Shown here in pieces: positions 1 through 58,160 of a stretch of DNA of 58,160 bases; the first letter of the stretch is position 1; each line of letters opens with the position of its first letter. Both the position numbers and the translations under genes were made by a program. The notes beneath the pieces are model-generated. The model ran no database searches. It was not told the origin of the DNA and saw only the letters and a list, made by a program, of their open reading frames with translations. The stretch comes from Chloroflexota bacterium (GTDB taxonomy: Bacteria > Chloroflexota > Dehalococcoidia > GIF9 > UBA5629): NCBI GenBank assembly GCA_016875875.1, contig VGOP01000013.1, forward strand, positions 1 through 58,160. The letters are read 5' to 3'.

Positions 1-407
1 TACTCAAGCCAGGAGTGCATTATATTGAAATTAAGAAGGACTGGAGCAATATCACTGATGTTATAAGGCAGATAGAGGATGTGGAATTTTGTGAGCAGAT
101 TGCTGATAATGCCTATCGGGATATTGTTGAATCAGATTTATACACATATCGCAATTTTGTCCAGATAGTCCTTAGTCATGTTAAGAGTGTACATCAGCAC
201 ATGTCTATCAATAATCCTGATGACTCGCGTTATTTGAAGCTATTGGAACTTCGTGAGAGATTTCCTCTTATTTTTTCACCAGTTGCCTTTTCAATTGCAT
301 ATCTCAAAGACGTTGTTTATAAGTGCCTTTTGAAGCTAAACTTATATGAAGATTACAAAAGAATCGAAGCTATATTTAAGAAGACGATGATGAAAAATTA
401 TGTTTAG
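1..407 (+). CDS. Partial C-terminal part of a probable glycosyltransferase
   Basis: The reading frame is open to the left edge, so this is the 3' end of a longer gene; the GTG at 15 is not a convincing start. The visible part opens with residues of the form KPGVHYIEIKKDW, followed by helices ending near YRNFVQIVL. This resembles the tail of CgeB/GT1-like glycosyltransferases, where a 'pG.hYi....D' strand is followed by helices that fold back on the N-terminal domain. The assignment is by pattern only; no catalytic residue is in view. It lies upstream of a methyltransferase and an asparagine synthetase on the same strand, which suits a surface-polysaccharide locus. Confidence 0.4.
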   Translation, partial: LKPGVHYIEIKKDWSNITDVIRQIEDVEFCEQIADNAYRDIVESDLYTYRNFVQIVLSHVKSVHQHMSINNPDDSRYLKLLELRERFPLIFSPVAFSIAYLKDVVYKCLLKLNLYEDYKRIEAIFKKTMMKNYV

Positions 408-493
408 TTACTCAGGTAGATAGACCGGTGCCCACATCAATTATAAGATGGGTAGGTTCACGAGAATACAGGAACATGTGAGGTTCGTGTGAG

Positions 494-1564
494 ATGAGCA
501 AAACAAAGATGAACTTGTATGTAGCTCTGGGCTATGCTTCGTCTGTGGCTAAGCGTATAGTGATTGGTGAAATATCAGTAGTCTCGTTGTATGAATACTT
601 GAAGTTATACTTGATACGGCGGATATCATCAATTTATAAAGTGATTACCAAGAGAAAATATCCTGAACTGATGGTTTCGATAAGAGTATGTTCTCCAGAT
701 GAGGCAACTGCTGTAGACCAATATTGGGGTGAATATACGGTTAATTCACTTCCCTTCTCAACACGATGGGAATCTCAAAAGTATTACGAGTGGCTGATTG
801 AAGAATATCCATTATTAGCTGAGTTTATGGATTTTGGTAAAAAACGTGATAACCAGGTAGTCCTTGACTATGGATGCGGACCTGGAAACGACATATTTCG
901 ACTTCTGGTTCTCAACAATGCCAAGAAGGTAATAGGCGTGGACGTATCCTTGAAAACGCTGAAACTAGCGAGACAGAGGTTATCACTATACAAAATCAAT
1001 CCTGAAAGATTAGAGTTAATTCAATGCTCGGATTCGGTTGGCTCTCTGCCAGTAGACAGCGAGAGCATTGACTATATCAATTGTGTCGGAGTTTTGCACC
1101 ACATGACTAAGCCGGAGAAAATCCTTGGTGAATTTTTCAGGGTACTTAAGAAGAACTCTACGGGTAGTATTATGGTTTATAATCAGAATAGTATTTTCTT
1201 CCACGTTTATATCGCTTATCTGCTTATGGTAATTGAGAACAAATTTAGTGGAATGTGTGTGAAAGATGCTTTTGCCAAAAATACTGACGGCCCAAATTGC
1301 CCCATTTCAAGATGCTACAGGCCAGATGAATTCATTTCAATTTGTAGAAACACGGGCTTTGAAGTTAATTATGTGGGAGGTTATTTCCATCGCATGGAGC
1401 TGCATTGGTTAAGAAAATTTCGCCAGAAGGCCTTAAAAAATGAAAGCTTAGCACAAGAACACACTGAGTTCTTAAGTAAATTGAAATACGATGAAAGAGG
1501 ATACCCTAAATTTGAGCGGAGGCATGCTGGAATTGGAGGAGTGTATAAAATTTTCAAAAGGTAG
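494..1564 (+). CDS. Class I SAM-dependent methyltransferase
   Basis: A 356-residue protein with a central Rossmann-type methyltransferase domain. Motif I is VLDYGCGPGND at about residues 123-133, followed by a GVDVS acidic strand about 25 residues later and a post-motif region IDYINCVGVLHHM typical of Methyltransf_11/25 enzymes. The first 110 residues form an extra N-terminal region with no recognised domain. The substrate cannot be read from sequence. Its position just ahead of asparagine synthetase and two sugar-nucleotide epimerases suggests methylation of a glycan or its precursor. The start ATG at 494 follows a weak purine-rich stretch; the next gene begins 15 bases after the stop, so the two are probably co-transcribed. 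Confidence 0.85.
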   Translation: MSKTKMNLYVALGYASSVAKRIVIGEISVVSLYEYLKLYLIRRISSIYKVITKRKYPELMVSIRVCSPDEATAVDQYWGEYTVNSLPFSTRWESQKYYEWLIEEYPLLAEFMDFGKKRDNQVVLDYGCGPGNDIFRLLVLNNAKKVIGVDVSLKTLKLARQRLSLYKINPERLELIQCSDSVGSLPVDSESIDYINCVGVLHHMTKPEKILGEFFRVLKKNSTGSIMVYNQNSIFFHVYIAYLLMVIENKFSGMCVKDAFAKNTDGPNCPISRCYRPDEFISICRNTGFEVNYVGGYFHRMELHWLRKFRQKALKNESLAQEHTEFLSKLKYDERGYPKFERRHAGIGGVYKIFKR

Positions 1565-1579
1565 GAAACAACTTATCTA

Positions 1580-3517
1580 ATGTGCGGAATAGCTGGAATA
1601 TTCAACACAACATTGAATATCTATCCTGATTTAGAAGCGCATTTGCAGGCTATGAACCAGATTCAGGCTCACCGAGGTCCAGATGCTGATAAAACATGGA
1701 TACATCCGGACGGGTTTACAGGCTTTGGTCACAGGCGTTTGGCGATTATCGATTTGAAAACAGGCGCCCAGCCTTTAGCCGATGGACAAAACGTTATATG
1801 CTACAACGGAGAAATATACAACTACATTGAACTGAAAGAGCAGCTAGAGGGATTTTATAACTTCAAAACCCAATCGGACACCGAGGTTATCTTAGCTGCC
1901 TACAAAAAGTGGGGCACCGACTGTGTTAATCATTTGAGGGGAATGTTTGCCTTCGCCATCTGGGACGAATCGAAAAAACAGCTATTTTGCGCTAGGGACC
2001 GTTTTGGCATAAAGCCTTTTTACTATACCATCGTTGATAATATATTTTATTTCGCCTCGGAAGCTAAAGCACTGCTGCCATTTTTGTCAGCAATAGAGAC
2101 CGACCTTAATGGTTTGAAGGATTATTTTGTATTTCAATTATGCCTCGGCGATAAAACGCTCTTTATGAATATAAAACAACTCTTGCCGGCACACATTCTG
2201 ACGGTTAGAAATGGTCAGCTAACCACTAAAAAATACTGGGAGGTAAATTATACCTTAGACTGGGAGCGTACTGAGCATTATTTTCACCGTCGGGTGAGAG
2301 AGCTCCTTGAAGACTCGATACGTTTTCATTTAAGAAGCGATGTTCCAATCGGCGCCTATTTGAGCGGCGGCATCGATTCAAGTTTAGTAGCGACGCTGGC
2401 CAATAAATACCGGAGGCAAAATGATTTCAAGGTCTTCCATGGCAAATTCAGTCTCGGCAAAGAGTATGACGAGTCGGAATATGCCAAAGAGGTGGCGCAG
2501 AAACAAAAGTTCAATCTACTTGAGATAGATATAAAGAGCAATGATTTTATTGACAATGTAACGAAGGTCATTTATCACTTGGATTACCCTGCTGCAGGGC
2601 CGGGTTCGTTTCCCCAGTATATGGTCTCTCAGTTAGCCGGCAAAAATTTAAAGGTGGTTCTAGGAGGGCAGGGTGGGGATGAAGTCTTCGGGGGGTATGC
2701 TAGGTATTTGCTGGCTTATTTCGAGCAATGTATTAAGGGTGCGATTGATGGTACCCTTCACAGCGGAAAATTCATAGTTACCTATGAGTCCATAATTCCA
2801 AATCTTCGCACCTTGCAAGAATATAAACCACTAATGAAGGAATTCTGGAGCGACGGCCTTTTTGAAGATAGGGACAGGCGCTATTTCAGATTGATTAGCA
2901 GGGCCAATACCTTAAAGGAAGAGGTCAATTGGAAAGTCCTGGAGCCTTACTCTGCATTTGAAACGTTTAAGAAGGTATTCTGGAGTGAGAATGTGGAAAA
3001 GGAGTCATACTTCGACAGCATGACTCACTTTGATTTCAAAACCTTATTGCCGGCATTGCTGCAGGTGGAAGACCGAATGAGTATGGCACATGGACTGGAG
3101 TCGAGAGTTCCCATTTTAGACCATCCCCTCATTGAGTTTGTGGCGACTGTCCCATCGAACATAAAATTTCAAAATGGTGAGCTAAAGCACCTATTAAAGA
3201 CAACTTTTAGCGATATTCTCCCACCAAAGATTGTTAACCGAAAGGACAAGATGGGCTTTCCCGTTCCATTTGATGAATGGATGAGAGGAGATATTCGTGA
3301 GTTTATATCTGACATTTTTTCAAGTAAAAAAGCTCGCCAAAGGGAATATCTAAACCCTGAATTTGATATCAGCTCTCTAATTTCTAAAGAAGATAGGTTT
3401 AGCCGTAAACTATGGGGGCTTTTATGCCTAGAATTATGGCAGCAGGAATTTCACGATAAGGCAAATTACTATCAAAAGATGACGAAGGAAACATGCAAAC
3501 AGGCGTTTCCCCCTTAA
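1580..3517 (+). CDS. asnB: Asparagine synthase (glutamine-hydrolysing)
   Basis: A 645-residue two-domain amidotransferase. Met1 is followed by Cys2 (MCGIAGIFN), the N-terminal nucleophile of class II glutamine amidotransferases that releases ammonia from glutamine. The C-terminal ATP-pyrophosphatase domain has the PP-loop SGGIDSS at about residues 262-268. Length fits AsnB (about 610-650). The classical reaction is aspartate plus glutamine to asparagine with ATP to AMP. In polysaccharide loci AsnB-like proteins often amidate sugar carboxylates instead, and the setting between a methyltransferase and two epimerases makes that possible here; sequence alone does not separate the two roles. The next gene begins 12 bases downstream. 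Confidence 0.93.
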   Translation: MCGIAGIFNTTLNIYPDLEAHLQAMNQIQAHRGPDADKTWIHPDGFTGFGHRRLAIIDLKTGAQPLADGQNVICYNGEIYNYIELKEQLEGFYNFKTQSDTEVILAAYKKWGTDCVNHLRGMFAFAIWDESKKQLFCARDRFGIKPFYYTIVDNIFYFASEAKALLPFLSAIETDLNGLKDYFVFQLCLGDKTLFMNIKQLLPAHILTVRNGQLTTKKYWEVNYTLDWERTEHYFHRRVRELLEDSIRFHLRSDVPIGAYLSGGIDSSLVATLANKYRRQNDFKVFHGKFSLGKEYDESEYAKEVAQKQKFNLLEIDIKSNDFIDNVTKVIYHLDYPAAGPGSFPQYMVSQLAGKNLKVVLGGQGGDEVFGGYARYLLAYFEQCIKGAIDGTLHSGKFIVTYESIIPNLRTLQEYKPLMKEFWSDGLFEDRDRRYFRLISRANTLKEEVNWKVLEPYSAFETFKKVFWSENVEKESYFDSMTHFDFKTLLPALLQVEDRMSMAHGLESRVPILDHPLIEFVATVPSNIKFQNGELKHLLKTTFSDILPPKIVNRKDKMGFPVPFDEWMRGDIREFISDIFSSKKARQREYLNPEFDISSLISKEDRFSRKLWGLLCLELWQQEFHDKANYYQKMTKETCKQAFPP

Positions 3518-3529
3518 AGGAGAGTGGAA

Positions 3530-4486
3530 ATGGACATTTTAATTACCGGTGGCGCTGGATTTATTGGTTCACACATAGCCGATAGATTGCTGGCTGAGGG
3601 GCATAAGGTATTGGTGATAGATAATTATCAGACTGCAAGGAGAGATAATTTAGTCCCTCACCAGAATCTAACAGTGGTCGAAGGAACCATTGCTGATAAG
3701 AAATTGGTGGACAAACTGTTTCATGAATTTCAGCCAGAGCAGGTAATTCACGCTGCAGCTTCTTTTAAGGACCCTAATAACTGGCTGGAGGATGCAATTA
3801 CCAACGTGGTGGGGACAATTAATATCGTAATGGCTTCAAAAAATTCGAATGTTAGAAGATTGATTTACTTTCAGACGGCTCTATGCTATGGATTAACGCC
3901 ATTGGAACAACCTATAACCTTAAAACACCCTTTGTTTTCCGGCAGCTATGCTGGAGGCAGCAGCTACGCTATAAGTAAGACCGCCGGCGAACAGTACATT
4001 GAGCTGAGCGGATTGGACTTTATTTCATTCCGTCTGGCGAATGGCTATGGGCCGAGGAACATAACTGGTCCGCTGCCGACTTTTTATCAACGGCTAACAA
4101 CAAATAAGCCATGCTTTGTGATGGATACGCGGCGAGATTTTATTTACATAGACGATATCGTTGAAGTTGTCATGAAAGCCTTAAAGGGTGCTGGAAGTGG
4201 AGGATACTATAATATTTCCACAGGCTCGGATTCTTCGATTAAAGAGCTCTTTGATGCCACCGTAAAGGCATTGGGCATTAAGTTGGATAAGGAAGTCGAG
4301 GTGCGTTCACGGGGACCAGATGATGTATATTCGATTTTGTTAGACTCTTCGAAAACTAAACATGATTTCGGCTGGGACGCTAAAACCCCACTGGAAACCG
4401 GTGTCAAAAAAACGATTGAGTGGTATAAAACACACGGCGTAAGCCAGACCTACACCCACTTGAAATCCGCCGAGCCAAAGAGATAA
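3530..4486 (+). CDS. NAD-dependent epimerase/dehydratase (extended SDR)
   Basis: An extended short-chain dehydrogenase acting on nucleotide sugars. The N-terminal Rossmann signature GGAGFIG lies at residues 7-13 and the catalytic YxxxK is YAISK at residues 146-150. The family includes UDP-glucose 4-epimerase and dTDP-glucose 4,6-dehydratase; the exact substrate cannot be assigned. I chose the ATG at 3530 rather than the GTG at 3524 because AAGGAGAG sits five bases upstream, an almost ideal Shine-Dalgarno. The stop codon overlaps the start of the next gene by one base (TAATG), so the two epimerases are translationally coupled and may act in sequence on one sugar. Confidence 0.88.
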   Translation: MDILITGGAGFIGSHIADRLLAEGHKVLVIDNYQTARRDNLVPHQNLTVVEGTIADKKLVDKLFHEFQPEQVIHAAASFKDPNNWLEDAITNVVGTINIVMASKNSNVRRLIYFQTALCYGLTPLEQPITLKHPLFSGSYAGGSSYAISKTAGEQYIELSGLDFISFRLANGYGPRNITGPLPTFYQRLTTNKPCFVMDTRRDFIYIDDIVEVVMKALKGAGSGGYYNISTGSDSSIKELFDATVKALGIKLDKEVEVRSRGPDDVYSILLDSSKTKHDFGWDAKTPLETGVKKTIEWYKTHGVSQTYTHLKSAEPKR

Positions 4487-5574
4487 TGGACGCTGTGACC
4501 AAAAGCTTTGATAAGGCAAATATTCTTGTTATAGGTGGTGCTGGATTTATCGGCAGCAATCTGGTTGAAACACTACTCCAGTCATCAAAAACCGTAGCGA
4601 TTACAATCGTTGACAATCTTCTTTCCGCGGAACGAATAAATGTTCCGGACAATATCCGGGTCGATTTTATCGAAGGGTCAATCACTGATGATAAAATATT
4701 GTCTCGTATCAAAGATGAATTTGATTATGTCTTTCATTTGGCAACTTATCACGGCAATCAAAGTTCGATTGTTGATCCGCTAGCTGACCATGAGAACAAC
4801 ACTTTAACAACTCTAAAGTTATACGAACATATCAAAGATTTCGAAAAAATTAAAAGGGTAGTTTACTCATCTTCAGGTTGTTCCGTAGCCAAGAAAACTT
4901 ACGGAGATGCTGTCGCTACGACCGAAGCCGACCCAATAGAGATAAAACAGGATAGCCCTTATTCCATTTCTAAAATTATCGGGGAATTCTATTCAGTCTA
5001 TTATCATAAGCAGCATAATCTTCCGACTGTACGAGCCAGGTTTCAAAATGTGTACGGCCCAGGTGAGATTTTGGGTGCAGGTAAATGGCGTGGCACACCA
5101 GCAACGGTGTGGCGCAATGTAATTCCCACCTTTATCTACAAAGCATTGAAGGGAATCCCTTTGCCCGTTGAGGGTAAGGGTATTGCTAGCCGAGATTTCA
5201 TATTCGGTGAAGATATATGCCGTGGTTTAATAGCCTGTGCAGCAAAAGGAAGGTCTGGTGATGTTTATAATCTTGCCAGCGGTAAAGAAACAACAATACT
5301 TGAGTTGGCATCTTTAATTAACGGATTAACGGGTAATAATGCCAACCTTGAATACTTGCCAAAGAGGCCGTGGGATAGTTCAGAGAAGCGTTTTGGAAGT
5401 ACTTTCAAAGCTAAACAAGAACTTGGTTTTGAAGCAATCGTCGGGCTTAAGGATGGACTGGTAAAAACAATTGAATGGACAAAAGATAATTTGCATATAA
5501 TCGAGGCGACAATTGCCAAGCATGATGACAAGATGCGTAAATACCTGACTGAAACGGGATTAGCATCCATATAG
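4486..5574 (+). CDS. NAD-dependent epimerase/dehydratase (extended SDR), second copy
   Basis: A 362-residue extended SDR with GGAGFIG at residues 17-23 and catalytic YSISK at 159-163. It is clearly related to the preceding gene but differs through much of the C-terminal substrate domain, including an insert around the GAGKWRGTPATVW segment, so it is a paralogue rather than a recent duplication. The ATG overlaps the stop of the upstream gene by one base. Likely role: a further epimerisation, decarboxylation or dehydration of a UDP- or dTDP-sugar for surface glycan assembly. It is the last gene of this plus-strand block and converges on the minus-strand gene ending at 5637. Confidence 0.86.
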   Translation: MDAVTKSFDKANILVIGGAGFIGSNLVETLLQSSKTVAITIVDNLLSAERINVPDNIRVDFIEGSITDDKILSRIKDEFDYVFHLATYHGNQSSIVDPLADHENNTLTTLKLYEHIKDFEKIKRVVYSSSGCSVAKKTYGDAVATTEADPIEIKQDSPYSISKIIGEFYSVYYHKQHNLPTVRARFQNVYGPGEILGAGKWRGTPATVWRNVIPTFIYKALKGIPLPVEGKGIASRDFIFGEDICRGLIACAAKGRSGDVYNLASGKETTILELASLINGLTGNNANLEYLPKRPWDSSEKRFGSTFKAKQELGFEAIVGLKDGLVKTIEWTKDNLHIIEATIAKHDDKMRKYLTETGLASI

Positions 5575-5636
5575 TCCGACTTTTCCGAACTATGAATCAA
5601 ACGTCAGCAGTCATGGCAATTTGATCACACATTGTT

Positions 5637-6809
5637 TTATGAATCATCGATTACAGCTTTATACAACGCTTCAATCCGGTTAGCTATAATATTCCATGCG
5701 AATTGCGTCTCAGCTAACACCCGTGCCTGCTTACCCGTCTCTTGTCTTAATCTCTCATCTGCGAGGACTACACTCAGGGCATGCCTCAATTGCATCCTGT
5801 CATATGGAACCACATATCCCGCCTGATAGCTCTCCACCCAGTTTGCTAGACCACAGCGATTTGTAACAATTACCGGAATGGAGCAGGCGCATGCCTCTAG
5901 AGCTGTAATGGGTCCTACATCAGAAAGTGAAGGTGCAACATAAACATCAGCATCTAAATACGCGGTGAGCTTTTCCCTCCCGTAGAGAGGCCCTGTAAAT
6001 AAAATTTCGTTGTTAATCCCAAGAGCGGTTATCAATTGCATCAGGACAGACAGATATCCATCATCAGGTCCCACAATCGCCAGTTTAGCATCAGATACTT
6101 CCTTTACCAGCTCGGCAAATGACTCGACTAGCAAATCTGGGCCTTTTATTTTATGTATTCTGCCTAAATACAGAATCACTTTCTGTTTATCACCTATGCC
6201 ATATTTTTTCCTGAATCGTCCTTTTTGCGGCAGCTTTCGGAACTCAGACAAGTCTATCCCATTAGGAATAATTTCTATTTTATCTTGGCTCACACCCATG
6301 GTCTTATATTGCTCCGCTTCCACTTCTGTAACAGCAATGATTTTGGACGCATTCCTCAAAAGCCTATAACCATAAATAGCATCGTAAACCCGTTTTACTC
6401 TCTGCAAAGCTATCATTCTGGGTAAGGACCCCTGAGCTTGCAGAAGGTAGGGTACGTTGCCTTTTTGGGCATAATGGGCAACTACAGGCCCCTCAAAAGT
6501 CCTGAAGTCATGTATATGTATTACATCAAACTCTCTGAGTCTATTTCTTGCTGTTTTAACCAGGGACGGGCTTAAGAAGAAGGCGCGATAGTGCATAACA
6601 TAGGGGAAATAGTGTACTTCTATACCGTCGACTACCACTAGCTCGCTTTTGATTTTTTTCTTCAGGTCTAAAGTGTTTGCCGCCCACACTTCAACACTGT
6701 GCCCTCGCCTAACAAGCTCCCTGCTGATGTAGTAGGCAGCTTGAGTTGCTCCACCAGCGAAACTGCGTGGCTGCGGTGGAAAGATGCCACATATCTGTAA
6801 GGTCTTCAT
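5637..6809 (-). CDS. Glycosyltransferase family 4
   Basis: A 390-residue GT-B fold enzyme. The N-terminal half shows the glycine-rich acceptor region with PRSFAGGATQAAYY, and the C-terminal half carries the nucleotide-sugar site: LYLGRIHKIKGPDLLVESF, then the E(x7)E-type motif around SLSDVGPITALEACACSIPVI. It should add a sugar from a nucleotide donor to a lipid-linked glycan at the cytoplasmic membrane face; donor and acceptor are unknown. Its ATG overlaps the stop of the upstream membrane protein gene in an ATGA junction, so the pair is translationally coupled. It is the distal gene of the minus-strand glycan cluster. Confidence 0.9.
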   Translation of the reverse strand: MKTLQICGIFPPQPRSFAGGATQAAYYISRELVRRGHSVEVWAANTLDLKKKIKSELVVVDGIEVHYFPYVMHYRAFFLSPSLVKTARNRLREFDVIHIHDFRTFEGPVVAHYAQKGNVPYLLQAQGSLPRMIALQRVKRVYDAIYGYRLLRNASKIIAVTEVEAEQYKTMGVSQDKIEIIPNGIDLSEFRKLPQKGRFRKKYGIGDKQKVILYLGRIHKIKGPDLLVESFAELVKEVSDAKLAIVGPDDGYLSVLMQLITALGINNEILFTGPLYGREKLTAYLDADVYVAPSLSDVGPITALEACACSIPVIVTNRCGLANWVESYQAGYVVPYDRMQLRHALSVVLADERLRQETGKQARVLAETQFAWNIIANRIEALYKAVIDDS

Positions 6810-9556
6810 TTTTCGTTTTGATAGGGTAACAGCACTTGGGCGCCCCCATTATTGTAGATTCTGTTTTCATCATTGACAAGCTGAGGTAAGCCCAGGATGG
6901 CATCGAAGCCGATGCTCTGCCTGGCGGCATATACAGTAGGGAAAGTCAGCATCCTGTTATCAGTGTTCCAGGCTCTAAAGTAGATATAGCACGGAAAAGT
7001 CATGTCCTTGAGATCAGCGGGAAATGGGGGCATCCTGATAGTGCCACGCTCAACTATATTAGCAAGCGCTTTTTCATCTCCCCAGTAATCAGGAAAGGCA
7101 AGCATTCCATGATAGTCAACATAGATAGGACAGTCATCGGCCTTAAGTTTTGAAAGCCAAGTAGCTGCGGTGATGTCTTGTGTCACAAAAACCGTGTTTA
7201 AATCCATCCGATGGCTGGACAACGCTATAGAGTAGGGCATGTCGATGAAATACGTGGTTTTGCTTTTACTCAGCTCGAAAACCAAGCCACTGTTCAAGAT
7301 AAAGTATGGTATCAATATCATGAGGATGGGAAATCGAAGAAGCGCTAGACTATCATGTCCTGACCTAGAGAGTACGCAGCTTTTTCGGAATACCCCAACT
7401 AACTTAGCTATACCTTGGGCAACGGCTTCGCCACCGAATATGAACAGGGGGCAAATAAGGAGCAAGGTGATTTGCCAGATACGGGTGACACCAAGACCAT
7501 AGGAGTGTGTAGGCAAGAGGAAAATGCCTAGCAGGATTGCAATACTGACGATGGTAAGCGAGAGGTATTCAGCTTTGAATTGCCCCAGTGTTCCAGGACG
7601 GAAAATAAATCTGATAAACCCAATGATTAGGCAGAGCTGGACGAGGTATTGAAATATGCGCCAAACCTTACCTCCTGGTGATGCCCAAATAAAGTCCAGG
7701 CCTAAGGCAGTCTGAACCAAAGGCTCTCTGGCTAACGGATTCAACATCGGGAACCTAGTAGTTAGATTTTGAACAAAACCAGGTAACTCTATTCCAGGCA
7801 ACTCTGTTATTGCTGCCTGTGACAATGTAGGTACCCATGTGACGAAGTACCAGCATTGCGACCACTCCGATATGCCATAGGCATTTGAGGCATCTACCCT
7901 CCAGAAATATACGGTTTTCTGTTCAAGTTCTGCAGTAACATCATAGTGGGTGTCCGTTATCCCAGCCTTATCGATAACTAGCTCAGTAAAATTGGCATCG
8001 GACGATACCTGCAACCAGTATGAGGTTGCCCAAGGGGAGGCAGCCCACTCCAGGCGAGGTGTCAGATTCACTATGCCTGAGTTAGCGGCCGGCGATATCA
8101 AATTTGGTGCTGGTGGTGCCTCAGTTTCTCGCGGAGGACTAATATATTGAGTCAACGGTTCACTTACGGCCTTAGCAGTGTTTATAACAATTTGAGTGCC
8201 CAGCAGGCTAGTTCCAGAGGCAACAACACCGTAGTAACCAAACATGAAAACCAAGCTCAGGCAAACAATGGTGGCTAATGCTTTCCTGCTGAAAGCGCCC
8301 GGTGCGGCTAAATCTGCAGGTAAGGAGTTTGATTTTCCTATCAGCCACTGCCATATTGCACGACCAAACCGGCTTTTAATGAAGATGAGCACAAGTACAC
8401 CAAATGTCAGGTAGCCGATAGCATAGCCAGTCCCCATTCCATAGTGAGACACTATTACACCAAAGCCAAAAATGAGAACCAAGGCAGTCCTCTGGACTAA
8501 GGTCAACTTACGGTCAACCATCAGCAATATCACAAGGACAAAGAATAGCTCAGAAACCTGTTGTCTAGCGAGTTGGACCATGTCCATGGTAAACATGGGC
8601 ATGGTGATGAAAAAGGCCGTGGCAAGAAAGGCATATTGGGGTCTTATTTGTAGACGAAGCATACGGAAGAGTGCCAGAGGCATCAGGGCAAAGAAAACTG
8701 GATAAACTATCTTGAACAGCCAGACAATGTCAATGTTAAGCAACAATGAATAGACGGGTGCAAGCATAACTATACTCAGACAGGCGTTTACAGGGACAGC
8801 CACGGCAGCATTCCAGAAGCCATTTTGTGCCACCACCCAGGCAAAGTAATACTCCAAGTGAATATCGCTGCCCACCAGATAGTTCGATACAAGGGTAGTC
8901 TGGTATAAGAGCGCCAGGGCCATCATGACTATCGTGAAAGGATAAGCTTGCGGTGGAATGACTTTGTTAAAGGCGACCACACCAATGATAATAGCAACTA
9001 TGACAATGAGGATTAGAAGAAGGAGGTTGCTTTGATAGGCATTGGCCATACTAGTGCCCAAAATAGCCAGGAGAGGCAGCAGAATAGCCAGCAGGTAGGG
9101 ATTAAGATTTTTCCCAAAACCAACTTTGCTCTCCTTCTTGTTGGCATCGGCTGGTATGCTGGTCAGATGAAAGTCTTTATCGCGCAGATAAGCAAAAGCG
9201 CATAGAATTAATAGGAAAACAGTAAAAGAAACCACCAGTGGACCCACAGAGATGGGGTGCTTGATTCCCAAAGGAGGCAAGGCGAAATTCGCCAGTGTGC
9301 CTACTGCCATCACAAAAGCAAGGCTTAGACCTACAGAGTAGAGCAGGCTTTCTATTATGCTTATATTGTGGATTCTAAGGATTCTAAGGAGCAGAATACC
9401 CGGAACGAAGGTGAGAAGGGCAAAACCAACAATTTGCCTTAGAATGGGGATATCAAGGCCCAAGGCTGCGAGTCCTATTAGCCCAAGCGTAGCTAATAAC
9501 AGGCTAACTGAAAGTACCAGGCACTTTTTGATGGGCCAGTCATTAAAAGCCGTCAT
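6806..9556 (-). CDS. DUF2206-type polytopic membrane protein with an FnIII-like loop domain
   Basis: A 916-residue protein. Residues 1-430 hold many hydrophobic segments, beginning with a pattern (LRQIVGFALLTFVPGILLLR, then a GLSLAF helix) that I recognise from DUF2206 proteins of methanogenic archaea and Chloroflexi. Around residues 480-570 lies a soluble domain with the FnIII-like pattern PRLEWAASPWATSYWLQVS followed by YFWRVDA, then more membrane helices and a C-terminal soluble part. The architecture resembles GT-C type membrane glycosyltransferases or flippase partners, but no catalytic motif was identified and function is unknown. It overlaps the downstream GT4 gene by four bases, which ties it to glycan assembly. 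Confidence 0.7.
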   Translation of the reverse strand: MTAFNDWPIKKCLVLSVSLLLATLGLIGLAALGLDIPILRQIVGFALLTFVPGILLLRILRIHNISIIESLLYSVGLSLAFVMAVGTLANFALPPLGIKHPISVGPLVVSFTVFLLILCAFAYLRDKDFHLTSIPADANKKESKVGFGKNLNPYLLAILLPLLAILGTSMANAYQSNLLLLILIVIVAIIIGVVAFNKVIPPQAYPFTIVMMALALLYQTTLVSNYLVGSDIHLEYYFAWVVAQNGFWNAAVAVPVNACLSIVMLAPVYSLLLNIDIVWLFKIVYPVFFALMPLALFRMLRLQIRPQYAFLATAFFITMPMFTMDMVQLARQQVSELFFVLVILLMVDRKLTLVQRTALVLIFGFGVIVSHYGMGTGYAIGYLTFGVLVLIFIKSRFGRAIWQWLIGKSNSLPADLAAPGAFSRKALATIVCLSLVFMFGYYGVVASGTSLLGTQIVINTAKAVSEPLTQYISPPRETEAPPAPNLISPAANSGIVNLTPRLEWAASPWATSYWLQVSSDANFTELVIDKAGITDTHYDVTAELEQKTVYFWRVDASNAYGISEWSQCWYFVTWVPTLSQAAITELPGIELPGFVQNLTTRFPMLNPLAREPLVQTALGLDFIWASPGGKVWRIFQYLVQLCLIIGFIRFIFRPGTLGQFKAEYLSLTIVSIAILLGIFLLPTHSYGLGVTRIWQITLLLICPLFIFGGEAVAQGIAKLVGVFRKSCVLSRSGHDSLALLRFPILMILIPYFILNSGLVFELSKSKTTYFIDMPYSIALSSHRMDLNTVFVTQDITAATWLSKLKADDCPIYVDYHGMLAFPDYWGDEKALANIVERGTIRMPPFPADLKDMTFPCYIYFRAWNTDNRMLTFPTVYAARQSIGFDAILGLPQLVNDENRIYNNGGAQVLLPYQNEK

Positions 9557-9706
9557 AGCTGAGAACCTGCTTATGAGAGTACAGCATAGGGTATCATAAC
9601 ATAACTTGTCAGCTATGCCTTCTGTCCGCCAGTTTCGTTCGGGTATTATCGAATGTATCCAGTCTCAGGTGGTTCACTCCAGGATTGTCTTAACCGCTGG
9701 ACTTAA

Positions 9707-10801
9707 TCAAGCGTCAGTGCTTCTGAGATAGCCGAGGATAATCTTGACTACTTTTGATGAGACATCTTTATCTAAGTATCCTGCCGGGGGTTCCCATTCT
9801 TGTTTCTCTGTCAATGCAATCTCCACAGCTTTCAATATCAAATCTGGCGAAATACTGGCTAGCATGTTGCTACCACTTTCAATCGTTTCCGGTCTTTCAG
9901 TCACATCTCTGATGGTGATGTTTGGCAGCTTGAGGATTGAGCACTCCTCTTGAACAGTTCCACTATCGGTAACGATGCATAATGCATTCTTTTCCAGAGC
10001 AACAAAGTCAAAAAAACCAAACGGTTTTGAGAAGCGGATGTCCTTATTGGTTGTCCTTAGATTAAACTGTGCTATCTTACTTTTTGTTCGCGGGTGCAAG
10101 CTGCAGATAACAGGAAAGTTGTATTTTTCATTTATTTTGCCCAGGCCAGCGAGAATGCTCTTAAGTCTGTGTTCACAATCGACAGTTTCTGCTCGGTGCA
10201 TGGTAACAAGAAAATATTTTTTCGGCTGCACCTCTAATTTACTCAGTATTTTGCTGCTCTCAATCTCCTTTGAGCAGTGCCCTATGACCTCATATATAGG
10301 GTTTCCGATAACAAAGATTACCTCATTGCTAATCCCCTCATTAAGCAGGTTCTCTTTGCTCCTATAGGTATATGGGAGAAGTATGGTGCTGCAATGGTCA
10401 ATAATTTTTCTATTTACCTCTTCAGGAACGCGGTAATCGAAACAACGGTTTCCTGCTTCCATATGGAAAACAGGTATTCCCATTCTTTTAGCCACAATGC
10501 TTGCCAGCCCACTGTTAGTGTCACCCAGGATGAGTATCCTGTCAGGTCTTTCCTTCAGGATTACCTTCTCAGTTTCGATAATTATTTTCCCTGCCTGTTC
10601 GCCGAATGTATCAGCTTTTACTCCCAGATAATAGTTTGGTTGTCTCAAGTCTAAATCACTAAAAAAAATCGAGCTAAGGTTCTCATCGAAATTCTGACCA
10701 GTATGAACAAGGACATGGTCGCAATATATGTCCAGTTTCTTGATAATTAGACTTAATCTAATAATCTCGGGCCTGGTACCCAATATAGTCATAACTTTCA
10801 T
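9707..10801 (-). CDS. wecB: UDP-N-acetylglucosamine 2-epimerase (non-hydrolysing) family
   Basis: A 364-residue GT-B-like epimerase. The N-terminal LGTRPEI signature is at residues 7-13, HMEAGNR at 113-119 and VPEEVNR at 125-131; these frame the UDP and sugar site of WecB/MnaA/CapG enzymes. Length fits the family. WecB interconverts UDP-GlcNAc and UDP-ManNAc. Here the gene follows a 4,6-dehydratase and a reductase, which favours the WbjD/CapG/WbvD role: 2-epimerisation in UDP-L-FucNAc or UDP-L-QuiNAc formation. The start ATG has GAGG five bases upstream and lies 7 bases after the stop of the dehydratase gene, so they form one operon. Confidence 0.9.
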   Translation of the reverse strand: MKVMTILGTRPEIIRLSLIIKKLDIYCDHVLVHTGQNFDENLSSIFFSDLDLRQPNYYLGVKADTFGEQAGKIIIETEKVILKERPDRILILGDTNSGLASIVAKRMGIPVFHMEAGNRCFDYRVPEEVNRKIIDHCSTILLPYTYRSKENLLNEGISNEVIFVIGNPIYEVIGHCSKEIESSKILSKLEVQPKKYFLVTMHRAETVDCEHRLKSILAGLGKINEKYNFPVICSLHPRTKSKIAQFNLRTTNKDIRFSKPFGFFDFVALEKNALCIVTDSGTVQEECSILKLPNITIRDVTERPETIESGSNMLASISPDLILKAVEIALTEKQEWEPPAGYLDKDVSSKVVKIILGYLRSTDA

Positions 10802-10808
10802 TTTAGCC

Positions 10809-11837
10809 TCAACACTTTAATAGCCTCTCATTTTCCAGAAAATCCTTTAACTCGCTTTTACTCATTGTCCGGTCGGCAGAGGAAAGCTCTTTGGCCAGCG
10901 CGGGCATATCAATTTCGCCCCTCCATATTTCTTGAAGAATTGGGCGAATCACATAGTAGTTGCCTTTTTTAACCGTCCTCGATATCTCCTCTTCAGAAAC
11001 TAGTATCTCATGTATTTTCTCCCCTGGCCGTATGCCGGTATATTCTATGTCAATCTTTCTTCCTCCAATCATAACTTCAGCTAAATCCACTATTTTTGCG
11101 GAGGGAAGGTCCGGAACATAGATATCACCGGCTTTACCTAGCCGAATAGCATCAAAGATGATGTTACAAGCAGTATTTAGGGTTAGCAGGAATCTTGTCA
11201 TTTCCTTTGTAGTAATAGTGACAGGCCCACCATTTTTTATCTGCTCTTTAAAGAGGAGAATAACTGACCCTCTTGATGCTGCTACATTGCCATATCTGGC
11301 ACAAATGAACTTAGTATTGGGGCATCTAAGATTTGCCTCTATTACTAATCTTTCCTGAATTGCTTTGCACATGCCATAAACATTGACTGGCTTACAAGCT
11401 TTATCAGTGGAGACAGCAATGACCGTCTCAACCCTAGTTTCATTTTCCGCAATGGCGCGAATTATGTTCTGAACTCCCAGAAGGTTTGTCTTTACTGATT
11501 CGTAGGGGAAATACTCGCAAACGGGAACTTGCTTAAGTGCTGCAGCATGTATTACTATCTCAGCCTCCTTCACGCTTCTGAGTATTGACTCATATTCCCT
11601 TATATCGCCAATGCGAAAATCTAATATCCCTTCAGCATCGTGATAAAGCACATCATCAGTAGCCACCTTTATGTTCTTCCACTCCAATCTCATCAAATAC
11701 TGTTTATCTTCATCTCGGGAAAAAATGATAACCTTCTTGGGTATACCTAAATCGCCGGTCATTATCTTACGTACCAGGCTATTCCCTAGCGACCCAGTAC
11801 CGCCGGTAATCAAAACTGTTTTATTTTGAAAAATCAT
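10809..11837 (-). CDS. UDP-GlcNAc 4,6-dehydratase-type SDR (CapE/WbjB/FnlA-like)
   Basis: A 342-residue polysaccharide-biosynthesis SDR. GGTGSLG (residues 12-18) binds NAD(P), TDKA (144-147) and YGMCK (Y154, K158) give the dehydratase catalytic set, and the C-terminal RPGEK segment is typical of the CapE/FlaA1 group. Predicted reaction: 4,6-dehydration of UDP-GlcNAc, with 5-epimerisation if it is CapE-like. I chose the ATG at 11837 over the ATG at 11849: GGAG lies six bases upstream and the ATG overlaps the upstream stop in an ATGA junction. It sits between a reductase and a 2-epimerase, matching the three-enzyme route to UDP-N-acetyl-6-deoxy-L-hexosamines. Confidence 0.88.
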   Translation of the reverse strand: MIFQNKTVLITGGTGSLGNSLVRKIMTGDLGIPKKVIIFSRDEDKQYLMRLEWKNIKVATDDVLYHDAEGILDFRIGDIREYESILRSVKEAEIVIHAAALKQVPVCEYFPYESVKTNLLGVQNIIRAIAENETRVETVIAVSTDKACKPVNVYGMCKAIQERLVIEANLRCPNTKFICARYGNVAASRGSVILLFKEQIKNGGPVTITTKEMTRFLLTLNTACNIIFDAIRLGKAGDIYVPDLPSAKIVDLAEVMIGGRKIDIEYTGIRPGEKIHEILVSEEEISRTVKKGNYYVIRPILQEIWRGEIDMPALAKELSSADRTMSKSELKDFLENERLLKC

Positions 11838-12715
11838 TTCGCTCTCCATTGCTGGTATTGTCGGGCATCATGAGCAAACTCATCAATCATTGCTGCCCAA
11901 GAGAGAGGCTCAAAACCAGTCTTGTTTCTGTAAAGTGTTGAGTCCAGACTTCTATCACAATAGAAATCTGGATATTCTTCAATCTCGATATCAAGCCCCA
12001 TCCTGTCGCGTATAAGGGTAAGGAGCTCAAATTTACTGATTGGCTCAGATGAAATGTGATAGACACCACTTAGATTTTGCTCTTTAGCAATTATTTTGGC
12101 TGTAATTTGGGCGAAGTGAAGAGTGGGGAAGCCGCTAAATATGGCATTGGTGAAACCGTTAACCTTCCCCCCCCGGTTGGATAGAAACCACTCTATTAGG
12201 TTGTTTGTGGTTGACAATTCCCTGCCGATAAGCGAAGTCCTTATAGTTAATACCCCTTCCCCACTTACCTCGCCGAGATATTTGGTCTTTCCATATATAT
12301 CCTCTGCATCGGGGATATCATTTTCTTGGTAGTTTCCCTTTCTGCCTGAGAATACGCAATCTGTACTGATATGAATCAACCGTGTTTTCCCTCTTGTGCA
12401 AATTTCGTATAGCTGATGCGGAAATAGTGAATTTATCCAGATGTTAGATAGCCTGTCTTGTGCCTCATTCACAGATTTTACTATCCCTATGCAGTTAATT
12501 ACCACATCAGGGGCAATTCTTTCGATTATCGCCTCTATCAAGGAAATTTTGACAGCATCAACATTGGGAATTATATCAGATTCCCGGAAGAATCCGAATC
12601 TGCTGACGTTGCTATAATCACTTCTAATTGTGCCAGCTACATCAAATGCTGTTGCAAGCATTTGATAGACCTTATGCCCCAACATTCCAGCAACGCCCAA
12701 GACCAGTATTTTCAC
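11834..12715 (-). CDS. RmlD-like sugar-nucleotide reductase (SDR)
   Basis: A 293-residue SDR of the dTDP-4-dehydrorhamnose reductase type: GVAGMLG at residues 7-13, STDCVFSG at 117-124 and catalytic YGKTK with Y141 and K145. It should reduce the 4-keto group made by the adjacent dehydratase. CapF/WbjC reductases usually carry an added C-terminal cupin domain; this protein ends without one, closer to WbvR, the RmlD-like reductase of UDP-L-quinovosamine synthesis. That is inference from length. It starts at GTG with AGAGG six bases upstream, and its stop overlaps the next gene by four bases. Confidence 0.85.
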   Translation of the reverse strand: MKILVLGVAGMLGHKVYQMLATAFDVAGTIRSDYSNVSRFGFFRESDIIPNVDAVKISLIEAIIERIAPDVVINCIGIVKSVNEAQDRLSNIWINSLFPHQLYEICTRGKTRLIHISTDCVFSGRKGNYQENDIPDAEDIYGKTKYLGEVSGEGVLTIRTSLIGRELSTTNNLIEWFLSNRGGKVNGFTNAIFSGFPTLHFAQITAKIIAKEQNLSGVYHISSEPISKFELLTLIRDRMGLDIEIEEYPDFYCDRSLDSTLYRNKTGFEPLSWAAMIDEFAHDARQYQQWRAK

Positions 12716-12766
12716 AAGAAACCTCTGTTCAAATCGGCTCCCATTTGGCCTCGTGTCTAATGCAAC

Positions 12767-13966
12767 CTATCTATCGCTTTTCTCCGCTATGGCTCGGTTT
12801 AGAAATTTCTCAAACTTATCGGTAATACTGTCCCAACTGCGACTTTCAACAAATCTTCTCGCTTTTGCCCCAAGCTCATCTAATTTCCCTTCAGCAACCA
12901 ATCCCGCTGCCTTTTTAACGACATCCTCCGGTCTATCCACATAGACAAAGCCGTTATCCTCACCAAATTCCTCCACGACGCCAGGAAGTCTAGTCGAAAC
13001 AATTGGTTTCCTCATGGCCATATAATCAAAAAGCTTTAAAGGAACAATCTCTCTCATCATCTCCACATTATGAAAAGGCAATAGACAAACATCGGCAGCA
13101 GCCACCAAGCCAGGAATCTCATCGTAAGGTCTTCTGCCTGTAAGGATTAGCCTATCTCGCAAACCGTATTCTTCCTGGATTTGCCGAAGCTCACATTCTG
13201 ATGAGCCATCACCTACAATTAGGAATTTAAGACGGGGGTCATTAATTCTGGCCAGTTCCAGTGCTACCTCTCTCACACCTGTAAACTGATCTAATCCGCC
13301 TACAAAAAAGAGTACAATATCACCTTTCTTAATTCCGTGCTGTGCTCTTACCTCACTATCATCTATGGCAGGGTCAAATTTTCCAGGATCGATGCCAAAT
13401 CCTAATATGTGAGTCTGTTCAGGACAAGCTCCCATCCGTAGCAAGTAGTTCCTTAGACTCGTATTGGTCGCAATTATCATATCTGCTTGCCTCAATGTCC
13501 TTCTTTCAATGCCTTTGCCTAGAGGTTGAAACAACTTAAATGGTATGAGCGTATGAAGTAAATCTATCCAGTAGTAAACAAAAGGGATATTTCTCGTGTT
13601 CGCCTCTCTCGCAGCCAGATAACTGTTAAGTATGCCGAACCCGACTATTACGTCAGGTGCAAAGTCCTCTATCTGACGCCGAATCTCCTTCCTATGAGAA
13701 AATATCAGGGAGACATAATCCAGCACTGGGACCTTCACAATGCCGGGACGGATTACTGTGATCACTGCACCAGTATAGATTCTGGATACATTATTAAAGA
13801 CATGTCGCCTAGAATATAACCCTCTATTATCTTCTATTCTCCATAGAATCTCGTGGTCAATAACACAAACCTTATGACCTCTTAGCGATAGTTTCTCCGC
13901 CAGGTGGTGCTGGTTGTGAGGTCCCCTCTTGAACCAGTCGCTTTCCTGAATTATGAGAATTCTCAT
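12767..13966 (-). CDS. Glycosyltransferase family 4
   Basis: A 399-residue GT-B glycosyltransferase. It opens with an acceptor-domain strand and the HHLAEKLSLRGHKV segment, and carries the donor-domain features VLFFVGGLDQFTGV, LIVGDG and an acidic E-x7-E region near VEMMREIVPLKLFDYMAM. It should transfer a sugar from a nucleotide donor to a growing lipid-linked glycan at the inner membrane face. The ATG follows GAGGTAAG. The gene lies 51 bases upstream of the RmlD-like reductase and is preceded by a 243-base gap holding a broken 2-epimerase remnant, which suggests rearrangement on this side. Confidence 0.88.
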   Translation of the reverse strand: MRILIIQESDWFKRGPHNQHHLAEKLSLRGHKVCVIDHEILWRIEDNRGLYSRRHVFNNVSRIYTGAVITVIRPGIVKVPVLDYVSLIFSHRKEIRRQIEDFAPDVIVGFGILNSYLAAREANTRNIPFVYYWIDLLHTLIPFKLFQPLGKGIERRTLRQADMIIATNTSLRNYLLRMGACPEQTHILGFGIDPGKFDPAIDDSEVRAQHGIKKGDIVLFFVGGLDQFTGVREVALELARINDPRLKFLIVGDGSSECELRQIQEEYGLRDRLILTGRRPYDEIPGLVAAADVCLLPFHNVEMMREIVPLKLFDYMAMRKPIVSTRLPGVVEEFGEDNGFVYVDRPEDVVKKAAGLVAEGKLDELGAKARRFVESRSWDSITDKFEKFLNRAIAEKSDR

Positions 13967-14150
13967 CTTACCTCATTTGATGGAAACTGACGGTGATTCA
14001 CGCAGATTAGCAGAGATTTAATCATGTTCGATGTCATATATCCTAAGTCTTTTTCTCTTTCTTTGTATTCTACCACCATAGCCCTTTCTAGTTTCTGTGC
14101 AATAGGGTTACCTTGAATCCCACGAGCTCTAATCCAGTATAGCCAACCAA

Positions 14151-14213
14151 AGGTTTCTCTGTTTCAAGAACTTTTTCCACGCCAATAAGTATTTTCCCTG
14201 TCTGCCCTGCTAT
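14151..14213 (-). pseudogene. Short remnant of a second UDP-GlcNAc 2-epimerase gene
   Basis: Directly behind the stop of the SDR gene, in another frame on the same strand, a stretch translates as AGQTGKILIGVEKVLETEKP. This aligns without gaps to residues 68-86 of the intact WecB-like protein in this window (about 10 of 19 identical), including the conserved Q-x-G-K and E-K-V positions. The frame then runs on to a TAG at 14088-14090 without recognisable 2-epimerase sequence. No start, active site or remainder is present, so it is a scar from deletion or recombination rather than a gene. The rest of the 13967-14209 gap shows nothing else, apart from a stretch near 13990-14020 that looks like a common dispersed repeat. 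Confidence 0.5.
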
Positions 14214-15433
14214 CGAGCCGGATCCAAGAAATAGTTCAACTGGTCTCCAATTATGTCTTTCAGGCTGCGCTGTACCTCAAAACCAAGTTTCTCGATTTTG
14301 GATGTTTTTGCTAACAACATAGGCACCTCAGCTGCCCTGAACTTTTCTTTATCAAATTCTATAGGAATTTTCTCTTTATCAGTAATAGCAATAAGTCCCA
14401 CGTCTGAAAGCTGAAACTCTAACTTGCCTTCCACCATCAATCTATCCACCCTGGTCTTTTCAAAGGAAAGGCCAAATAGCTTCGAGCTATCCATATCGCT
14501 GGGATTATCTATCTTCTTATCACCGCTAAATGTTTCAACTCTGTTAACATTGTAACCAGCACATTCAAGACTCAATAAAAGGTAGCTTAGCACTGAGTTA
14601 GTTCTCTGTGAGCCCTGATTATAGACATCTCCATACCTACCTTTCTCAACTAATAAGCAATAACCCTTTAAGACATCATTGACATGTGACCAATCTCTAA
14701 AGGCATTGACATTGCCTATAACCAGCTTCCCAATTTCACCACGCCTATATTGCATCACCTGTCGCGTAATCGATGAGGTTACAAACATCTTGCCCCTGCC
14801 AGCGCCTTCGTGGTTAAAACCCCTGGAGACTACCGTCTTAAGACCAAAGCATGTATGATAATTTCTCACAAGATAGTCGGCATATACCTTACTGACAGCA
14901 TAAGGAGACATAGGCCGCAGCGGGTTGCTTTCTGTAATCGGTAACTCAGGGATACTTATAGGCGGAGGAAAAACCACACCATATTTACTTATTGCGTGTT
15001 GATACTGTGCGTCCGAAAAAAACACCAGCCCATATTCCTCACTACTTCCTGCGAAGACTATTACTGGATCCAAGCCTTTGTTTCTAACCGCCTCAAGGAG
15101 ATTGGCCGTTCCCAAACAATTCACATCCATGGTTTCAATCGGTGAGGAAAATGACCTTGGAATAAAGGATTGGGCAGCAAGATGGAAGACGACATCTGGT
15201 TTGGCCTGGTCTAAAGCAAAGGCAACGCTTGAAATGTCCCGTATGTCTCCTTCTAGCAGGACTGCCTCATTCTCAATTCCCAGATACCTAATATTTTGTG
15301 GGATACTGCCATCAGCCCGTCTTCTGAACAGTCCAAAGACATTCGCTCCTTCATTAAGGAGATGCTTCGCCATGTGTGAACCGACAAAACCGCTTATGCC
15401 GGTAATGAATATGTTCTTGCTCTTTAAACTCAA
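14210..15433 (-). CDS. GDP-mannose 4,6-dehydratase-like SDR
   Basis: A 407-residue extended SDR. GISGFVG lies at residues 12-18, HLAAQSFIPRSF at 85-95 and catalytic YAVSK at 178-182, followed by a strand with SRGFNHEGAGRG that matches the GDP-mannose 4,6-dehydratase family. It is longer than typical Gmd (about 340-370) because of an insert before the catalytic Tyr (residues about 138-168) and a longer C-terminal segment. The predicted product, if it is Gmd-like, is GDP-4-keto-6-deoxymannose, a precursor of fucose, rhamnose or perosamine in surface glycans. It starts at TTG, supported by GAGG five bases upstream. Confidence 0.78.
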   Translation of the reverse strand: MSLKSKNIFITGISGFVGSHMAKHLLNEGANVFGLFRRRADGSIPQNIRYLGIENEAVLLEGDIRDISSVAFALDQAKPDVVFHLAAQSFIPRSFSSPIETMDVNCLGTANLLEAVRNKGLDPVIVFAGSSEEYGLVFFSDAQYQHAISKYGVVFPPPISIPELPITESNPLRPMSPYAVSKVYADYLVRNYHTCFGLKTVVSRGFNHEGAGRGKMFVTSSITRQVMQYRRGEIGKLVIGNVNAFRDWSHVNDVLKGYCLLVEKGRYGDVYNQGSQRTNSVLSYLLLSLECAGYNVNRVETFSGDKKIDNPSDMDSSKLFGLSFEKTRVDRLMVEGKLEFQLSDVGLIAITDKEKIPIEFDKEKFRAAEVPMLLAKTSKIEKLGFEVQRSLKDIIGDQLNYFLDPAR

Positions 15434-15524
15434 TTTAGCCTCTGCTCAAGTTAAAGCCCACAATTCGCATTGGATTTGCATTACGGCCCCATAAAGTATA
15501 TAGACGTACAACTGAAATATTCTA

Positions 15525-16265
15525 TCATCTTATGCCTAAATCTTTTAAGAGCTTCCAAGTTAGTAATTTTAGAGTCTTCAAACCATCTCTAAGAATGGAA
15601 AGACGAGAAATCTTGGAATCCCAATTACAGTTGACGGGAACATTCTGAATACGAAATCCATTCTTTGCTGCCTCATATATTATTTCAGTCTCTATCTCAA
15701 ATCCCTGCGAGACGATATTCAGTTTGTCCCATTTTTCTTTTTTAATCGCTTTAAAGCCATTTTCAGCATCTGCTACCCTAATCCATTTCATAGGACATTT
15801 AAACAAAGTAATTAGCGGTAAAAGAAACGAAATAATAATTGAGGTAGCTAGCGAAGCAAGCTTATTAGTAAGCCGCCTCGGCAAATAGGAGCTAAACATT
15901 TTTAAACTGCGGAAGTCTCTAGAACCAACAACCAAGTCTGCTCTATTTTGACTAACAGGGGCAATCATGCTCGGTATATCTTCTGGGTAATGAGCGCCAT
16001 CTCCATCAAGGAATACAAGTACGTCCCCGGTTGCAGAAAGGGCACCGTCTCTTATAGCAGCACCTTTGCCTAAACTACAAATATGGGATATGGTTATGGC
16101 ACCACTTTGCTGTGCAGTGTCTTTAGTACTATCTTTTGAGCCATCATCGACAACAATTATCTCAAAGTTACGCCCGTGAAGGGTTGCCTTAGTCCTGGCA
16201 ATGAGATCACCAATGGAATCTGCCTCGTTCTTAGCTGGAATAATTACACTCACCCCTCTTTTCAA
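15525..16265 (-). CDS. Glycosyltransferase family 2, polyprenyl-phosphate sugar synthase type
   Basis: A 246-residue GT-A enzyme. It starts with a VSVIIPAKNEADSI strand, has DDGS at residues 40-43 and the metal-binding DGDG at 87-90, followed by H-x-P-E-D. This pattern matches dolichol/undecaprenyl-phosphate mannose or glucose synthases (DPM1-like). There is one hydrophobic stretch around residues 145-160 but no C-terminal pair of helices as in GtrB. Predicted role: charging polyprenyl phosphate with a sugar for use by GT-C membrane enzymes. The TTG start is preceded by AAGGA. The upstream PseB-like gene ends 19 bases before it. Confidence 0.87.
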   Translation of the reverse strand: MKRGVSVIIPAKNEADSIGDLIARTKATLHGRNFEIIVVDDGSKDSTKDTAQQSGAITISHICSLGKGAAIRDGALSATGDVLVFLDGDGAHYPEDIPSMIAPVSQNRADLVVGSRDFRSLKMFSSYLPRRLTNKLASLATSIIISFLLPLITLFKCPMKWIRVADAENGFKAIKKEKWDKLNIVSQGFEIETEIIYEAAKNGFRIQNVPVNCNWDSKISRLSILRDGLKTLKLLTWKLLKDLGIR

Positions 16266-16284
16266 TGTATCCTTCCCCGAAATT

Positions 16285-17166
16285 CTAGTAATCCGCCAGC
16301 CAATCCTTAATTTCCTCTATACTTAAGACCTCTCCATCCTCGGAGCACTCAGTCGTTAAATCTGAAACAACCTCTTTTTGCCACGGCAAAAGCAATCTTT
16401 CATGCATCTTTTCACCCCCTCTTAATCCTACGACCTCTATCTTAGTTTTCTTATCTCCGTAAAGTTCAACCATGGCTTTTACCAAATCTCCCAGCTTCGC
16501 GACTTTTTGAAACGGTATATATATTTTCCCACTTTCACCTTGCTCAATGACTTGTATGATAAAGGCGACTAAAGCATTTACACCAATAAAGAACCTTGTC
16601 ATTTCTAAATCCGTGATTGTTATCTTATTACTTTGTTTTATTTCTTGTCTCCATCTTTGTATTACACTACCACTTGAGCCAAAGATATTGCCACTTCTGA
16701 CTACCATATACCTGCGCTCTGGCTCTTTTCGCGCTTGCTCCAGTACTAATTTCTCCAAAAGAAGTTTGGTAGCACCATAACAGCCCGTAGCCTCAACGGC
16801 TTTGTCTGTCGACATTCCTATAAAAGTATCTCCCGAGAACAGCTCCAACAAATTCATGGTCGCAATGATATTTACCGAAATAGCCTCCGATGGATATAGC
16901 TCACAAAAATCAATATGTTTCATTGCTGCTAAGTGTATTACTGTGTCAACATCCTTAAGAACATGTCCTAGTGTGTCGACTTCTTTTATGTCACCTATGA
17001 TAGGCTTTAATCTACTATTGTTGTTGCAGGCTACCAGCATTTCTACAATTTCGTTTTCATGCCGTGAAATTGACCTAATTTCGATGTCACTATATTTGTC
17101 CAGCAACTTTTTAATCAAGTGCTTGCCCAGAAAACCAGCTCCACCGGTTATCAAAACTCTATCCAT
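16285..17166 (-). CDS. PseB/FlaA1-like polysaccharide biosynthesis SDR
   Basis: A 293-residue SDR: GGAGFLG at residues 8-14, TDKA at 120-123 and YGATK with Y130 and K134, the set seen in UDP-GlcNAc 4,6-dehydratases of the PseB/FlaA1 group. It lacks the membrane domain of the long CapD/WbpM form. It is distinct from the CapE-like gene in this cluster, so the strain may make two different 4-keto-6-deoxy sugars. The ATG at 17166 is preferred over the GTG at 17178 because GGAGG lies just upstream of it. It is the first gene of the glycan block, 172 bases from glmS. Confidence 0.82.
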   Translation of the reverse strand: MDRVLITGGAGFLGKHLIKKLLDKYSDIEIRSISRHENEIVEMLVACNNNSRLKPIIGDIKEVDTLGHVLKDVDTVIHLAAMKHIDFCELYPSEAISVNIIATMNLLELFSGDTFIGMSTDKAVEATGCYGATKLLLEKLVLEQARKEPERRYMVVRSGNIFGSSGSVIQRWRQEIKQSNKITITDLEMTRFFIGVNALVAFIIQVIEQGESGKIYIPFQKVAKLGDLVKAMVELYGDKKTKIEVVGLRGGEKMHERLLLPWQKEVVSDLTTECSEDGEVLSIEEIKDWLADY

Positions 17167-17338
17167 TTTTTCCTCCACTCCAGATTGGAGTTCTGTTTAT
17201 TATACTATTCTCAATGACGGCTGCCTGATAGATGTGTCTGCTACCTCTGGATATCATATCACTGGTAAGCAGCTCTTTGGCTAATCTGAGGACTGCAGCA
17301 CTAATTTCCGACATGTCAGCCCAGTATTTCAATAAGTA

Positions 17339-19114
17339 TTATTTTACGGTCACAGATTTTGCCAGGTTACGAGGTCTATCTGGGTCATAGCCTCGGCTAA
17401 CCGCCAAATGATATGCTAGCAGCTGAAGAGGGACTACAGTGACTACAGGATACAATAGCTCATTGACCTTAGGAACTTTCACCCAGAAATCATATATTTC
17501 GTTTTTCTTATCAGAGACGGCGATGATATAAGCACCTCGTGACTTAGCCTCTATGGCGTTGCTTAAAGTCTCACGATGGGTATAATCATCAGGACAGATT
17601 ACAGCTACCGGTATCCCTGGCTCGATGAGGGCTAGAGTGCCATGTTTCAATTCGCCAGCAGGCATCCCTTCAGCATGAATATAGGAGATTTCTTTGAGCT
17701 TCAAGGCCGCTTCAGAAGCAATAGCGAAGTTAATTCCCCTAGCTATGTAGTAGAAGTCGTTCTTGTCCTTTAATTCCTGACTCAGATTTTTGAGTTTTTT
17801 GTTATTCCACTCGATAGCCTCAGACACTTTATCACTGATACCCCTGAGGTCGGCAACAGCTTTGTCAAAGTGACTAACCATTGAGGAAGCCAGTAGGTAA
17901 AAGACCACTAATTGGCTGACAAAAGACTTGGTAGCTGCGACACATAGTTCAGGGCCACAATTTAGGTGGATAACATGGTGGCTCATCTCAGTCAATTGGG
18001 ACTGGGGCCTATTGACAATAGAGACGATCTGGGCACCGGCATCTCTAGCTCTTTTCACTCCTTGGATAACATCGGCCGTTTCGCCACTTTGAGAGACAGC
18101 TAAGACCACGGTATTTCTGTCGACAGAATCGGTAAAATAGTGAAATTCAGAGGCCATAACCACATCACAAAACTTCCTACCGACTTTGGAGAACAGATAT
18201 CTGCCAACTAGGGCAGCGTATCTGGAAGTACCGCAAGCAGTAACTATCACCTGGCCTGCTCTCAAAATATCCATAGAGACTCTAGTGAACAACTCCTTAT
18301 CCTGGTTAGTAGATGCCTCGATGGTCTGCGGTTGCTCCATAATCTCCTTGAGCATGAAAAATGGATAGCCTTGTTTATCACTATCACACCATTTCGAGTC
18401 GATGTATGTAGCTTCTTTCGCTATTTTATTGCCTGCAGCATCGAATAGTTCGATCCCGTTAGTCGTTAGTACTGCTACCTCAGTATCAGCTAAAGGCATC
18501 AACTGGTTAGCCAGCCCGGAGAAAGCCAAGGCATCGCTGGCAACAAAATAGCCATGTTCGCTTACTCCAATAGCCAGAGGGTTGTCTTTTCTTGTGCCGA
18601 CAATTTTGCCCGGATCACGAGAAGATATAACCAGAAATGCATAGGAGCCTTCTAGTTTCGGTGCAATAGCTAAAACTGCCGCTTCAAGAGAGCTTCCCTT
18701 TTTCATTTCATCTTCAATAAGATGTGGTATGGTTTCGGTATCAGTTTCTGAAGCGAAGCGATGTCCATTGCTAATGAGATGTTGGCGGAGTTCCTGATAA
18801 TTCTCAATTATGCCATTGTGAACGACAGCTATCGTACCGGTAGAATCACAATGCGGGTGAGCATTGGCCAGAGTAACACCACCATGAGTTGCCCATCGGG
18901 TATGGCCAATGGCTACGTTTCCTGGTAATGAGCTTAGATTATGCTTGCTCTGAATTTCCTCAAGCTTGCCGGTATCTTTTGTAACAGACAATTGCCCGTC
19001 GGATATGGTAGCCATGCCTGCTGAGTCATAGCCACGGTACTCCACACGCTTCAAACCTTCAAAAACAAGTGGAGCTGCTGTTTGTTTGCCACAATAGCCG
19101 ATAATACCGCACAT
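17339..19114 (-). CDS. glmS: Glutamine--fructose-6-phosphate aminotransferase (isomerising)
   Basis: A 591-residue enzyme making glucosamine-6-phosphate, the entry to UDP-GlcNAc. Met1-Cys2 (MCGIIGYCG) is the glutaminase nucleophile, followed by the GHTRWATHG strand; two SIS domains follow, with TACGTSRYAA and SQSGETADV in the first. The C terminus is LAKSVTVK, close to the canonical LAKSVTVE. Length is slightly under the usual 600-610. It stands between the glycan cluster and queA and logically feeds the hexosamine-using dehydratases and 2-epimerase downstream. The 174-base gap upstream contains no gene; a glmS ribozyme was not recognised. Confidence 0.96.
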   Translation of the reverse strand: MCGIIGYCGKQTAAPLVFEGLKRVEYRGYDSAGMATISDGQLSVTKDTGKLEEIQSKHNLSSLPGNVAIGHTRWATHGGVTLANAHPHCDSTGTIAVVHNGIIENYQELRQHLISNGHRFASETDTETIPHLIEDEMKKGSSLEAAVLAIAPKLEGSYAFLVISSRDPGKIVGTRKDNPLAIGVSEHGYFVASDALAFSGLANQLMPLADTEVAVLTTNGIELFDAAGNKIAKEATYIDSKWCDSDKQGYPFFMLKEIMEQPQTIEASTNQDKELFTRVSMDILRAGQVIVTACGTSRYAALVGRYLFSKVGRKFCDVVMASEFHYFTDSVDRNTVVLAVSQSGETADVIQGVKRARDAGAQIVSIVNRPQSQLTEMSHHVIHLNCGPELCVAATKSFVSQLVVFYLLASSMVSHFDKAVADLRGISDKVSEAIEWNNKKLKNLSQELKDKNDFYYIARGINFAIASEAALKLKEISYIHAEGMPAGELKHGTLALIEPGIPVAVICPDDYTHRETLSNAIEAKSRGAYIIAVSDKKNEIYDFWVKVPKVNELLYPVVTVVPLQLLAYHLAVSRGYDPDRPRNLAKSVTVK

Positions 19115-19288
19115 TTTTAGCCAGCTAAATTCCAGAACGGTTAAACTTTCCTATCACTGTTACCCTGGAGTAAATTATATATATATGATGGCTAATTGGC
19201 AAAGCCATAGGGTTATTTCTATTTTCCAATTTCTATACTCAATAGCACTTGACACTTACTTAAAGCAAACTTCATCGAAAATGCCGCC

Positions 19289-20317
19289 TTAAAAAATTAA
19301 CATGGCATCACCAAAGCTATAAAATCGGTAGCCGAGATTCTTTGCTTGTTCGTACGCCCGCAAGATAAAATCTCTACTGGCAAAGGCCGAAACTAACATA
19401 AGTAAAGTTGATCTAGGTAAATGGAAGTTGGTGACGAGGGCATCTATTACACGAAATTTATATCCGGGCAGGATAAATAAATCAATCCAGCCAGCAAAAG
19501 GTTGAATGGTACCAGCTTGGGCTGCTGCCTCGAGCATCCTAGCTGTACTGGTACCCACAGCTATTATCTTTTTGCCTCGTTTTTTAGTCCAAGTAAGCAA
19601 AGCAGCTACTTCCGAGGTTATTTCCCCATACTCTTTGTGAATGGGGTGCTGACTCGGTTCATCAACTCGAACTGGGCGGAAAGTGTCAAGTCCGATATGA
19701 AGAGTAACAAAAGCTAGTTGAATGCCTTTGTGCTGCAACTCATTTAAAAGTCTTGGCGTAAAATGCAGTCCAGCGGTGGGCGCGGCTACGCTTCCATTTA
19801 TTTCGGCATAGACTGTCTGATAACGTTCTGGTTCAGTTAGTGTGGTGCGGATATAAGGAGGCAAGGGAACCTGGCCAAGTTTCTCAAGTAAACTTTCCTC
19901 TGAAAAACTCACGACTCTAGTGCCGTTCTCCCCATGTTCTATCACCTCAGCTATTAGCTTTACATCAATGTCATCAAGTCTGCTAGTTATCTTGATTCTT
20001 GTTCCAACTGCAGTCTTTCTACCTGGATACACTAGTGTCTCCCAGAGGGCGTTGCCCAGCCTACGCAATAGCAGAATTTCCACTTTTGCGCCGCTATCTT
20101 CTCTTTGTCCCAAAATCCGTGCCGGGATAACACGGCTATTGTTAAAAACTAAAGTGTCCCCATCTTGAAGATAATTGCAAATCTCATAAAAGTATCGGTG
20201 TTCTAGGGAGTTAGTGTTTCTATGGATAATCATCAGACGGGACCTGTCTCGCGGCTCAGTAGGTATTTGAGCGATGTGCTCAGCAGGTAAGTGGTAGTCA
20301 AAATCACTGGTCTTCAT
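19289..20317 (-). CDS. queA: tRNA preQ1(34) S-adenosylmethionine ribosyltransferase-isomerase
   Basis: A 342-residue protein that builds epoxyqueuosine on tRNA by transferring the ribosyl group of SAM to preQ1. It begins DFDYHLPAEHIAQ-P, includes RDRSRLM, VFNNSRVIPARI and the long conserved SVAAPTAGLHFT and TNFHLPRSTLLML segments, which are diagnostic of QueA. Length is normal. The ATG at 20317 is preferred to the TTG one codon upstream. No tgt or queG gene is in the window, so the rest of the pathway is elsewhere. It is followed upstream by the DUF2905 gene with only 13 bases between. Confidence 0.96.
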   Translation of the reverse strand: MKTSDFDYHLPAEHIAQIPTEPRDRSRLMIIHRNTNSLEHRYFYEICNYLQDGDTLVFNNSRVIPARILGQREDSGAKVEILLLRRLGNALWETLVYPGRKTAVGTRIKITSRLDDIDVKLIAEVIEHGENGTRVVSFSEESLLEKLGQVPLPPYIRTTLTEPERYQTVYAEINGSVAAPTAGLHFTPRLLNELQHKGIQLAFVTLHIGLDTFRPVRVDEPSQHPIHKEYGEITSEVAALLTWTKKRGKKIIAVGTSTARMLEAAAQAGTIQPFAGWIDLFILPGYKFRVIDALVTNFHLPRSTLLMLVSAFASRDFILRAYEQAKNLGYRFYSFGDAMLIF

Positions 20318-20330
20318 CAAAAGTGGCTTC

Positions 20331-20555
20331 TTATCTATTCATAAAGTGCAAGATAACATTAACTATAATAGTTATCAGGACACTTAAAATAAGGATGGTG
20401 ATAATAGGGAAATAAAAGGAAAAACCGTCTCTCTTTATAAATATATCTCCAGGCAGCTTGCCCAAAAAGGGCACGTGTTGGCTGAAAACAAGTATCAGTC
20501 CCAGGATTACTATGATTCCGCCAACTATAAGCAGAATTTTGCCGATTCCTTCCAT
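20331..20555 (-). CDS. DUF2905 family small membrane protein
   Basis: A 74-residue protein with two membrane helices separated by a short polar hairpin containing GKLPGDIFIKRDGFSFYFP. This PGD-x-x-I-+-++ hairpin followed by a second helix is the hallmark of DUF2905, a widespread family of unknown function. It lies 4 bases from the acyl-CoA synthetase stop and 13 bases before queA, so it is probably co-transcribed with both. The association with queA or ruvB-region genes is common in bacteria (from memory) but gives no defined role. Confidence 0.85.
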   Translation of the reverse strand: MEGIGKILLIVGGIIVILGLILVFSQHVPFLGKLPGDIFIKRDGFSFYFPIITILILSVLITIIVNVILHFMNR

Positions 20556-20559
20556 ATCA

Positions 20560-22002
20560 CTAGCTCTTTATAGTTTCCCGAAACTGAGAATATCTGCTGA
20601 GGTTTATGACAGCTTTAGCTGCCCTTTCCATCGTGGGAAAAACTGGTATTGAAGCCTGAGTCAACATTCGTTCAATCTCGAGACGTTGTGCCTCAGCAGC
20701 CCCAGGCGGTGAGATGACGATAATGGGCTTATCTTGCCTTGCCCTCAAATCGACGAAAACAGCATTTATTTCCTGCACCCATTCCCAAGGGAAATACTTT
20801 AAGAGTATCCCGGCATCTTCTTGGACTATAATTAATTCAATGGATGGGTCGGCAAGGATGAGTCCGAGGGCTTCTCGTATGATAGAGGGATTGCTACCAC
20901 CCTGACTAACATCCACTGGATTATGCACGATACTGCCTACTTGGCCTAGAAGACTAGTCAACTTCCGTCTTGTCTCTGCGGAGAGTAGGGGAATATGAAG
21001 TCCCAGTTCAGCACAAGCATCGCCGGCTGAGACGGAAATGCCGCCACCACCGTCTGCTAACCCACCGACTACGGCTATTCCATTACCGTTGCCTTGCCAT
21101 CGCCCAAGCTGCTGAAAGATTAGCAAGGTGTCGGATAATTCCTCTACGCCGTGGACTTCAATGACACTTGATTGCTTCAGTGCTGCTGACCAAATGGTTG
21201 CTGAACTGGCTAAGGAGCCGGTATGCGACATAGCTGCTGCAGCACCAACGTCGGACCTTCCAGCTTTCCACACAATCAGGGGCTTAACTTTAGCAACTGC
21301 TTTCATCGTGTTAAATAACCGGCGACCATTTCTGGTTCCCTCGAGATAAGCGCCGATTATGGAGATTTTTGAGTCGGCAGCCATATATTCCATGAAATCG
21401 GCGCTATCAAGGTCTATACCGTTACCAAAGCTGATTCCTTTGTTATAATGTATGCCTCTGGCGGCTCCCAGCTCAACTAGCTTTTCACCAATGCCGCCAC
21501 TTTGAGAAATGAAACCTACTGAACCAACTTCGCCTATTTCCCCAGCAGGCCCATAGGGTACTTTACTCTCCGGACAATAAGTGCCGATGCAATTAGGCCC
21601 GATGATGCGGAAACCGCCCTCTCGTGCTTTTCCCACCACCTCTTTCTCAAGCTTCTGTCCTACCGTATCACCCGTCTCACTGAAGCCAGCGGTAAAGAAA
21701 TGAACAGCTTTTACTTTACCAGCACACTCATCCAGCAGATTAGGCACGGCTTCCCTCGGAATACAGACAATAACGTAGTCCACAATTCCAGGAACTTCCC
21801 TAACACTGGTATAGACTTTCAGCCCTAGAAACTCACCGCCTCGTGGATTAAGCGGATAAATAGCACCGCTAAAGCCAGCATCCATAATGGCCTTTAACCA
21901 AATAGAGCCTACCTTAAATATATTTCGGGAGACACCGACGACAGCAATGGACTTAGGATAGAAGATAGGCTCGAATTCTCGAAGTATTTCTTTTTTGGTC
22001 AA
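20560..22002 (-). CDS. ADP-forming acyl-CoA synthetase, alpha-subunit type
   Basis: A 480-residue CoA-binding protein. Residues 15-135 form the CoA-binding Rossmann domain, ISQSGG at 165-170 opens the ligase-CoA domain, and MSHTGSLAS places the phosphohistidine at about His260. The ATP-grasp (beta) domain is absent, so a separate beta subunit is needed for acyl-CoA + ADP + Pi to acid + ATP; none is in the window. I take the TTG at 22002 as start (GAGG five bases upstream). The in-frame TTG at 22047 lies inside the fhs terminator hairpin and is unlikely. It follows the one-carbon genes, compatible with energy conservation from acyl-CoA in an anaerobe. Confidence 0.88.
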   Translation of the reverse strand: MTKKEILREFEPIFYPKSIAVVGVSRNIFKVGSIWLKAIMDAGFSGAIYPLNPRGGEFLGLKVYTSVREVPGIVDYVIVCIPREAVPNLLDECAGKVKAVHFFTAGFSETGDTVGQKLEKEVVGKAREGGFRIIGPNCIGTYCPESKVPYGPAGEIGEVGSVGFISQSGGIGEKLVELGAARGIHYNKGISFGNGIDLDSADFMEYMAADSKISIIGAYLEGTRNGRRLFNTMKAVAKVKPLIVWKAGRSDVGAAAAMSHTGSLASSATIWSAALKQSSVIEVHGVEELSDTLLIFQQLGRWQGNGNGIAVVGGLADGGGGISVSAGDACAELGLHIPLLSAETRRKLTSLLGQVGSIVHNPVDVSQGGSNPSIIREALGLILADPSIELIIVQEDAGILLKYFPWEWVQEINAVFVDLRARQDKPIIVISPPGAAEAQRLEIERMLTQASIPVFPTMERAAKAVINLSRYSQFRETIKS

Positions 22003-22030
22003 TTTAACCTCAAAATTGATTTTAACTGAA

Positions 22031-22063
22031 AAGGCTAGGTGGTGCAAAGCATCACCTAGCCTT
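22031..22063 (-). terminator. Rho-independent terminator after fhs
   Basis: An 11-bp perfect stem, AAGGCTAGGTG pairing with CACCTAGCCTT, with an 11-base loop. On the minus strand it is followed by TTTTCAG, a short U run. It begins 24 bases after the fhs stop and ends before the TTG start of the acyl-CoA synthetase gene, so it should end or reduce transcription from folD-fhs. Confidence 0.75.
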
Positions 22064-22087
22064 AAGTTATTTCCCCTTACTTGAATT

Positions 22088-23848
22088 TTAGAACAGGCCC
22101 ATAACCTTGCCGGTCTTTACATCAATGTCCACCCTTCTGTAGGCAGGGTCGGAACTGGTGCCTGGCATCAGGCTGATGGTTCCAGCACAGGGACAGAGGA
22201 ATTTTGCCCCGGAGTAAATTAAGACATCGCGGATAGGCAAGGTCCAACCTTTAGGAGTGCCCTTAATAGACGGGTCGTGCGTCAGGCTCAAGTGTGTCTT
22301 GACCATCATGGTCATAAAGTCTCCATATTGCGGGTCGCTCTCAAGCATCTTAGCTTTGGCTTCGGCATCAGGCGTCCACGACACACCGTCAGCACCATAA
22401 ACCACCTTGGCGATCTTTTCTACCCGCTCACGCAGTTTCATTTCTATAGGATACAGAAACTTGAAATCATTCTTCTCGTTGCAGGCATCCATAACTGTGT
22501 CAGCAAGCTCCAGGGCGCCATCACCGCCATTTGCCCAGTGGGTGGAAAGGGCACAACGTGCACCGGCCGCCTCAGCCGCCTTTCGCACCATAGCAATCTC
22601 GTCTTTAGTATCAGTATGGAAGGCATTGATGCATACCACAGGGTTAATACCCGCTGCTCTGATGGTATTAATGTGATGAATCATGTTAGGCAGACCCTTC
22701 TCCAGCGTCTTAAGGTCTTCCTTTGTGTAAGCATCGGGCAAGGGCAGTCCAGCTACCACCTTGGGGCCACCGCCATGCATCTTGAGTGCCCTTATGGTGG
22801 TGGTAAGCACTGAAACGTGCGGTATAAGACCGCTCAAGCGACATTTCACATTCCAGAACTTCTCGAAGCCAATGTCTGCGGCAAAGCCACTCTCGGTGAC
22901 ATGGTAGTCGAACATCTTCAAGCCAATGCGGTCGGCAATAATGGAGGATTGGCCGACAGCGATGTTGGCAAATGGGCCGGCATGCACCATACACGGCTGA
23001 TATTCAGCGGTGCACATCAGTGTGGGATTGATGGTATTGCGCATCCAGGCTGTCATAGCTCCACCAACTTCCAGGTCGCCGGTGGTAACCGGCTTGCCTT
23101 TACCATCGAAAGCTACAGTGATTTTGTCCATCCTCTGGCGCAGGTCTGCGAGGTCAGTGACTATGGACAGCATGGCCATAAGCTCGGAACTAACGGCAAT
23201 GCCGAATTTGGACTGCATCAGAAAGCCATCCATCTTACCACCGAGGCCGATGACGATATTCCTCAGGCTTTGGGCGCAAAAGTCCATAATCCAGCCCATC
23301 TCTACACGAGTAGGATCAACATTTAATCTGCGTAGATTACGTTTAGCCAGTTCTGCATCATCGTAGTTGCGCTCATGCTGCATCCTGGCAGTAAGCGCCA
23401 CCATAGCTAGGTTGTGGGCATTTATGATGTCGTTGATGTCACCAGTTAGCCCCATAGAGAACTCGGTCATCGGGATAAGAAGAGCGTTGCCACCGCCGGC
23501 AGCGGTTCCTTTGATGTTCATGGTAGGGCCGCCGGACGGCTGGCGTAGACAGCCACCTACGTTCTTGCCGCGTTTGCCCAGGCCCTCCATGAGACCCATT
23601 GAGGTAGTGCTTTTCCCTTCGCCTAACGGCGTGGGTGTGATAGCGGTTACCTCGATATACTTGCCGTCAGACTTTTTCTTGAGCCTCTCGATAATTTTCA
23701 TGAAATCGAGCTTGCACAACCTACCATAGGGGATAATCTCGTCCTTCTGCAGCCCGAGTTTCTCTCGCCACTCATCAGGGGTTGGCATGTTCTTTTCTGC
23801 AGCCTCTGAAATCTGCCAATCCTTCATTTTTACTGCATCATAGGGCAT
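22088..23848 (-). CDS. fhs: Formate--tetrahydrofolate ligase
   Basis: A 586-residue enzyme making 10-formyl-THF from formate, ATP and THF, the first methyl-branch step of the Wood-Ljungdahl pathway. [12 protein letters not shown] at residues 71-82 is the ATP-binding loop; later [20 protein letters not shown] and ALKMHGGG match the family. It departs from common clostridial enzymes at [14 protein letters not shown], where most have an H-G-C-N-S-type segment, and is longer than the usual 555-560. AAGGAGG sits seven bases before the ATG. It is 77 bases downstream of folD on the same strand; together they run 10-formyl-THF to methylene-THF. Confidence 0.95.
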
Positions 23849-23925
23849 AACGTATCCTCCTTTTTATTTGTTTTTACCTATATTTGAATATCCGGGAATT
23901 GAATGCTTACTAAGATTCCACTCTA

Positions 23926-24813
23926 CTAGCTTATACCTGCTTTTATCTCGGCTGCCTCTACCGTATTCATCAGCAACATAGTTACAGTCATAGGGCCAAC
24001 ACCACCAGGCACTGGAGTTATCGCTGCCGCCTTTTCTTTAATAGCTTCAAAGTCAACATCACCCACTAGACGAAACCCTTTTTCTTTAGTTTTGTCCTCT
24101 ACACGGTTAACGCCAACATCGATAACCACCGCGCCTTCTCTTACCATGTCAGCAGTTATCGCCTTAGGACTACCCATAGCTGCTACGACAATGTCGGCCT
24201 GCCTGGAAAAGTAGCCTATATCTTTTGTTCCGGTGTGGCAGATGGTGATTGTGGCATTAGCCCCCTTCTTCTTCTGCATCATTATGGCTGCCAATGGCTT
24301 GCCCACAATATTGCTCCGACCGCATATGACAACATGCTTGCCATCCGGGTCATAGCCGCTCCTAACCAATATCTGTTGAACTCCATGGGGAGTGCAGGGT
24401 AGGGGGCAGGGTTCACCCCTCAGTGCCTTGCCCACATTCACAGGATGAAAGCCATCCACGTCCTTTTCTGGAGAGATATAGTTGATCACCTTATCAGTGC
24501 TGATGTGCTTGGGCAGGGGTAGCTGAACTAATATGCCATGGAACTTAGGGTCCTTGTTCAATTTGTCAACTGTCTGTAGAACCTTTTCTTCTGGCGTATC
24601 AGCTGGCAGGCGGATGGTCTCCTCGTGCATTCCAATCTCCTCAGCACCTTTGGCTTTGGCAGTAACATAGGATATAGAGGCTGGGTCTTCACCCACCAGC
24701 ACTACAGCTAGTGCTGGAGTTATTCCCTTTTCCTTTAGTTTCTTTACTCTCCCCTTGAGTTCTTCACGGATTTGGGCAGCTACCTCAGTGCCACTAATAA
24801 TCTTCGCTGTCAT
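23926..24813 (-). CDS. folD: Bifunctional methylene-THF dehydrogenase / methenyl-THF cyclohydrolase
   Basis: A 295-residue protein interconverting 10-formyl-, methenyl- and methylene-THF. The catalytic Tyr-x-x-x-Lys is Y49 to K53 (SYVTAK), GILVQLPLP and KDVDGFHP line the folate pocket, and GRSNIVGKPLA starts the NAD(P) Rossmann fold. The ATG at 24813 is chosen over an upstream in-frame start at 24855 because GGAGG is 11 bases before it and the family normally begins at this MTAKIISG. It heads the folD-fhs unit and is preceded by an unusually long structured leader. Confidence 0.95.
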   Translation of the reverse strand: MTAKIISGTEVAAQIREELKGRVKKLKEKGITPALAVVLVGEDPASISYVTAKAKGAEEIGMHEETIRLPADTPEEKVLQTVDKLNKDPKFHGILVQLPLPKHISTDKVINYISPEKDVDGFHPVNVGKALRGEPCPLPCTPHGVQQILVRSGYDPDGKHVVICGRSNIVGKPLAAIMMQKKKGANATITICHTGTKDIGYFSRQADIVVAAMGSPKAITADMVREGAVVIDVGVNRVEDKTKEKGFRLVGDVDFEAIKEKAAAITPVPGGVGPMTVTMLLMNTVEAAEIKAGIS

Positions 24814-24936
24814 GTCGTTTTTTTCCTCCCTATTACCGAAGGCTGTTTGATTCAACTCAGCTTGAAATTCAGTTTAAACTATGTTACTGATAGTTCTCAC
24901 CTCCTAATCTATTCTTACTTCAGGGCGCAGTGTAGG

Positions 24937-25013
24937 AAAAATCTCTCGGCTTGGAGCTTAGTTTACGCAAAAGCTCCTCAAGGATTAACTGGACAGCTAA
25001 AGGTCTAGCCGAA
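24937..25013 (-). ncRNA. Candidate structured leader / attenuator ahead of folD-fhs
   Basis: On the minus strand, TTCGGCT (25013-25007) can pair with AGCCGAG (24951-24945), closing a region that contains a 7-bp perfect hairpin GGAGCTT/AAGCTCC (24953-24977). The closing stem is followed after three bases by five U residues (24941-24937), a terminator-like arrangement well before the folD start. With the promoter at 25100-25129 the leader would be about 280 nt. It does not match my memory of THF, ZTP, glycine, SAM or T-box consensus. Further upstream a GAGTGT/ACACTC stem is also possible. Function is inferred from position and structure only. Confidence 0.35.
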
Positions 25014-25099
25014 GACAAAATAGTAAGCGCGGGGTTGAGAGTGTAATTAACTAGAGTTACCTTCACATAACACTCCGAGCTTTACCTTGCCAAAGCTGG

Positions 25100-25129
25100 A
25101 TTATATCATGCGAAAATTGGTGAAAGCAA
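25100..25129 (-). promoter_or_regulatory. Probable sigma70-type promoter for folD-fhs
   Basis: On the minus strand TTGCTT (25129-25124) and a perfect TATAAT (25105-25100) are separated by 18 bases. Predicted start is near 25093, giving a long leader before the folD ATG at 24813. Confidence 0.55.
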
Positions 25130-25141
25130 GCGTACAAATAC

Positions 25142-25315
25142 CTGCCTTTAGATAAGTAAACCGAGCAGGGAATCCTGAAGGGGGACCATCTCGAAAACGC
25201 CCTGTTGCTAACAGTCAACCTTAGTTACGAGATAGATGCGCCCCAAGACGTATTCTATGCCATCAAGAACCAATTGGCTGCTGACTGAGCGCGAATGATT
25301 TGCGCCGTGTTTAGG
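25142..25315. other. Gap between the STT3 gene and the folD promoter; short open frame of unknown meaning
   Basis: No established gene. On the plus strand a frame of about 43 codons ends at TGA 25286-25288 with protein-like composition (for example SYEIDAPQDVFYAIKNQLAAD before the stop) but without an ATG, GTG or TTG start that has a ribosome site. It could be a decayed gene end or chance. A weak GCGC-flanked inverted repeat near 25290-25306 lies just after the STT3 stop. Confidence 0.25.
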
Positions 25316-27667
25316 TCATTCGACGTATTCAAAAATCTTTACTTCTGAAATCAGCCCACCGCCTGGCTGTATCCCAGAGCCCTTAGAACTATAAACAAGT
25401 TTGTAATGCTCTAAGGCTTGTAGCGGTACAGGACTCACAAACGGATCAGTGCCAACTATCCTGTAATTACCTGATTTCTGACTTGTAACATAAGCCTCAG
25501 CCTGTTCATAGCTTGGAAAAGTTTTCGCGCTAGCGATTTCCTTATAAGGTTGACCATCAGGGGTCACTCTCGCCTCATAAGAAATTACCACAGATCTTGT
25601 GGGAATAACTTGTTTGCCATCGAAATTGTATAATCTGACAACTAATGAGTGATAGTATTCGGGATAATACAGGAAAACCGGTTCTGCTCTGCTGTCAACT
25701 GGACGATAGTAAACCTCACAGAATTTTCCTGGATCATCAAGGCTAAGCTTTGCCACAGCGTGAAACTTGCCGCCCAGTGGCATGACCGTGGTGCGGTCAA
25801 CAATTATATACTTTGAACCCCACTCATCTTCCAGTATTTTGTTGGCTGAAGCTTCATCCTGAGCAGTAAAAAGGCGAGCTTCCCCTCCATGTCCAGTACC
25901 AGGATTGGAGGTGGGTATACGTCGGCCAATGCGAGTTATCCAGTAGCCTTGATCCCACCAGGCAGTGACACCATAAACAGTCTGAGAATAGTCATAGCCT
26001 TTACCCCGTGGTGATGGCTGGTAAAGCTCGTAGTAGAAATCAGGGTCACCGAAAGGGTCTGGCGTATTATCTCTCAACCAATAAAGAGATTCGCACCAAG
26101 CATCACTGGGTGCAAACTGTGGGTTACTGGCAACATCTATCACAGGCTTGGCTCCGCCTGGCAAGGGGCCGGTATTCGGATAGAAGACAAAGAGAAAGAC
26201 AATAATCACTCCTAGTGCCATATTGAAACGGCTGGCAGCAGGGCGAGAGCCACTCTGTGGCCTCTTTTTCTGCTTGGCCTTCCTTTTTATCTCCTTGGGT
26301 AACTCTGAAAGCTCAGCTACTGGTTTCCTAAATCCACAGAACTCTAGGATTAGCCAGGATAAATATCCAACAAGCAGAGCCGCATTGACAACAAAGTAAT
26401 AAGCAAAGCGCCGCATAGATAGAGTAGCTGCCAGTATCACCAGGCTCCAGACAACAAGCAATGTTTTATCAGTCTCACCCCGCTTGACAACAAAATAGAT
26501 AAGTATGCCTAGAGCGATGAAGCTGAGGAAAAAGGAGGTGTTGAAATTAGCCCAGGCAACAGATAGCGAAAAATAACCAAAGGGGAGAAGCAACGGTCGC
26601 ATTTCGAAGACAGTTGTTTCAGAAGGCCAGGCAAAGATACCGATATGACTCAGCATGGTTTGAAGAAGGGCGGGACTAACAATTCGGAAAATTATCAGGC
26701 TGACCAAACCAAGCCCAAGAATAGCCGCTGGATAAAAAATTGGCTTTATACCACGCTTGGCCATGAAATATGAAAGCACGGCCAGAATTAAGACAATCAG
26801 AACGGCGGCACTCAGAGACACCAAAGACATCATGTCCAGAAAGATGGGCTGAGATATCAGCAGGGCAATGCCAAAGGTAATAATGCTGATTAAGCAGAGA
26901 TAATCAGTTGACCTGTTCCTCAAATGGTCAACCACAAACTGAGCTATAACATAGACAAAGATGATAAAGACAAACAGCAGAGCGCCTTGCCAAGTAAGAA
27001 TGTAAATTCCCAGAAAAATGCCGCTAAGCAGGCTATAAACAAGAGGTTTAGCTATAGCTCCCCAATCTCGGGCTTTCACATGGTTGAAAGTCAAGCCACC
27101 TTGTTTAGCGCTCTTTACCGCCAAAATAATGAACATCATGGTAATTGTGGTGAACAGCACTTCGGCAACATGGTAATCAGTGAAACCAAGTATTGACCTA
27201 CCTAGAAATTCGCCGGGGAAGATACCAACTAAACCAGCAGCTATTACACCAGCCCAACGACTGAACAGCGTTTTGCCAATAAAATAGACCGGGATGACAG
27301 TCAAAGCGCCTAATACAGCCGGAAAGTATACGCCGACCACATCAATAATATGCTGTGTCGGCACGCCTAAACTGATAAGCCATATAATTCCAGCAAGAAG
27401 GTAAACGAAAAGGGGACGGATGCCATGAAGCTCCATGCCAGTGGGATAAAGGAGATAGGGGTCGAACGAATTAAGGTGGGGGAAATTATAGGCCAGGTTG
27501 TCCACGATACGCATAAAAAAATAGGCATCATTACCAGTGAATTTGATCAAGTCGCCGACAAAAACCTTGTCGAAGGGCAGAGCAGCTCGGACATACAGGG
27601 CAAAGCCAAAAAACAGAGCTACTAAAATACCGGCAATGACTTCTTTAGGAAAGCTACGCTGGCCCAT
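25316..27667 (-). CDS. STT3/AglB-like oligosaccharyltransferase (GT66)
   Basis: A 783-residue protein with about a dozen N-terminal membrane helices and a soluble C-terminal domain from residue 505. Family landmarks are in order: D47 in the first loop (GNDAYFFMR), GFTDYHVAE at 161-169, TVFE at 353-356 (the TIXE/SVSE-loop position), RRFAYYF at about 420-426, and WWDQG at 571-575 in place of the canonical WWDYG. These are the metal, lipid-linked-glycan and sequon-recognition sites of AglB/PglB/STT3, which move a glycan from a polyprenyl carrier to Asn in N-x-S/T. The pattern looks more archaeal than PglB-like. The ATG at 27667 has AAGG seven bases upstream. It stands alone, diverging from the B12 operon. 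Confidence 0.85.
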   Translation of the reverse strand: MGQRSFPKEVIAGILVALFFGFALYVRAALPFDKVFVGDLIKFTGNDAYFFMRIVDNLAYNFPHLNSFDPYLLYPTGMELHGIRPLFVYLLAGIIWLISLGVPTQHIIDVVGVYFPAVLGALTVIPVYFIGKTLFSRWAGVIAAGLVGIFPGEFLGRSILGFTDYHVAEVLFTTITMMFIILAVKSAKQGGLTFNHVKARDWGAIAKPLVYSLLSGIFLGIYILTWQGALLFVFIIFVYVIAQFVVDHLRNRSTDYLCLISIITFGIALLISQPIFLDMMSLVSLSAAVLIVLILAVLSYFMAKRGIKPIFYPAAILGLGLVSLIIFRIVSPALLQTMLSHIGIFAWPSETTVFEMRPLLLPFGYFSLSVAWANFNTSFFLSFIALGILIYFVVKRGETDKTLLVVWSLVILAATLSMRRFAYYFVVNAALLVGYLSWLILEFCGFRKPVAELSELPKEIKRKAKQKKRPQSGSRPAASRFNMALGVIIVFLFVFYPNTGPLPGGAKPVIDVASNPQFAPSDAWCESLYWLRDNTPDPFGDPDFYYELYQPSPRGKGYDYSQTVYGVTAWWDQGYWITRIGRRIPTSNPGTGHGGEARLFTAQDEASANKILEDEWGSKYIIVDRTTVMPLGGKFHAVAKLSLDDPGKFCEVYYRPVDSRAEPVFLYYPEYYHSLVVRLYNFDGKQVIPTRSVVISYEARVTPDGQPYKEIASAKTFPSYEQAEAYVTSQKSGNYRIVGTDPFVSPVPLQALEHYKLVYSSKGSGIQPGGGLISEVKIFEYVE

Positions 27668-27735
27668 TTGCAAACCTTGAGCTAAATTATAAACCCGCCT
27701 TTACTTGCAATGCAAGACCAGCACAACGATACCTA

Positions 27736-27764
27736 TTGACTTTGGGCTGATTTCGAGCTATCCT
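27736..27764 (+). promoter_or_regulatory. Promoter of the cobalamin riboswitch / btu-cob operon
   Basis: TTGACT (27736-27741) and TATCCT (27759-27764) with a 17-base spacer. Initiation near 27771 would place the riboswitch at the very 5' end of the transcript. Confidence 0.6.
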
Positions 27765-27779
27765 ATTAACAAACTGAAT

Positions 27780-27930
27780 AACTGTGGTAGGGTGCCCAGG
27801 GGTGACCAAGGGCTTAATTGAAATGCAAGCCGGTGTAATTCCGACACAGTCCCGCCTGCTGTAACAGTCAGAACATCAGCCCTATTGGGTATGGCTGCCT
27901 CCGCGGAGTAAGGGGGTGGGATTTATTATT
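27780..27930 (+). ncRNA. Cobalamin (B12) riboswitch
   Basis: The core reads AAGCCGGTGTAATTCCG followed by ACACAGTCCCGCCTGCTGTAA, the highly conserved central part of adenosylcobalamin-class riboswitches (consensus CCGGUG..AAUCCGG..CuGuCCCGC..CUGUAA). The upstream GGTGCCC..GGGTGACCAAGGG segment supplies the usual 5' arm. It lies directly before a btuFCD-cob operon, as expected. A hairpin with a U run follows at 27939-27973, so control is probably by transcription termination when cobalamin binds. Outer boundaries are approximate. Confidence 0.92.
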
Positions 27931-27938
27931 TTGAATCA

Positions 27939-27973
27939 ATCCCCTTGCTTTATGGAGCAGGGGATTTTATTTT
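27939..27973 (+). terminator. Riboswitch-controlled intrinsic terminator
   Basis: TCCCC..GCT pairs with AGC.GGGGA around a short loop, followed by TTTTATTTTG. It sits between the riboswitch core and the btuF start at 27998, so it is the likely expression platform. Confidence 0.8.
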
Positions 27974-27997
27974 GCTTTAGATCATAAGAAGACAACG

Positions 27998-28912
27998 ATG
28001 AACCATTACATCCGAAAAGGCTTTTGTATCCTGGCAGCAATGGCATTGTTTCTCTGTCTCAGCTGTGTTCCACAATCCCCGCCGGGGAACATAGTTTATG
28101 GTCTCGGGATAAAAGTAACGATCGATGTAATACCTCAAAGAATCGTCTCTTTGGCACCGAGTAATACCGAAATCATGTTTACTCTCGGGCTAGGCGACAA
28201 AGTGGTTGGAGTCACTGAGTACTGTGACTATCCTCAGGCGACTAAGACTAAACCTAAAGTGGGTGGTTTCAGTACTGTAGACATAGAAAAGGTAGTTTCG
28301 TTCGAGCCAGATTTAGTGCTGGCAACCCAGATCCAAGGTAAAACCGTCATTCCCGCGCTGGAAGAACTTGGCCTAACAGTTGTTGCTCTGACACCAAGTT
28401 CCTCACCTGAAGTGCTGGATAATACAACACTGGTACGTAAAATAACTGGACAAAATAAACAGGCTTCGGAGCTAGTTTGTGACTTGAGGGCAAGGAGTGA
28501 AGCGGTAATTGATAAAACCCGAACCTTATCTCAAGATCAAATGCCGAGAGTCTTTTATATCACCTGGCATGACCAACTGATGACTGCTGGCGCAGAAACC
28601 TTAGCCAACGACATAATCAGCAAGGCAGGCGGACAAAACATTGCCTCCAATATTTCTGGCGACAAAACTATCAACTTAGAGACAGTCATCTACAGAGACC
28701 CGCAGATAATTGTCGCCTCGGTTGGTATGGGGGCTGGTGAAGACTTACCATGGCAATATGTGCGAAGTGAATCAAGACTGAAAAACATCCAAGCACTATT
28801 AAACGGTAAGGTATATAAAATCGATGGTGACCTGATACACCGCCCTGGTCTCAGAATAGTCGAAGCTCTGGAACAGATGGCACTATTTATCCACCCTGAA
28901 CTTTTCAATTGA
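27998..28912 (+). CDS. btuF: Cobalamin ABC transporter substrate-binding lipoprotein
   Basis: A 304-residue exported protein. The N terminus has a charged start, a hydrophobic stretch and a lipobox-like LSC with Cys23 as predicted lipidation site, so it should be anchored to the outer face of the membrane. The mature part has the two-lobed PF01497 pattern: PQRIVSLAPSNTEIMFTLG, VVGVTEYCDYP, then LGLTVVALTPSS in the linker region. It should bind corrinoids and deliver them to BtuCD. It is the first gene after the cobalamin riboswitch and is followed by btuC after 49 bases, which fixes the ligand better than sequence alone. Confidence 0.92.
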   Translation: MNHYIRKGFCILAAMALFLCLSCVPQSPPGNIVYGLGIKVTIDVIPQRIVSLAPSNTEIMFTLGLGDKVVGVTEYCDYPQATKTKPKVGGFSTVDIEKVVSFEPDLVLATQIQGKTVIPALEELGLTVVALTPSSSPEVLDNTTLVRKITGQNKQASELVCDLRARSEAVIDKTRTLSQDQMPRVFYITWHDQLMTAGAETLANDIISKAGGQNIASNISGDKTINLETVIYRDPQIIVASVGMGAGEDLPWQYVRSESRLKNIQALLNGKVYKIDGDLIHRPGLRIVEALEQMALFIHPELFN

Positions 28913-28961
28913 ACCAAAGGAGAGTTAGCATTTCTACAAATGAAGTAAGGATTGCCCTAGA

Positions 28962-30041
28962 ATGGCATTAGACCTGATTAAGAATACGACTATGCCCGAA
29001 ACTGCTGTACTTTATACCATACAGTGGCGTAGCCGAATTTATGCCATAGTTGGACTGGCTTCACTTTTAGTATTAACAATTATAGTTACCTTAGCCGTAG
29101 GCAGCACTGACATTCCCTTTGATACGTTATACCATGTCCTATTGGCCAAGTTGCCTTTTATCCATGTAGAACCTACATGGGGAAGCAACATAGAGACCAT
29201 TGTTTTCGACATTCGACTGCCCCGACTGCTCCTAGCAGGCATGGTAGGTGCCGCGCTGGCTGTGGCTGGCACCACATATCAAGGACTCTTCCGCAATCCC
29301 CTGGCTGACCCTTATCTCATCGGAGTTGCCCAAGGCGCAGCTTTAGGAGCCGTTATCGGTTTCATGCTACCGATATCGTGGCAGGCAAGCTGTATCCCGT
29401 TACTGGCATTCATTGGGGCCGTTTCAGCCGTAGCTGTGGTCTACTCCATAGCCAGAGTCGGTAAAACTCTGCCCATGACAACCCTTATCCTGGCTGGCGT
29501 AGCCCTTGGTGCCTTCATAGCAGCAATCACTTCATACTTGATGATTGCCTCAGGAGACAGATTGCACGGCATAATTTCCTGGCTTCTGGGCACCTTCTCA
29601 TTAACTAGCTGGTGGCAGGTAGCTATAGTGGCACCTTATATCTTCATCGGCACAATAGTTATCTGTCTCCATGCCCGCCCTTTAAACGTAATGCAACTTG
29701 ACGAAGAGCAGGCACAGCAGCTAGGCATCAATGTGGAACAGGTCAAGCTGATTTTGCTCGGAGCTGCAACTCTGATAACTGCTGCTGCAGTCTGCTTCTG
29801 CGGCACCATCGGCTTTGTCGGCATCATTATCCCCCATGCAGTTCGGCTTATCTGGGGTCCCGACCACCGCTTTCTCTTACCACTAGCCACTTTCGCTGGT
29901 GCTATCTTCTTGATTCTAGCTGATACTGCCGCCCGAACCATGCTAGCACCCACAGAGATACCAATAGGCGTAATTACCGCCTTTCTAGGTGCTCCTTTCT
30001 TTCTTTATCTCTTGCGCCAAAGGAAGAGGGCGATATTCTAA
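28962..30041 (+). CDS. btuC: Cobalamin ABC transporter permease
   Basis: A 359-residue FecCD-family permease. About ten membrane helices are visible; the conserved DIRLPRLLLAGMVGAALAVAG follows the first helix, GLFRNPLADPYLIG comes next, and CGTIGFVGIIIPHAVRL lies towards the C-terminal side and includes the coupling region to the ATPase. The N-terminal 30 residues before the first helix are somewhat long. It pairs with the adjacent btuD to move corrinoids into the cell. The stop codon abuts the btuD start with no gap. Confidence 0.93.
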   Translation: MALDLIKNTTMPETAVLYTIQWRSRIYAIVGLASLLVLTIIVTLAVGSTDIPFDTLYHVLLAKLPFIHVEPTWGSNIETIVFDIRLPRLLLAGMVGAALAVAGTTYQGLFRNPLADPYLIGVAQGAALGAVIGFMLPISWQASCIPLLAFIGAVSAVAVVYSIARVGKTLPMTTLILAGVALGAFIAAITSYLMIASGDRLHGIISWLLGTFSLTSWWQVAIVAPYIFIGTIVICLHARPLNVMQLDEEQAQQLGINVEQVKLILLGAATLITAAAVCFCGTIGFVGIIIPHAVRLIWGPDHRFLLPLATFAGAIFLILADTAARTMLAPTEIPIGVITAFLGAPFFLYLLRQRKRAIF

Positions 30042-30830
30042 ATGTTCAACTTACAACTAGCTAACGTCAACTTAGGTTACGGAAAACAAACTGTGCTCCA
30101 TGATATCAGCTTTGATGCCAAGCCAGGAGCAATGCTGGGCATCATCGGCCCCAACGGCTCCGGTAAATCAACATTGATCAAAGGTATAACGCGGCTAATC
30201 AAACCTAGCTCAGGACAAATTTTCCTTGACGGCACTAACATAGCCGATATGAACCAGCAAGATTTAGCCCGACTGGTGGCTGTTGTCCCCCAAAATCCTG
30301 CCCTACCTGAACCTTTCACTGCTCTTGAGGTGGTACTTATGGGACGCACACCACATCTGGGTCTATTGAGATATGAAGGAGAAAAGGACTTGGTTATTGT
30401 TCAAAGAGCCATGGAAGCTACCCAGACACTTGTCTTTGCTGAACGCAGAGTCGGCGAGCTGTCCGGAGGCGAAAGACAACGCCTAACTATCGCCCGCGCC
30501 TTAGCCCAGGAACCAAAAATAATACTCATGGATGAGCCTACTGCCAATTTAGACATTAATTATCAGATAGAAACTCTAGATCTGGCTCGCCAGCTATGTC
30601 GAGAACAAGGCTTAATTGTGGTGGTGACGCTTCATGACCTAAACTTGGCATCTCAGTATTGCGACCGGCTGGTAATGCTCAGCGATGGTAAAATCTACTG
30701 CAATGGGATTCCTAAGGTCGTGATCAATGCCCAGGCTATCAAGGAGGTTTACGGGGCTGAAGTCTATGTCTATCCCCACCCGATTAATGCTTTGCCCGCC
30801 ACCCTTATCGTGTCTGACAAAGACAGATAA
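30042..30830 (+). CDS. btuD: Cobalamin ABC transporter ATP-binding protein
   Basis: A 262-residue ABC ATPase: Walker A GPNGSGKST at residues 36-44, signature LSGGERQ at 140-146, Walker B ILMDEP at 161-166 and the H-loop in VVTLHDLNLAS. It is of the FepC/BtuD type and energises BtuC. It starts immediately after the btuC stop and is followed by cbiB after 14 bases. Confidence 0.94.
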   Translation: MFNLQLANVNLGYGKQTVLHDISFDAKPGAMLGIIGPNGSGKSTLIKGITRLIKPSSGQIFLDGTNIADMNQQDLARLVAVVPQNPALPEPFTALEVVLMGRTPHLGLLRYEGEKDLVIVQRAMEATQTLVFAERRVGELSGGERQRLTIARALAQEPKIILMDEPTANLDINYQIETLDLARQLCREQGLIVVVTLHDLNLASQYCDRLVMLSDGKIYCNGIPKVVINAQAIKEVYGAEVYVYPHPINALPATLIVSDKDR

Positions 30831-30844
30831 ATGCTTGAAAAATC

Positions 30845-31774
30845 ATGGACACAATAATCATCCTGCTCATAGCTCTTGCCCTTGATCTCATCGTTGGTGA
30901 GCCATCCAATACCTGGCATCCCATAGCCTGGCTGGGTAAGCTAATTTCACTAGAGACAAGATTATCTCCACAAAAGGGCAAACTCAGACAGCTCACCTAT
31001 GGTGGTGGCATTGTTTTAATAACGCTTGGACTAATTGTCACAGCCATCTACTTCTTGCTTGCTCACTTGAGCGAATTTAACGCCGTGGTTTACGTCATTG
31101 TCGCTGGGCTTTTACTGAAATTCAGTTTTTCTCTACGCGGGCTTAGGCAAGCCGTTAAAGCAGTTAAAAGTCTTCTGGCTAAACATAATCTGTTCCAAGC
31201 ACGCATAAGCTTAAAGTCTCTGGTCAGTCGGGACACTGCTGAACTCAATAAGAGTCAGGTGATATCAGCCACTGTAGAGTCAGCAGCCGAGAATATATGT
31301 GACAGCTTTGTAGCTCCCCTTTTTTATTTCCTCCTCTTCGGCGTATCCGGTGCCATAACCTACCGAGTACTAAATACATTTGATGCTATGGTGGGCTACC
31401 ATGGACAATGGGAATACCTGGGTAAATTTGCCGCCAGATTGGACGATGTCGCTAATTTCATCCCGGCACGGATTACCGCCTTAATAATAATTCTAGCAGG
31501 CCTGATATGCCGAAAAAATACGTCACGAGCCTGGCACATTATGCTTCGAGACCATAATAAAACTGAAAGTCCCAACGCTGGCTGGACAATGAGTGCCATC
31601 GCCGGCGCTTTAGGAGTGCAACTAGAAAAAGTCAACCATTACAGACTGGGTGATAGCTACTATCCCCTATCACTTGACACAATTAATGCTTCTCGACAAA
31701 TCATTGCTGTGACAGCTATTATCTGGTGCTTAATATCCATACTTGCCGAGGTGATATATTTTGCTGCGACCTAG
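30845..31774 (+). CDS. cbiB: Adenosylcobinamide-phosphate synthase CbiB
   Basis: A 309-residue membrane protein that joins the aminopropanol arm to cobyric acid. Diagnostic parts are the N-terminal LALDLIVGEPSNTWHPIAWLGKLI, the central SRDTAELNKSQVISATVESAAENICDS region and WTMSAIAGALGVQLEK near the C terminus. Several membrane helices separate these. Symbol usage varies (CbiB in enterics, CobD in Pseudomonas). It overlaps the decarboxylase gene by 14 bases, and that enzyme makes its aminopropanol phosphate co-substrate. Confidence 0.94.
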   Translation: MDTIIILLIALALDLIVGEPSNTWHPIAWLGKLISLETRLSPQKGKLRQLTYGGGIVLITLGLIVTAIYFLLAHLSEFNAVVYVIVAGLLLKFSFSLRGLRQAVKAVKSLLAKHNLFQARISLKSLVSRDTAELNKSQVISATVESAAENICDSFVAPLFYFLLFGVSGAITYRVLNTFDAMVGYHGQWEYLGKFAARLDDVANFIPARITALIIILAGLICRKNTSRAWHIMLRDHNKTESPNAGWTMSAIAGALGVQLEKVNHYRLGDSYYPLSLDTINASRQIIAVTAIIWCLISILAEVIYFAAT

Positions 31775-32858
31775 ACCAGTTATAGATAAGCTCACCCCCT
31801 GCGCTCACGGTGGCATAGACCATGCAGAGCTAAGGAACCTCGGCATTTCCCCAGAGGCTGTCCTCGACTTCAGCGTTAGCTGTAATCCATTCGGGGCACC
31901 ACCAGGGATAAGAGAGGCTTTAGCCGATACATTAATAGAATCTTATCCCGACTCTGAAGCCAGTGAACTGAAACAGTTGCTGGCTCGAAAGCTAGACACA
32001 TCTGCGGACAATCTCATAATAGGCAGCGGCTCAACTGAGCTAATCAGGCTTATAGCTACTGCCTACTTTGAACCTAATGATTTGGTTATTGTCCCACAGC
32101 CTACCTATGGTGAATATGAAACAGCATGCCACCTCGCCAACGCTCAAATACTGAAACAGCCAGTGCTAAAAGCGCCAAACTTCCAGCTAGATATGGCTGA
32201 AATGACAAATTTGCTCCAAAAGCACCGACCTAAAGCCATTTTCCTGTGTAATCCCAACAACCCTACCGGACAATATATGTCCAAGGAGAAATTGCTACGG
32301 ATTATGTCAAGTGCTCAGAACAGCCTGTTTATCCTTGATGAAGCCTACATCGCCTTCACCGAAAACGCCTGGACATCTTTGGATTTAATAAACAATAGTA
32401 ATTTAGTTATCCTTCGGTCAATGACCAAGGACTATGCCCTAGCCGGACTACGCCTCGGCTACGCCATAGCTGCTGAGTCAATTATTTCCGCCCTGAAATG
32501 TGTTCGCCCCCCTTGGAATGTCAATGTCATAGCCCAAAAAGCTGGCATACTTGCTCTAAACGCCGACAGCTATATTCAGGAATGCGGAGACAAAATCCGA
32601 GAAGCCAAAGATTTTCTGATAGAAGAGCTTGAACGCCTGGGGCTATCGCCACTACCCTCACAAACCAATTTCTTCCTGGTCAAGGTCGGCAACGCCACGG
32701 CTTTTAGACAAGCCCTATTAAGGAAAAGTATATTAGTCCGTGATTGTACATCCTTCGGCTTATCTGAATACATACGCCTGGCACCACGCATCTTGCCGGA
32801 ATGCCAGAAGCTAATCGAGTCTATAAAAGAAATTGGAGTACTGAGCCATGCCAGCTAA
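31761..32858 (+). CDS. cobD: Threonine-phosphate decarboxylase
   Basis: A 365-residue PLP enzyme of the class I/II aminotransferase fold. NPNNPTG is at residues 164-170 and the PLP-binding lysine is K223 in SMTKDYALAGLRLGY; the N-terminal HGGID and SVSCNPFG segments fit CobD/CobC rather than HisC. It makes (R)-1-amino-2-propanol O-2-phosphate for CbiB. The start is TTG inside the end of cbiB, and the end overlaps cobQ by 11 bases. Confidence 0.92.
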   Translation: MLRPRPVIDKLTPCAHGGIDHAELRNLGISPEAVLDFSVSCNPFGAPPGIREALADTLIESYPDSEASELKQLLARKLDTSADNLIIGSGSTELIRLIATAYFEPNDLVIVPQPTYGEYETACHLANAQILKQPVLKAPNFQLDMAEMTNLLQKHRPKAIFLCNPNNPTGQYMSKEKLLRIMSSAQNSLFILDEAYIAFTENAWTSLDLINNSNLVILRSMTKDYALAGLRLGYAIAAESIISALKCVRPPWNVNVIAQKAGILALNADSYIQECGDKIREAKDFLIEELERLGLSPLPSQTNFFLVKVGNATAFRQALLRKSILVRDCTSFGLSEYIRLAPRILPECQKLIESIKEIGVLSHAS

Positions 32859-34386
32859 AACCCTGATGATACAGGGCACAGCCTCCTCGGTAGGCAAGAG
32901 CATCATTGTAGCTGGTTTATGCCGTATTTTCCGGCAAGACGGCTTCAAAGTTGCCCCTTTCAAAGCTCAGAATATGGCCTTAAATTCCTTCGCCACCAAA
33001 GAAGGCGGTGAGATCGGACGAGCCCAAGCAGTACAGGCCGAAGCAGCCGGCGTCGAGCCTTCAGTCCACATGAACCCTGTCTTGCTTAAGCCCGAGGCTG
33101 ATGCCAGTTCACAGGTAATCGTCCTTGGCAAGGTGGCCAAAAGCTTGAAGGCTAGCCAATACTACAGCCACACACCCAACCTGCTGAAGATAATCGAAAG
33201 CTCCTTGAACCGACTACTCTCTGCCTATGACATCGTGGTCATCGAAGGAGCTGGCAGCCCGGCAGAAATAAATCTTAAAGAGAGGGAAATAGTCAATATG
33301 CGAGTGGCCAAAATGGCTAATGCTCCTGTCCTCCTAACAGGAGATGTCGACCGCGGCGGTGTCTTCGCCTCTCTAGTCGGCACCCTGGAGCTGCTAACCG
33401 AACAGGAGCGCGATCTCATCAAAGGATTCGTCATCAATAAATTTCGCGGCGACCTGAAGCTATTGAAACCAGGGTTGGATATCTTAGAGAAACGCACTGG
33501 CAAGCCAGTTCTGGGGGTCATCCCATATTTCCGAGACATCAACATCGCTCAAGAGGATTCAGTCTATCTCGATGAAAGGCAAACGAGCTCGGCTAACGGA
33601 ACTGTCGATGTGGCTGTGATACGTCTACCCCACATCTCCAACTACGATGATCTCGACCCCTTAGAGGAGCAAGGTTGCACCGTCCGCTATGTGTCAAATA
33701 CCTCTGAACTGGGTAATCCCGACCTGCTAATTCTGCCCGGCACTAAAAGCACCGTCGCCGATTTAATGCACTTGCAACAACAAGGACTGGCACAGGCCAT
33801 AATCCACCGGGCAAGGTCCGGCATTCCAGTGATAGGCATTTGCGGAGGCTATCAGATGCTGGGCAAGAGCATACACGACCCTGACAAAATCGAATCCAAG
33901 CAGGACAGCATTGCCGGACTGGGCTTACTCAATAGCACAACCATCTTTCACAATGACAAAACTACCAAACAGGTTAAAGCTCGGGTGGCTGCCGACAAAG
34001 GCTTGCTCAAAGGGCTTAAGGACATAGAGGTCACTGGCTATGAGATTCACATGGGGCAAACCAGCAGCCGGGACTGCCAGCCGGCACTCCACATCTTCGA
34101 AACATCTCAGGGGAAAGTCAATTACTTCGATGGCGCTGTCGGCAACAATGGATTGATATTCGGAACCTATATTCATGGCTTACTTCACAATGCAACATTC
34201 ACACACCTCCTCTTGAACAGGCTGCAACAGCTCCGCAAACTGCCTGAAACATCCGCCACGTCAATAAGCAAACAGGAAATATATGATAAACTAGCTGATA
34301 TAATCAGGCAGAACCTCGATATGTCCCAGGTCTATAAAATTACTCTGGGGAGGAATCAGCCTTACCGGCATAACGCAAGGCTTTAG
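32848..34386 (+). CDS. cobQ: Cobyric acid synthase
   Basis: A 512-residue glutamine-dependent amidase (also CbiP). The N-terminal dethiobiotin-synthetase-like ATPase starts with IQGTASSVGKSI, followed by KAQNMALNSF; the C-terminal GATase domain has the Cys in GICGGYQMLG (about residue 332) and the His in YIHGLLHN. It amidates four carboxylates of adenosylcobyrinic a,c-diamide. Its presence without any corrin-ring genes suggests remodelling of imported incomplete corrinoids. A hairpin spans its stop codon. Confidence 0.95.
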   Translation: MPAKTLMIQGTASSVGKSIIVAGLCRIFRQDGFKVAPFKAQNMALNSFATKEGGEIGRAQAVQAEAAGVEPSVHMNPVLLKPEADASSQVIVLGKVAKSLKASQYYSHTPNLLKIIESSLNRLLSAYDIVVIEGAGSPAEINLKEREIVNMRVAKMANAPVLLTGDVDRGGVFASLVGTLELLTEQERDLIKGFVINKFRGDLKLLKPGLDILEKRTGKPVLGVIPYFRDINIAQEDSVYLDERQTSSANGTVDVAVIRLPHISNYDDLDPLEEQGCTVRYVSNTSELGNPDLLILPGTKSTVADLMHLQQQGLAQAIIHRARSGIPVIGICGGYQMLGKSIHDPDKIESKQDSIAGLGLLNSTTIFHNDKTTKQVKARVAADKGLLKGLKDIEVTGYEIHMGQTSSRDCQPALHIFETSQGKVNYFDGAVGNNGLIFGTYIHGLLHNATFTHLLLNRLQQLRKLPETSATSISKQEIYDKLADIIRQNLDMSQVYKITLGRNQPYRHNARL

Positions 34387-34415
34387 CCTCGCCGTAAAAA
34401 GCTGGGGCTAAAGGC
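34379..34415 (+). other. Intercistronic hairpin at the cobQ stop
   Basis: GGCTTTAGCCTC (34379-34390) and GGGGCTAAAGGC (34404-34415) pair with an uninterrupted core CTTTAGCC/GGCTAAAG and a 13-base loop. The 5' arm contains the cobQ TAG stop. No U run follows, so it is not a classical terminator; it may stabilise mRNA or set the ratio of upstream to downstream genes. Confidence 0.4.
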
Positions 34416-34460
34416 TAACAATTACCCTAAAACAGCTCTTGACTAACACTAGGAGGAATT

Positions 34461-34985
34461 ATGGTTGAAAAAAACTCCAAAGGCCTCGTCCACGTTTACA
34501 CCGGTGACGGCAAAGGCAAGACCACTGCCGCCTTAGGTCTGGCAATGCGAGCAGTGGGACAAAGTATGAAGGTAGCTTTCATCCAGTTCTTAAAAGGAAT
34601 ACCCTGCGGCGAGCATCTCTTCGTAAAGCAGTATAACCCTTTTGAAATAATCCAGGTGAGCGTCGGAGATAGCTTTAACAAACCAAAAGAACAGTTAAGC
34701 CAAGAAGCTCAGCAAACGCTAACCTACGCTGAGCAAGAGATACTCAGCGGGAAATATGACCTGGTCATACTCGACGAGATCTTTGTTGCCATCAGCCAGG
34801 GACTGATAACCATCAAACAAGTCTTGGACTTATTGGACTCAAAACCAGCCTCGGTTGAGCTGGTCATGACCGGCAGGAAGGCACCTCCAGAGATAGTCCA
34901 ACGGGCTGATTTAGTCACCGAGATGCTCCTGATTAAGCATCCATTCACCGAAGGAACAGATGCCAGACGTGGCATTGAATATTAA
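34461..34985 (+). CDS. cobO: Corrinoid adenosyltransferase (CobA/CobO/BtuR type)
   Basis: A 174-residue ATP:cob(I)alamin adenosyltransferase. The modified P-loop GDGKGKTT at residues 15-22 near the N terminus, VILDEI and VELVMTGRKAPPEIV are typical of the family. It attaches the upper adenosyl ligand to corrinoids. The ATG has AGGAGG five bases upstream, one of the strongest ribosome sites in the operon, right after the hairpin that follows cobQ. Confidence 0.95.
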   Translation: MVEKNSKGLVHVYTGDGKGKTTAALGLAMRAVGQSMKVAFIQFLKGIPCGEHLFVKQYNPFEIIQVSVGDSFNKPKEQLSQEAQQTLTYAEQEILSGKYDLVILDEIFVAISQGLITIKQVLDLLDSKPASVELVMTGRKAPPEIVQRADLVTEMLLIKHPFTEGTDARRGIEY

Positions 34986-35004
34986 CAGGCAAGGAGCTTA
35001 AACT

Positions 35005-36078
35005 ATGGCCACTTCCCTAGACACAATACTTAAAGAAATAAAACCGCTGGATAGCTCAGCAATGGCCGCTGCCCAAAGCCGTCAGAACAGCCTGACCAAG
35101 CCGCACGGCAGCTTAGGCAGGCTGGAAGAGCTGTCAATCCAGCTTGCCGGAATCAAAGGTGAAGCCACACCTAAACTGGAACATAAATCTATAATCATCA
35201 TGGCTGCTGACCACGGTGTCGTTGCTGAAACAGTCAGCCTCTACCCCCAAGCAGTAACCCGCCAGATGGTGCTGAACTTCCTCAAAGGCGGTGCCGCCAT
35301 AAATGTCCTCGCCGGTCAGATAGGCGCCCGGGTTATAGTAGTAGATATGGGTGTAATAGGCGGCTTCCAACCACTACCCGGGTTATTATGTAAAATGATT
35401 GATTTCGGCACCAAGAACATCACACAAGGACCGGCGATGACCCGCCAGCAAGCCATAGCTACCATAGAGGCCGGCATCCAGGTGTTTGAGGCTGAGATGG
35501 GAAAAAGACTTGATATCATTGGCACCGGAGATATGGGCATCGGCAATACTACCGCCAGTAGTGCCATCTTCGCTGCCATCAGCGGCAGACCACCCAAGAA
35601 AATCACCGGTCGTGGCACCGGCATTGGAGATAGGCAGCTCGCCCATAAAATCAAGGTGATAGAGAGAGCCTTATCCGTTAACAAACCGAACCCTAAAGAC
35701 CCGATAGACGTACTAGCCAAGGTTGGTGGCTTCGAGATCGGCGGCCTGGTTGGAGTGATACTGGCTGGGGCTGCCTACAGAATACCGGTGGTCATTGACG
35801 GCCTCATCTCCGGAGCTGCAGCCCTCATCGCCACCGGCCTGTCACCACAAGCCAAAGACTACCTCATCGCCGCTCATGTCTCGGCAGAGACAGGACATGA
35901 GCTTTTGCTCCAATTCCTTGGCCTGAAACCGCTGCTTGATTTAAACATGCGGCTGGGTGAAGGCACCGGCGCTGTTTTGGGCATTTCCCTCGCTGAAGCT
36001 GCCGCCAGGACCTTGAGCCAGATGGCTACCTTCGCCCAAGCCGGCGTCTCCGAAGCCAAACCGCTAGAGTCGCAGTAA
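35005..36078 (+). CDS. cobT: Nicotinate-nucleotide--dimethylbenzimidazole phosphoribosyltransferase
   Basis: A 357-residue enzyme activating the lower-ligand base as an alpha-ribotide. The catalytic glutamate is E319 in LGEGTGAVLG; IMAADHGVV, GDMGIGNTT and GLISGAAAL are further family signatures. In Dehalococcoidia-type bacteria the base is usually scavenged. The ATG follows AGGAG. Twenty bases separate it from cobO and 11 from cobS. Confidence 0.95.
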   Translation: MATSLDTILKEIKPLDSSAMAAAQSRQNSLTKPHGSLGRLEELSIQLAGIKGEATPKLEHKSIIIMAADHGVVAETVSLYPQAVTRQMVLNFLKGGAAINVLAGQIGARVIVVDMGVIGGFQPLPGLLCKMIDFGTKNITQGPAMTRQQAIATIEAGIQVFEAEMGKRLDIIGTGDMGIGNTTASSAIFAAISGRPPKKITGRGTGIGDRQLAHKIKVIERALSVNKPNPKDPIDVLAKVGGFEIGGLVGVILAGAAYRIPVVIDGLISGAAALIATGLSPQAKDYLIAAHVSAETGHELLLQFLGLKPLLDLNMRLGEGTGAVLGISLAEAAARTLSQMATFAQAGVSEAKPLESQ

Positions 36079-36089
36079 GGAGCTAAACT

Positions 36090-36821
36090 TTGGGTTTCTG
36101 GGCAGCACTCCAATTTCTAACCATATTTCCCACTCCTCTCCGCCACGAGGTCACAGCTAAGACCTCCGGCCAGTCCCTCCCTTATTTTCCGCTGGTCGGC
36201 TTAATTCTCGGAACTATCCTACTTGGTCTTAATTATGGACTAACTTTTATTCTGCCACCTTCTGTGGTAAATGCCCTGCTCATCATAGCCCTGGTCATCC
36301 TGACCGGAGCCCATCACCTCGACGGCTTCATCGACACCTGCGACGGCATCATCGCCGGCAAATCTAAAAAAGAAAGGCTAGCTATAATGTCGGACAGCAA
36401 AGTCGGCGCCTTCGGCATCGTCGGCGCCATTCTCCTGCTGCTGCTCAAATATGCCTCCTTGTCCTCCTCACCGATATTGCCAGCCTTGTTGCTTATGCCC
36501 ACCTTAAGCCGCTGGGCAATGGTCTCCATCATCTTCACCTTTCCCTACGCCAAACGCTCTGGCATGGGACTTGCCTTCAAACGGGGTGCCACATGGCAGA
36601 AGCTGACCATAGCCACAGTACTAGCTTTGATTGTCGCCGTAGCCTTGCTGAAACTGTGGGGGCTGGTGCTGATGGCAGCCCTGTGGCTTATTGCCTTCGG
36701 CATAGCCAGCTGCTTCCGCTCACGCCTGGGCGGACTCACCGGCGATACTTATGGAGCCATCAACGAGCTGGCTGAGGTTCTGGTGCTCCTGCTACTCATC
36801 CTGATTGGGAGATTGCAGTGA
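36090..36821 (+). CDS. cobS: Cobalamin synthase (adenosylcobinamide-GDP ribazoletransferase)
   Basis: A 243-residue membrane protein. The motif HLDGFIDTCDG, with its acidic residues for metal binding, lies near residues 73-83, and LGGLTGDTYGA near the C terminus is also conserved. It joins adenosylcobinamide-GDP to alpha-ribazole (phosphate). It starts at TTG after AAGGAGC, and its stop overlaps the next gene by four bases. Confidence 0.93.
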   Translation: MGFWAALQFLTIFPTPLRHEVTAKTSGQSLPYFPLVGLILGTILLGLNYGLTFILPPSVVNALLIIALVILTGAHHLDGFIDTCDGIIAGKSKKERLAIMSDSKVGAFGIVGAILLLLLKYASLSSSPILPALLLMPTLSRWAMVSIIFTFPYAKRSGMGLAFKRGATWQKLTIATVLALIVAVALLKLWGLVLMAALWLIAFGIASCFRSRLGGLTGDTYGAINELAEVLVLLLLILIGRLQ

Positions 36822-37489
36822 CCGAATATGCGGCTTCATGGAGCGGTGGCAAGGACAGTTGCTTCGCCTATTGGAAAGCAATTTCCCAGGGCTTGAAGGT
36901 CAGCCACCTGCTCAACTTCATAAATACAGATTCAACCAGGGCTATGTCTCACGGCTTAGACCACAAGCTGATAGCTTTACAGGCACAGGCTATGGGATTG
37001 CCCATACTCCAGCAAAAAGTCACCTGGGAAACCTACGAAACCGGATTCAAAGACGCCTTAGAGAAGCTGAAGCTCAAAGGCATCGCCGGCCTGATTACCG
37101 GCGATATTCACCTCCAGGAACACAAAGACTGGATAGACAGGGTCTGTGGTGAATCAGGCATTAAGGCGGTATTGCCATTGTGGGAGATGGACAGCACCTG
37201 GCTTCTAACTGACTTCATCGAGGCTGGCTTTAAAGCCATTGTCGTCAGCGTCAAAGCTCAGTTCTTCGGCAAAGAGTGGCTAGGCAGGCAGGTGGACAGC
37301 AAACTGGCCTCCGAACTTAAAGCACTAGCGGCGGAATCAAAAATCGACGTCTGCGGTGAAACCGGGGAATTTCACACCTTTGTTTATGACGGGCCAACGT
37401 TCAAGAAGCCCATAAAAATAGTCAAGTCAGTCCCTATAGACAGAGATGACCACTGGACTTTAGACATACTGGAGTACAGTCTTGGCTAA
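36818..37489 (+). CDS. Dph6-like ATP pyrophosphatase (PP-loop) in the B12 operon
   Basis: A 223-residue adenine-nucleotide alpha hydrolase. The PP-loop SGGKDS is at residues 9-14, followed by GITGDIHL-type segments (LITGDIHLQEHKDW) and a C-terminal CGETGEFHTFVYDGP that is characteristic of diphthine-ammonia-ligase-like proteins. Bacteria have no diphthamide, so the substrate must differ. Its four-base overlaps with cobS (GTG start) and eight-base overlap with cobU strongly suggest a role in corrinoid salvage, perhaps an amidation or adenylation step; this is inference from context. Confidence 0.85.
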   Translation: MTEYAASWSGGKDSCFAYWKAISQGLKVSHLLNFINTDSTRAMSHGLDHKLIALQAQAMGLPILQQKVTWETYETGFKDALEKLKLKGIAGLITGDIHLQEHKDWIDRVCGESGIKAVLPLWEMDSTWLLTDFIEAGFKAIVVSVKAQFFGKEWLGRQVDSKLASELKALAAESKIDVCGETGEFHTFVYDGPTFKKPIKIVKSVPIDRDDHWTLDILEYSLG

Positions 37490-38021
37490 GCAAACTATCC
37501 TCCTACTCGGCGGCGCCCGTAGCGGCAAAAGCCATTACGCCCAGCAACTGGCTATGGAACTCGGCGGCAAAGTCCTCTTTGTCGCCACCGGTGAGGCACT
37601 CGATGAAGAGATGCAAACCCGTATTGAAGAGCATAAAAAAGACCGCCCCAAAAGCTGGCGGACACTGGAGATACCAACCGGCATTGGTAAAGAGATAGAG
37701 AAGCAAATCGGCGATGCCGAGGTGGTGATTATAGACTGCCTCACCCTGCTCGTATCCAACCTGCTCCGCGACGAGCCTGACTACCTTGAAGCAGAAAAAA
37801 GGGTGCTATCTGAAATAAACCAGCTTATCACCACCATTGACAAGCTAGATGCCAGCTTCGTCATCGTCTCCAACGAGGTTGGCATGGGCCTGGTACCCGA
37901 GACTAAGCTCGGCCGTATCTACCGCGACCTGCTGGGCAAAGCCAACCAGCTATTCGCCAGCCATGCCACCGAAGTCTATCTCATGGTAGCCTGCCTGCCA
38001 GTCCAGGTAAAAGGACAATAA
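37482..38021 (+). CDS. cobU: Adenosylcobinamide kinase / adenosylcobinamide-phosphate guanylyltransferase
   Basis: A 179-residue bifunctional enzyme. The P-loop is GGARSGKS at residues 10-17; FVATGEALDEEM, RPKSWRTLEIP, VIIDCLTLLVSNL and VSNEVGMGLVPE are the remaining signatures. It phosphorylates adenosylcobinamide and then loads GMP to form AdoCbi-GDP for CobS. It starts at TTG within the end of the PP-loop gene. It is the last recognised gene of the operon; no cobC-type phosphatase follows. Confidence 0.95.
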   Translation: MAKQTILLLGGARSGKSHYAQQLAMELGGKVLFVATGEALDEEMQTRIEEHKKDRPKSWRTLEIPTGIGKEIEKQIGDAEVVIIDCLTLLVSNLLRDEPDYLEAEKRVLSEINQLITTIDKLDASFVIVSNEVGMGLVPETKLGRIYRDLLGKANQLFASHATEVYLMVACLPVQVKGQ

Positions 38022-38100
38022 CTATCCCCAATAGGTCAGTATTTTCATACCATCAGCTTGTGGATTACTGTAGGGATAGAGAGTAAGCCTTACTAGCGTT

Positions 38101-38127
38101 TCGACTTTTAGCAGTTTGTACTATAAT
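38101..38127 (+). repeat. Promoter-like direct repeat, copy 1
   Basis: TCGACTTT then TAGCAGTTTG then TACTATAAT. It matches the element at 39436-39464 apart from three bases after TCGAC and a two-base indel. It holds a perfect TATAAT (38122-38127) 156 bases before the alpha/beta hydrolase ATG. The remainder of the 38022-38283 gap shows no gene. Confidence 0.55.
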
Positions 38128-38283
38128 TCTCCTGAAATAAGACCCTGTAAGTGCTCTCGCGTATACTAACAAGTCCACTCACTGGACGCCGATTACTCCG
38201 TATTTTATCAGGCAGCTTCTCTCTGAATCCTGTACAATAAGACATAGCGTGTGTTGTGCGACTCTAGAGCGAGGAGGGTCAGC

Positions 38284-39102
38284 ATGCCTACAGTAAATGT
38301 TGGCGACATCAATATTTATTACGAGGTTCATGGTGACGGAGAAGCACTTGTCCTGATCATGGGATTAGGGGGTAGTTCAGCGTGGTGGTTCCGACAGATT
38401 CCAGCGTTCTCAAGGCAATATCGAGTAGTTGCCTTTGACAATAGAGGAACTGGACGCAGCGATGCACCTGATATACCCTACACAATGGAGATGATGGCGG
38501 GAGATCTTGCCGGCATACTGAAAACCATTGGCGTTAAGGCTGCCCACGTTTTCGGGCTTTCCATGGGTGGGATGATAGCTCAGCATTTTGCTCTGCGCTA
38601 TCCGGAAAGAGTGACCAGTCTTATTTTGGGGGCCACTACATTCGGGGGGACCCACAGGGTAATGCCGGATGTGGAGGCAATAAGAGTTCTCTTCGACATG
38701 GAGCACATGCAAAGGCTGACTCCAGAAGAAAGGCAAAGGGAAACGCTTCCCTTCGTCATGAGCCAGGAGTTCATCGATAAGAATCCAGACCTCATTCAAC
38801 AGCTCATGACAAAAATGACGGAGCATATTACCCCGCCGCATGGCTATATGAGACAGGTGGAAACGGTAATAAGTCATGATACCTACGAGCGTCTACCAGA
38901 GATTACGGTGCCTACTCTCGTAATCGCTGGAGATGCTGACAGGCTGGTTCCAGTCGAAAACTCTCGGCTTATTGCGTCAAGGATACCCAAGGCTGAACTG
39001 GTGATACTGAAGAACATGGGTCATGGTTTCAACATCGAGGCGGCTGATGAAGTAAACAAGGCAGTACTACGCTTCCTGAAGCGTCACAGCCGTCCTCGCT
39101 AG
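38284..39102 (+). CDS. Alpha/beta hydrolase
   Basis: A 272-residue soluble alpha/beta-hydrolase-fold protein. The nucleophile elbow is GLSMGG with Ser93, the acid is probably D219 in AGDADRLVP and the base H247 in GHGF; NRGTGRSD forms the strand after the oxyanion loop. Substrate unknown; relatives include esterases, lactonases and C-C hydrolases. The ATG at 38284 is chosen over an in-frame start at 38251 because GAGGAGG lies seven bases upstream. It is not linked to the B12 genes by spacing and is bracketed by two copies of a promoter-like repeat. Confidence 0.88.
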   Translation: MPTVNVGDINIYYEVHGDGEALVLIMGLGGSSAWWFRQIPAFSRQYRVVAFDNRGTGRSDAPDIPYTMEMMAGDLAGILKTIGVKAAHVFGLSMGGMIAQHFALRYPERVTSLILGATTFGGTHRVMPDVEAIRVLFDMEHMQRLTPEERQRETLPFVMSQEFIDKNPDLIQQLMTKMTEHITPPHGYMRQVETVISHDTYERLPEITVPTLVIAGDADRLVPVENSRLIASRIPKAELVILKNMGHGFNIEAADEVNKAVLRFLKRHSRPR

Positions 39103-39476
39103 GTCATGTTGTGCAACTACGATTGGGTGGTATACACAACGGCCTATGCCTACTATGCTTCGATCTGTTTACCCAAAGCAGGTCACTAATCTTTGCCCGT
39201 GCGCTGGCAATCTCATCTTCGAGAGCATCTGGTGACATGGATTCTTGCTTTAGCCTTCTCTCAATTTGGCCGCTTCAAAAAGATATTTTTACATACTGCA
39301 ATATAACTGTGCATGCTATATGTAGGAACAATTTTGAAGAAAAGGGTGTAGTCATATCCGGCATTAATTAAAGTAACAATCCATTGTTTTATTCAACTAA
39401 CTGTTTTCCTGCCTCAGCCACCACACATCAAAATGTCGACAAATAGCAGTTTGACTACTATAATAGACGTAACCAG
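39103..39476. other. Intergenic stretch with a short minus-strand open frame
   Basis: No established gene. On the minus strand a 44-codon frame runs from ATG at 39238 to TGA at 39104, and the frame is open for about another dozen codons upstream (IERRLKQESMSPDALEDE...). Its charged, helix-like composition looks protein-like, but there is no ribosome site or family match, so it may be a gene remnant. The right part holds the promoter-like repeat at 39436. Confidence 0.25.
39436..39464 (+). promoter_or_regulatory. Promoter (and repeat copy 2) before the surface-protein operon
   Basis: TCGACA (39436-39441, five of six matches to TTGACA), a 17-base spacer and a perfect TATAAT (39459-39464). Initiation near 39471 would leave only about six bases before the ATG at 39477, so the mRNA may be nearly leaderless. 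The sequence repeats the element at 38101-38127. Confidence 0.6.
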
Positions 39477-41642
39477 ATGAAGTTCATCCGTTTGCATAAG
39501 CGCCCCCTACTGAGATGTGGCATTAGCCGTGTGCTTTGCCTGACAATGACTTGCCTGCTCACCATCTCAAGCGCTTTACTCCTCTTTGCCAGTCCTGTCC
39601 AGGCAGCGCTGTTTATCACCACCTCACCACTTCTGCCACAAGGCCAGGTGGGCAGCCCATACTATGCAGTACTAACAGCAACTGGCGATAACCCACCTTT
39701 TACCTGGAGCATCACCAGCGGCGCCCCACCACCAGGTTTAAGTCTTGCAGCATCAGGGATTATATCAGGTACGCCAACCATGGCCGGCAATTTCAACTTC
39801 ACAGCCACGGTTACCGACAGCGTGGCTGTTACTGCAAGCCAACCATTTATTATCAACGTGACTCAACCTCCGTTAAAGTTCTTTACAACTACTTTAGCAC
39901 TAGCCGAAGAGGGCAAGGCCTACAGTAGCACAATAGCAGTCAGCGGTGGTACAACACCATATACCTGGTCTATCGCCAGCGGTACATTGCCAACAGGGCT
40001 AACTTTAAATGTATCCAACGGCTACATCTCAGGTGTTCCAGCCAAAGGCAGCACTGGCAGCTATAGCTTCATGGTCAGCGTCAGCGATAGCTCATCACCA
40101 ACAATCACTGGTCAGCAGAGCTTCAGCATCACAGTGGAAAAGGGCGGCTATGAAGCTACCATAACCATCGGCGATGGGCTAAAAGTCGGAGAGACAAAGG
40201 TATACGTGTCGGGAAGCCCATTGGCTACGCTGCGAGGCGGCGAGTCCACGAAACTCAGCCTCGATATCGGCGCAACCCGGTCGGTAAGCGTAGACCCAGT
40301 TATCCAGCATCCGACTGAGTCCAGCGTCAGGTTCAAAGCCGAGGTAGATAGAATTACAGTGAGTGAAGCTTCACCTGATGCCACCTTCCCCTATCACACG
40401 GAGTATTCTATCGAGCTCAAAACCGAGCCTTCAAAGGTCGGCCAACTATCAGGCTCTGGCTGGTATAAGGAGGGCTATATGCTTAGAGTCAGCGCTCCGA
40501 ACGAGGTCAATGACCCAAATGACCCGGGCACACAATATCGCTTTGCCTACTGGAAACTGCCCTCCGGTGAAACCATCTCCGGCAGAGACCTGAACCTGAC
40601 AGTCAACTCTCCGGGGAACTGCCTCGCCTATTACGACACCTATTATAGGCTAAGCCTAACATCGCCTTATGGCGAAGCGGAAGGTAGTAACTGGTACAAG
40701 GCTGGCAGCATAGCCGAATGGAGCATGACGAATACGCAAGTCCGCATGCCCGGTATTCTCGGTGTCTTCGGCGGCAAGCTAAATGCTGTGAATTCCAGCG
40801 GTTCTACGCCTATAGATGGCCCCAAGGCAATAACCATAGATTGGGAGCCCGACTATACAATGCCATTCATTCTGATACCTGCGGCAATTGTCTTGCTCAT
40901 TTTGGGCGGCTATGGCCTATATCTCCTGTTACGCAGTTTGCAACCAAAGCCAGCACCATTTCCTCCGCCGTACCCATACATGCCTCCACCACCTCCTCAG
41001 CCTGTGCCACCACCTCAAACCACAGTGGTAATGATAGGTGGAGATAAGCCAAAACTGGGCCAGGGAACAACTAGAGAGCAACTGATGGAAAAGTTCGGTG
41101 AACTTCTCGAGAAATACGAGGACGAGATCAAAACCTCAATAGGTGCCAAAGAACTACCTGGAGTTAAAACGGTTGAGGAGGAGAGAAGGCTGGCAGCACC
41201 TGAAGAAACTCCGCCAACTGTAGCAGAAACAGACGCCACACCAGAAAAAGAAGACACAACATGCAGCTTCACTTCGAAGAAGCCCCTGAGAGTGGTTGCC
41301 AGTAATTGGAGGCAAGTGGAGACCAGGACTGTAGCCCCGCCATCCACCAAGGGGAAGGCAACTGAAGGTGAGACTGGCCTTGCCATAGTCTGGACACTAG
41401 ATATATACCAAGAATGGGAAATCCTCAACTGCTGGCTGCAACAAGGGCACAAAGAACCCCACGAAGGCAGCGTAGAGGTAGTCTACAGCCAGATTAATAC
41501 CATCACAGAAGAGAAAATCTATGCGCCAGGTGAGAACCTCGAGCCACCTACACCTCACTATACAGATGGCATGCCCCGAGTAGAGGTGACTGCCGGCGAG
41601 GTTGTTCCCTCCGACAAGCTGCCCCCCGAAACAATGCCATGA
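39477..41642 (+). CDS. Membrane-anchored surface protein with putative-Ig (He-PIG) repeats
   Basis: A 721-residue protein of unknown function. A signal-type hydrophobic segment covers about residues 18-42 and ends near VQAA. Two putative-Ig (PF05345-like) repeats follow at about 50-125 and 133-220, each with the pattern PFTWSI/PYTWSI..G.LP.GL......ISG.P. A further extracellular part leads to one membrane helix at about 462-484, then a proline-rich linker and a 235-residue charged C-terminal region predicted to be cytoplasmic. There is no good ribosome site, consistent with a short leader. The next gene overlaps in an ATGA junction. Confidence 0.7.
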   Translation: MKFIRLHKRPLLRCGISRVLCLTMTCLLTISSALLLFASPVQAALFITTSPLLPQGQVGSPYYAVLTATGDNPPFTWSITSGAPPPGLSLAASGIISGTPTMAGNFNFTATVTDSVAVTASQPFIINVTQPPLKFFTTTLALAEEGKAYSSTIAVSGGTTPYTWSIASGTLPTGLTLNVSNGYISGVPAKGSTGSYSFMVSVSDSSSPTITGQQSFSITVEKGGYEATITIGDGLKVGETKVYVSGSPLATLRGGESTKLSLDIGATRSVSVDPVIQHPTESSVRFKAEVDRITVSEASPDATFPYHTEYSIELKTEPSKVGQLSGSGWYKEGYMLRVSAPNEVNDPNDPGTQYRFAYWKLPSGETISGRDLNLTVNSPGNCLAYYDTYYRLSLTSPYGEAEGSNWYKAGSIAEWSMTNTQVRMPGILGVFGGKLNAVNSSGSTPIDGPKAITIDWEPDYTMPFILIPAAIVLLILGGYGLYLLLRSLQPKPAPFPPPYPYMPPPPPQPVPPPQTTVVMIGGDKPKLGQGTTREQLMEKFGELLEKYEDEIKTSIGAKELPGVKTVEEERRLAAPEETPPTVAETDATPEKEDTTCSFTSKKPLRVVASNWRQVETRTVAPPSTKGKATEGETGLAIVWTLDIYQEWEILNCWLQQGHKEPHEGSVEVVYSQINTITEEKIYAPGENLEPPTPHYTDGMPRVEVTAGEVVPSDKLPPETMP

Positions 41643-44506
41643 GAGGCTACGACATTGCCAGCAAGCATCTAAGACTTGGACTTGGACTTGGGCTTGCGCT
41701 GGCTTTGATTATGACCGTCTGTTTCATAGCTCCCACTAGGACACCTTCAGCCCACGCTGGGACAATGCAATGGACCACCGTCGACACACCAAACAACACG
41801 GGTAACGTCATTATCAGCCCATCAGAAATAGACGCCATCGCCATCGGCAGTGATAGCAGAACTTTTTACGCTATCGATATACCCAACAGCAAAGTCTATA
41901 AGTCATCGAACGGAGGTATTACCTGGGATGACCTGACCGGCTATCTGACAATTGCTGGTGCTGTTCTGCCCGCCTGGAATATAGCTATCGCGCCAGATAA
42001 CCCGAACTTTGTAACCATGGTGACCAGCGACGGTGGTTTACCCAGAAAGGTATTTATCTCAACCGATGGTGGTGATAATTGGCAAGACATAAATTGCCCG
42101 GTGACGAGCAACATCGGTGCCATTGCTATCTCTCCCAATTATGGTGGCTATGATATAGCTATTGGCACACGAACTGGAGCTGGCAACGGCGATGTCTATA
42201 TTTTCAATGCAGCTGGCCCCGGCAACTGGGCTTCCCAGGGCTTCACCGGCGACATACTAGTACTCAAGTTCTCACCCAACTATCGAGCCGATTCTAGTCT
42301 GGTTACAATTTCAGCCCATCCCACTGGTACCTATATCAACATTGGAATTCACGACAGAGTGGCCAACATCACCAGCTGGGGTAACTGGGGCCCGATAGAG
42401 ATAACGGCTGCAGGTGCTGGCACCTCTCCAACAATAGCTCAAGTTATAACCGCCGACATTGAGCTACCCGCCGACTTCTCAGGGCAAGCACCAAGTCTGC
42501 GCCGTATGTATGTCAGCATAGATGCGCCGACGGCGAATACAGGCATTTACCGCTTCGATGACACTGTCGGCCATCTGCTGATGCCTACTCCTGCTCCTTT
42601 AAGGATTTCCAGCATCGCTTACTACGGAACCTATAGCTCAGGCAAACTACTGGCTGGCGAAGTTAGCGGCAATGCCAACACATCTGCAGTAATAACATGG
42701 TTTACTGATGCTGCTACGACTTGCCAAGGAACCTGCTGGTACCAAAGTCAAAAAGCTCCAACTGGTGGCGGCAACTCAGGTCTTGCCAACTCTCAGGTGA
42801 TATGGAGTTCTGATGGCAACCGCGCATATTGCGCTACCAGTTCCGCCTTGCTCAATAGCCCGGCAAGCTGGCCTGGGGGTTATTTGGCAGGCGTTGCCCT
42901 AGATGAATCAGCCTTGTCTCTAAGCTTGGATAACGCCGAAACGTGGAATCAGCTCAGCCTGATAGATACTGAGATAAGCTTTCTCTCCGATGTGGCAGTA
43001 ACACCAGCCTCAGATACCATCTACTTGGCATCTATCAATAACCACGTCGGGATCAACAACTTTGACAGCATCTGGCGGACAACAGGCCCTCCAACAGGAA
43101 AGGTATGGGAACGAGTCCTGTGTCTCCTATCAACAACCAACGACTTAATCCTGCGCACAAGCAATGTCGGCAATGACCCGACTATATATCTAGCCTCCCG
43201 GTTAACAGATGATTTAAGGCAATCGCCGGATAGTGGCCAGAACTGGAATAACACCTTGCCGGGGGTTAATGTGACCGATTTTGCCGTTACCAGAATTAAT
43301 GGTGTACCTCGCATATACATCCTGGATAACAATTACATTCGCCAAGGGGCCAGCAATGGACTAGCATGGCAATGGGCACCAAAAACAGACACAACTTTAA
43401 ATACAGGACACAGCATCATCGCTACACCAACGGGCGTTGTCGTAGTCGGTGATAAAGCTGAGGGCATGATCGCCTATTCGCTGGATGGCGGCACTTCTTT
43501 TGAGCAAACTCCAGCTATCCCAGAGCCGGGTAAGATGCATGTAATTGCCGACTATAGGTTCCAGAATGACGTAATCATCTACGCTGCCAGTGATAGTGAC
43601 GGAAGCGACATTTATGACTGGGTCATAGACTCAGACCTCGGCTGGACAGCTATGGGAGCACCCGGTCGCAGCTTCTATGGCCTAGCTCAGCTTGAGACAC
43701 TCTATGGTGCCTGGTCAAGCGGTGGCATCACCGCTGCTGACCGCACTCTGGAACCAGAGAGGCTTGGCCCTCCCTACATTGAATGGGATGACTTAGCTGT
43801 GGGATTAGCCCCGGGTGTTGTTTTCACCAGAGAGCCTGTCGCATTAAAAATCTCAGCGGGCATCAACCTGTGGGCAATCGACAATAGACCTCACACTGCC
43901 ACTACAGGCCATCTTTGGAATTTCTACGATTGCTTTTCGCCAAGCCCTCAATATACACCACCACCTCCACCAAGCCGGGAGGTACTATTCCAGGCTCCGA
44001 TACCGGCTTCACCGGTGATAGATGAGGTAATACCCATATACTTGAATACTGGAGATATTGGCGCCATCGTATTCAAATGGAAACACCCGACGGCGGCCAT
44101 AGAATACGAACTCTGGCTGGCTAAAGATGAAGCCTTCAGTCAGTTAATATTGCAACAAGCGATAAAACCCGAGAGCCGACAGACACCTAGCTGGACATTG
44201 CCCAAGACAGTCGGTTTAGAAAAAGGTAAGGAATACTACTGGAAGATAAGGGTCAGCCAAGCAGAGACAGGTGAAAAAGATGATGGCCAGTGGTCTAAGG
44301 TCATGTCATTCAGCATAGCATCACCACCACCAGAGGAAACTTCTCAACCTGGCCCTACCCCGACAACTCCACCAAATGGTACCGTAAAAGAAACTGAACC
44401 TCTACCGTGGACAGCAAATCTCCCTCTGTGGGCATGGATTACGATTGCCTTCTTACTCGTTGTCATACCTGTTGCCGCCCTCCTCGTCAGCAGAACAAAG
44501 AGGTAG
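41639..44506 (+). CDS. Exported, membrane-anchored Asp-box/BNR repeat protein
   Basis: A 955-residue protein of unknown function. Residues 10-40 form a signal peptide (LGLGLGLALALIM, ending at AHAG). The body carries at least five Asp-box-like turns, S.(D/N)(G/A)G..W/F, for example SSNGGITW, STDGGDNW, SPDSGQNW and SLDGGTSF, as in sialidase, sortilin or YCF48-type beta-propellers. Near residue 810-885 is an FnIII-like domain (VFKWKHPTAAIEYELWLA ... YYWKIRVS), then a Pro/Thr-rich linker and a C-terminal helix ending in RTKR. It overlaps the He-PIG gene by four bases, so the two are made together. Confidence 0.72.
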   Translation: MRGYDIASKHLRLGLGLGLALALIMTVCFIAPTRTPSAHAGTMQWTTVDTPNNTGNVIISPSEIDAIAIGSDSRTFYAIDIPNSKVYKSSNGGITWDDLTGYLTIAGAVLPAWNIAIAPDNPNFVTMVTSDGGLPRKVFISTDGGDNWQDINCPVTSNIGAIAISPNYGGYDIAIGTRTGAGNGDVYIFNAAGPGNWASQGFTGDILVLKFSPNYRADSSLVTISAHPTGTYINIGIHDRVANITSWGNWGPIEITAAGAGTSPTIAQVITADIELPADFSGQAPSLRRMYVSIDAPTANTGIYRFDDTVGHLLMPTPAPLRISSIAYYGTYSSGKLLAGEVSGNANTSAVITWFTDAATTCQGTCWYQSQKAPTGGGNSGLANSQVIWSSDGNRAYCATSSALLNSPASWPGGYLAGVALDESALSLSLDNAETWNQLSLIDTEISFLSDVAVTPASDTIYLASINNHVGINNFDSIWRTTGPPTGKVWERVLCLLSTTNDLILRTSNVGNDPTIYLASRLTDDLRQSPDSGQNWNNTLPGVNVTDFAVTRINGVPRIYILDNNYIRQGASNGLAWQWAPKTDTTLNTGHSIIATPTGVVVVGDKAEGMIAYSLDGGTSFEQTPAIPEPGKMHVIADYRFQNDVIIYAASDSDGSDIYDWVIDSDLGWTAMGAPGRSFYGLAQLETLYGAWSSGGITAADRTLEPERLGPPYIEWDDLAVGLAPGVVFTREPVALKISAGINLWAIDNRPHTATTGHLWNFYDCFSPSPQYTPPPPPSREVLFQAPIPASPVIDEVIPIYLNTGDIGAIVFKWKHPTAAIEYELWLAKDEAFSQLILQQAIKPESRQTPSWTLPKTVGLEKGKEYYWKIRVSQAETGEKDDGQWSKVMSFSIASPPPEETSQPGPTPTTPPNGTVKETEPLPWTANLPLWAWITIAFLLVVIPVAALLVSRTKR

Positions 44507-44540
44507 TGCCAGTCTTCAGCCCCACCTCAACACAACCCAA

Positions 44541-44690
44541 TTGGGAAATCCCAAATACTAAACCCTAAATTCTAAACAATACCAAAATTCAAATTCTCCA
44601 AGTTCAAAAACAGTTTTGGTCATTAGTATCTGGGAGTTTTGAATTTGTTTAGGGCTTAGAAATTCGGATTTATGATTTCGACGGATGTAG
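44541..44690. repeat. AT-rich imperfect inverted repeat upstream of uvrA
   Basis: The stretch contains nested complementary pieces: TTGGGA/TCCCAA at 44541-44554, CCCTAAA (44563-44569) with TTTAGGG (44648-44654), and ACCAAAA (44581-44587) with TTTTGGT (44614-44620). The composition (runs such as CTAAATTCTAAA) is unlike neighbouring genes and typical of dispersed non-coding repeats in these genomes. No protein frame is seen. Confidence 0.55.
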
Positions 44691-44730
44691 TGCTAAAATA
44701 AATAGTAAATTTACACCGCAAGGATATGCT

Positions 44731-47592
44731 ATGCCTTTAGAGAACATAATTGTAAAAGGGGCACGGGAACACAATCTCAAGAACATAGATGTAACTATAC
44801 CTCGAGACAAGCTGGTAGTCATCACCGGCGTTTCCGGCTCAGGCAAAAGTTCTTTAGCTTTCGATACTATTTACGCCGAAGGACAGCGTCGCTATGTAGA
44901 ATCACTGTCGGCTTATGCTCGACAGTTCTTAGGACGGATGGAAAAGCCCGACGTTGATTACATCGAGGGCCTGAGCCCGGCTATCTCAATTGACCAAAAA
45001 GGGCCATCTCACAATCCCCGCTCCACTGTGGGGACGGTAACCGAGATTTATGACTATCTGAGACTCCTTTTCGCCCGTGTCGGTCATCCGCACTGCCCCA
45101 AATGTGGACGTGAAATCTCTCGGCAGACAGTACAACAAATTGTGGACGCAGTACAAGAAATACCAACTGGCAGCCGGCTCATGATTTTGGCGCCATTAAT
45201 TAGAGACCGAAAGGGCGAGCATCAGTCGATATTCGATGACTTACGTAAGGCAGGATTTGTCCGGGTTCGCGTCGACGGATATCTCCGTGACCTGTCCGAA
45301 GAATTCGGCTTAGACAAGAACAAGAAGCATACTGTTGAAGCTGTAGTTGACCGGCTTCAGATAGGCGAGGCTGAAAATAGCCGCATCGCCGACTCCGTAG
45401 AAACAGCGCTGAAACTTGGAGCCGGGGTTGTTCTCATATCAATCATAGATGGAGCAGAATTGTTGTTCTCTGAGCACTTCGCCTGTGTCCACTGCGGCAT
45501 TAGTCTTGGTGAAATCGCCCCACGGACATTCAGCTTTAATAGTCCCCACGGAGCCTGCCCAGCCTGTAGCGGACTCGGTGTAAAGCTAGAGGTCGACCCG
45601 GACTTACTTATACCCAATAAAGACTTCAGTTTGGCACAAGGTGCTATCCGCGCCTGGGGATGGTTTGCCTGGCATGCCAGCGAGCTACATGATTTAGCGC
45701 GTCGCTACGGCTTCTCGCTTCAAACCCCGGTAAGCAAGCTCAGTAAGGAGCATCTCGACCTCGTCCTCTACGGTGAAGATGGGGAACTGGTCAAATATCG
45801 AAATCGCTACGGACGAGTAAGAGAATACTTTACCAACTATGAAGGGGCAATCCCCTACTTAGAGCGGATTTATCGGGACACCGAATCCAATAATACCCGC
45901 GCTGAAATTGAACGATACATGGCCTCTTATCCCTGCCCAGCTTGTAATGGAAAGCGGCTTAAGCCTGAATCTCTAGCCATTGCAATAGATGGCATGAATA
46001 TAATAAAGGTGACCGAACTATCAGCTTCAGAAACACTGCGCTGGATGCGTTTTCTTAACGGCGACCATAGCAAGCCCAGACTAACGCCCCACGAACTAAA
46101 GATAGCCCACCAGATCCTAAAGGAGATAAGCACCCGCTTGGGCTTTCTTATAGACATTGGACTAGGCTATTTGACCTTAGGCCGTCCCTCAGCGACCTTG
46201 AGTGGTGGCGAGGCCCAGAGAATCCGCCTGGCTACTCAAATCGGCAGTGGCCTAATGGGGGTTCTCTACATTTGCGATGAGCCTACAATTGGTCTGCATC
46301 CAGCTGATATACATCGCCTAATAGAAACAATGAAGCGGTTGCGTGACCTTGGTAATACAATTCTTATTGTAGAGCACGATGAAGCCATGATGCGAGCGGC
46401 AGACTATATTATTGACATGGGACCTGGAGCTGGAGAACATGGTGGACAGATTGTAGCCACTGGAACACTGACAGACGTCATGAGCTGTCCAGAATCAATA
46501 ACCGGGCAATACCTCAGTAGAGCAAAGCAAATTCCTCTGCCGCAAAAGCGCCGTCCTGGCACAGGCAAGGAATTAGTAATCAAGGGTGCCCGCGAAAACA
46601 ACCTGAAAAATATTGATATCCCCCTACCCTTGGGCGAGTTTGTTTGCATCAGTGGGGTATCGGGCAGCGGCAAGAGCACGCTTGTCAACGAGGTGTTATA
46701 CAAGAAGCTGGCTCAAATATTCTACAAAGCAAAGGATAGACCTGGTAAATGTGATGGTATCATCGGCGTTGAACATATTGACAAGGTTATCAACATTGAC
46801 CAATCGCCTATCGGTCGCACTCCACGCAGTAATCCAGCTACTTATACCGGGACCTTTACCCCTATTCGTGAACTATTTGCTACCGTTCCCGAGGCCCGTA
46901 TGCGTGGCTATAAGCCTGGGCGATTTTCTTTCAATGTCCGCGGCGGCCGTTGCGAAGCCTGTCAAGGCGAAGGCTACATCCAGATAGAAATGCAGTTTCT
47001 CCCCGATGTTACCGTACCCTGCGAAGTGTGTAAAGGCAAACGTTATAACCGAGAGGCGCTGGAAATTCATTTTAAAGGCAAAAACATAGCCGCCATTCTG
47101 GATATGAGCGTGGACGAAGCTTCAACCTTTTTTGAACACTTCCCTAAAGTTAGGAACAAGCTGGAGACACTGCGTGATGTTGGCTTAGGTTATATACGCC
47201 TAGGACAGCCAGCACCTACCCTTTCCGGCGGTGAAGCCCAGCGGGTCAAACTTGCCACCGAACTATCTCGCCGCTCTACAGGTAAAACCCTTTACATTCT
47301 CGACGAACCTACTACAGGTCTGTCTTTTGCCGATATAGCCTGCCTGCTTCAAGTACTTCAGCGACTGGCAGATGCTGGCAATACGGTGGTAATCATTGAA
47401 CACCACGTGGACGTGATGAAAAACGCCGATTATATTATAGACCTCGGTCCCGGCGCTGGTGATGAAGGTGGTTACATTATAGCCACAGGCACCCCTGAAG
47501 AAGTAGCACAAATAGGTACTTCATTCACCGGTCAGTATCTCCGCAATGTGATAAAAAAGCAACAGAAAGAGTACTCTTTAGCCAAGCAATAA
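44731..47592 (+). CDS. uvrA: UvrABC system protein A
   Basis: A 953-residue DNA-damage sensor of nucleotide excision repair. Two ABC modules are present: Walker A GVSGSGKS at residues 33-40 and again at about 641-649, with [10 protein letters not shown] and [10 protein letters not shown] signatures. Zinc sites are visible: CPKCG, CVHCG..CPACSG, and CEACQGEG with CEVCKGKR. Length is normal. It is monocistronic here, without uvrB or uvrC nearby. Confidence 0.97.
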
Positions 47593-47666
47593 CTTCGGTA
47601 AGCTTGCGTCTCGCTCGCGTTTGAGACTACTGTGCCGTGGAGTGAGCATCAAATGAAGGGTGGCAC

Positions 47667-48767
47667 TTACTGCTCAGCGGGCTGTTGTATCTCATCCGCC
47701 TTTATGCTATCACGTACATACTTGTAAATTTCTATTACAGTGGCCGTCAAAGGGATAATCAGTATTATTCCCCACAGGCCGGCAATGTAAGCTCCCAGGG
47801 GAAGTAAAACCAGAATCATGGCCGGGTGTATCCGCAAATAACCTCCATGAATCCTGGGGACAAGCAGAATATTTTCCAGTAGCTGGACAGCCAGGTAGAC
47901 AACAGCTACCCAGATTGCCTTCTCTGGTGCTATAGCCAGAACAACAATTACACCAACAGCACCACCAATCCACGGGCCTAATATGGGAACAAACTCCATT
48001 AGCCCCTGAAACGCTGCAAGCGCTGGGGCAAGTGTTATCCCTAAAGCAGCTAAACCGATGAAGCTCAAAACAGCCACGACTGCAGAAAGCATTAGCTGGG
48101 CGCGAATCCATCGCCCCAGCACCTTGTCTATAACCGCGACAACACCCCTTACATGTACGGCCATCTGTGGTGAAAAAGCAGAATAGAAGCTACTGCTTAG
48201 TTTTTCCCAATCTTTCAAGATATAGAAAAGGAACACAGGTAAGGCAACAAAACCGAGGATAAAACCAAAGGTGCCAGATACGTATGAAACACCCTTCAAG
48301 AAAGCATCTCGCAAAGCATTACCCAATGACGTACCCCCACTCTGAAGAGTGCCTTGTATCTGCTGTTGCGTTTCAGGTGGAAGCCATTGTTGAAGGCTAT
48401 GAAGCCAATCCTGTAAAGTTTTTAAACCTTGAGAAAAATACTGAGGTGCATTTTTCAATAAAATTGAAAAGGAACCAACCACGCCTGTAATGATGTAGAA
48501 AGCGAATAAGCCGACAACTACCAGGACTATTATAAAGATAAGTGCTATCAAAGATGCTCGCCTGGCTGCAAACCACCTGCCTTGACCAGGCAACTTCTTC
48601 TCAAGCCAAGAAACAATGGGGTACAAAAGATAAGCCAGTATCAGACCGCAGATGAAAGGAAGTAAGATACTCCAAAACACCCAGAGAATCCAGAAAGCTG
48701 CTATTATGCCCAGTACGAAAAGTATCAAGCGCCATTGTCTTTTAAAGATACTACGGGATGGTTCCAA
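47667..48767 (-). CDS. AI-2E family transporter (PF01594)
   Basis: A 366-residue membrane protein with about eight helices. The N-terminal pair of helices, the long amphipathic middle around residues 95-150, and the C-terminal FVPILGPWIGGAVGVIVVL and HPAMILVLLPLGAYIAGLWGIIL segments match the AI-2E/PerM family. Members export varied substrates, including sodium and small molecules; the autoinducer role is not general. It starts at TTG and converges with uvrA across a 74-base gap. Confidence 0.9.
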   Translation of the reverse strand: MEPSRSIFKRQWRLILFVLGIIAAFWILWVFWSILLPFICGLILAYLLYPIVSWLEKKLPGQGRWFAARRASLIALIFIIVLVVVGLFAFYIITGVVGSFSILLKNAPQYFSQGLKTLQDWLHSLQQWLPPETQQQIQGTLQSGGTSLGNALRDAFLKGVSYVSGTFGFILGFVALPVFLFYILKDWEKLSSSFYSAFSPQMAVHVRGVVAVIDKVLGRWIRAQLMLSAVVAVLSFIGLAALGITLAPALAAFQGLMEFVPILGPWIGGAVGVIVVLAIAPEKAIWVAVVYLAVQLLENILLVPRIHGGYLRIHPAMILVLLPLGAYIAGLWGIILIIPLTATVIEIYKYVRDSIKADEIQQPAEQ

Positions 48768-48948
48768 TTCTAAGTTCCCCTATCTATGTGCAGTATCGGC
48801 AAACCAAGAATCATGATTACACAATATGAAATCAGAATAAACTGCTCTCAGTAGACCATCAAATTGGAAAATAACGCAAGTCTCTTCTAACCAAAAACTA
48901 AGTGCGAACTACATAGCAAGGGCCCATGTTTGTCTACACCGTCTATTT

Positions 48949-49170
48949 TTATACTCTTGCCTGTGCCTTCTTAACCGCCTCGCCAGCAGTCTCCTTAACT
49001 CTTCTGGCGGCTTCCGTTGCCCTTTCTCGAACCACCCCAGCCTTCTCCTTCAATAATTGCCTCGTCTCCCCCCCTGATCGAGGGGCAAAGAGAACCCCAA
49101 TAGCCAGACCAAGAACTGCACCCACGATAAACCCGATAGCAAATCCACCACCTCTATCACTGTCAGCCAT
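48949..49170 (-). CDS. YtxH-like small membrane protein
   Basis: A 73-residue protein with one glycine-rich helix near the N terminus (GFIVGAVLGLAIGVLFAPRSGGETR), then a charged helical tail of the form EKAGVVRERATEAARRVKETAG. The GxxxG helix followed by LFAP-x-SG-x-x-(T/R)R is the YtxH (PF12732) pattern. Function is unknown; family members are linked to general stress in Bacillus. It follows the DUF948-like gene after 10 bases, matching the ytxG-ytxH order. Confidence 0.8.
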   Translation of the reverse strand: MADSDRGGGFAIGFIVGAVLGLAIGVLFAPRSGGETRQLLKEKAGVVRERATEAARRVKETAGEAVKKAQARV

Positions 49171-49180
49171 CTCTACCTCC

Positions 49181-49453
49181 TTACTGTTCCTTCTTAAAAA
49201 ACCTACTAATTATATCAATGCCTTGAGATATACCCCGGACAAGAGCCACCAACTGAACTACAGGCTTGACTATGTCATCCTTCACCGCTGAGGAAATCTC
49301 ATGTATATTTGTTGAAGTAGCCTGTATTGAATTCAGTATAGCCCTCACCCTAGTATACAGAAAATATGATAACACACCGATGAGGATGACCACCACTGTC
49401 ATCACCAGCCCCGCAATACAAATAACTAGATCTCTAAACCATGCTATATCCAT
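49181..49453 (-). CDS. DUF948-like (YtxG-type) membrane protein
   Basis: A 90-residue protein with one N-terminal membrane helix (about residues 8-33) and a long amphipathic helix rich in Ile/Ser/Thr (NSIQATSTNIHEISSAV), ending in RFFKKE. This layout is that of DUF948/YtxG. The ATG at 49453 is preferred to the TTG at 49462 because GGAGG is eight bases upstream. With the adjacent YtxH-like gene it forms a two-gene unit, probably envelope-stress related by analogy only. Confidence 0.65.
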   Translation of the reverse strand: MDIAWFRDLVICIAGLVMTVVVILIGVLSYFLYTRVRAILNSIQATSTNIHEISSAVKDDIVKPVVQLVALVRGISQGIDIISRFFKKEQ

Positions 49454-49517
49454 AACCAACACCTCCGTTCCTATTTACACCTAGGTTCACCATATCAATC
49501 TTTACTGCACCCCCCAC

Positions 49518-50276
49518 TCAACCCCTCACCTTTCTCCACCGAAGCCAGAGGGCCACTCCTGCAATCAGCAATGCCCAAGTAGCATTAAAGACCATTGCTT
49601 GATCAAGTGAGAAGACTTTCTCCTCAAACAAAAACACACCAGTATACGAGAGGGCATGAAGAAAAGAAACCAAGAGATAAAACTGCCACCCAAAACCCTT
49701 TGCCAAGCCCCAACCTGCCAATGCACAAGCTGCAGCATGAAAACCTAATATATCGAATCTTATCAAAATGGGGAAAAGCTCTACGATGCCACTAGACTCT
49801 ACATACGACCAACTCCAACCAGAAGCAAATACACCACTTAATATCCACCCTGCCTCGATAATCCCAAAACCAACTCCGGCTACAGCACCGAGAACCAGCG
49901 CTAGCTTGGGGTCGATGTTTCTGCCTTTACGCCACCAGTAGACCACCACTGGCAAAAGTTTTGCACCTTCCTGAACCAGCCCACTGAGTAGCGTTTGAAA
50001 TATTGCAGCAGGCAAAAGCCAGTGCCAGAATGTTGCTTCATCCCAGAAGTGATATAGTATTTGCCCGCTCAAATATTCCAGACCAATATCAATTAGGCCA
50101 GCAACCCCCATCATAACAACACCAGCAATCATAACTGCCCAGAGCCACGGTCTAGTAATCAACGGAGGCCTGTAACAAGCAAGCCAAATTGCCCCGAAGA
50201 CCACTGCCAGACAAATCCCTAAGATACTGGGATTTGAGAACAAATGGACACAGAAATCAAGCACTCTTTGCATCAT
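49518..50276 (-). CDS. PrsW-like intramembrane protease family protein
   Basis: A 252-residue protein with seven or eight helices. Motifs in order: VQEGAKLLP (Q102, E103, K106), GAVAGVGFGIIEA (E141), FHAAACALAGWG (H180) and FLHALSY (H207). This is the PrsW (M82) arrangement, except that the first Glu of the usual EExxK is Gln here. PrsW cleaves anti-sigma factors in Bacillus; whether this protein is active is uncertain. The ATG at 50276 has AGGAGG four bases upstream (seven from the following ATG). Confidence 0.72.
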   Translation of the reverse strand: MMQRVLDFCVHLFSNPSILGICLAVVFGAIWLACYRPPLITRPWLWAVMIAGVVMMGVAGLIDIGLEYLSGQILYHFWDEATFWHWLLPAAIFQTLLSGLVQEGAKLLPVVVYWWRKGRNIDPKLALVLGAVAGVGFGIIEAGWILSGVFASGWSWSYVESSGIVELFPILIRFDILGFHAAACALAGWGLAKGFGWQFYLLVSFLHALSYTGVFLFEEKVFSLDQAMVFNATWALLIAGVALWLRWRKVRG

Positions 50277-50400
50277 GAATCCTCCTACTATGGTTACATT
50301 ATCCAGGTGCACATTTCGTTAAGGTCAGATTCTGTAGTTTTTGGCGACTGCTGATGTAGCCACATACCCCTATCAAGTCTAAGTGACAAACACATAACAG

Positions 50401-50892
50401 CTATAGCCACCCTTGCGTCTCATCTTCCTGGCAAACGACTGCTCTTACATCTAGCAAGGGCTCCAATTCTGGAGATTGTATTGGCTTGAAACCTATTTCT
50501 TCACCTGAAGAAGGTGCCAATGGAATGATAGGCGACGGTTTCTTAATGAAATTATCGTAGACAAAGTAGGCTCCCAACACTAAAAATGCAAGGATCACCA
50601 AGCCAAGACACCCCGTAAGCCATGGGTCTGACTTCTTCTTGGATTTAGCCTCTTCCTCTCCGCCTTCCCCCCGCCCTTGATACATTGTTGGTTGTTTTGG
50701 GAAAGGTTTTACCTTCTGCGGCGTTGGCCAATAGAGACTTTCACGACACCCAGGGCAATTTATAAATGTAGAATCAACAATAGCACCACAGAAGGGGCAA
50801 TTGTATTGGAACTTCTGCCCACATCTTTGGCAGAATTCTTGACCTATGACATTTTGTGCACCGCACGTAGGACAGAAAAAAATTTGATCCAT
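50401..50892 (-). CDS. Double zinc-ribbon membrane protein
   Basis: A 163-residue protein of unknown function. Two zinc ribbons are clear: C7/C10 with C21/C24, and C32/C35 with C46/C49. After a charged linker comes one membrane helix (about residues 92-114, LGLVILAFLVLGAYFVY) and a short C-terminal tail. It should sit with the ribbons in the cytoplasm. The 207-base gap before degV holds nothing recognisable. Confidence 0.72.
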   Translation of the reverse strand: MDQIFFCPTCGAQNVIGQEFCQRCGQKFQYNCPFCGAIVDSTFINCPGCRESLYWPTPQKVKPFPKQPTMYQGRGEGGEEEAKSKKKSDPWLTGCLGLVILAFLVLGAYFVYDNFIKKPSPIIPLAPSSGEEIGFKPIQSPELEPLLDVRAVVCQEDETQGWL

Positions 50893-51099
50893 CAATTACC
50901 GCCTTCTACCTTAGTTAAACCAATGCTTTGGATCTTCAGACTTTATACAGAAACGCCAATCCTCATTTTAACCCGCCAAAGTCTATACTTCAAGCCATCT
51001 GACTCAATGGCAGCTAATCACTTTACACAACCACAACCATACAGTATACTCTAAGCCTAATCTCGCACGAGCTATAGTTCTTAGAAAGGTATTTAAGTT

Positions 51100-51939
51100 A
51101 TGACGATCAAAGTTGTTACTGACAGTTGTTCTGATATCACACAAGAGGAAGCCAAAAAATTAGGCATTACAGTTGTGCCAGCATATCTCCGTTTTGGTGA
51201 CGAGGTCTATCGTGACGGAGTCGACATTGACTGCGACCAATTCTATCACAAACTGGTAACCAGCTCGATTCACCCATCTACTGCAGCAGCATCACCGGGA
51301 GATTTCGCCAAAGTCTATGAGGAGATAGCCAAAGAAACCGACGAGATTGTCTCCATACATGTTACCGGCAAGCACAGCGCCATGTATGATTCTGCTCTAG
51401 TGGGCAAGGAAATTGCTGAAGGGAAAGGTTATAAGGTTGAAGTTATCGACTCTCGTGGCATAACAATGTGGCAAGGTCTCGTCGCCATAGCCGCAGCTCA
51501 TACTGCCAAGGCCGGAAGCAGCTTAAAACAGGTGGTAAACAAAGCACACGAGACCATTAATCAACTGCGTGCCCTAGCACTTCTAGATACTCTGAGATAT
51601 GCAGTCAAAGGTGGGCGCCTTGGAAATACCATTTTTGCGATCGAATCAAAGCTTAAAGTGAAGCCACTGATCACTCTGCATCATGGCGAAGTACGTCCAG
51701 CCGGATTGGCACGAACCCGAGTGAAAGGGATAGATAAATTACGTGAGTTCATAGCAGCATCAGACATAGATGACTTGGCCATCGTCCATAGCACTACACT
51801 TGACGATGCCCGAACACTTGCCGATTATGCACGGTCACTCTTTCCCAATTTGGTACCACGCATAACAAGGCTCGGGCCTGCACTAGGGGTACACGGCGGA
51901 CCTGGAGCTCTGGTCGCAATCGTTAAGAAAGCCAAATAA
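51100..51939 (+). CDS. DegV family fatty-acid-binding protein
   Basis: A 279-residue protein starting VVTDSCSDI, with SQPSP-like STAAASPGDF at about residues 64-74, HVTGKHSAMYDSA and VIDSRGITM, all standard for DegV (PF02645). Members bind fatty acids, and some act as FakB partners of a fatty-acid kinase; no FakA gene is in view. It is flanked by minus-strand genes on both sides, so it is a single-gene unit. Confidence 0.93.
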   Translation: MTIKVVTDSCSDITQEEAKKLGITVVPAYLRFGDEVYRDGVDIDCDQFYHKLVTSSIHPSTAAASPGDFAKVYEEIAKETDEIVSIHVTGKHSAMYDSALVGKEIAEGKGYKVEVIDSRGITMWQGLVAIAAAHTAKAGSSLKQVVNKAHETINQLRALALLDTLRYAVKGGRLGNTIFAIESKLKVKPLITLHHGEVRPAGLARTRVKGIDKLREFIAASDIDDLAIVHSTTLDDARTLADYARSLFPNLVPRITRLGPALGVHGGPGALVAIVKKAK

Positions 51940-51983
51940 AACTTATACACTCAGGGTATAAAAACCATCTCAATGGCTCAGTT

Positions 51984-52817
51984 TCAATGTCTTCTCCTCA
52001 GCAATGCCTCTATTTCCTTAACCAGTTTTTCGCTTTCGTCCACAGTCAGGCCAAGGTTACTTTCAAGCTTGCTGATGTAGCCATCGATCTCAGGAAACTG
52101 CCTCCTTACCTGAGCTATTTCCCTGTTCTGCCTTGTCACCTCCTCATCCATATCTGTAAAATCAATATCTAGCTCTAGATGCCTGTTAAAAAATTCCATG
52201 ACTTTCTTACAGGCCCACGGGTCTTGAACTGCCAACAGATAGAAAGGCACTGGCATCCAAAGGCTTGTCCCAGCAATATTTCTCCTCTTGGCAGCCCAAA
52301 GAAGAAAGGAGCTAAAGGTTGGTCTTTGGCCATCTTGAGTTTCATAATCCATATCGCTTATAAGGTCATGATGGCTCAACATCATCTTCATCTCAGCCGA
52401 ATTGGCTACAGACAATAACATTCGGGGTGTGGTATGAGCACTCGGAGAGACCATGCCACCAACAGTATATATTTCTTTCACCTTACAATATTTCTCAACT
52501 ATGTCCAAGACCAAGCCCAGAAATTCATACCACCCATATCTGGGTATGTCGCTCTTGAAAATCACCAGGCTCTTTGCCTGGCACCAGTAGAATTTGCTTT
52601 CCGGGAATTGGGCTATATCGCCTTCTACAGAAACTCCGCCAAGCGAGAAGAAGCCCTCAGGATCGATTTCAGCGAACTCCCGGCTCTCCAGTTTTGTGTT
52701 TAGATAGTCAACAACTCTTGGCCCGACCCTCCCAGCATCCTGATTCCAGGCTACCACCAAGGCCGAGTTCTCCAACTTAGGTTTAGTAAATAGTCTAAAT
52801 GGCTGTCCTTCGTTCAA
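51984..52817 (-). CDS. PAC2 family protein
   Basis: A 277-residue protein. The beginning KPKLENSALVVAWNQDAGRVG corresponds to the PAC2 opening 'P.L.nPvLi.aWpGiGnvG', and the middle has VKEIYTVGGMVSP and the C-terminal part a helical tail rich in Glu/Arg. PAC2 proteins are archaeal/eukaryotic proteasome-assembly chaperone homologues of unknown bacterial role. The glycine motif is degenerate relative to its neighbour. The TTG start lies 2 bases after the stop of the upstream PAC2 gene. Confidence 0.8.
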   Translation of the reverse strand: MNEGQPFRLFTKPKLENSALVVAWNQDAGRVGPRVVDYLNTKLESREFAEIDPEGFFSLGGVSVEGDIAQFPESKFYWCQAKSLVIFKSDIPRYGWYEFLGLVLDIVEKYCKVKEIYTVGGMVSPSAHTTPRMLLSVANSAEMKMMLSHHDLISDMDYETQDGQRPTFSSFLLWAAKRRNIAGTSLWMPVPFYLLAVQDPWACKKVMEFFNRHLELDIDFTDMDEEVTRQNREIAQVRRQFPEIDGYISKLESNLGLTVDESEKLVKEIEALLRRRH

Positions 52818-52819
52818 AA

Positions 52820-53731
52820 CTAATCTCTCCCAGGTTCTTTTTTAAACAGCCTGTCGATTTCTTGGAGTATTCTCTTCTTATCCTCCTCCGTTATCGGTTC
52901 TGGCTCGCTAGGCTTGGCATAAGTAACATATTTTAATTTATCAAGTTGCTCTTTTATCTCCGAAGGCAGTTTTTCATACACACTCTCAATCTCATCCTCG
53001 CTTTGTTGAACGAGAGCGTTAATTTCATCCATCGGAACTTCAATTCCCAAGACAGCGCTCAACACTTCGAGCACTGCCTTCGACCCCTTGGGGTAAGGGA
53101 TAGGAAAACCATGAATGTAAATCGGTATCTCGCCCATCACACAGATAGCCTCTAGTCCTCTCTTCTTAGCAACGCCTAGTAGTAGACCATTTAATCCAGT
53201 GATACTGCCTTGCCCATCCCTGCCTTCTATGTCTGACATTAACACTGTATTCTCATAGCTTTTTACCTCAGCAATTAAGTCTTCCTTATTAGGCACCACC
53301 CAGACTCTCGACATGGCAGTGTGATGAATGGGTGCAACAGCCGCTCCCGAGGTATAGACTCGCTGACATCCAAATTTCAGTGCTACATCTAGAACGAGAT
53401 TAGCCATTCTGTAAGCATTTGTTCCCTCAGCATAAACTCTCGTTCCATCACTAGGCTGTTCTTCTCCAATAAAAAACAGCAAATCCTTTGTCTCAGTCCT
53501 CTTAAAATAGAATTTGTTATTAGGGAACTCCAAATCTTTCAATTCACCATCTCTTATTAGAACCCTTCTCGGATAAAAGAAGTCCCATGATTCTATCTCG
53601 CCGAGTTCTTCTGCCGCCATCATCCTTCTTAAAATATCGACTGCTATGACGCCAATGTTTCCAATTCCTGGCCAACAGGCTATCAAAACTGGGTTATTCA
53701 GCTTTGGTTCTTTGTAGAGTCTGAATCCCAT
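52820..53731 (-). CDS. PAC2 family protein
   Basis: A 303-residue protein with the full PAC2 opening NPVLIACWPGIGNIGVIAVD, then QRVYTSGAAVAPIHH and GLNGLLLGVAKKRGLEAICVMGEIP, followed by a Glu/Lys-rich C-terminal helix. The long upstream extension to 53890 is not supported; GAGG lies five bases before the ATG at 53731. It is co-transcribed with the second, more divergent PAC2 gene, which suggests a heteromeric pair. Confidence 0.88.
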   Translation of the reverse strand: MGFRLYKEPKLNNPVLIACWPGIGNIGVIAVDILRRMMAAEELGEIESWDFFYPRRVLIRDGELKDLEFPNNKFYFKRTETKDLLFFIGEEQPSDGTRVYAEGTNAYRMANLVLDVALKFGCQRVYTSGAAVAPIHHTAMSRVWVVPNKEDLIAEVKSYENTVLMSDIEGRDGQGSITGLNGLLLGVAKKRGLEAICVMGEIPIYIHGFPIPYPKGSKAVLEVLSAVLGIEVPMDEINALVQQSEDEIESVYEKLPSEIKEQLDKLKYVTYAKPSEPEPITEEDKKRILQEIDRLFKKEPGRD

Positions 53732-53938
53732 CATCGCCTCTCTTTTCCTACTTCGGACATTACACTCGATAAGTATAGCACACAGCCTAAATAACTTTAA
53801 CCCAATGAGCTGACTGACCAAAACGCAATCGCAATTGTACAGCCACAGCATGTCAGCAAAAGACAGAATCTGAAGGAAGACCGGGCTCAAGCTATGATAA
53901 ACTAATAAGGTGAAAGACTATTAAGAGGAGGCAACCTG

Positions 53939-54346
53939 TTGTTCAAAAGAGTACATGTATTCAGGGTCAAACCAGGGCAAGAATTACTTAATGAGATAGC
54001 ACATTACTGTCAAGAGTATAGAGTTTCTTCAGGTGTAGTCATCGGCATCATCGGCTCGGTAGAGAATGCCCAACTCAATTTCCTAAAAGCGCTCCCTGGG
54101 AAATATGACAGCTTGGATTATCGCGGCCCGCTGGAAATTGTCTGTGCTCAGGGCTCAATAGCCCTGAAGGATGACATACCCATTATCCACATACACATCC
54201 AGCTTTCAGGACAGGATATCTGCTCCGGTGGTCATCTTGCCAAGGCGATTGTGTTTTCTACAGCCGAGGTAACCATAGGTGAACTTGATTACCAGCTTCG
54301 CAGGAATACCGATAGCTACACCGGCCTTAATGAGATGCTGGGTTAA
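53939..54346 (+). CDS. PPC/DUF296 domain protein
   Basis: A 135-residue single-domain protein. FRVKPGQELLNEIAHYC, SGVVIGIIGSVENAQL, GSIALKDDIPIIHIHIQLS and SGGHLAKAIVFSTAEV follow the PCC/PPC (PF03479) order. In plants this domain is joined to AT-hooks; the bacterial stand-alone forms are trimeric and of unknown function. The histidine cluster HIHIQ with H-x25-H could bind metal. It starts at TTG with AGAGGAGG seven bases upstream. Confidence 0.87.
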   Translation: MFKRVHVFRVKPGQELLNEIAHYCQEYRVSSGVVIGIIGSVENAQLNFLKALPGKYDSLDYRGPLEIVCAQGSIALKDDIPIIHIHIQLSGQDICSGGHLAKAIVFSTAEVTIGELDYQLRRNTDSYTGLNEMLG

Positions 54347-54370
54347 ATCGAGGCCTTGTATGCCACACAA

Positions 54371-54390
54371 AGCGATTTGACTACTAGAAT
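54371..54390 (+). repeat. Partial third copy of the promoter-like repeat
   Basis: AGCGATTTGACTACTAGAAT matches 39445-39464 at 17 of 20 positions. It lies between two convergent genes, not before a plus-strand gene, so a simple promoter role does not explain it. Confidence 0.4.
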
Positions 54391-54406
54391 CTATCAGCAG
54401 GCCTGC

Positions 54407-55957
54407 CTACAACACAGTAGGCCAGTTTTGCAAGTATTTCTTGCTTATAAAACCCCGACCGTTACTGCGTAGGATGTCGAGTGCTTTGATAATAAACTCT
54501 CTCGTGTCCCGTGGGTCTATGACATCATCAATGAGATGCTTAGCTGCAGCTTTCCAAGGGGCACTTTGATACTCCCACTGTTTGACCAGCTTTCCCCTTT
54601 CTGCTTGTGGATCCTTGGCTGCCTGTAGCACATTATGGTACACCACATTCACACCAGTCTGAGGCATCATGAAGCTAATATCAGCAGTAGGCCAGGCAAC
54701 AAGAAAATCAGCACCACAATTAGTACCAGCCATGTTGGAATAGGCCATACCATAGCTTTTGCGGACTACTACGGATATTTTGGGCACAGTGGAGAGAGCC
54801 AACGCCTCCATCCATACCATAATCTTGCCCGGCATCTTTCGCCTCTCAGCTTCTTTACCCACAAAGAAGCCAGGGGTATCGTGGAGGAAAATAAGGGGTA
54901 TATTGAATGAATCACATAACACAATGAAGCTGGCAGCCTTCTCACAAGCACCCGCTCCCCCCGCCCCAGCAAAGAACAAAGGCTGATTAGCTATAATCCC
55001 CACAGTCCTTCCATTCATCCGTGCCAGGCAGGTAATTAAGCTCGGATCATAATAAGATTTTATAGGAAAATACTTACCATCGTCGACTATCGACTTAACG
55101 ATTTTGTGCATATCGTAAGACCTGTTGGGATCATCAGGCAAAATATCCATCACCTCGTTCAGCTTCCTATTTGGTGGGTCATTAGTAGTGACATATGGTG
55201 GTTCCTCCTCACAATGTGACGGCATATAGCTCAGAAACTCTCTCACAATGCAGAGACAATGCTCATCATCAGCAGCGAAGGCATCCACCTGCCCAGTGAC
55301 TTCAGCATGCAACTCCCAGCCGCCAAGCTCTTCGGGAGTGACTTTTTCCCCAATTGCAATTTCGAGTACTCTAGGCCCAGAAACTGCCATACAGGTGCCC
55401 TTGACCATGACCACAAAATCCGCCTTGGCTGCCATCCACGATGGACCACCAAAACAATCACCCATAATAGTAGCTACAAATGGCACCTTTCTAGGGTACC
55501 TAAGCCCCTCAATGGGAAAAGTCATAGAACTGAGCCCATCTGAACCCATAATATCAGGTATGCGAGCCCCACCACCATCACCCAGATTAATAACAGGATA
55601 ACCTTTTTCAACAGCTATCCTTGTTACCCGTTGTTCCTTTCTGAAAGTTCCCACCCTACCCTCGGCACCCGCCAGCACCGTACGGTCAGCAGCACAGACA
55701 ACCACCGTTCTGCCATCTATTTTCCCAAAACCAGCAATATTACCATCGGCAGGCGTTTCATCCTCCATGCCCGGAATGTCCGATTGATTTAGAATGCCTG
55801 TCTCCAAGAAAGTTTCCGGGTCAAGCAATTTATCTATCCTCTCCCGAGCGGTCAAATGACCACGTTTATGTTGCCTGTCTATTTTAACTTTTCCCCCCAT
55901 CCGGAGCGCCTTCTGCCTGCGCCTACGAAGTTCTTCCAGTGCCGATTTCATGTCCAT
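54407..55957 (-). CDS. Acyl-CoA carboxylase / methylmalonyl-CoA decarboxylase carboxyltransferase subunit
   Basis: A 516-residue protein of the MmdA/PccB family with two crotonase-like halves. HLTARERIDKLLDP opens it, GGARIPD is the first oxyanion region, and AGAGGAGACEKAASF with NIPLIFLHDTPGFFVG the second. It transfers CO2 between carboxybiotin and an acyl-CoA. With only a small biotin carrier next to it and neither biotin carboxylase nor a decarboxylase beta subunit here, direction and substrate are undecided. It follows the biotin carrier gene by 21 bases. Confidence 0.92.
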   Translation of the reverse strand: MDMKSALEELRRRRQKALRMGGKVKIDRQHKRGHLTARERIDKLLDPETFLETGILNQSDIPGMEDETPADGNIAGFGKIDGRTVVVCAADRTVLAGAEGRVGTFRKEQRVTRIAVEKGYPVINLGDGGGARIPDIMGSDGLSSMTFPIEGLRYPRKVPFVATIMGDCFGGPSWMAAKADFVVMVKGTCMAVSGPRVLEIAIGEKVTPEELGGWELHAEVTGQVDAFAADDEHCLCIVREFLSYMPSHCEEEPPYVTTNDPPNRKLNEVMDILPDDPNRSYDMHKIVKSIVDDGKYFPIKSYYDPSLITCLARMNGRTVGIIANQPLFFAGAGGAGACEKAASFIVLCDSFNIPLIFLHDTPGFFVGKEAERRKMPGKIMVWMEALALSTVPKISVVVRKSYGMAYSNMAGTNCGADFLVAWPTADISFMMPQTGVNVVYHNVLQAAKDPQAERGKLVKQWEYQSAPWKAAAKHLIDDVIDPRDTREFIIKALDILRSNGRGFISKKYLQNWPTVL

Positions 55958-55978
55958 TTCCCTACCTCATAGAATGTC

Positions 55979-56200
55979 TTAAGTCTCCATTATCAGCAAC
56001 GTGTCCCCACGCTTTACTGACTGACCTGCAAAAACATTTATTTCGCTGATCTTGCCACTTACCGGAGCCACTATAGGATTCTCCATCTTCATAGCTTCCA
56101 GTATGCAAAGCGTGTCACCTTCATTGACTTTGTCACCCACAGCAACATCGATGTTTTTTATTATCCCAGGCATTGGACTGACAACAATCTCTCTTGCCAT
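55979..56200 (-). CDS. Small biotin carboxyl carrier protein
   Basis: A 73-residue single biotinyl domain. The biotinylation lysine is K38 in EAMKMENP, with the paired glycine turn GDKVNEGD before it. It lacks the N-terminal Ala/Pro linker of fatty-acid BCCP, as in decarboxylase gamma subunits and methylmalonyl-CoA carboxytransferase 1.3S forms. The ATG at 56200 is chosen because AAGGAGG is six bases upstream. It serves the adjacent carboxyltransferase. Confidence 0.92.
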   Translation of the reverse strand: MAREIVVSPMPGIIKNIDVAVGDKVNEGDTLCILEAMKMENPIVAPVSGKISEINVFAGQSVKRGDTLLIMET

Positions 56201-56356
56201 TATTATCCTCCTTCGAGATATAATCGCCCTGCATGATAAACTCATGCTAATCGAAAAGTCAACAAAACAGGTGGAGCAACAAAGTAACAAATCGAGTATA
56301 ATTATACGCCGCGTCAGATTCATGCAAAACTATTAAAAATAGAGAGATACCCAATA

Positions 56357-57796
56357 GTGAGCAGTGCAGTAGAGCAATTAGACCACATATTCAAGCCCAC
56401 ATCGATCGCCATATTAGGTGCCTCCGATAGGGCCGGCAAATGGGGACACATAATGGTGGAAAGACCATTGACAACAGGATTTAGCGGAGCTATATATCCC
56501 GTGAACCCAAATAAAGATGAAATCCTTGGTCTCAATTCTTATCGAAGTGTCTTGGACATTCCAGACCAGGTTGACCTAGCAGTGATAGTAGCCCCCGCTC
56601 CCACCACACCCAAGCTGCTACAAGATTGTGTTGCCAAAAGAGTAAAGGGCGCAATTATCATATCTGGGGGGTTTGCCGAAGCTGGCGATGAGGGTAAAGC
56701 GCTTGAAGATAAAGTTGCGAGAATAGCCAAGGAGGGGAAAATAAGGTTTGTAGGGCCCAATTGCATGGGAATATGGAGTGCCGCCGGGCAGCTCAACCTA
56801 TGTTTTCATCAGTCACCTAAACCAGGAGGCATCGCCTTCGTCTCCCAGAGTGGAACCTTTGGTGGCTACCTATCCGAAATAGCCAATGCCAAAGGCTATG
56901 GGTTGAGCAAATTCATAAGCATCGGCAATCAGGCAGATATCACCGCTTCTGAGTACCTGGAATATCTGGCCGAAGACAATGAGACAAAAGCTATCGTCTT
57001 CTATATGGAGGGTTTCAAAGATGGCAGGAGGTTCTTCCAACTCGCCAGAGAAGTGATAAAGAGGAAACCCATAATCATTTATAAAGGCGGTAGCAGCAGT
57101 GCTGGTGCCAGAGCCACATTATCTCATACTGCCTCGCTCGCTGGTTCTGAAGACGTATTTGAAGGGATGTGCCACCAGATAGGTCTCATAAGGGCTAACG
57201 AAGCTATACACTCTTTCGAAATGGCTGAGGCACTTGTAGAACAACCTTTACCTAAGGGACGAAGAGTAGCAATCATGGGAAGTGGTGGCCAGGGCGTTGT
57301 GGCAACCGATGCCTGCGTCTCCCTAGGGCTTGAAGTTCCTGAGTTCGATGAAGAGACCACGCGGAGCCTAAAGGAACTGCTACCACCTCATGCCCCCCCG
57401 GCTAAGAATCCAGTTGACTTCGCCGGCAGCTACCGCACTGCCCTTAGTGAAAAATTGGTGATAGAAAAGCTCCTCAGCCTCAATTATATTGATGGTGTGA
57501 TAACTAATGTCCCTATAAATCCCATGATTTGGGGTCTCAAGCCCACATCAGCGGATACTGACAAAGCCTTAGCTAATGCTATCGAGGCTGCATTTCAAGC
57601 CGCTAAGCTATTTGCTGCCCTCCCCAAGAAGTATAATAAACCACTAATTACTCTGCGCTTCCGCCGCACTGACGACCCCACCATCAATATCTTAAAGGAA
57701 GCCGGAATACCAGTCTATGATACTCCTGAGCAATGTGCCCGTGCCATGTATGCCTTGGTCAAATACTCGGAAGCCCGAAGAGCTGCAGAACAATGA
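56357..57796 (+). CDS. ADP-forming acyl-CoA synthetase, alpha-subunit type (second copy)
   Basis: A 479-residue CoA-binding and ligase-CoA protein: FKPTSIAILGASD at residues 12-24, VSQSGTFGG at 162-170 and the phosphohistidine at about His257 in SHTASLAG. As with the other copy there is no ATP-grasp part. It starts at GTG. It is transcribed divergently from the biotin carrier and carboxyltransferase genes, so it may handle an acyl-CoA made by that enzyme (for example propionyl- or succinyl-CoA); this is inference. Confidence 0.87.
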   Translation: MSSAVEQLDHIFKPTSIAILGASDRAGKWGHIMVERPLTTGFSGAIYPVNPNKDEILGLNSYRSVLDIPDQVDLAVIVAPAPTTPKLLQDCVAKRVKGAIIISGGFAEAGDEGKALEDKVARIAKEGKIRFVGPNCMGIWSAAGQLNLCFHQSPKPGGIAFVSQSGTFGGYLSEIANAKGYGLSKFISIGNQADITASEYLEYLAEDNETKAIVFYMEGFKDGRRFFQLAREVIKRKPIIIYKGGSSSAGARATLSHTASLAGSEDVFEGMCHQIGLIRANEAIHSFEMAEALVEQPLPKGRRVAIMGSGGQGVVATDACVSLGLEVPEFDEETTRSLKELLPPHAPPAKNPVDFAGSYRTALSEKLVIEKLLSLNYIDGVITNVPINPMIWGLKPTSADTDKALANAIEAAFQAAKLFAALPKKYNKPLITLRFRRTDDPTINILKEAGIPVYDTPEQCARAMYALVKYSEARRAAEQ

Positions 57797-57885
57797 TACC
57801 CAACTCAAAAGCTCCGCCATAACCTGAGCTCGTTCGGATAGATAGGTGACAATTTTATAGTGTGAAAACGGATAATGCCCCCAGT

Positions 57886-57974
57886 GTCATTGCGAGCGAA
57901 GCGTGGCAATCTCTGCAGGGCAATTACATCTGCCTCGGCGGAGATCGCCACGGGGCTACGCCCCTCGCGATGAC
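57886..57974. repeat. Dispersed palindromic element
   Basis: Outer arms GTCATTGCGAG (57886-57896) and CTCGCGATGAC (57964-57974), inner arms GTGGCAATCTC (57903-57913) and GAGATCGCCAC (57941-57951); each pair is complementary apart from one G-U. This 'GTCATTGCGAG' family is a common intergenic repeat in several phyla and creates false reading frames on the minus strand. A degraded part continues to about 58001. Confidence 0.8.
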
Positions 57975-58084
57975 AAAATAGATTGCCTCTCGAAATGACA
58001 GAAACAGGTGGTGTTACTAATGTCTTGGACACCGCACAACACAACCTTGACACTCGCTCGAGGCAAAAGTTATACTTCTTGCTG

Positions 58085-58158
58085 GGGCCATTAGCTCAGT
58101 TGGTTAGAGCACGGTCCTGATAAGACCGGGGTCTGTGGTTCGAGTCCACAATGGCCCA
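58085..58158 (+). tRNA. tRNA-Ile (GAT)
   Basis: A complete cloverleaf: acceptor GGGCCAT/ATGGCCC, D arm with AGCTCAGTTGGTTAGAGC, anticodon stem CGGTC/GACCG around loop CTGATAA (anticodon GAT), and T arm TGTGG-TTCGAGT-CCACA. Bases CC follow the discriminator A at the window edge, so CCA is probably encoded. Confidence 0.97.
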
Positions 58159-58160
58159 CC

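Follow-up and report, generated by a model that had tools for sequence, protein, structure and literature searches.

A Dph6-like gene within a corrinoid salvage operon

What is a protein of the diphthamide-amidating Dph6 family, whose namesake completes a protein modification of archaea and eukaryotes, doing in a bacterial operon for corrinoid salvage? The question is raised by the window, the 58,160-nucleotide stretch of DNA analyzed here (VGOP01000013.1, positions 1 to 58,160 of the forward strand; Chloroflexota bacterium, assembly GCA_016875875.1). In it, a cobalamin riboswitch lies ahead of a same-strand run of eleven genes, ordered btuF-btuC-btuD-cbiB-cobD-cbiP-cobA-cobT-cobS-DUF71-cobU, the Dph6 homologue (DUF71) being the tenth:

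27773..27898, + strand: cobalamin riboswitch aptamer, operon leader (RF00174, 34.9 bits against a cut-off of 31.5, E 3.2e-5)
27998..28912, + strand: btuF, corrinoid-binding lipoprotein of the importer (ORF; same-named matches in related cob loci)
28962..30041, + strand: btuC, importer permease (ORF; related loci)
30042..30830, + strand: btuD, importer ATPase (ORF; related loci)
30845..31774, + strand: cbiB, adenosylcobinamide-phosphate synthase (PF03186, 295 bits; TIGR00380, over cut-off)
31761..32858, + strand: cobD, threonine-phosphate decarboxylase-like aminotransferase (PF00155; TIGR01140, 272 bits, under the cut-off of 290.6)
32848..34386, + strand: cbiP/cobQ, cobyric acid synthase (TIGR00313, 568 bits, over cut-off)
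34461..34985, + strand: cobA, corrinoid adenosyltransferase (PF02572, 203 bits)
35005..36078, + strand: cobT, lower-ligand phosphoribosyltransferase (TIGR03160, 447 bits, over cut-off)
36090..36821, + strand: cobS, cobamide synthase (PF02654, 189 bits)
36818..37489, + strand: candidate DUF71-B12 PP-loop ATPase, Dph6 homologue (PF01902, 195 bits; GETGEFHT motif)
37482..38021, + strand: cobU, adenosylcobinamide kinase/guanylyltransferase (PF02283, 196 bits; NF004469, over cut-off)

The names btuF, btuC and btuD are presumed from family likeness; the three genes match same-named genes of other cob loci. The DUF71 gene, an intact open reading frame of 223 aa with a GTG start and zero internal stops, had been predicted to overlap both of its neighbours. 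It does so, sharing 4 bases (GTGA) with cobS, which ends at 36821, and 8 bases with cobU, whose start is the TTG at 37482. The host genome (G000; 1.97 Mb, 96.75% complete) holds a single PF01902 gene. Whole-genome searches of it found neither CbiZ (profile PF01955) nor CbiC, and "salvage" is therefore an apt term; by the test of CbiC absence, the host is a predicted corrin-ring auxotroph. The cbiP gene (32848-34386) is retained though the genome lacks CbiC, as if incompletely amidated corrinoids were being scavenged.

Assignment of the window protein to the DUF71-B12 subgroup

The original prediction placed the protein in the Dph6 family, an assignment borne out over its entire length: the match to PF01902 (Diphthami_syn_2) spans residues 5-220 of 223 and scores 195 bits (cut-off, 23.2). 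An AlphaFold2 model built from 38 aligned sequences has a mean pLDDT of 96.4, and in a Foldseek search with this predicted model PH1257 and PF0828 account for the first eight matches, among them the ATP complex 3rk1 (best matches, 2d13 and 3rk1). Like Dph6 (PF0828, PH1257 and yeast YLR143w), the protein has the full-length fold, as predicted, with a TM of about 0.89 to 3rk1 and 2d13, and it keeps the PP-loop SGGKD, H45 and the GE-GE motif. Unlike Dph6, it carries in its GETGEFHT motif a His (His186) at the position of PF0828 E188, the Glu thought to be catalytic, and A42, E101 and H102 in place of PF0828 Y45, Y103 and Q104 (numbering transferred by alignment). Residues assigned to EF-2 contact by de Crecy-Lagard et al. 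(2012; PMC3541065) differ in the window protein at the positions compared. The protein thus has neither the conserved Glu nor the EF-2-facing residues of Dph6, and its score against the NCBIfam model of archaeal Dph6, TIGR03679, is 165.8 bits, under the cut-off of 197.3.

These features recall a group described in the same 2012 study, which split PF01902 into Dph6 and DUF71-B12 proteins. The latter have an ENGEF/YH-type motif with a His in place of the Dph6 Glu, and neighbour btuCDF in 75/102 cases and cbiB in 18/102 (PMC3541065). The window protein shares with them the whole-length PF01902 match, the His for E188 (H186), clustering with btuFCD and cob genes, and a bacterial host that has CbiB and lacks CbiZ; judged by sequence, it is a DUF71-B12 subgroup member of the Dph6 (PF01902) PP-loop ATPases. 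It departs from the mainly btuCDF- or cbiB-adjoining proteins of that study in being wedged between cobS and cobU. A 2016 table (PMC5041015) still gave the function of the group as unknown, and our literature search, with most subscription papers outside its reach, found no later functional study. DUF71-B12 has therefore been an orphan since 2012, present in many phyla under a family name that refers to diphthamide though its bacterial hosts have none.

Group-specific residues and linkage to B12 genes

Comparative analysis was based on a class panel of 147 genomes, each at least 90% complete, 52 of which contain PF01902. Sequences shorter than 185 aa or with internal stops were excluded from the class rows, and dropping the duplicates L141, L154 and L192 left 137 rows. 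The fetched sequences split into the window-type group A, a group B with the signature FGD..LEDVRKYR..GENGEFH, and a group C made up of a single family, f11, which we take to be Dehalococcoides-like. Six further PF01902 places, divergent and confined to one genus, were left unfetched (G077, G087, G097, G133, G139, G146). The FastTree tree has many open forks and was used only for the clade of the window protein with L066 and L087, the f16 neighbours of that clade, and the separation of group B.

His186 is present in 105/105 window-type rows, and the corresponding His in 16/16 rows of group B and 16/16 of group C. Being universal in the three groups, it marks "not Dph6" rather than "B12". Better markers of group A are H102 (100/105 rows) and W105 (101/105), positions at which group B has V/I/L and Y/H. 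In group C, H and W are mostly retained, whereas E184 is missing from 16/16 rows and E181 from 12/16. Residues S9, K12, D13 (sometimes E), H45, E181, E184 and H186 are near-universal among window-type sequences.

The original prediction proposed a survey of gene neighbourhoods for recurring linkage to B12 genes, and such linkage was found. Scoring as linked any DUF71 gene with a cob or btu gene within 3 kb, we obtained 15/28 for group A, 0/16 for group B and 4/16 for group C (cbiZ only); the difference between A and B has a one-sided Fisher p of 1.6e-4, relatedness ignored. Several arrangements occur: cobS-DUF71-cobU in the window, G142 and G092; cobS-cobC-DUF71-cobU in G035, G075, G085 and G136; cobU-DUF71-btuC-btuD in G044, G080 and G111; and btuF-DUF71-(cobA)-btuC-btuD in G031, G056, G071, G121 and G135. 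The differing gene orders indicate that the association of DUF71 with B12 genes was remade several times. Two genomes of the same family as the window genome (G007, G113) have a cob operon without DUF71 and a group A copy elsewhere. In all, 13/28 class window-type sequences are unlinked, including the five f16 sister sequences and those of G096, G107, G110 and G145, genomes with no CobS and no CobU.

Linkage extends to other phyla. A wider contig set (genome_contigs) contains at least 80 relatives; among the matches listed, linked cases come from Nitrospirae, Omnitrophota, Syntrophaceae, Kiritimatiellae, Flavobacteria, Chloroflexi and archaea, and 34/77 rows outside group B are linked to cob or btu genes. 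Janthinobacterium and Pandoraea rows among these matches are not beside such genes.

Could the window protein nonetheless be a genuine diphthine-ammonia ligase, or its gene a passenger unrelated to the rest of the operon? The annotated family name and the 13/28 unlinked class sequences would suit one or the other. Yet bacteria are without diphthamide (PMC3541065), the score is under the TIGR03679 cut-off, the catalytic Glu and EF-2-facing residues of Dph6 are replaced, and linkage to B12 genes has arisen repeatedly and independently, making both explanations highly improbable. A role of the window protein in B12 salvage is very probable. The non-diphthamide, corrinoid-salvage role advanced in the original prediction is thus well founded by recurring linkage; it is not a new idea, since a B12 link had already been predicted in 2012 (PMC3541065).

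Matches to "cobD" beside the f16 sequences (L061, L062, L065, L067, L086) were rejected as B12 linkage and counted as unlinked because the one in L061, inspected by eye, resembles a general aminotransferase and is adjoined by an Lrp-type regulator. The f16 sister clade as a whole adjoins an aminotransferase-like gene, not cob genes, with an Lrp-like regulator in 4/5 cases; four f16 genomes have a cob cluster elsewhere (L122, L129, L130, L132). In group C, the divergent DUF71 genes of L093, L106, L107 and L108 (E184 lost; genomes Dehalococcoidaceae-like) lie beside genes for radical SAM proteins, a tetrapyrrole-methylase gene, and cbiZ or cbiB. Other group C loci (L088, L090-L092) adjoin genes that seem to resemble those of reductive dehalogenases.

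DUF71 and cobC occur side by side

The original prediction pointed out that the operon has no cobC and suggested that the protein may carry out an unassigned step of corrinoid or lower-ligand processing. The window operon does lack the gene, and the host genome matches TIGR03162 only through two histidine phosphatases encoded on other contigs (133.7 and 126.7 bits), both under the cut-off of 162.9. That DUF71 replaces CobC, the alpha-ribazole phosphatase, non-orthologously would suit its position in the window: in the Dehalococcoides-like genome G032, cobC alone fills the slot between cobS and cobU, and a Dehalogenimonas module is written "cobTSCU" (PMC13390414). The idea of a replacement fails, however, since cobS-cobC-DUF71-cobU occurs in four class genomes (G035, G075, G085, G136) and in L161. 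The two genes are therefore not alternatives, and DUF71 as a CobC substitute was rejected; with a predicted PP-loop fold besides, this reading is almost certainly wrong.

CbiB, CbiZ and the remodelling of cobamides

A different function was put forward in 2012, namely that DUF71-B12 is equivalent to CbiZ, opening the amide bond of adenosyl-pseudocobalamin so that cobyric acid is released for CbiB to re-elaborate (PMC3541065). The window genome agrees with it, having CbiB and CobD but neither CbiC nor CbiZ, so that something should supply cobyric acid. Like CbiZ, an adenosylcobinamide/pseudo-B12 amidohydrolase, DUF71 keeps the company of btuFCD and cbiB and shows near-exclusive occurrence in bacteria. 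The same study described DUF71-B12 and CbiZ as near-complementary in bacteria and co-occurring in archaea (PMC3541065). Here, CbiZ accompanies window-type DUF71 in 1/27 class genomes, against 12/120 class genomes without a window-type gene (p 0.27); among the genome_contigs matches listed, it is found in 12/16 archaeal genomes and 1/29 bacterial ones. The 45 genomes behind the genome_contigs loci were divided by hand into these 29 bacterial and 16 archaeal genomes and carry no completeness figures, so that gene absences in them weigh less than those in the class panel.

Other aspects of the distribution do not sit easily with a role confined to that of CbiZ. CbiC is absent from 15/15 B12-linked class genomes, all of which therefore look like corrin-ring auxotrophs; CbiB, expected alongside a CbiZ equivalent and present in the window genome, is missing from 8 of these 15, as well as from 12/29 bacterial genomes behind the genome_contigs matches listed, including Flavobacterium sp. 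H122 and F. ranwuense. Conversely, of 51 class genomes that have CbiB but lack CbiC, 30 carry neither DUF71 nor CbiZ. The exclusion itself has exceptions (G052, G150), and the strict bacterial anticorrelation of PMC3541065 is broken in G052 and also in L149 (Nitrospirae), the lone bacterial case among the matches listed, where cbiZ lies directly beside DUF71 within one operon. DUF71 differs from CbiZ (PF01955) in belonging to a separate Pfam family, and a PP-loop ATPase acting as a hydrolase would be unusual. Taken together, these data make equivalence to CbiZ decidedly unlikely. At the family level, 10/13 class genomes with CbiZ also carry PF01902, nine of them being f11 (group C); this co-occurrence and the window-type p of 0.27 weaken any strict DUF71/CbiZ anticorrelation.

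Remodelling might also proceed without CbiB. CbiR, a cobamide-remodelling phosphodiesterase discovered through similar linkage (PMC7733943), is likewise encoded beside cobamide-assembly genes. An enzyme of this kind would cut the nucleotide loop to yield cobinamide(-phosphate), from which CobU, CobT and CobS rebuild a cobamide with the preferred lower ligand. Window-type genes are often immediate neighbours of cobU, cobT or cobS, and CobU and CobS are both present in 21/27 window-type class genomes; the co-occurrence with CobU is a weak signal, as CobU is common anyway, and CobS was found in 62/74 genomes searched. On the other hand, CbiR belongs to the AP-endonuclease-2 superfamily and hydrolyses the phosphoribosyl bond (PMC7733943), unlike DUF71, whose predicted fold is that of a PP-loop ATPase, not a phosphodiesterase. 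Furthermore, G071 and G121 (99% and 96% complete) keep btuF-DUF71-cobA-btuC-btuD without CobS, CobU or CbiB; DUF71 there cannot prepare corrinoid for loop rebuilding. The two genomes are of one genus and thus represent one event, and the genes could be relics. We consider a CbiR-like cut to have a small chance of being correct.

The possible function is narrowed by these results: CbiB is not needed, DUF71 is not a stand-in for CobC, and one genus retains it with nothing but the importer and CobA. The CbiB-free, CobC-coexisting and importer-plus-CobA-only cases point to an early, ATP-dependent handling of imported corrinoid, and we infer that DUF71 acts close to the point of entry. That this action is ATP-dependent and precedes loop assembly is a proposition about evenly balanced between right and wrong.

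An asparagine-synthetase-like partner and the case for amide formation

Dph6 chemistry is the amidation of a carboxylate (PMC3541065). By analogy, ATP would be bound in the PP-loop site of DUF71, a corrinoid carboxylate would be adenylated, and ammonia attack would yield the amide. Corrinoids that are deamidated, or only incompletely amidated, might so regain their amide side chains and feed CobA and, where present, CobU, CobT and CobS. We chose this amide-forming reading because it best suits the family chemistry together with an asparagine-synthetase-like partner, the genomes without CbiB and the pair without CobS, each of these being circumstantial evidence.

The partner is a PP-loop protein of 306-335 aa with four invariant C-terminal Cys (zinc-ribbon) and no glutaminase (GATase) domain. 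The search for it covered 27 class genomes carrying window-type DUF71, 28 of the 120 class genomes that lack it, and 25 of the 45 genomes from genome_contigs, 80 in total; the query alignment drew on genes close to cob or DUF71 loci, which may introduce some bias. Thirteen of the 80 have it at 310 bits or more, and all 13 carry group A. Within the class, the count is 6/27 group A genomes versus 0/28 without (p 0.010, relatedness ignored). In genus g7, the DUF71 gene and the partner occur together in G071, G121 and G135 and are both missing from G082 and G102. Confinement of the partner to group A genomes, among those searched, points to amide chemistry.

Several observations weaken the proposal. 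The CbiP of the window already amidates corrin side chains, and the two activities would overlap; the partner is absent from the window genome, G007, G113, G142 (three weak matches, 158 bits at most) and G092; and replacement of the presumed catalytic Glu of Dph6 by His means that the chemistry may differ. Repair fits less well than remodelling with the near-exclusion of CbiZ in bacteria (class p 0.27, not significant). The 13/28 class sequences away from B12 genes, and the four window-type genomes among them that have neither CobS nor CobU, also count against the proposal. On balance, the overall reading of the window protein as a corrinoid-salvage DUF71-B12 enzyme, possibly forming amides on imported corrinoid at the expense of ATP, falls somewhat short of an even prospect. 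That the window protein itself performs the amidation step is rather doubtful. The broadest version, in which window-type DUF71, with the GATase-less zinc-ribbon partner in some lineages, would (re)amidate corrinoids in an ATP-dependent manner, repairing or completing scavenged molecules at entry, separately from remodelling and loop assembly, is unlikely as a whole.

A second recurring neighbour raises the alternative that DUF71 acts on a protein or peptide of corrinoid handling, much as Dph6 modifies EF-2. One cluster of radical SAM/SPASM genes lies upstream of DUF71 in L149, L160, L162, L164 and L168; two of the five were scanned against TIGR04163 (CbpB), and both are over cut-off. CbpA-type peptides precede the radical SAM/SPASM gene in 4/4 loci examined, 2/4 being over the TIGR04164 cut-off, and could be the target in some phyla. 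Against this stand the absence of any CbpA-type motif from the window and of CbpB from most linked loci, and we consider a protein or peptide target quite improbable. The window operon has neither the asparagine-synthetase-like gene nor CbpA/CbpB. Our literature search found no paper on the CbpAB peptide system, which is named by NCBIfam, and the parts of PMC3541065 consulted mention neither partner. In L162:3489-6671 (Syntrophaceae) and L149:1005-3517 (Nitrospirae), the asparagine-synthetase-like gene, CbpA, CbpB and DUF71 are consecutive inside B12 salvage clusters.

Large secreted-looking proteins near btuF

The host genome has a second cobalamin riboswitch (L221:5018-6037, G000:C1) ahead of another BtuF-like gene, which is followed by a gene for a 1088-aa secreted-looking repeat protein. 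Similar large proteins come after btuF in L066, L087 and L128. Downstream of the operon, the window encodes a 955-aa secreted-looking protein (41639-44506), the start of which looks, by eye, similar to these proteins of L066 and L087.
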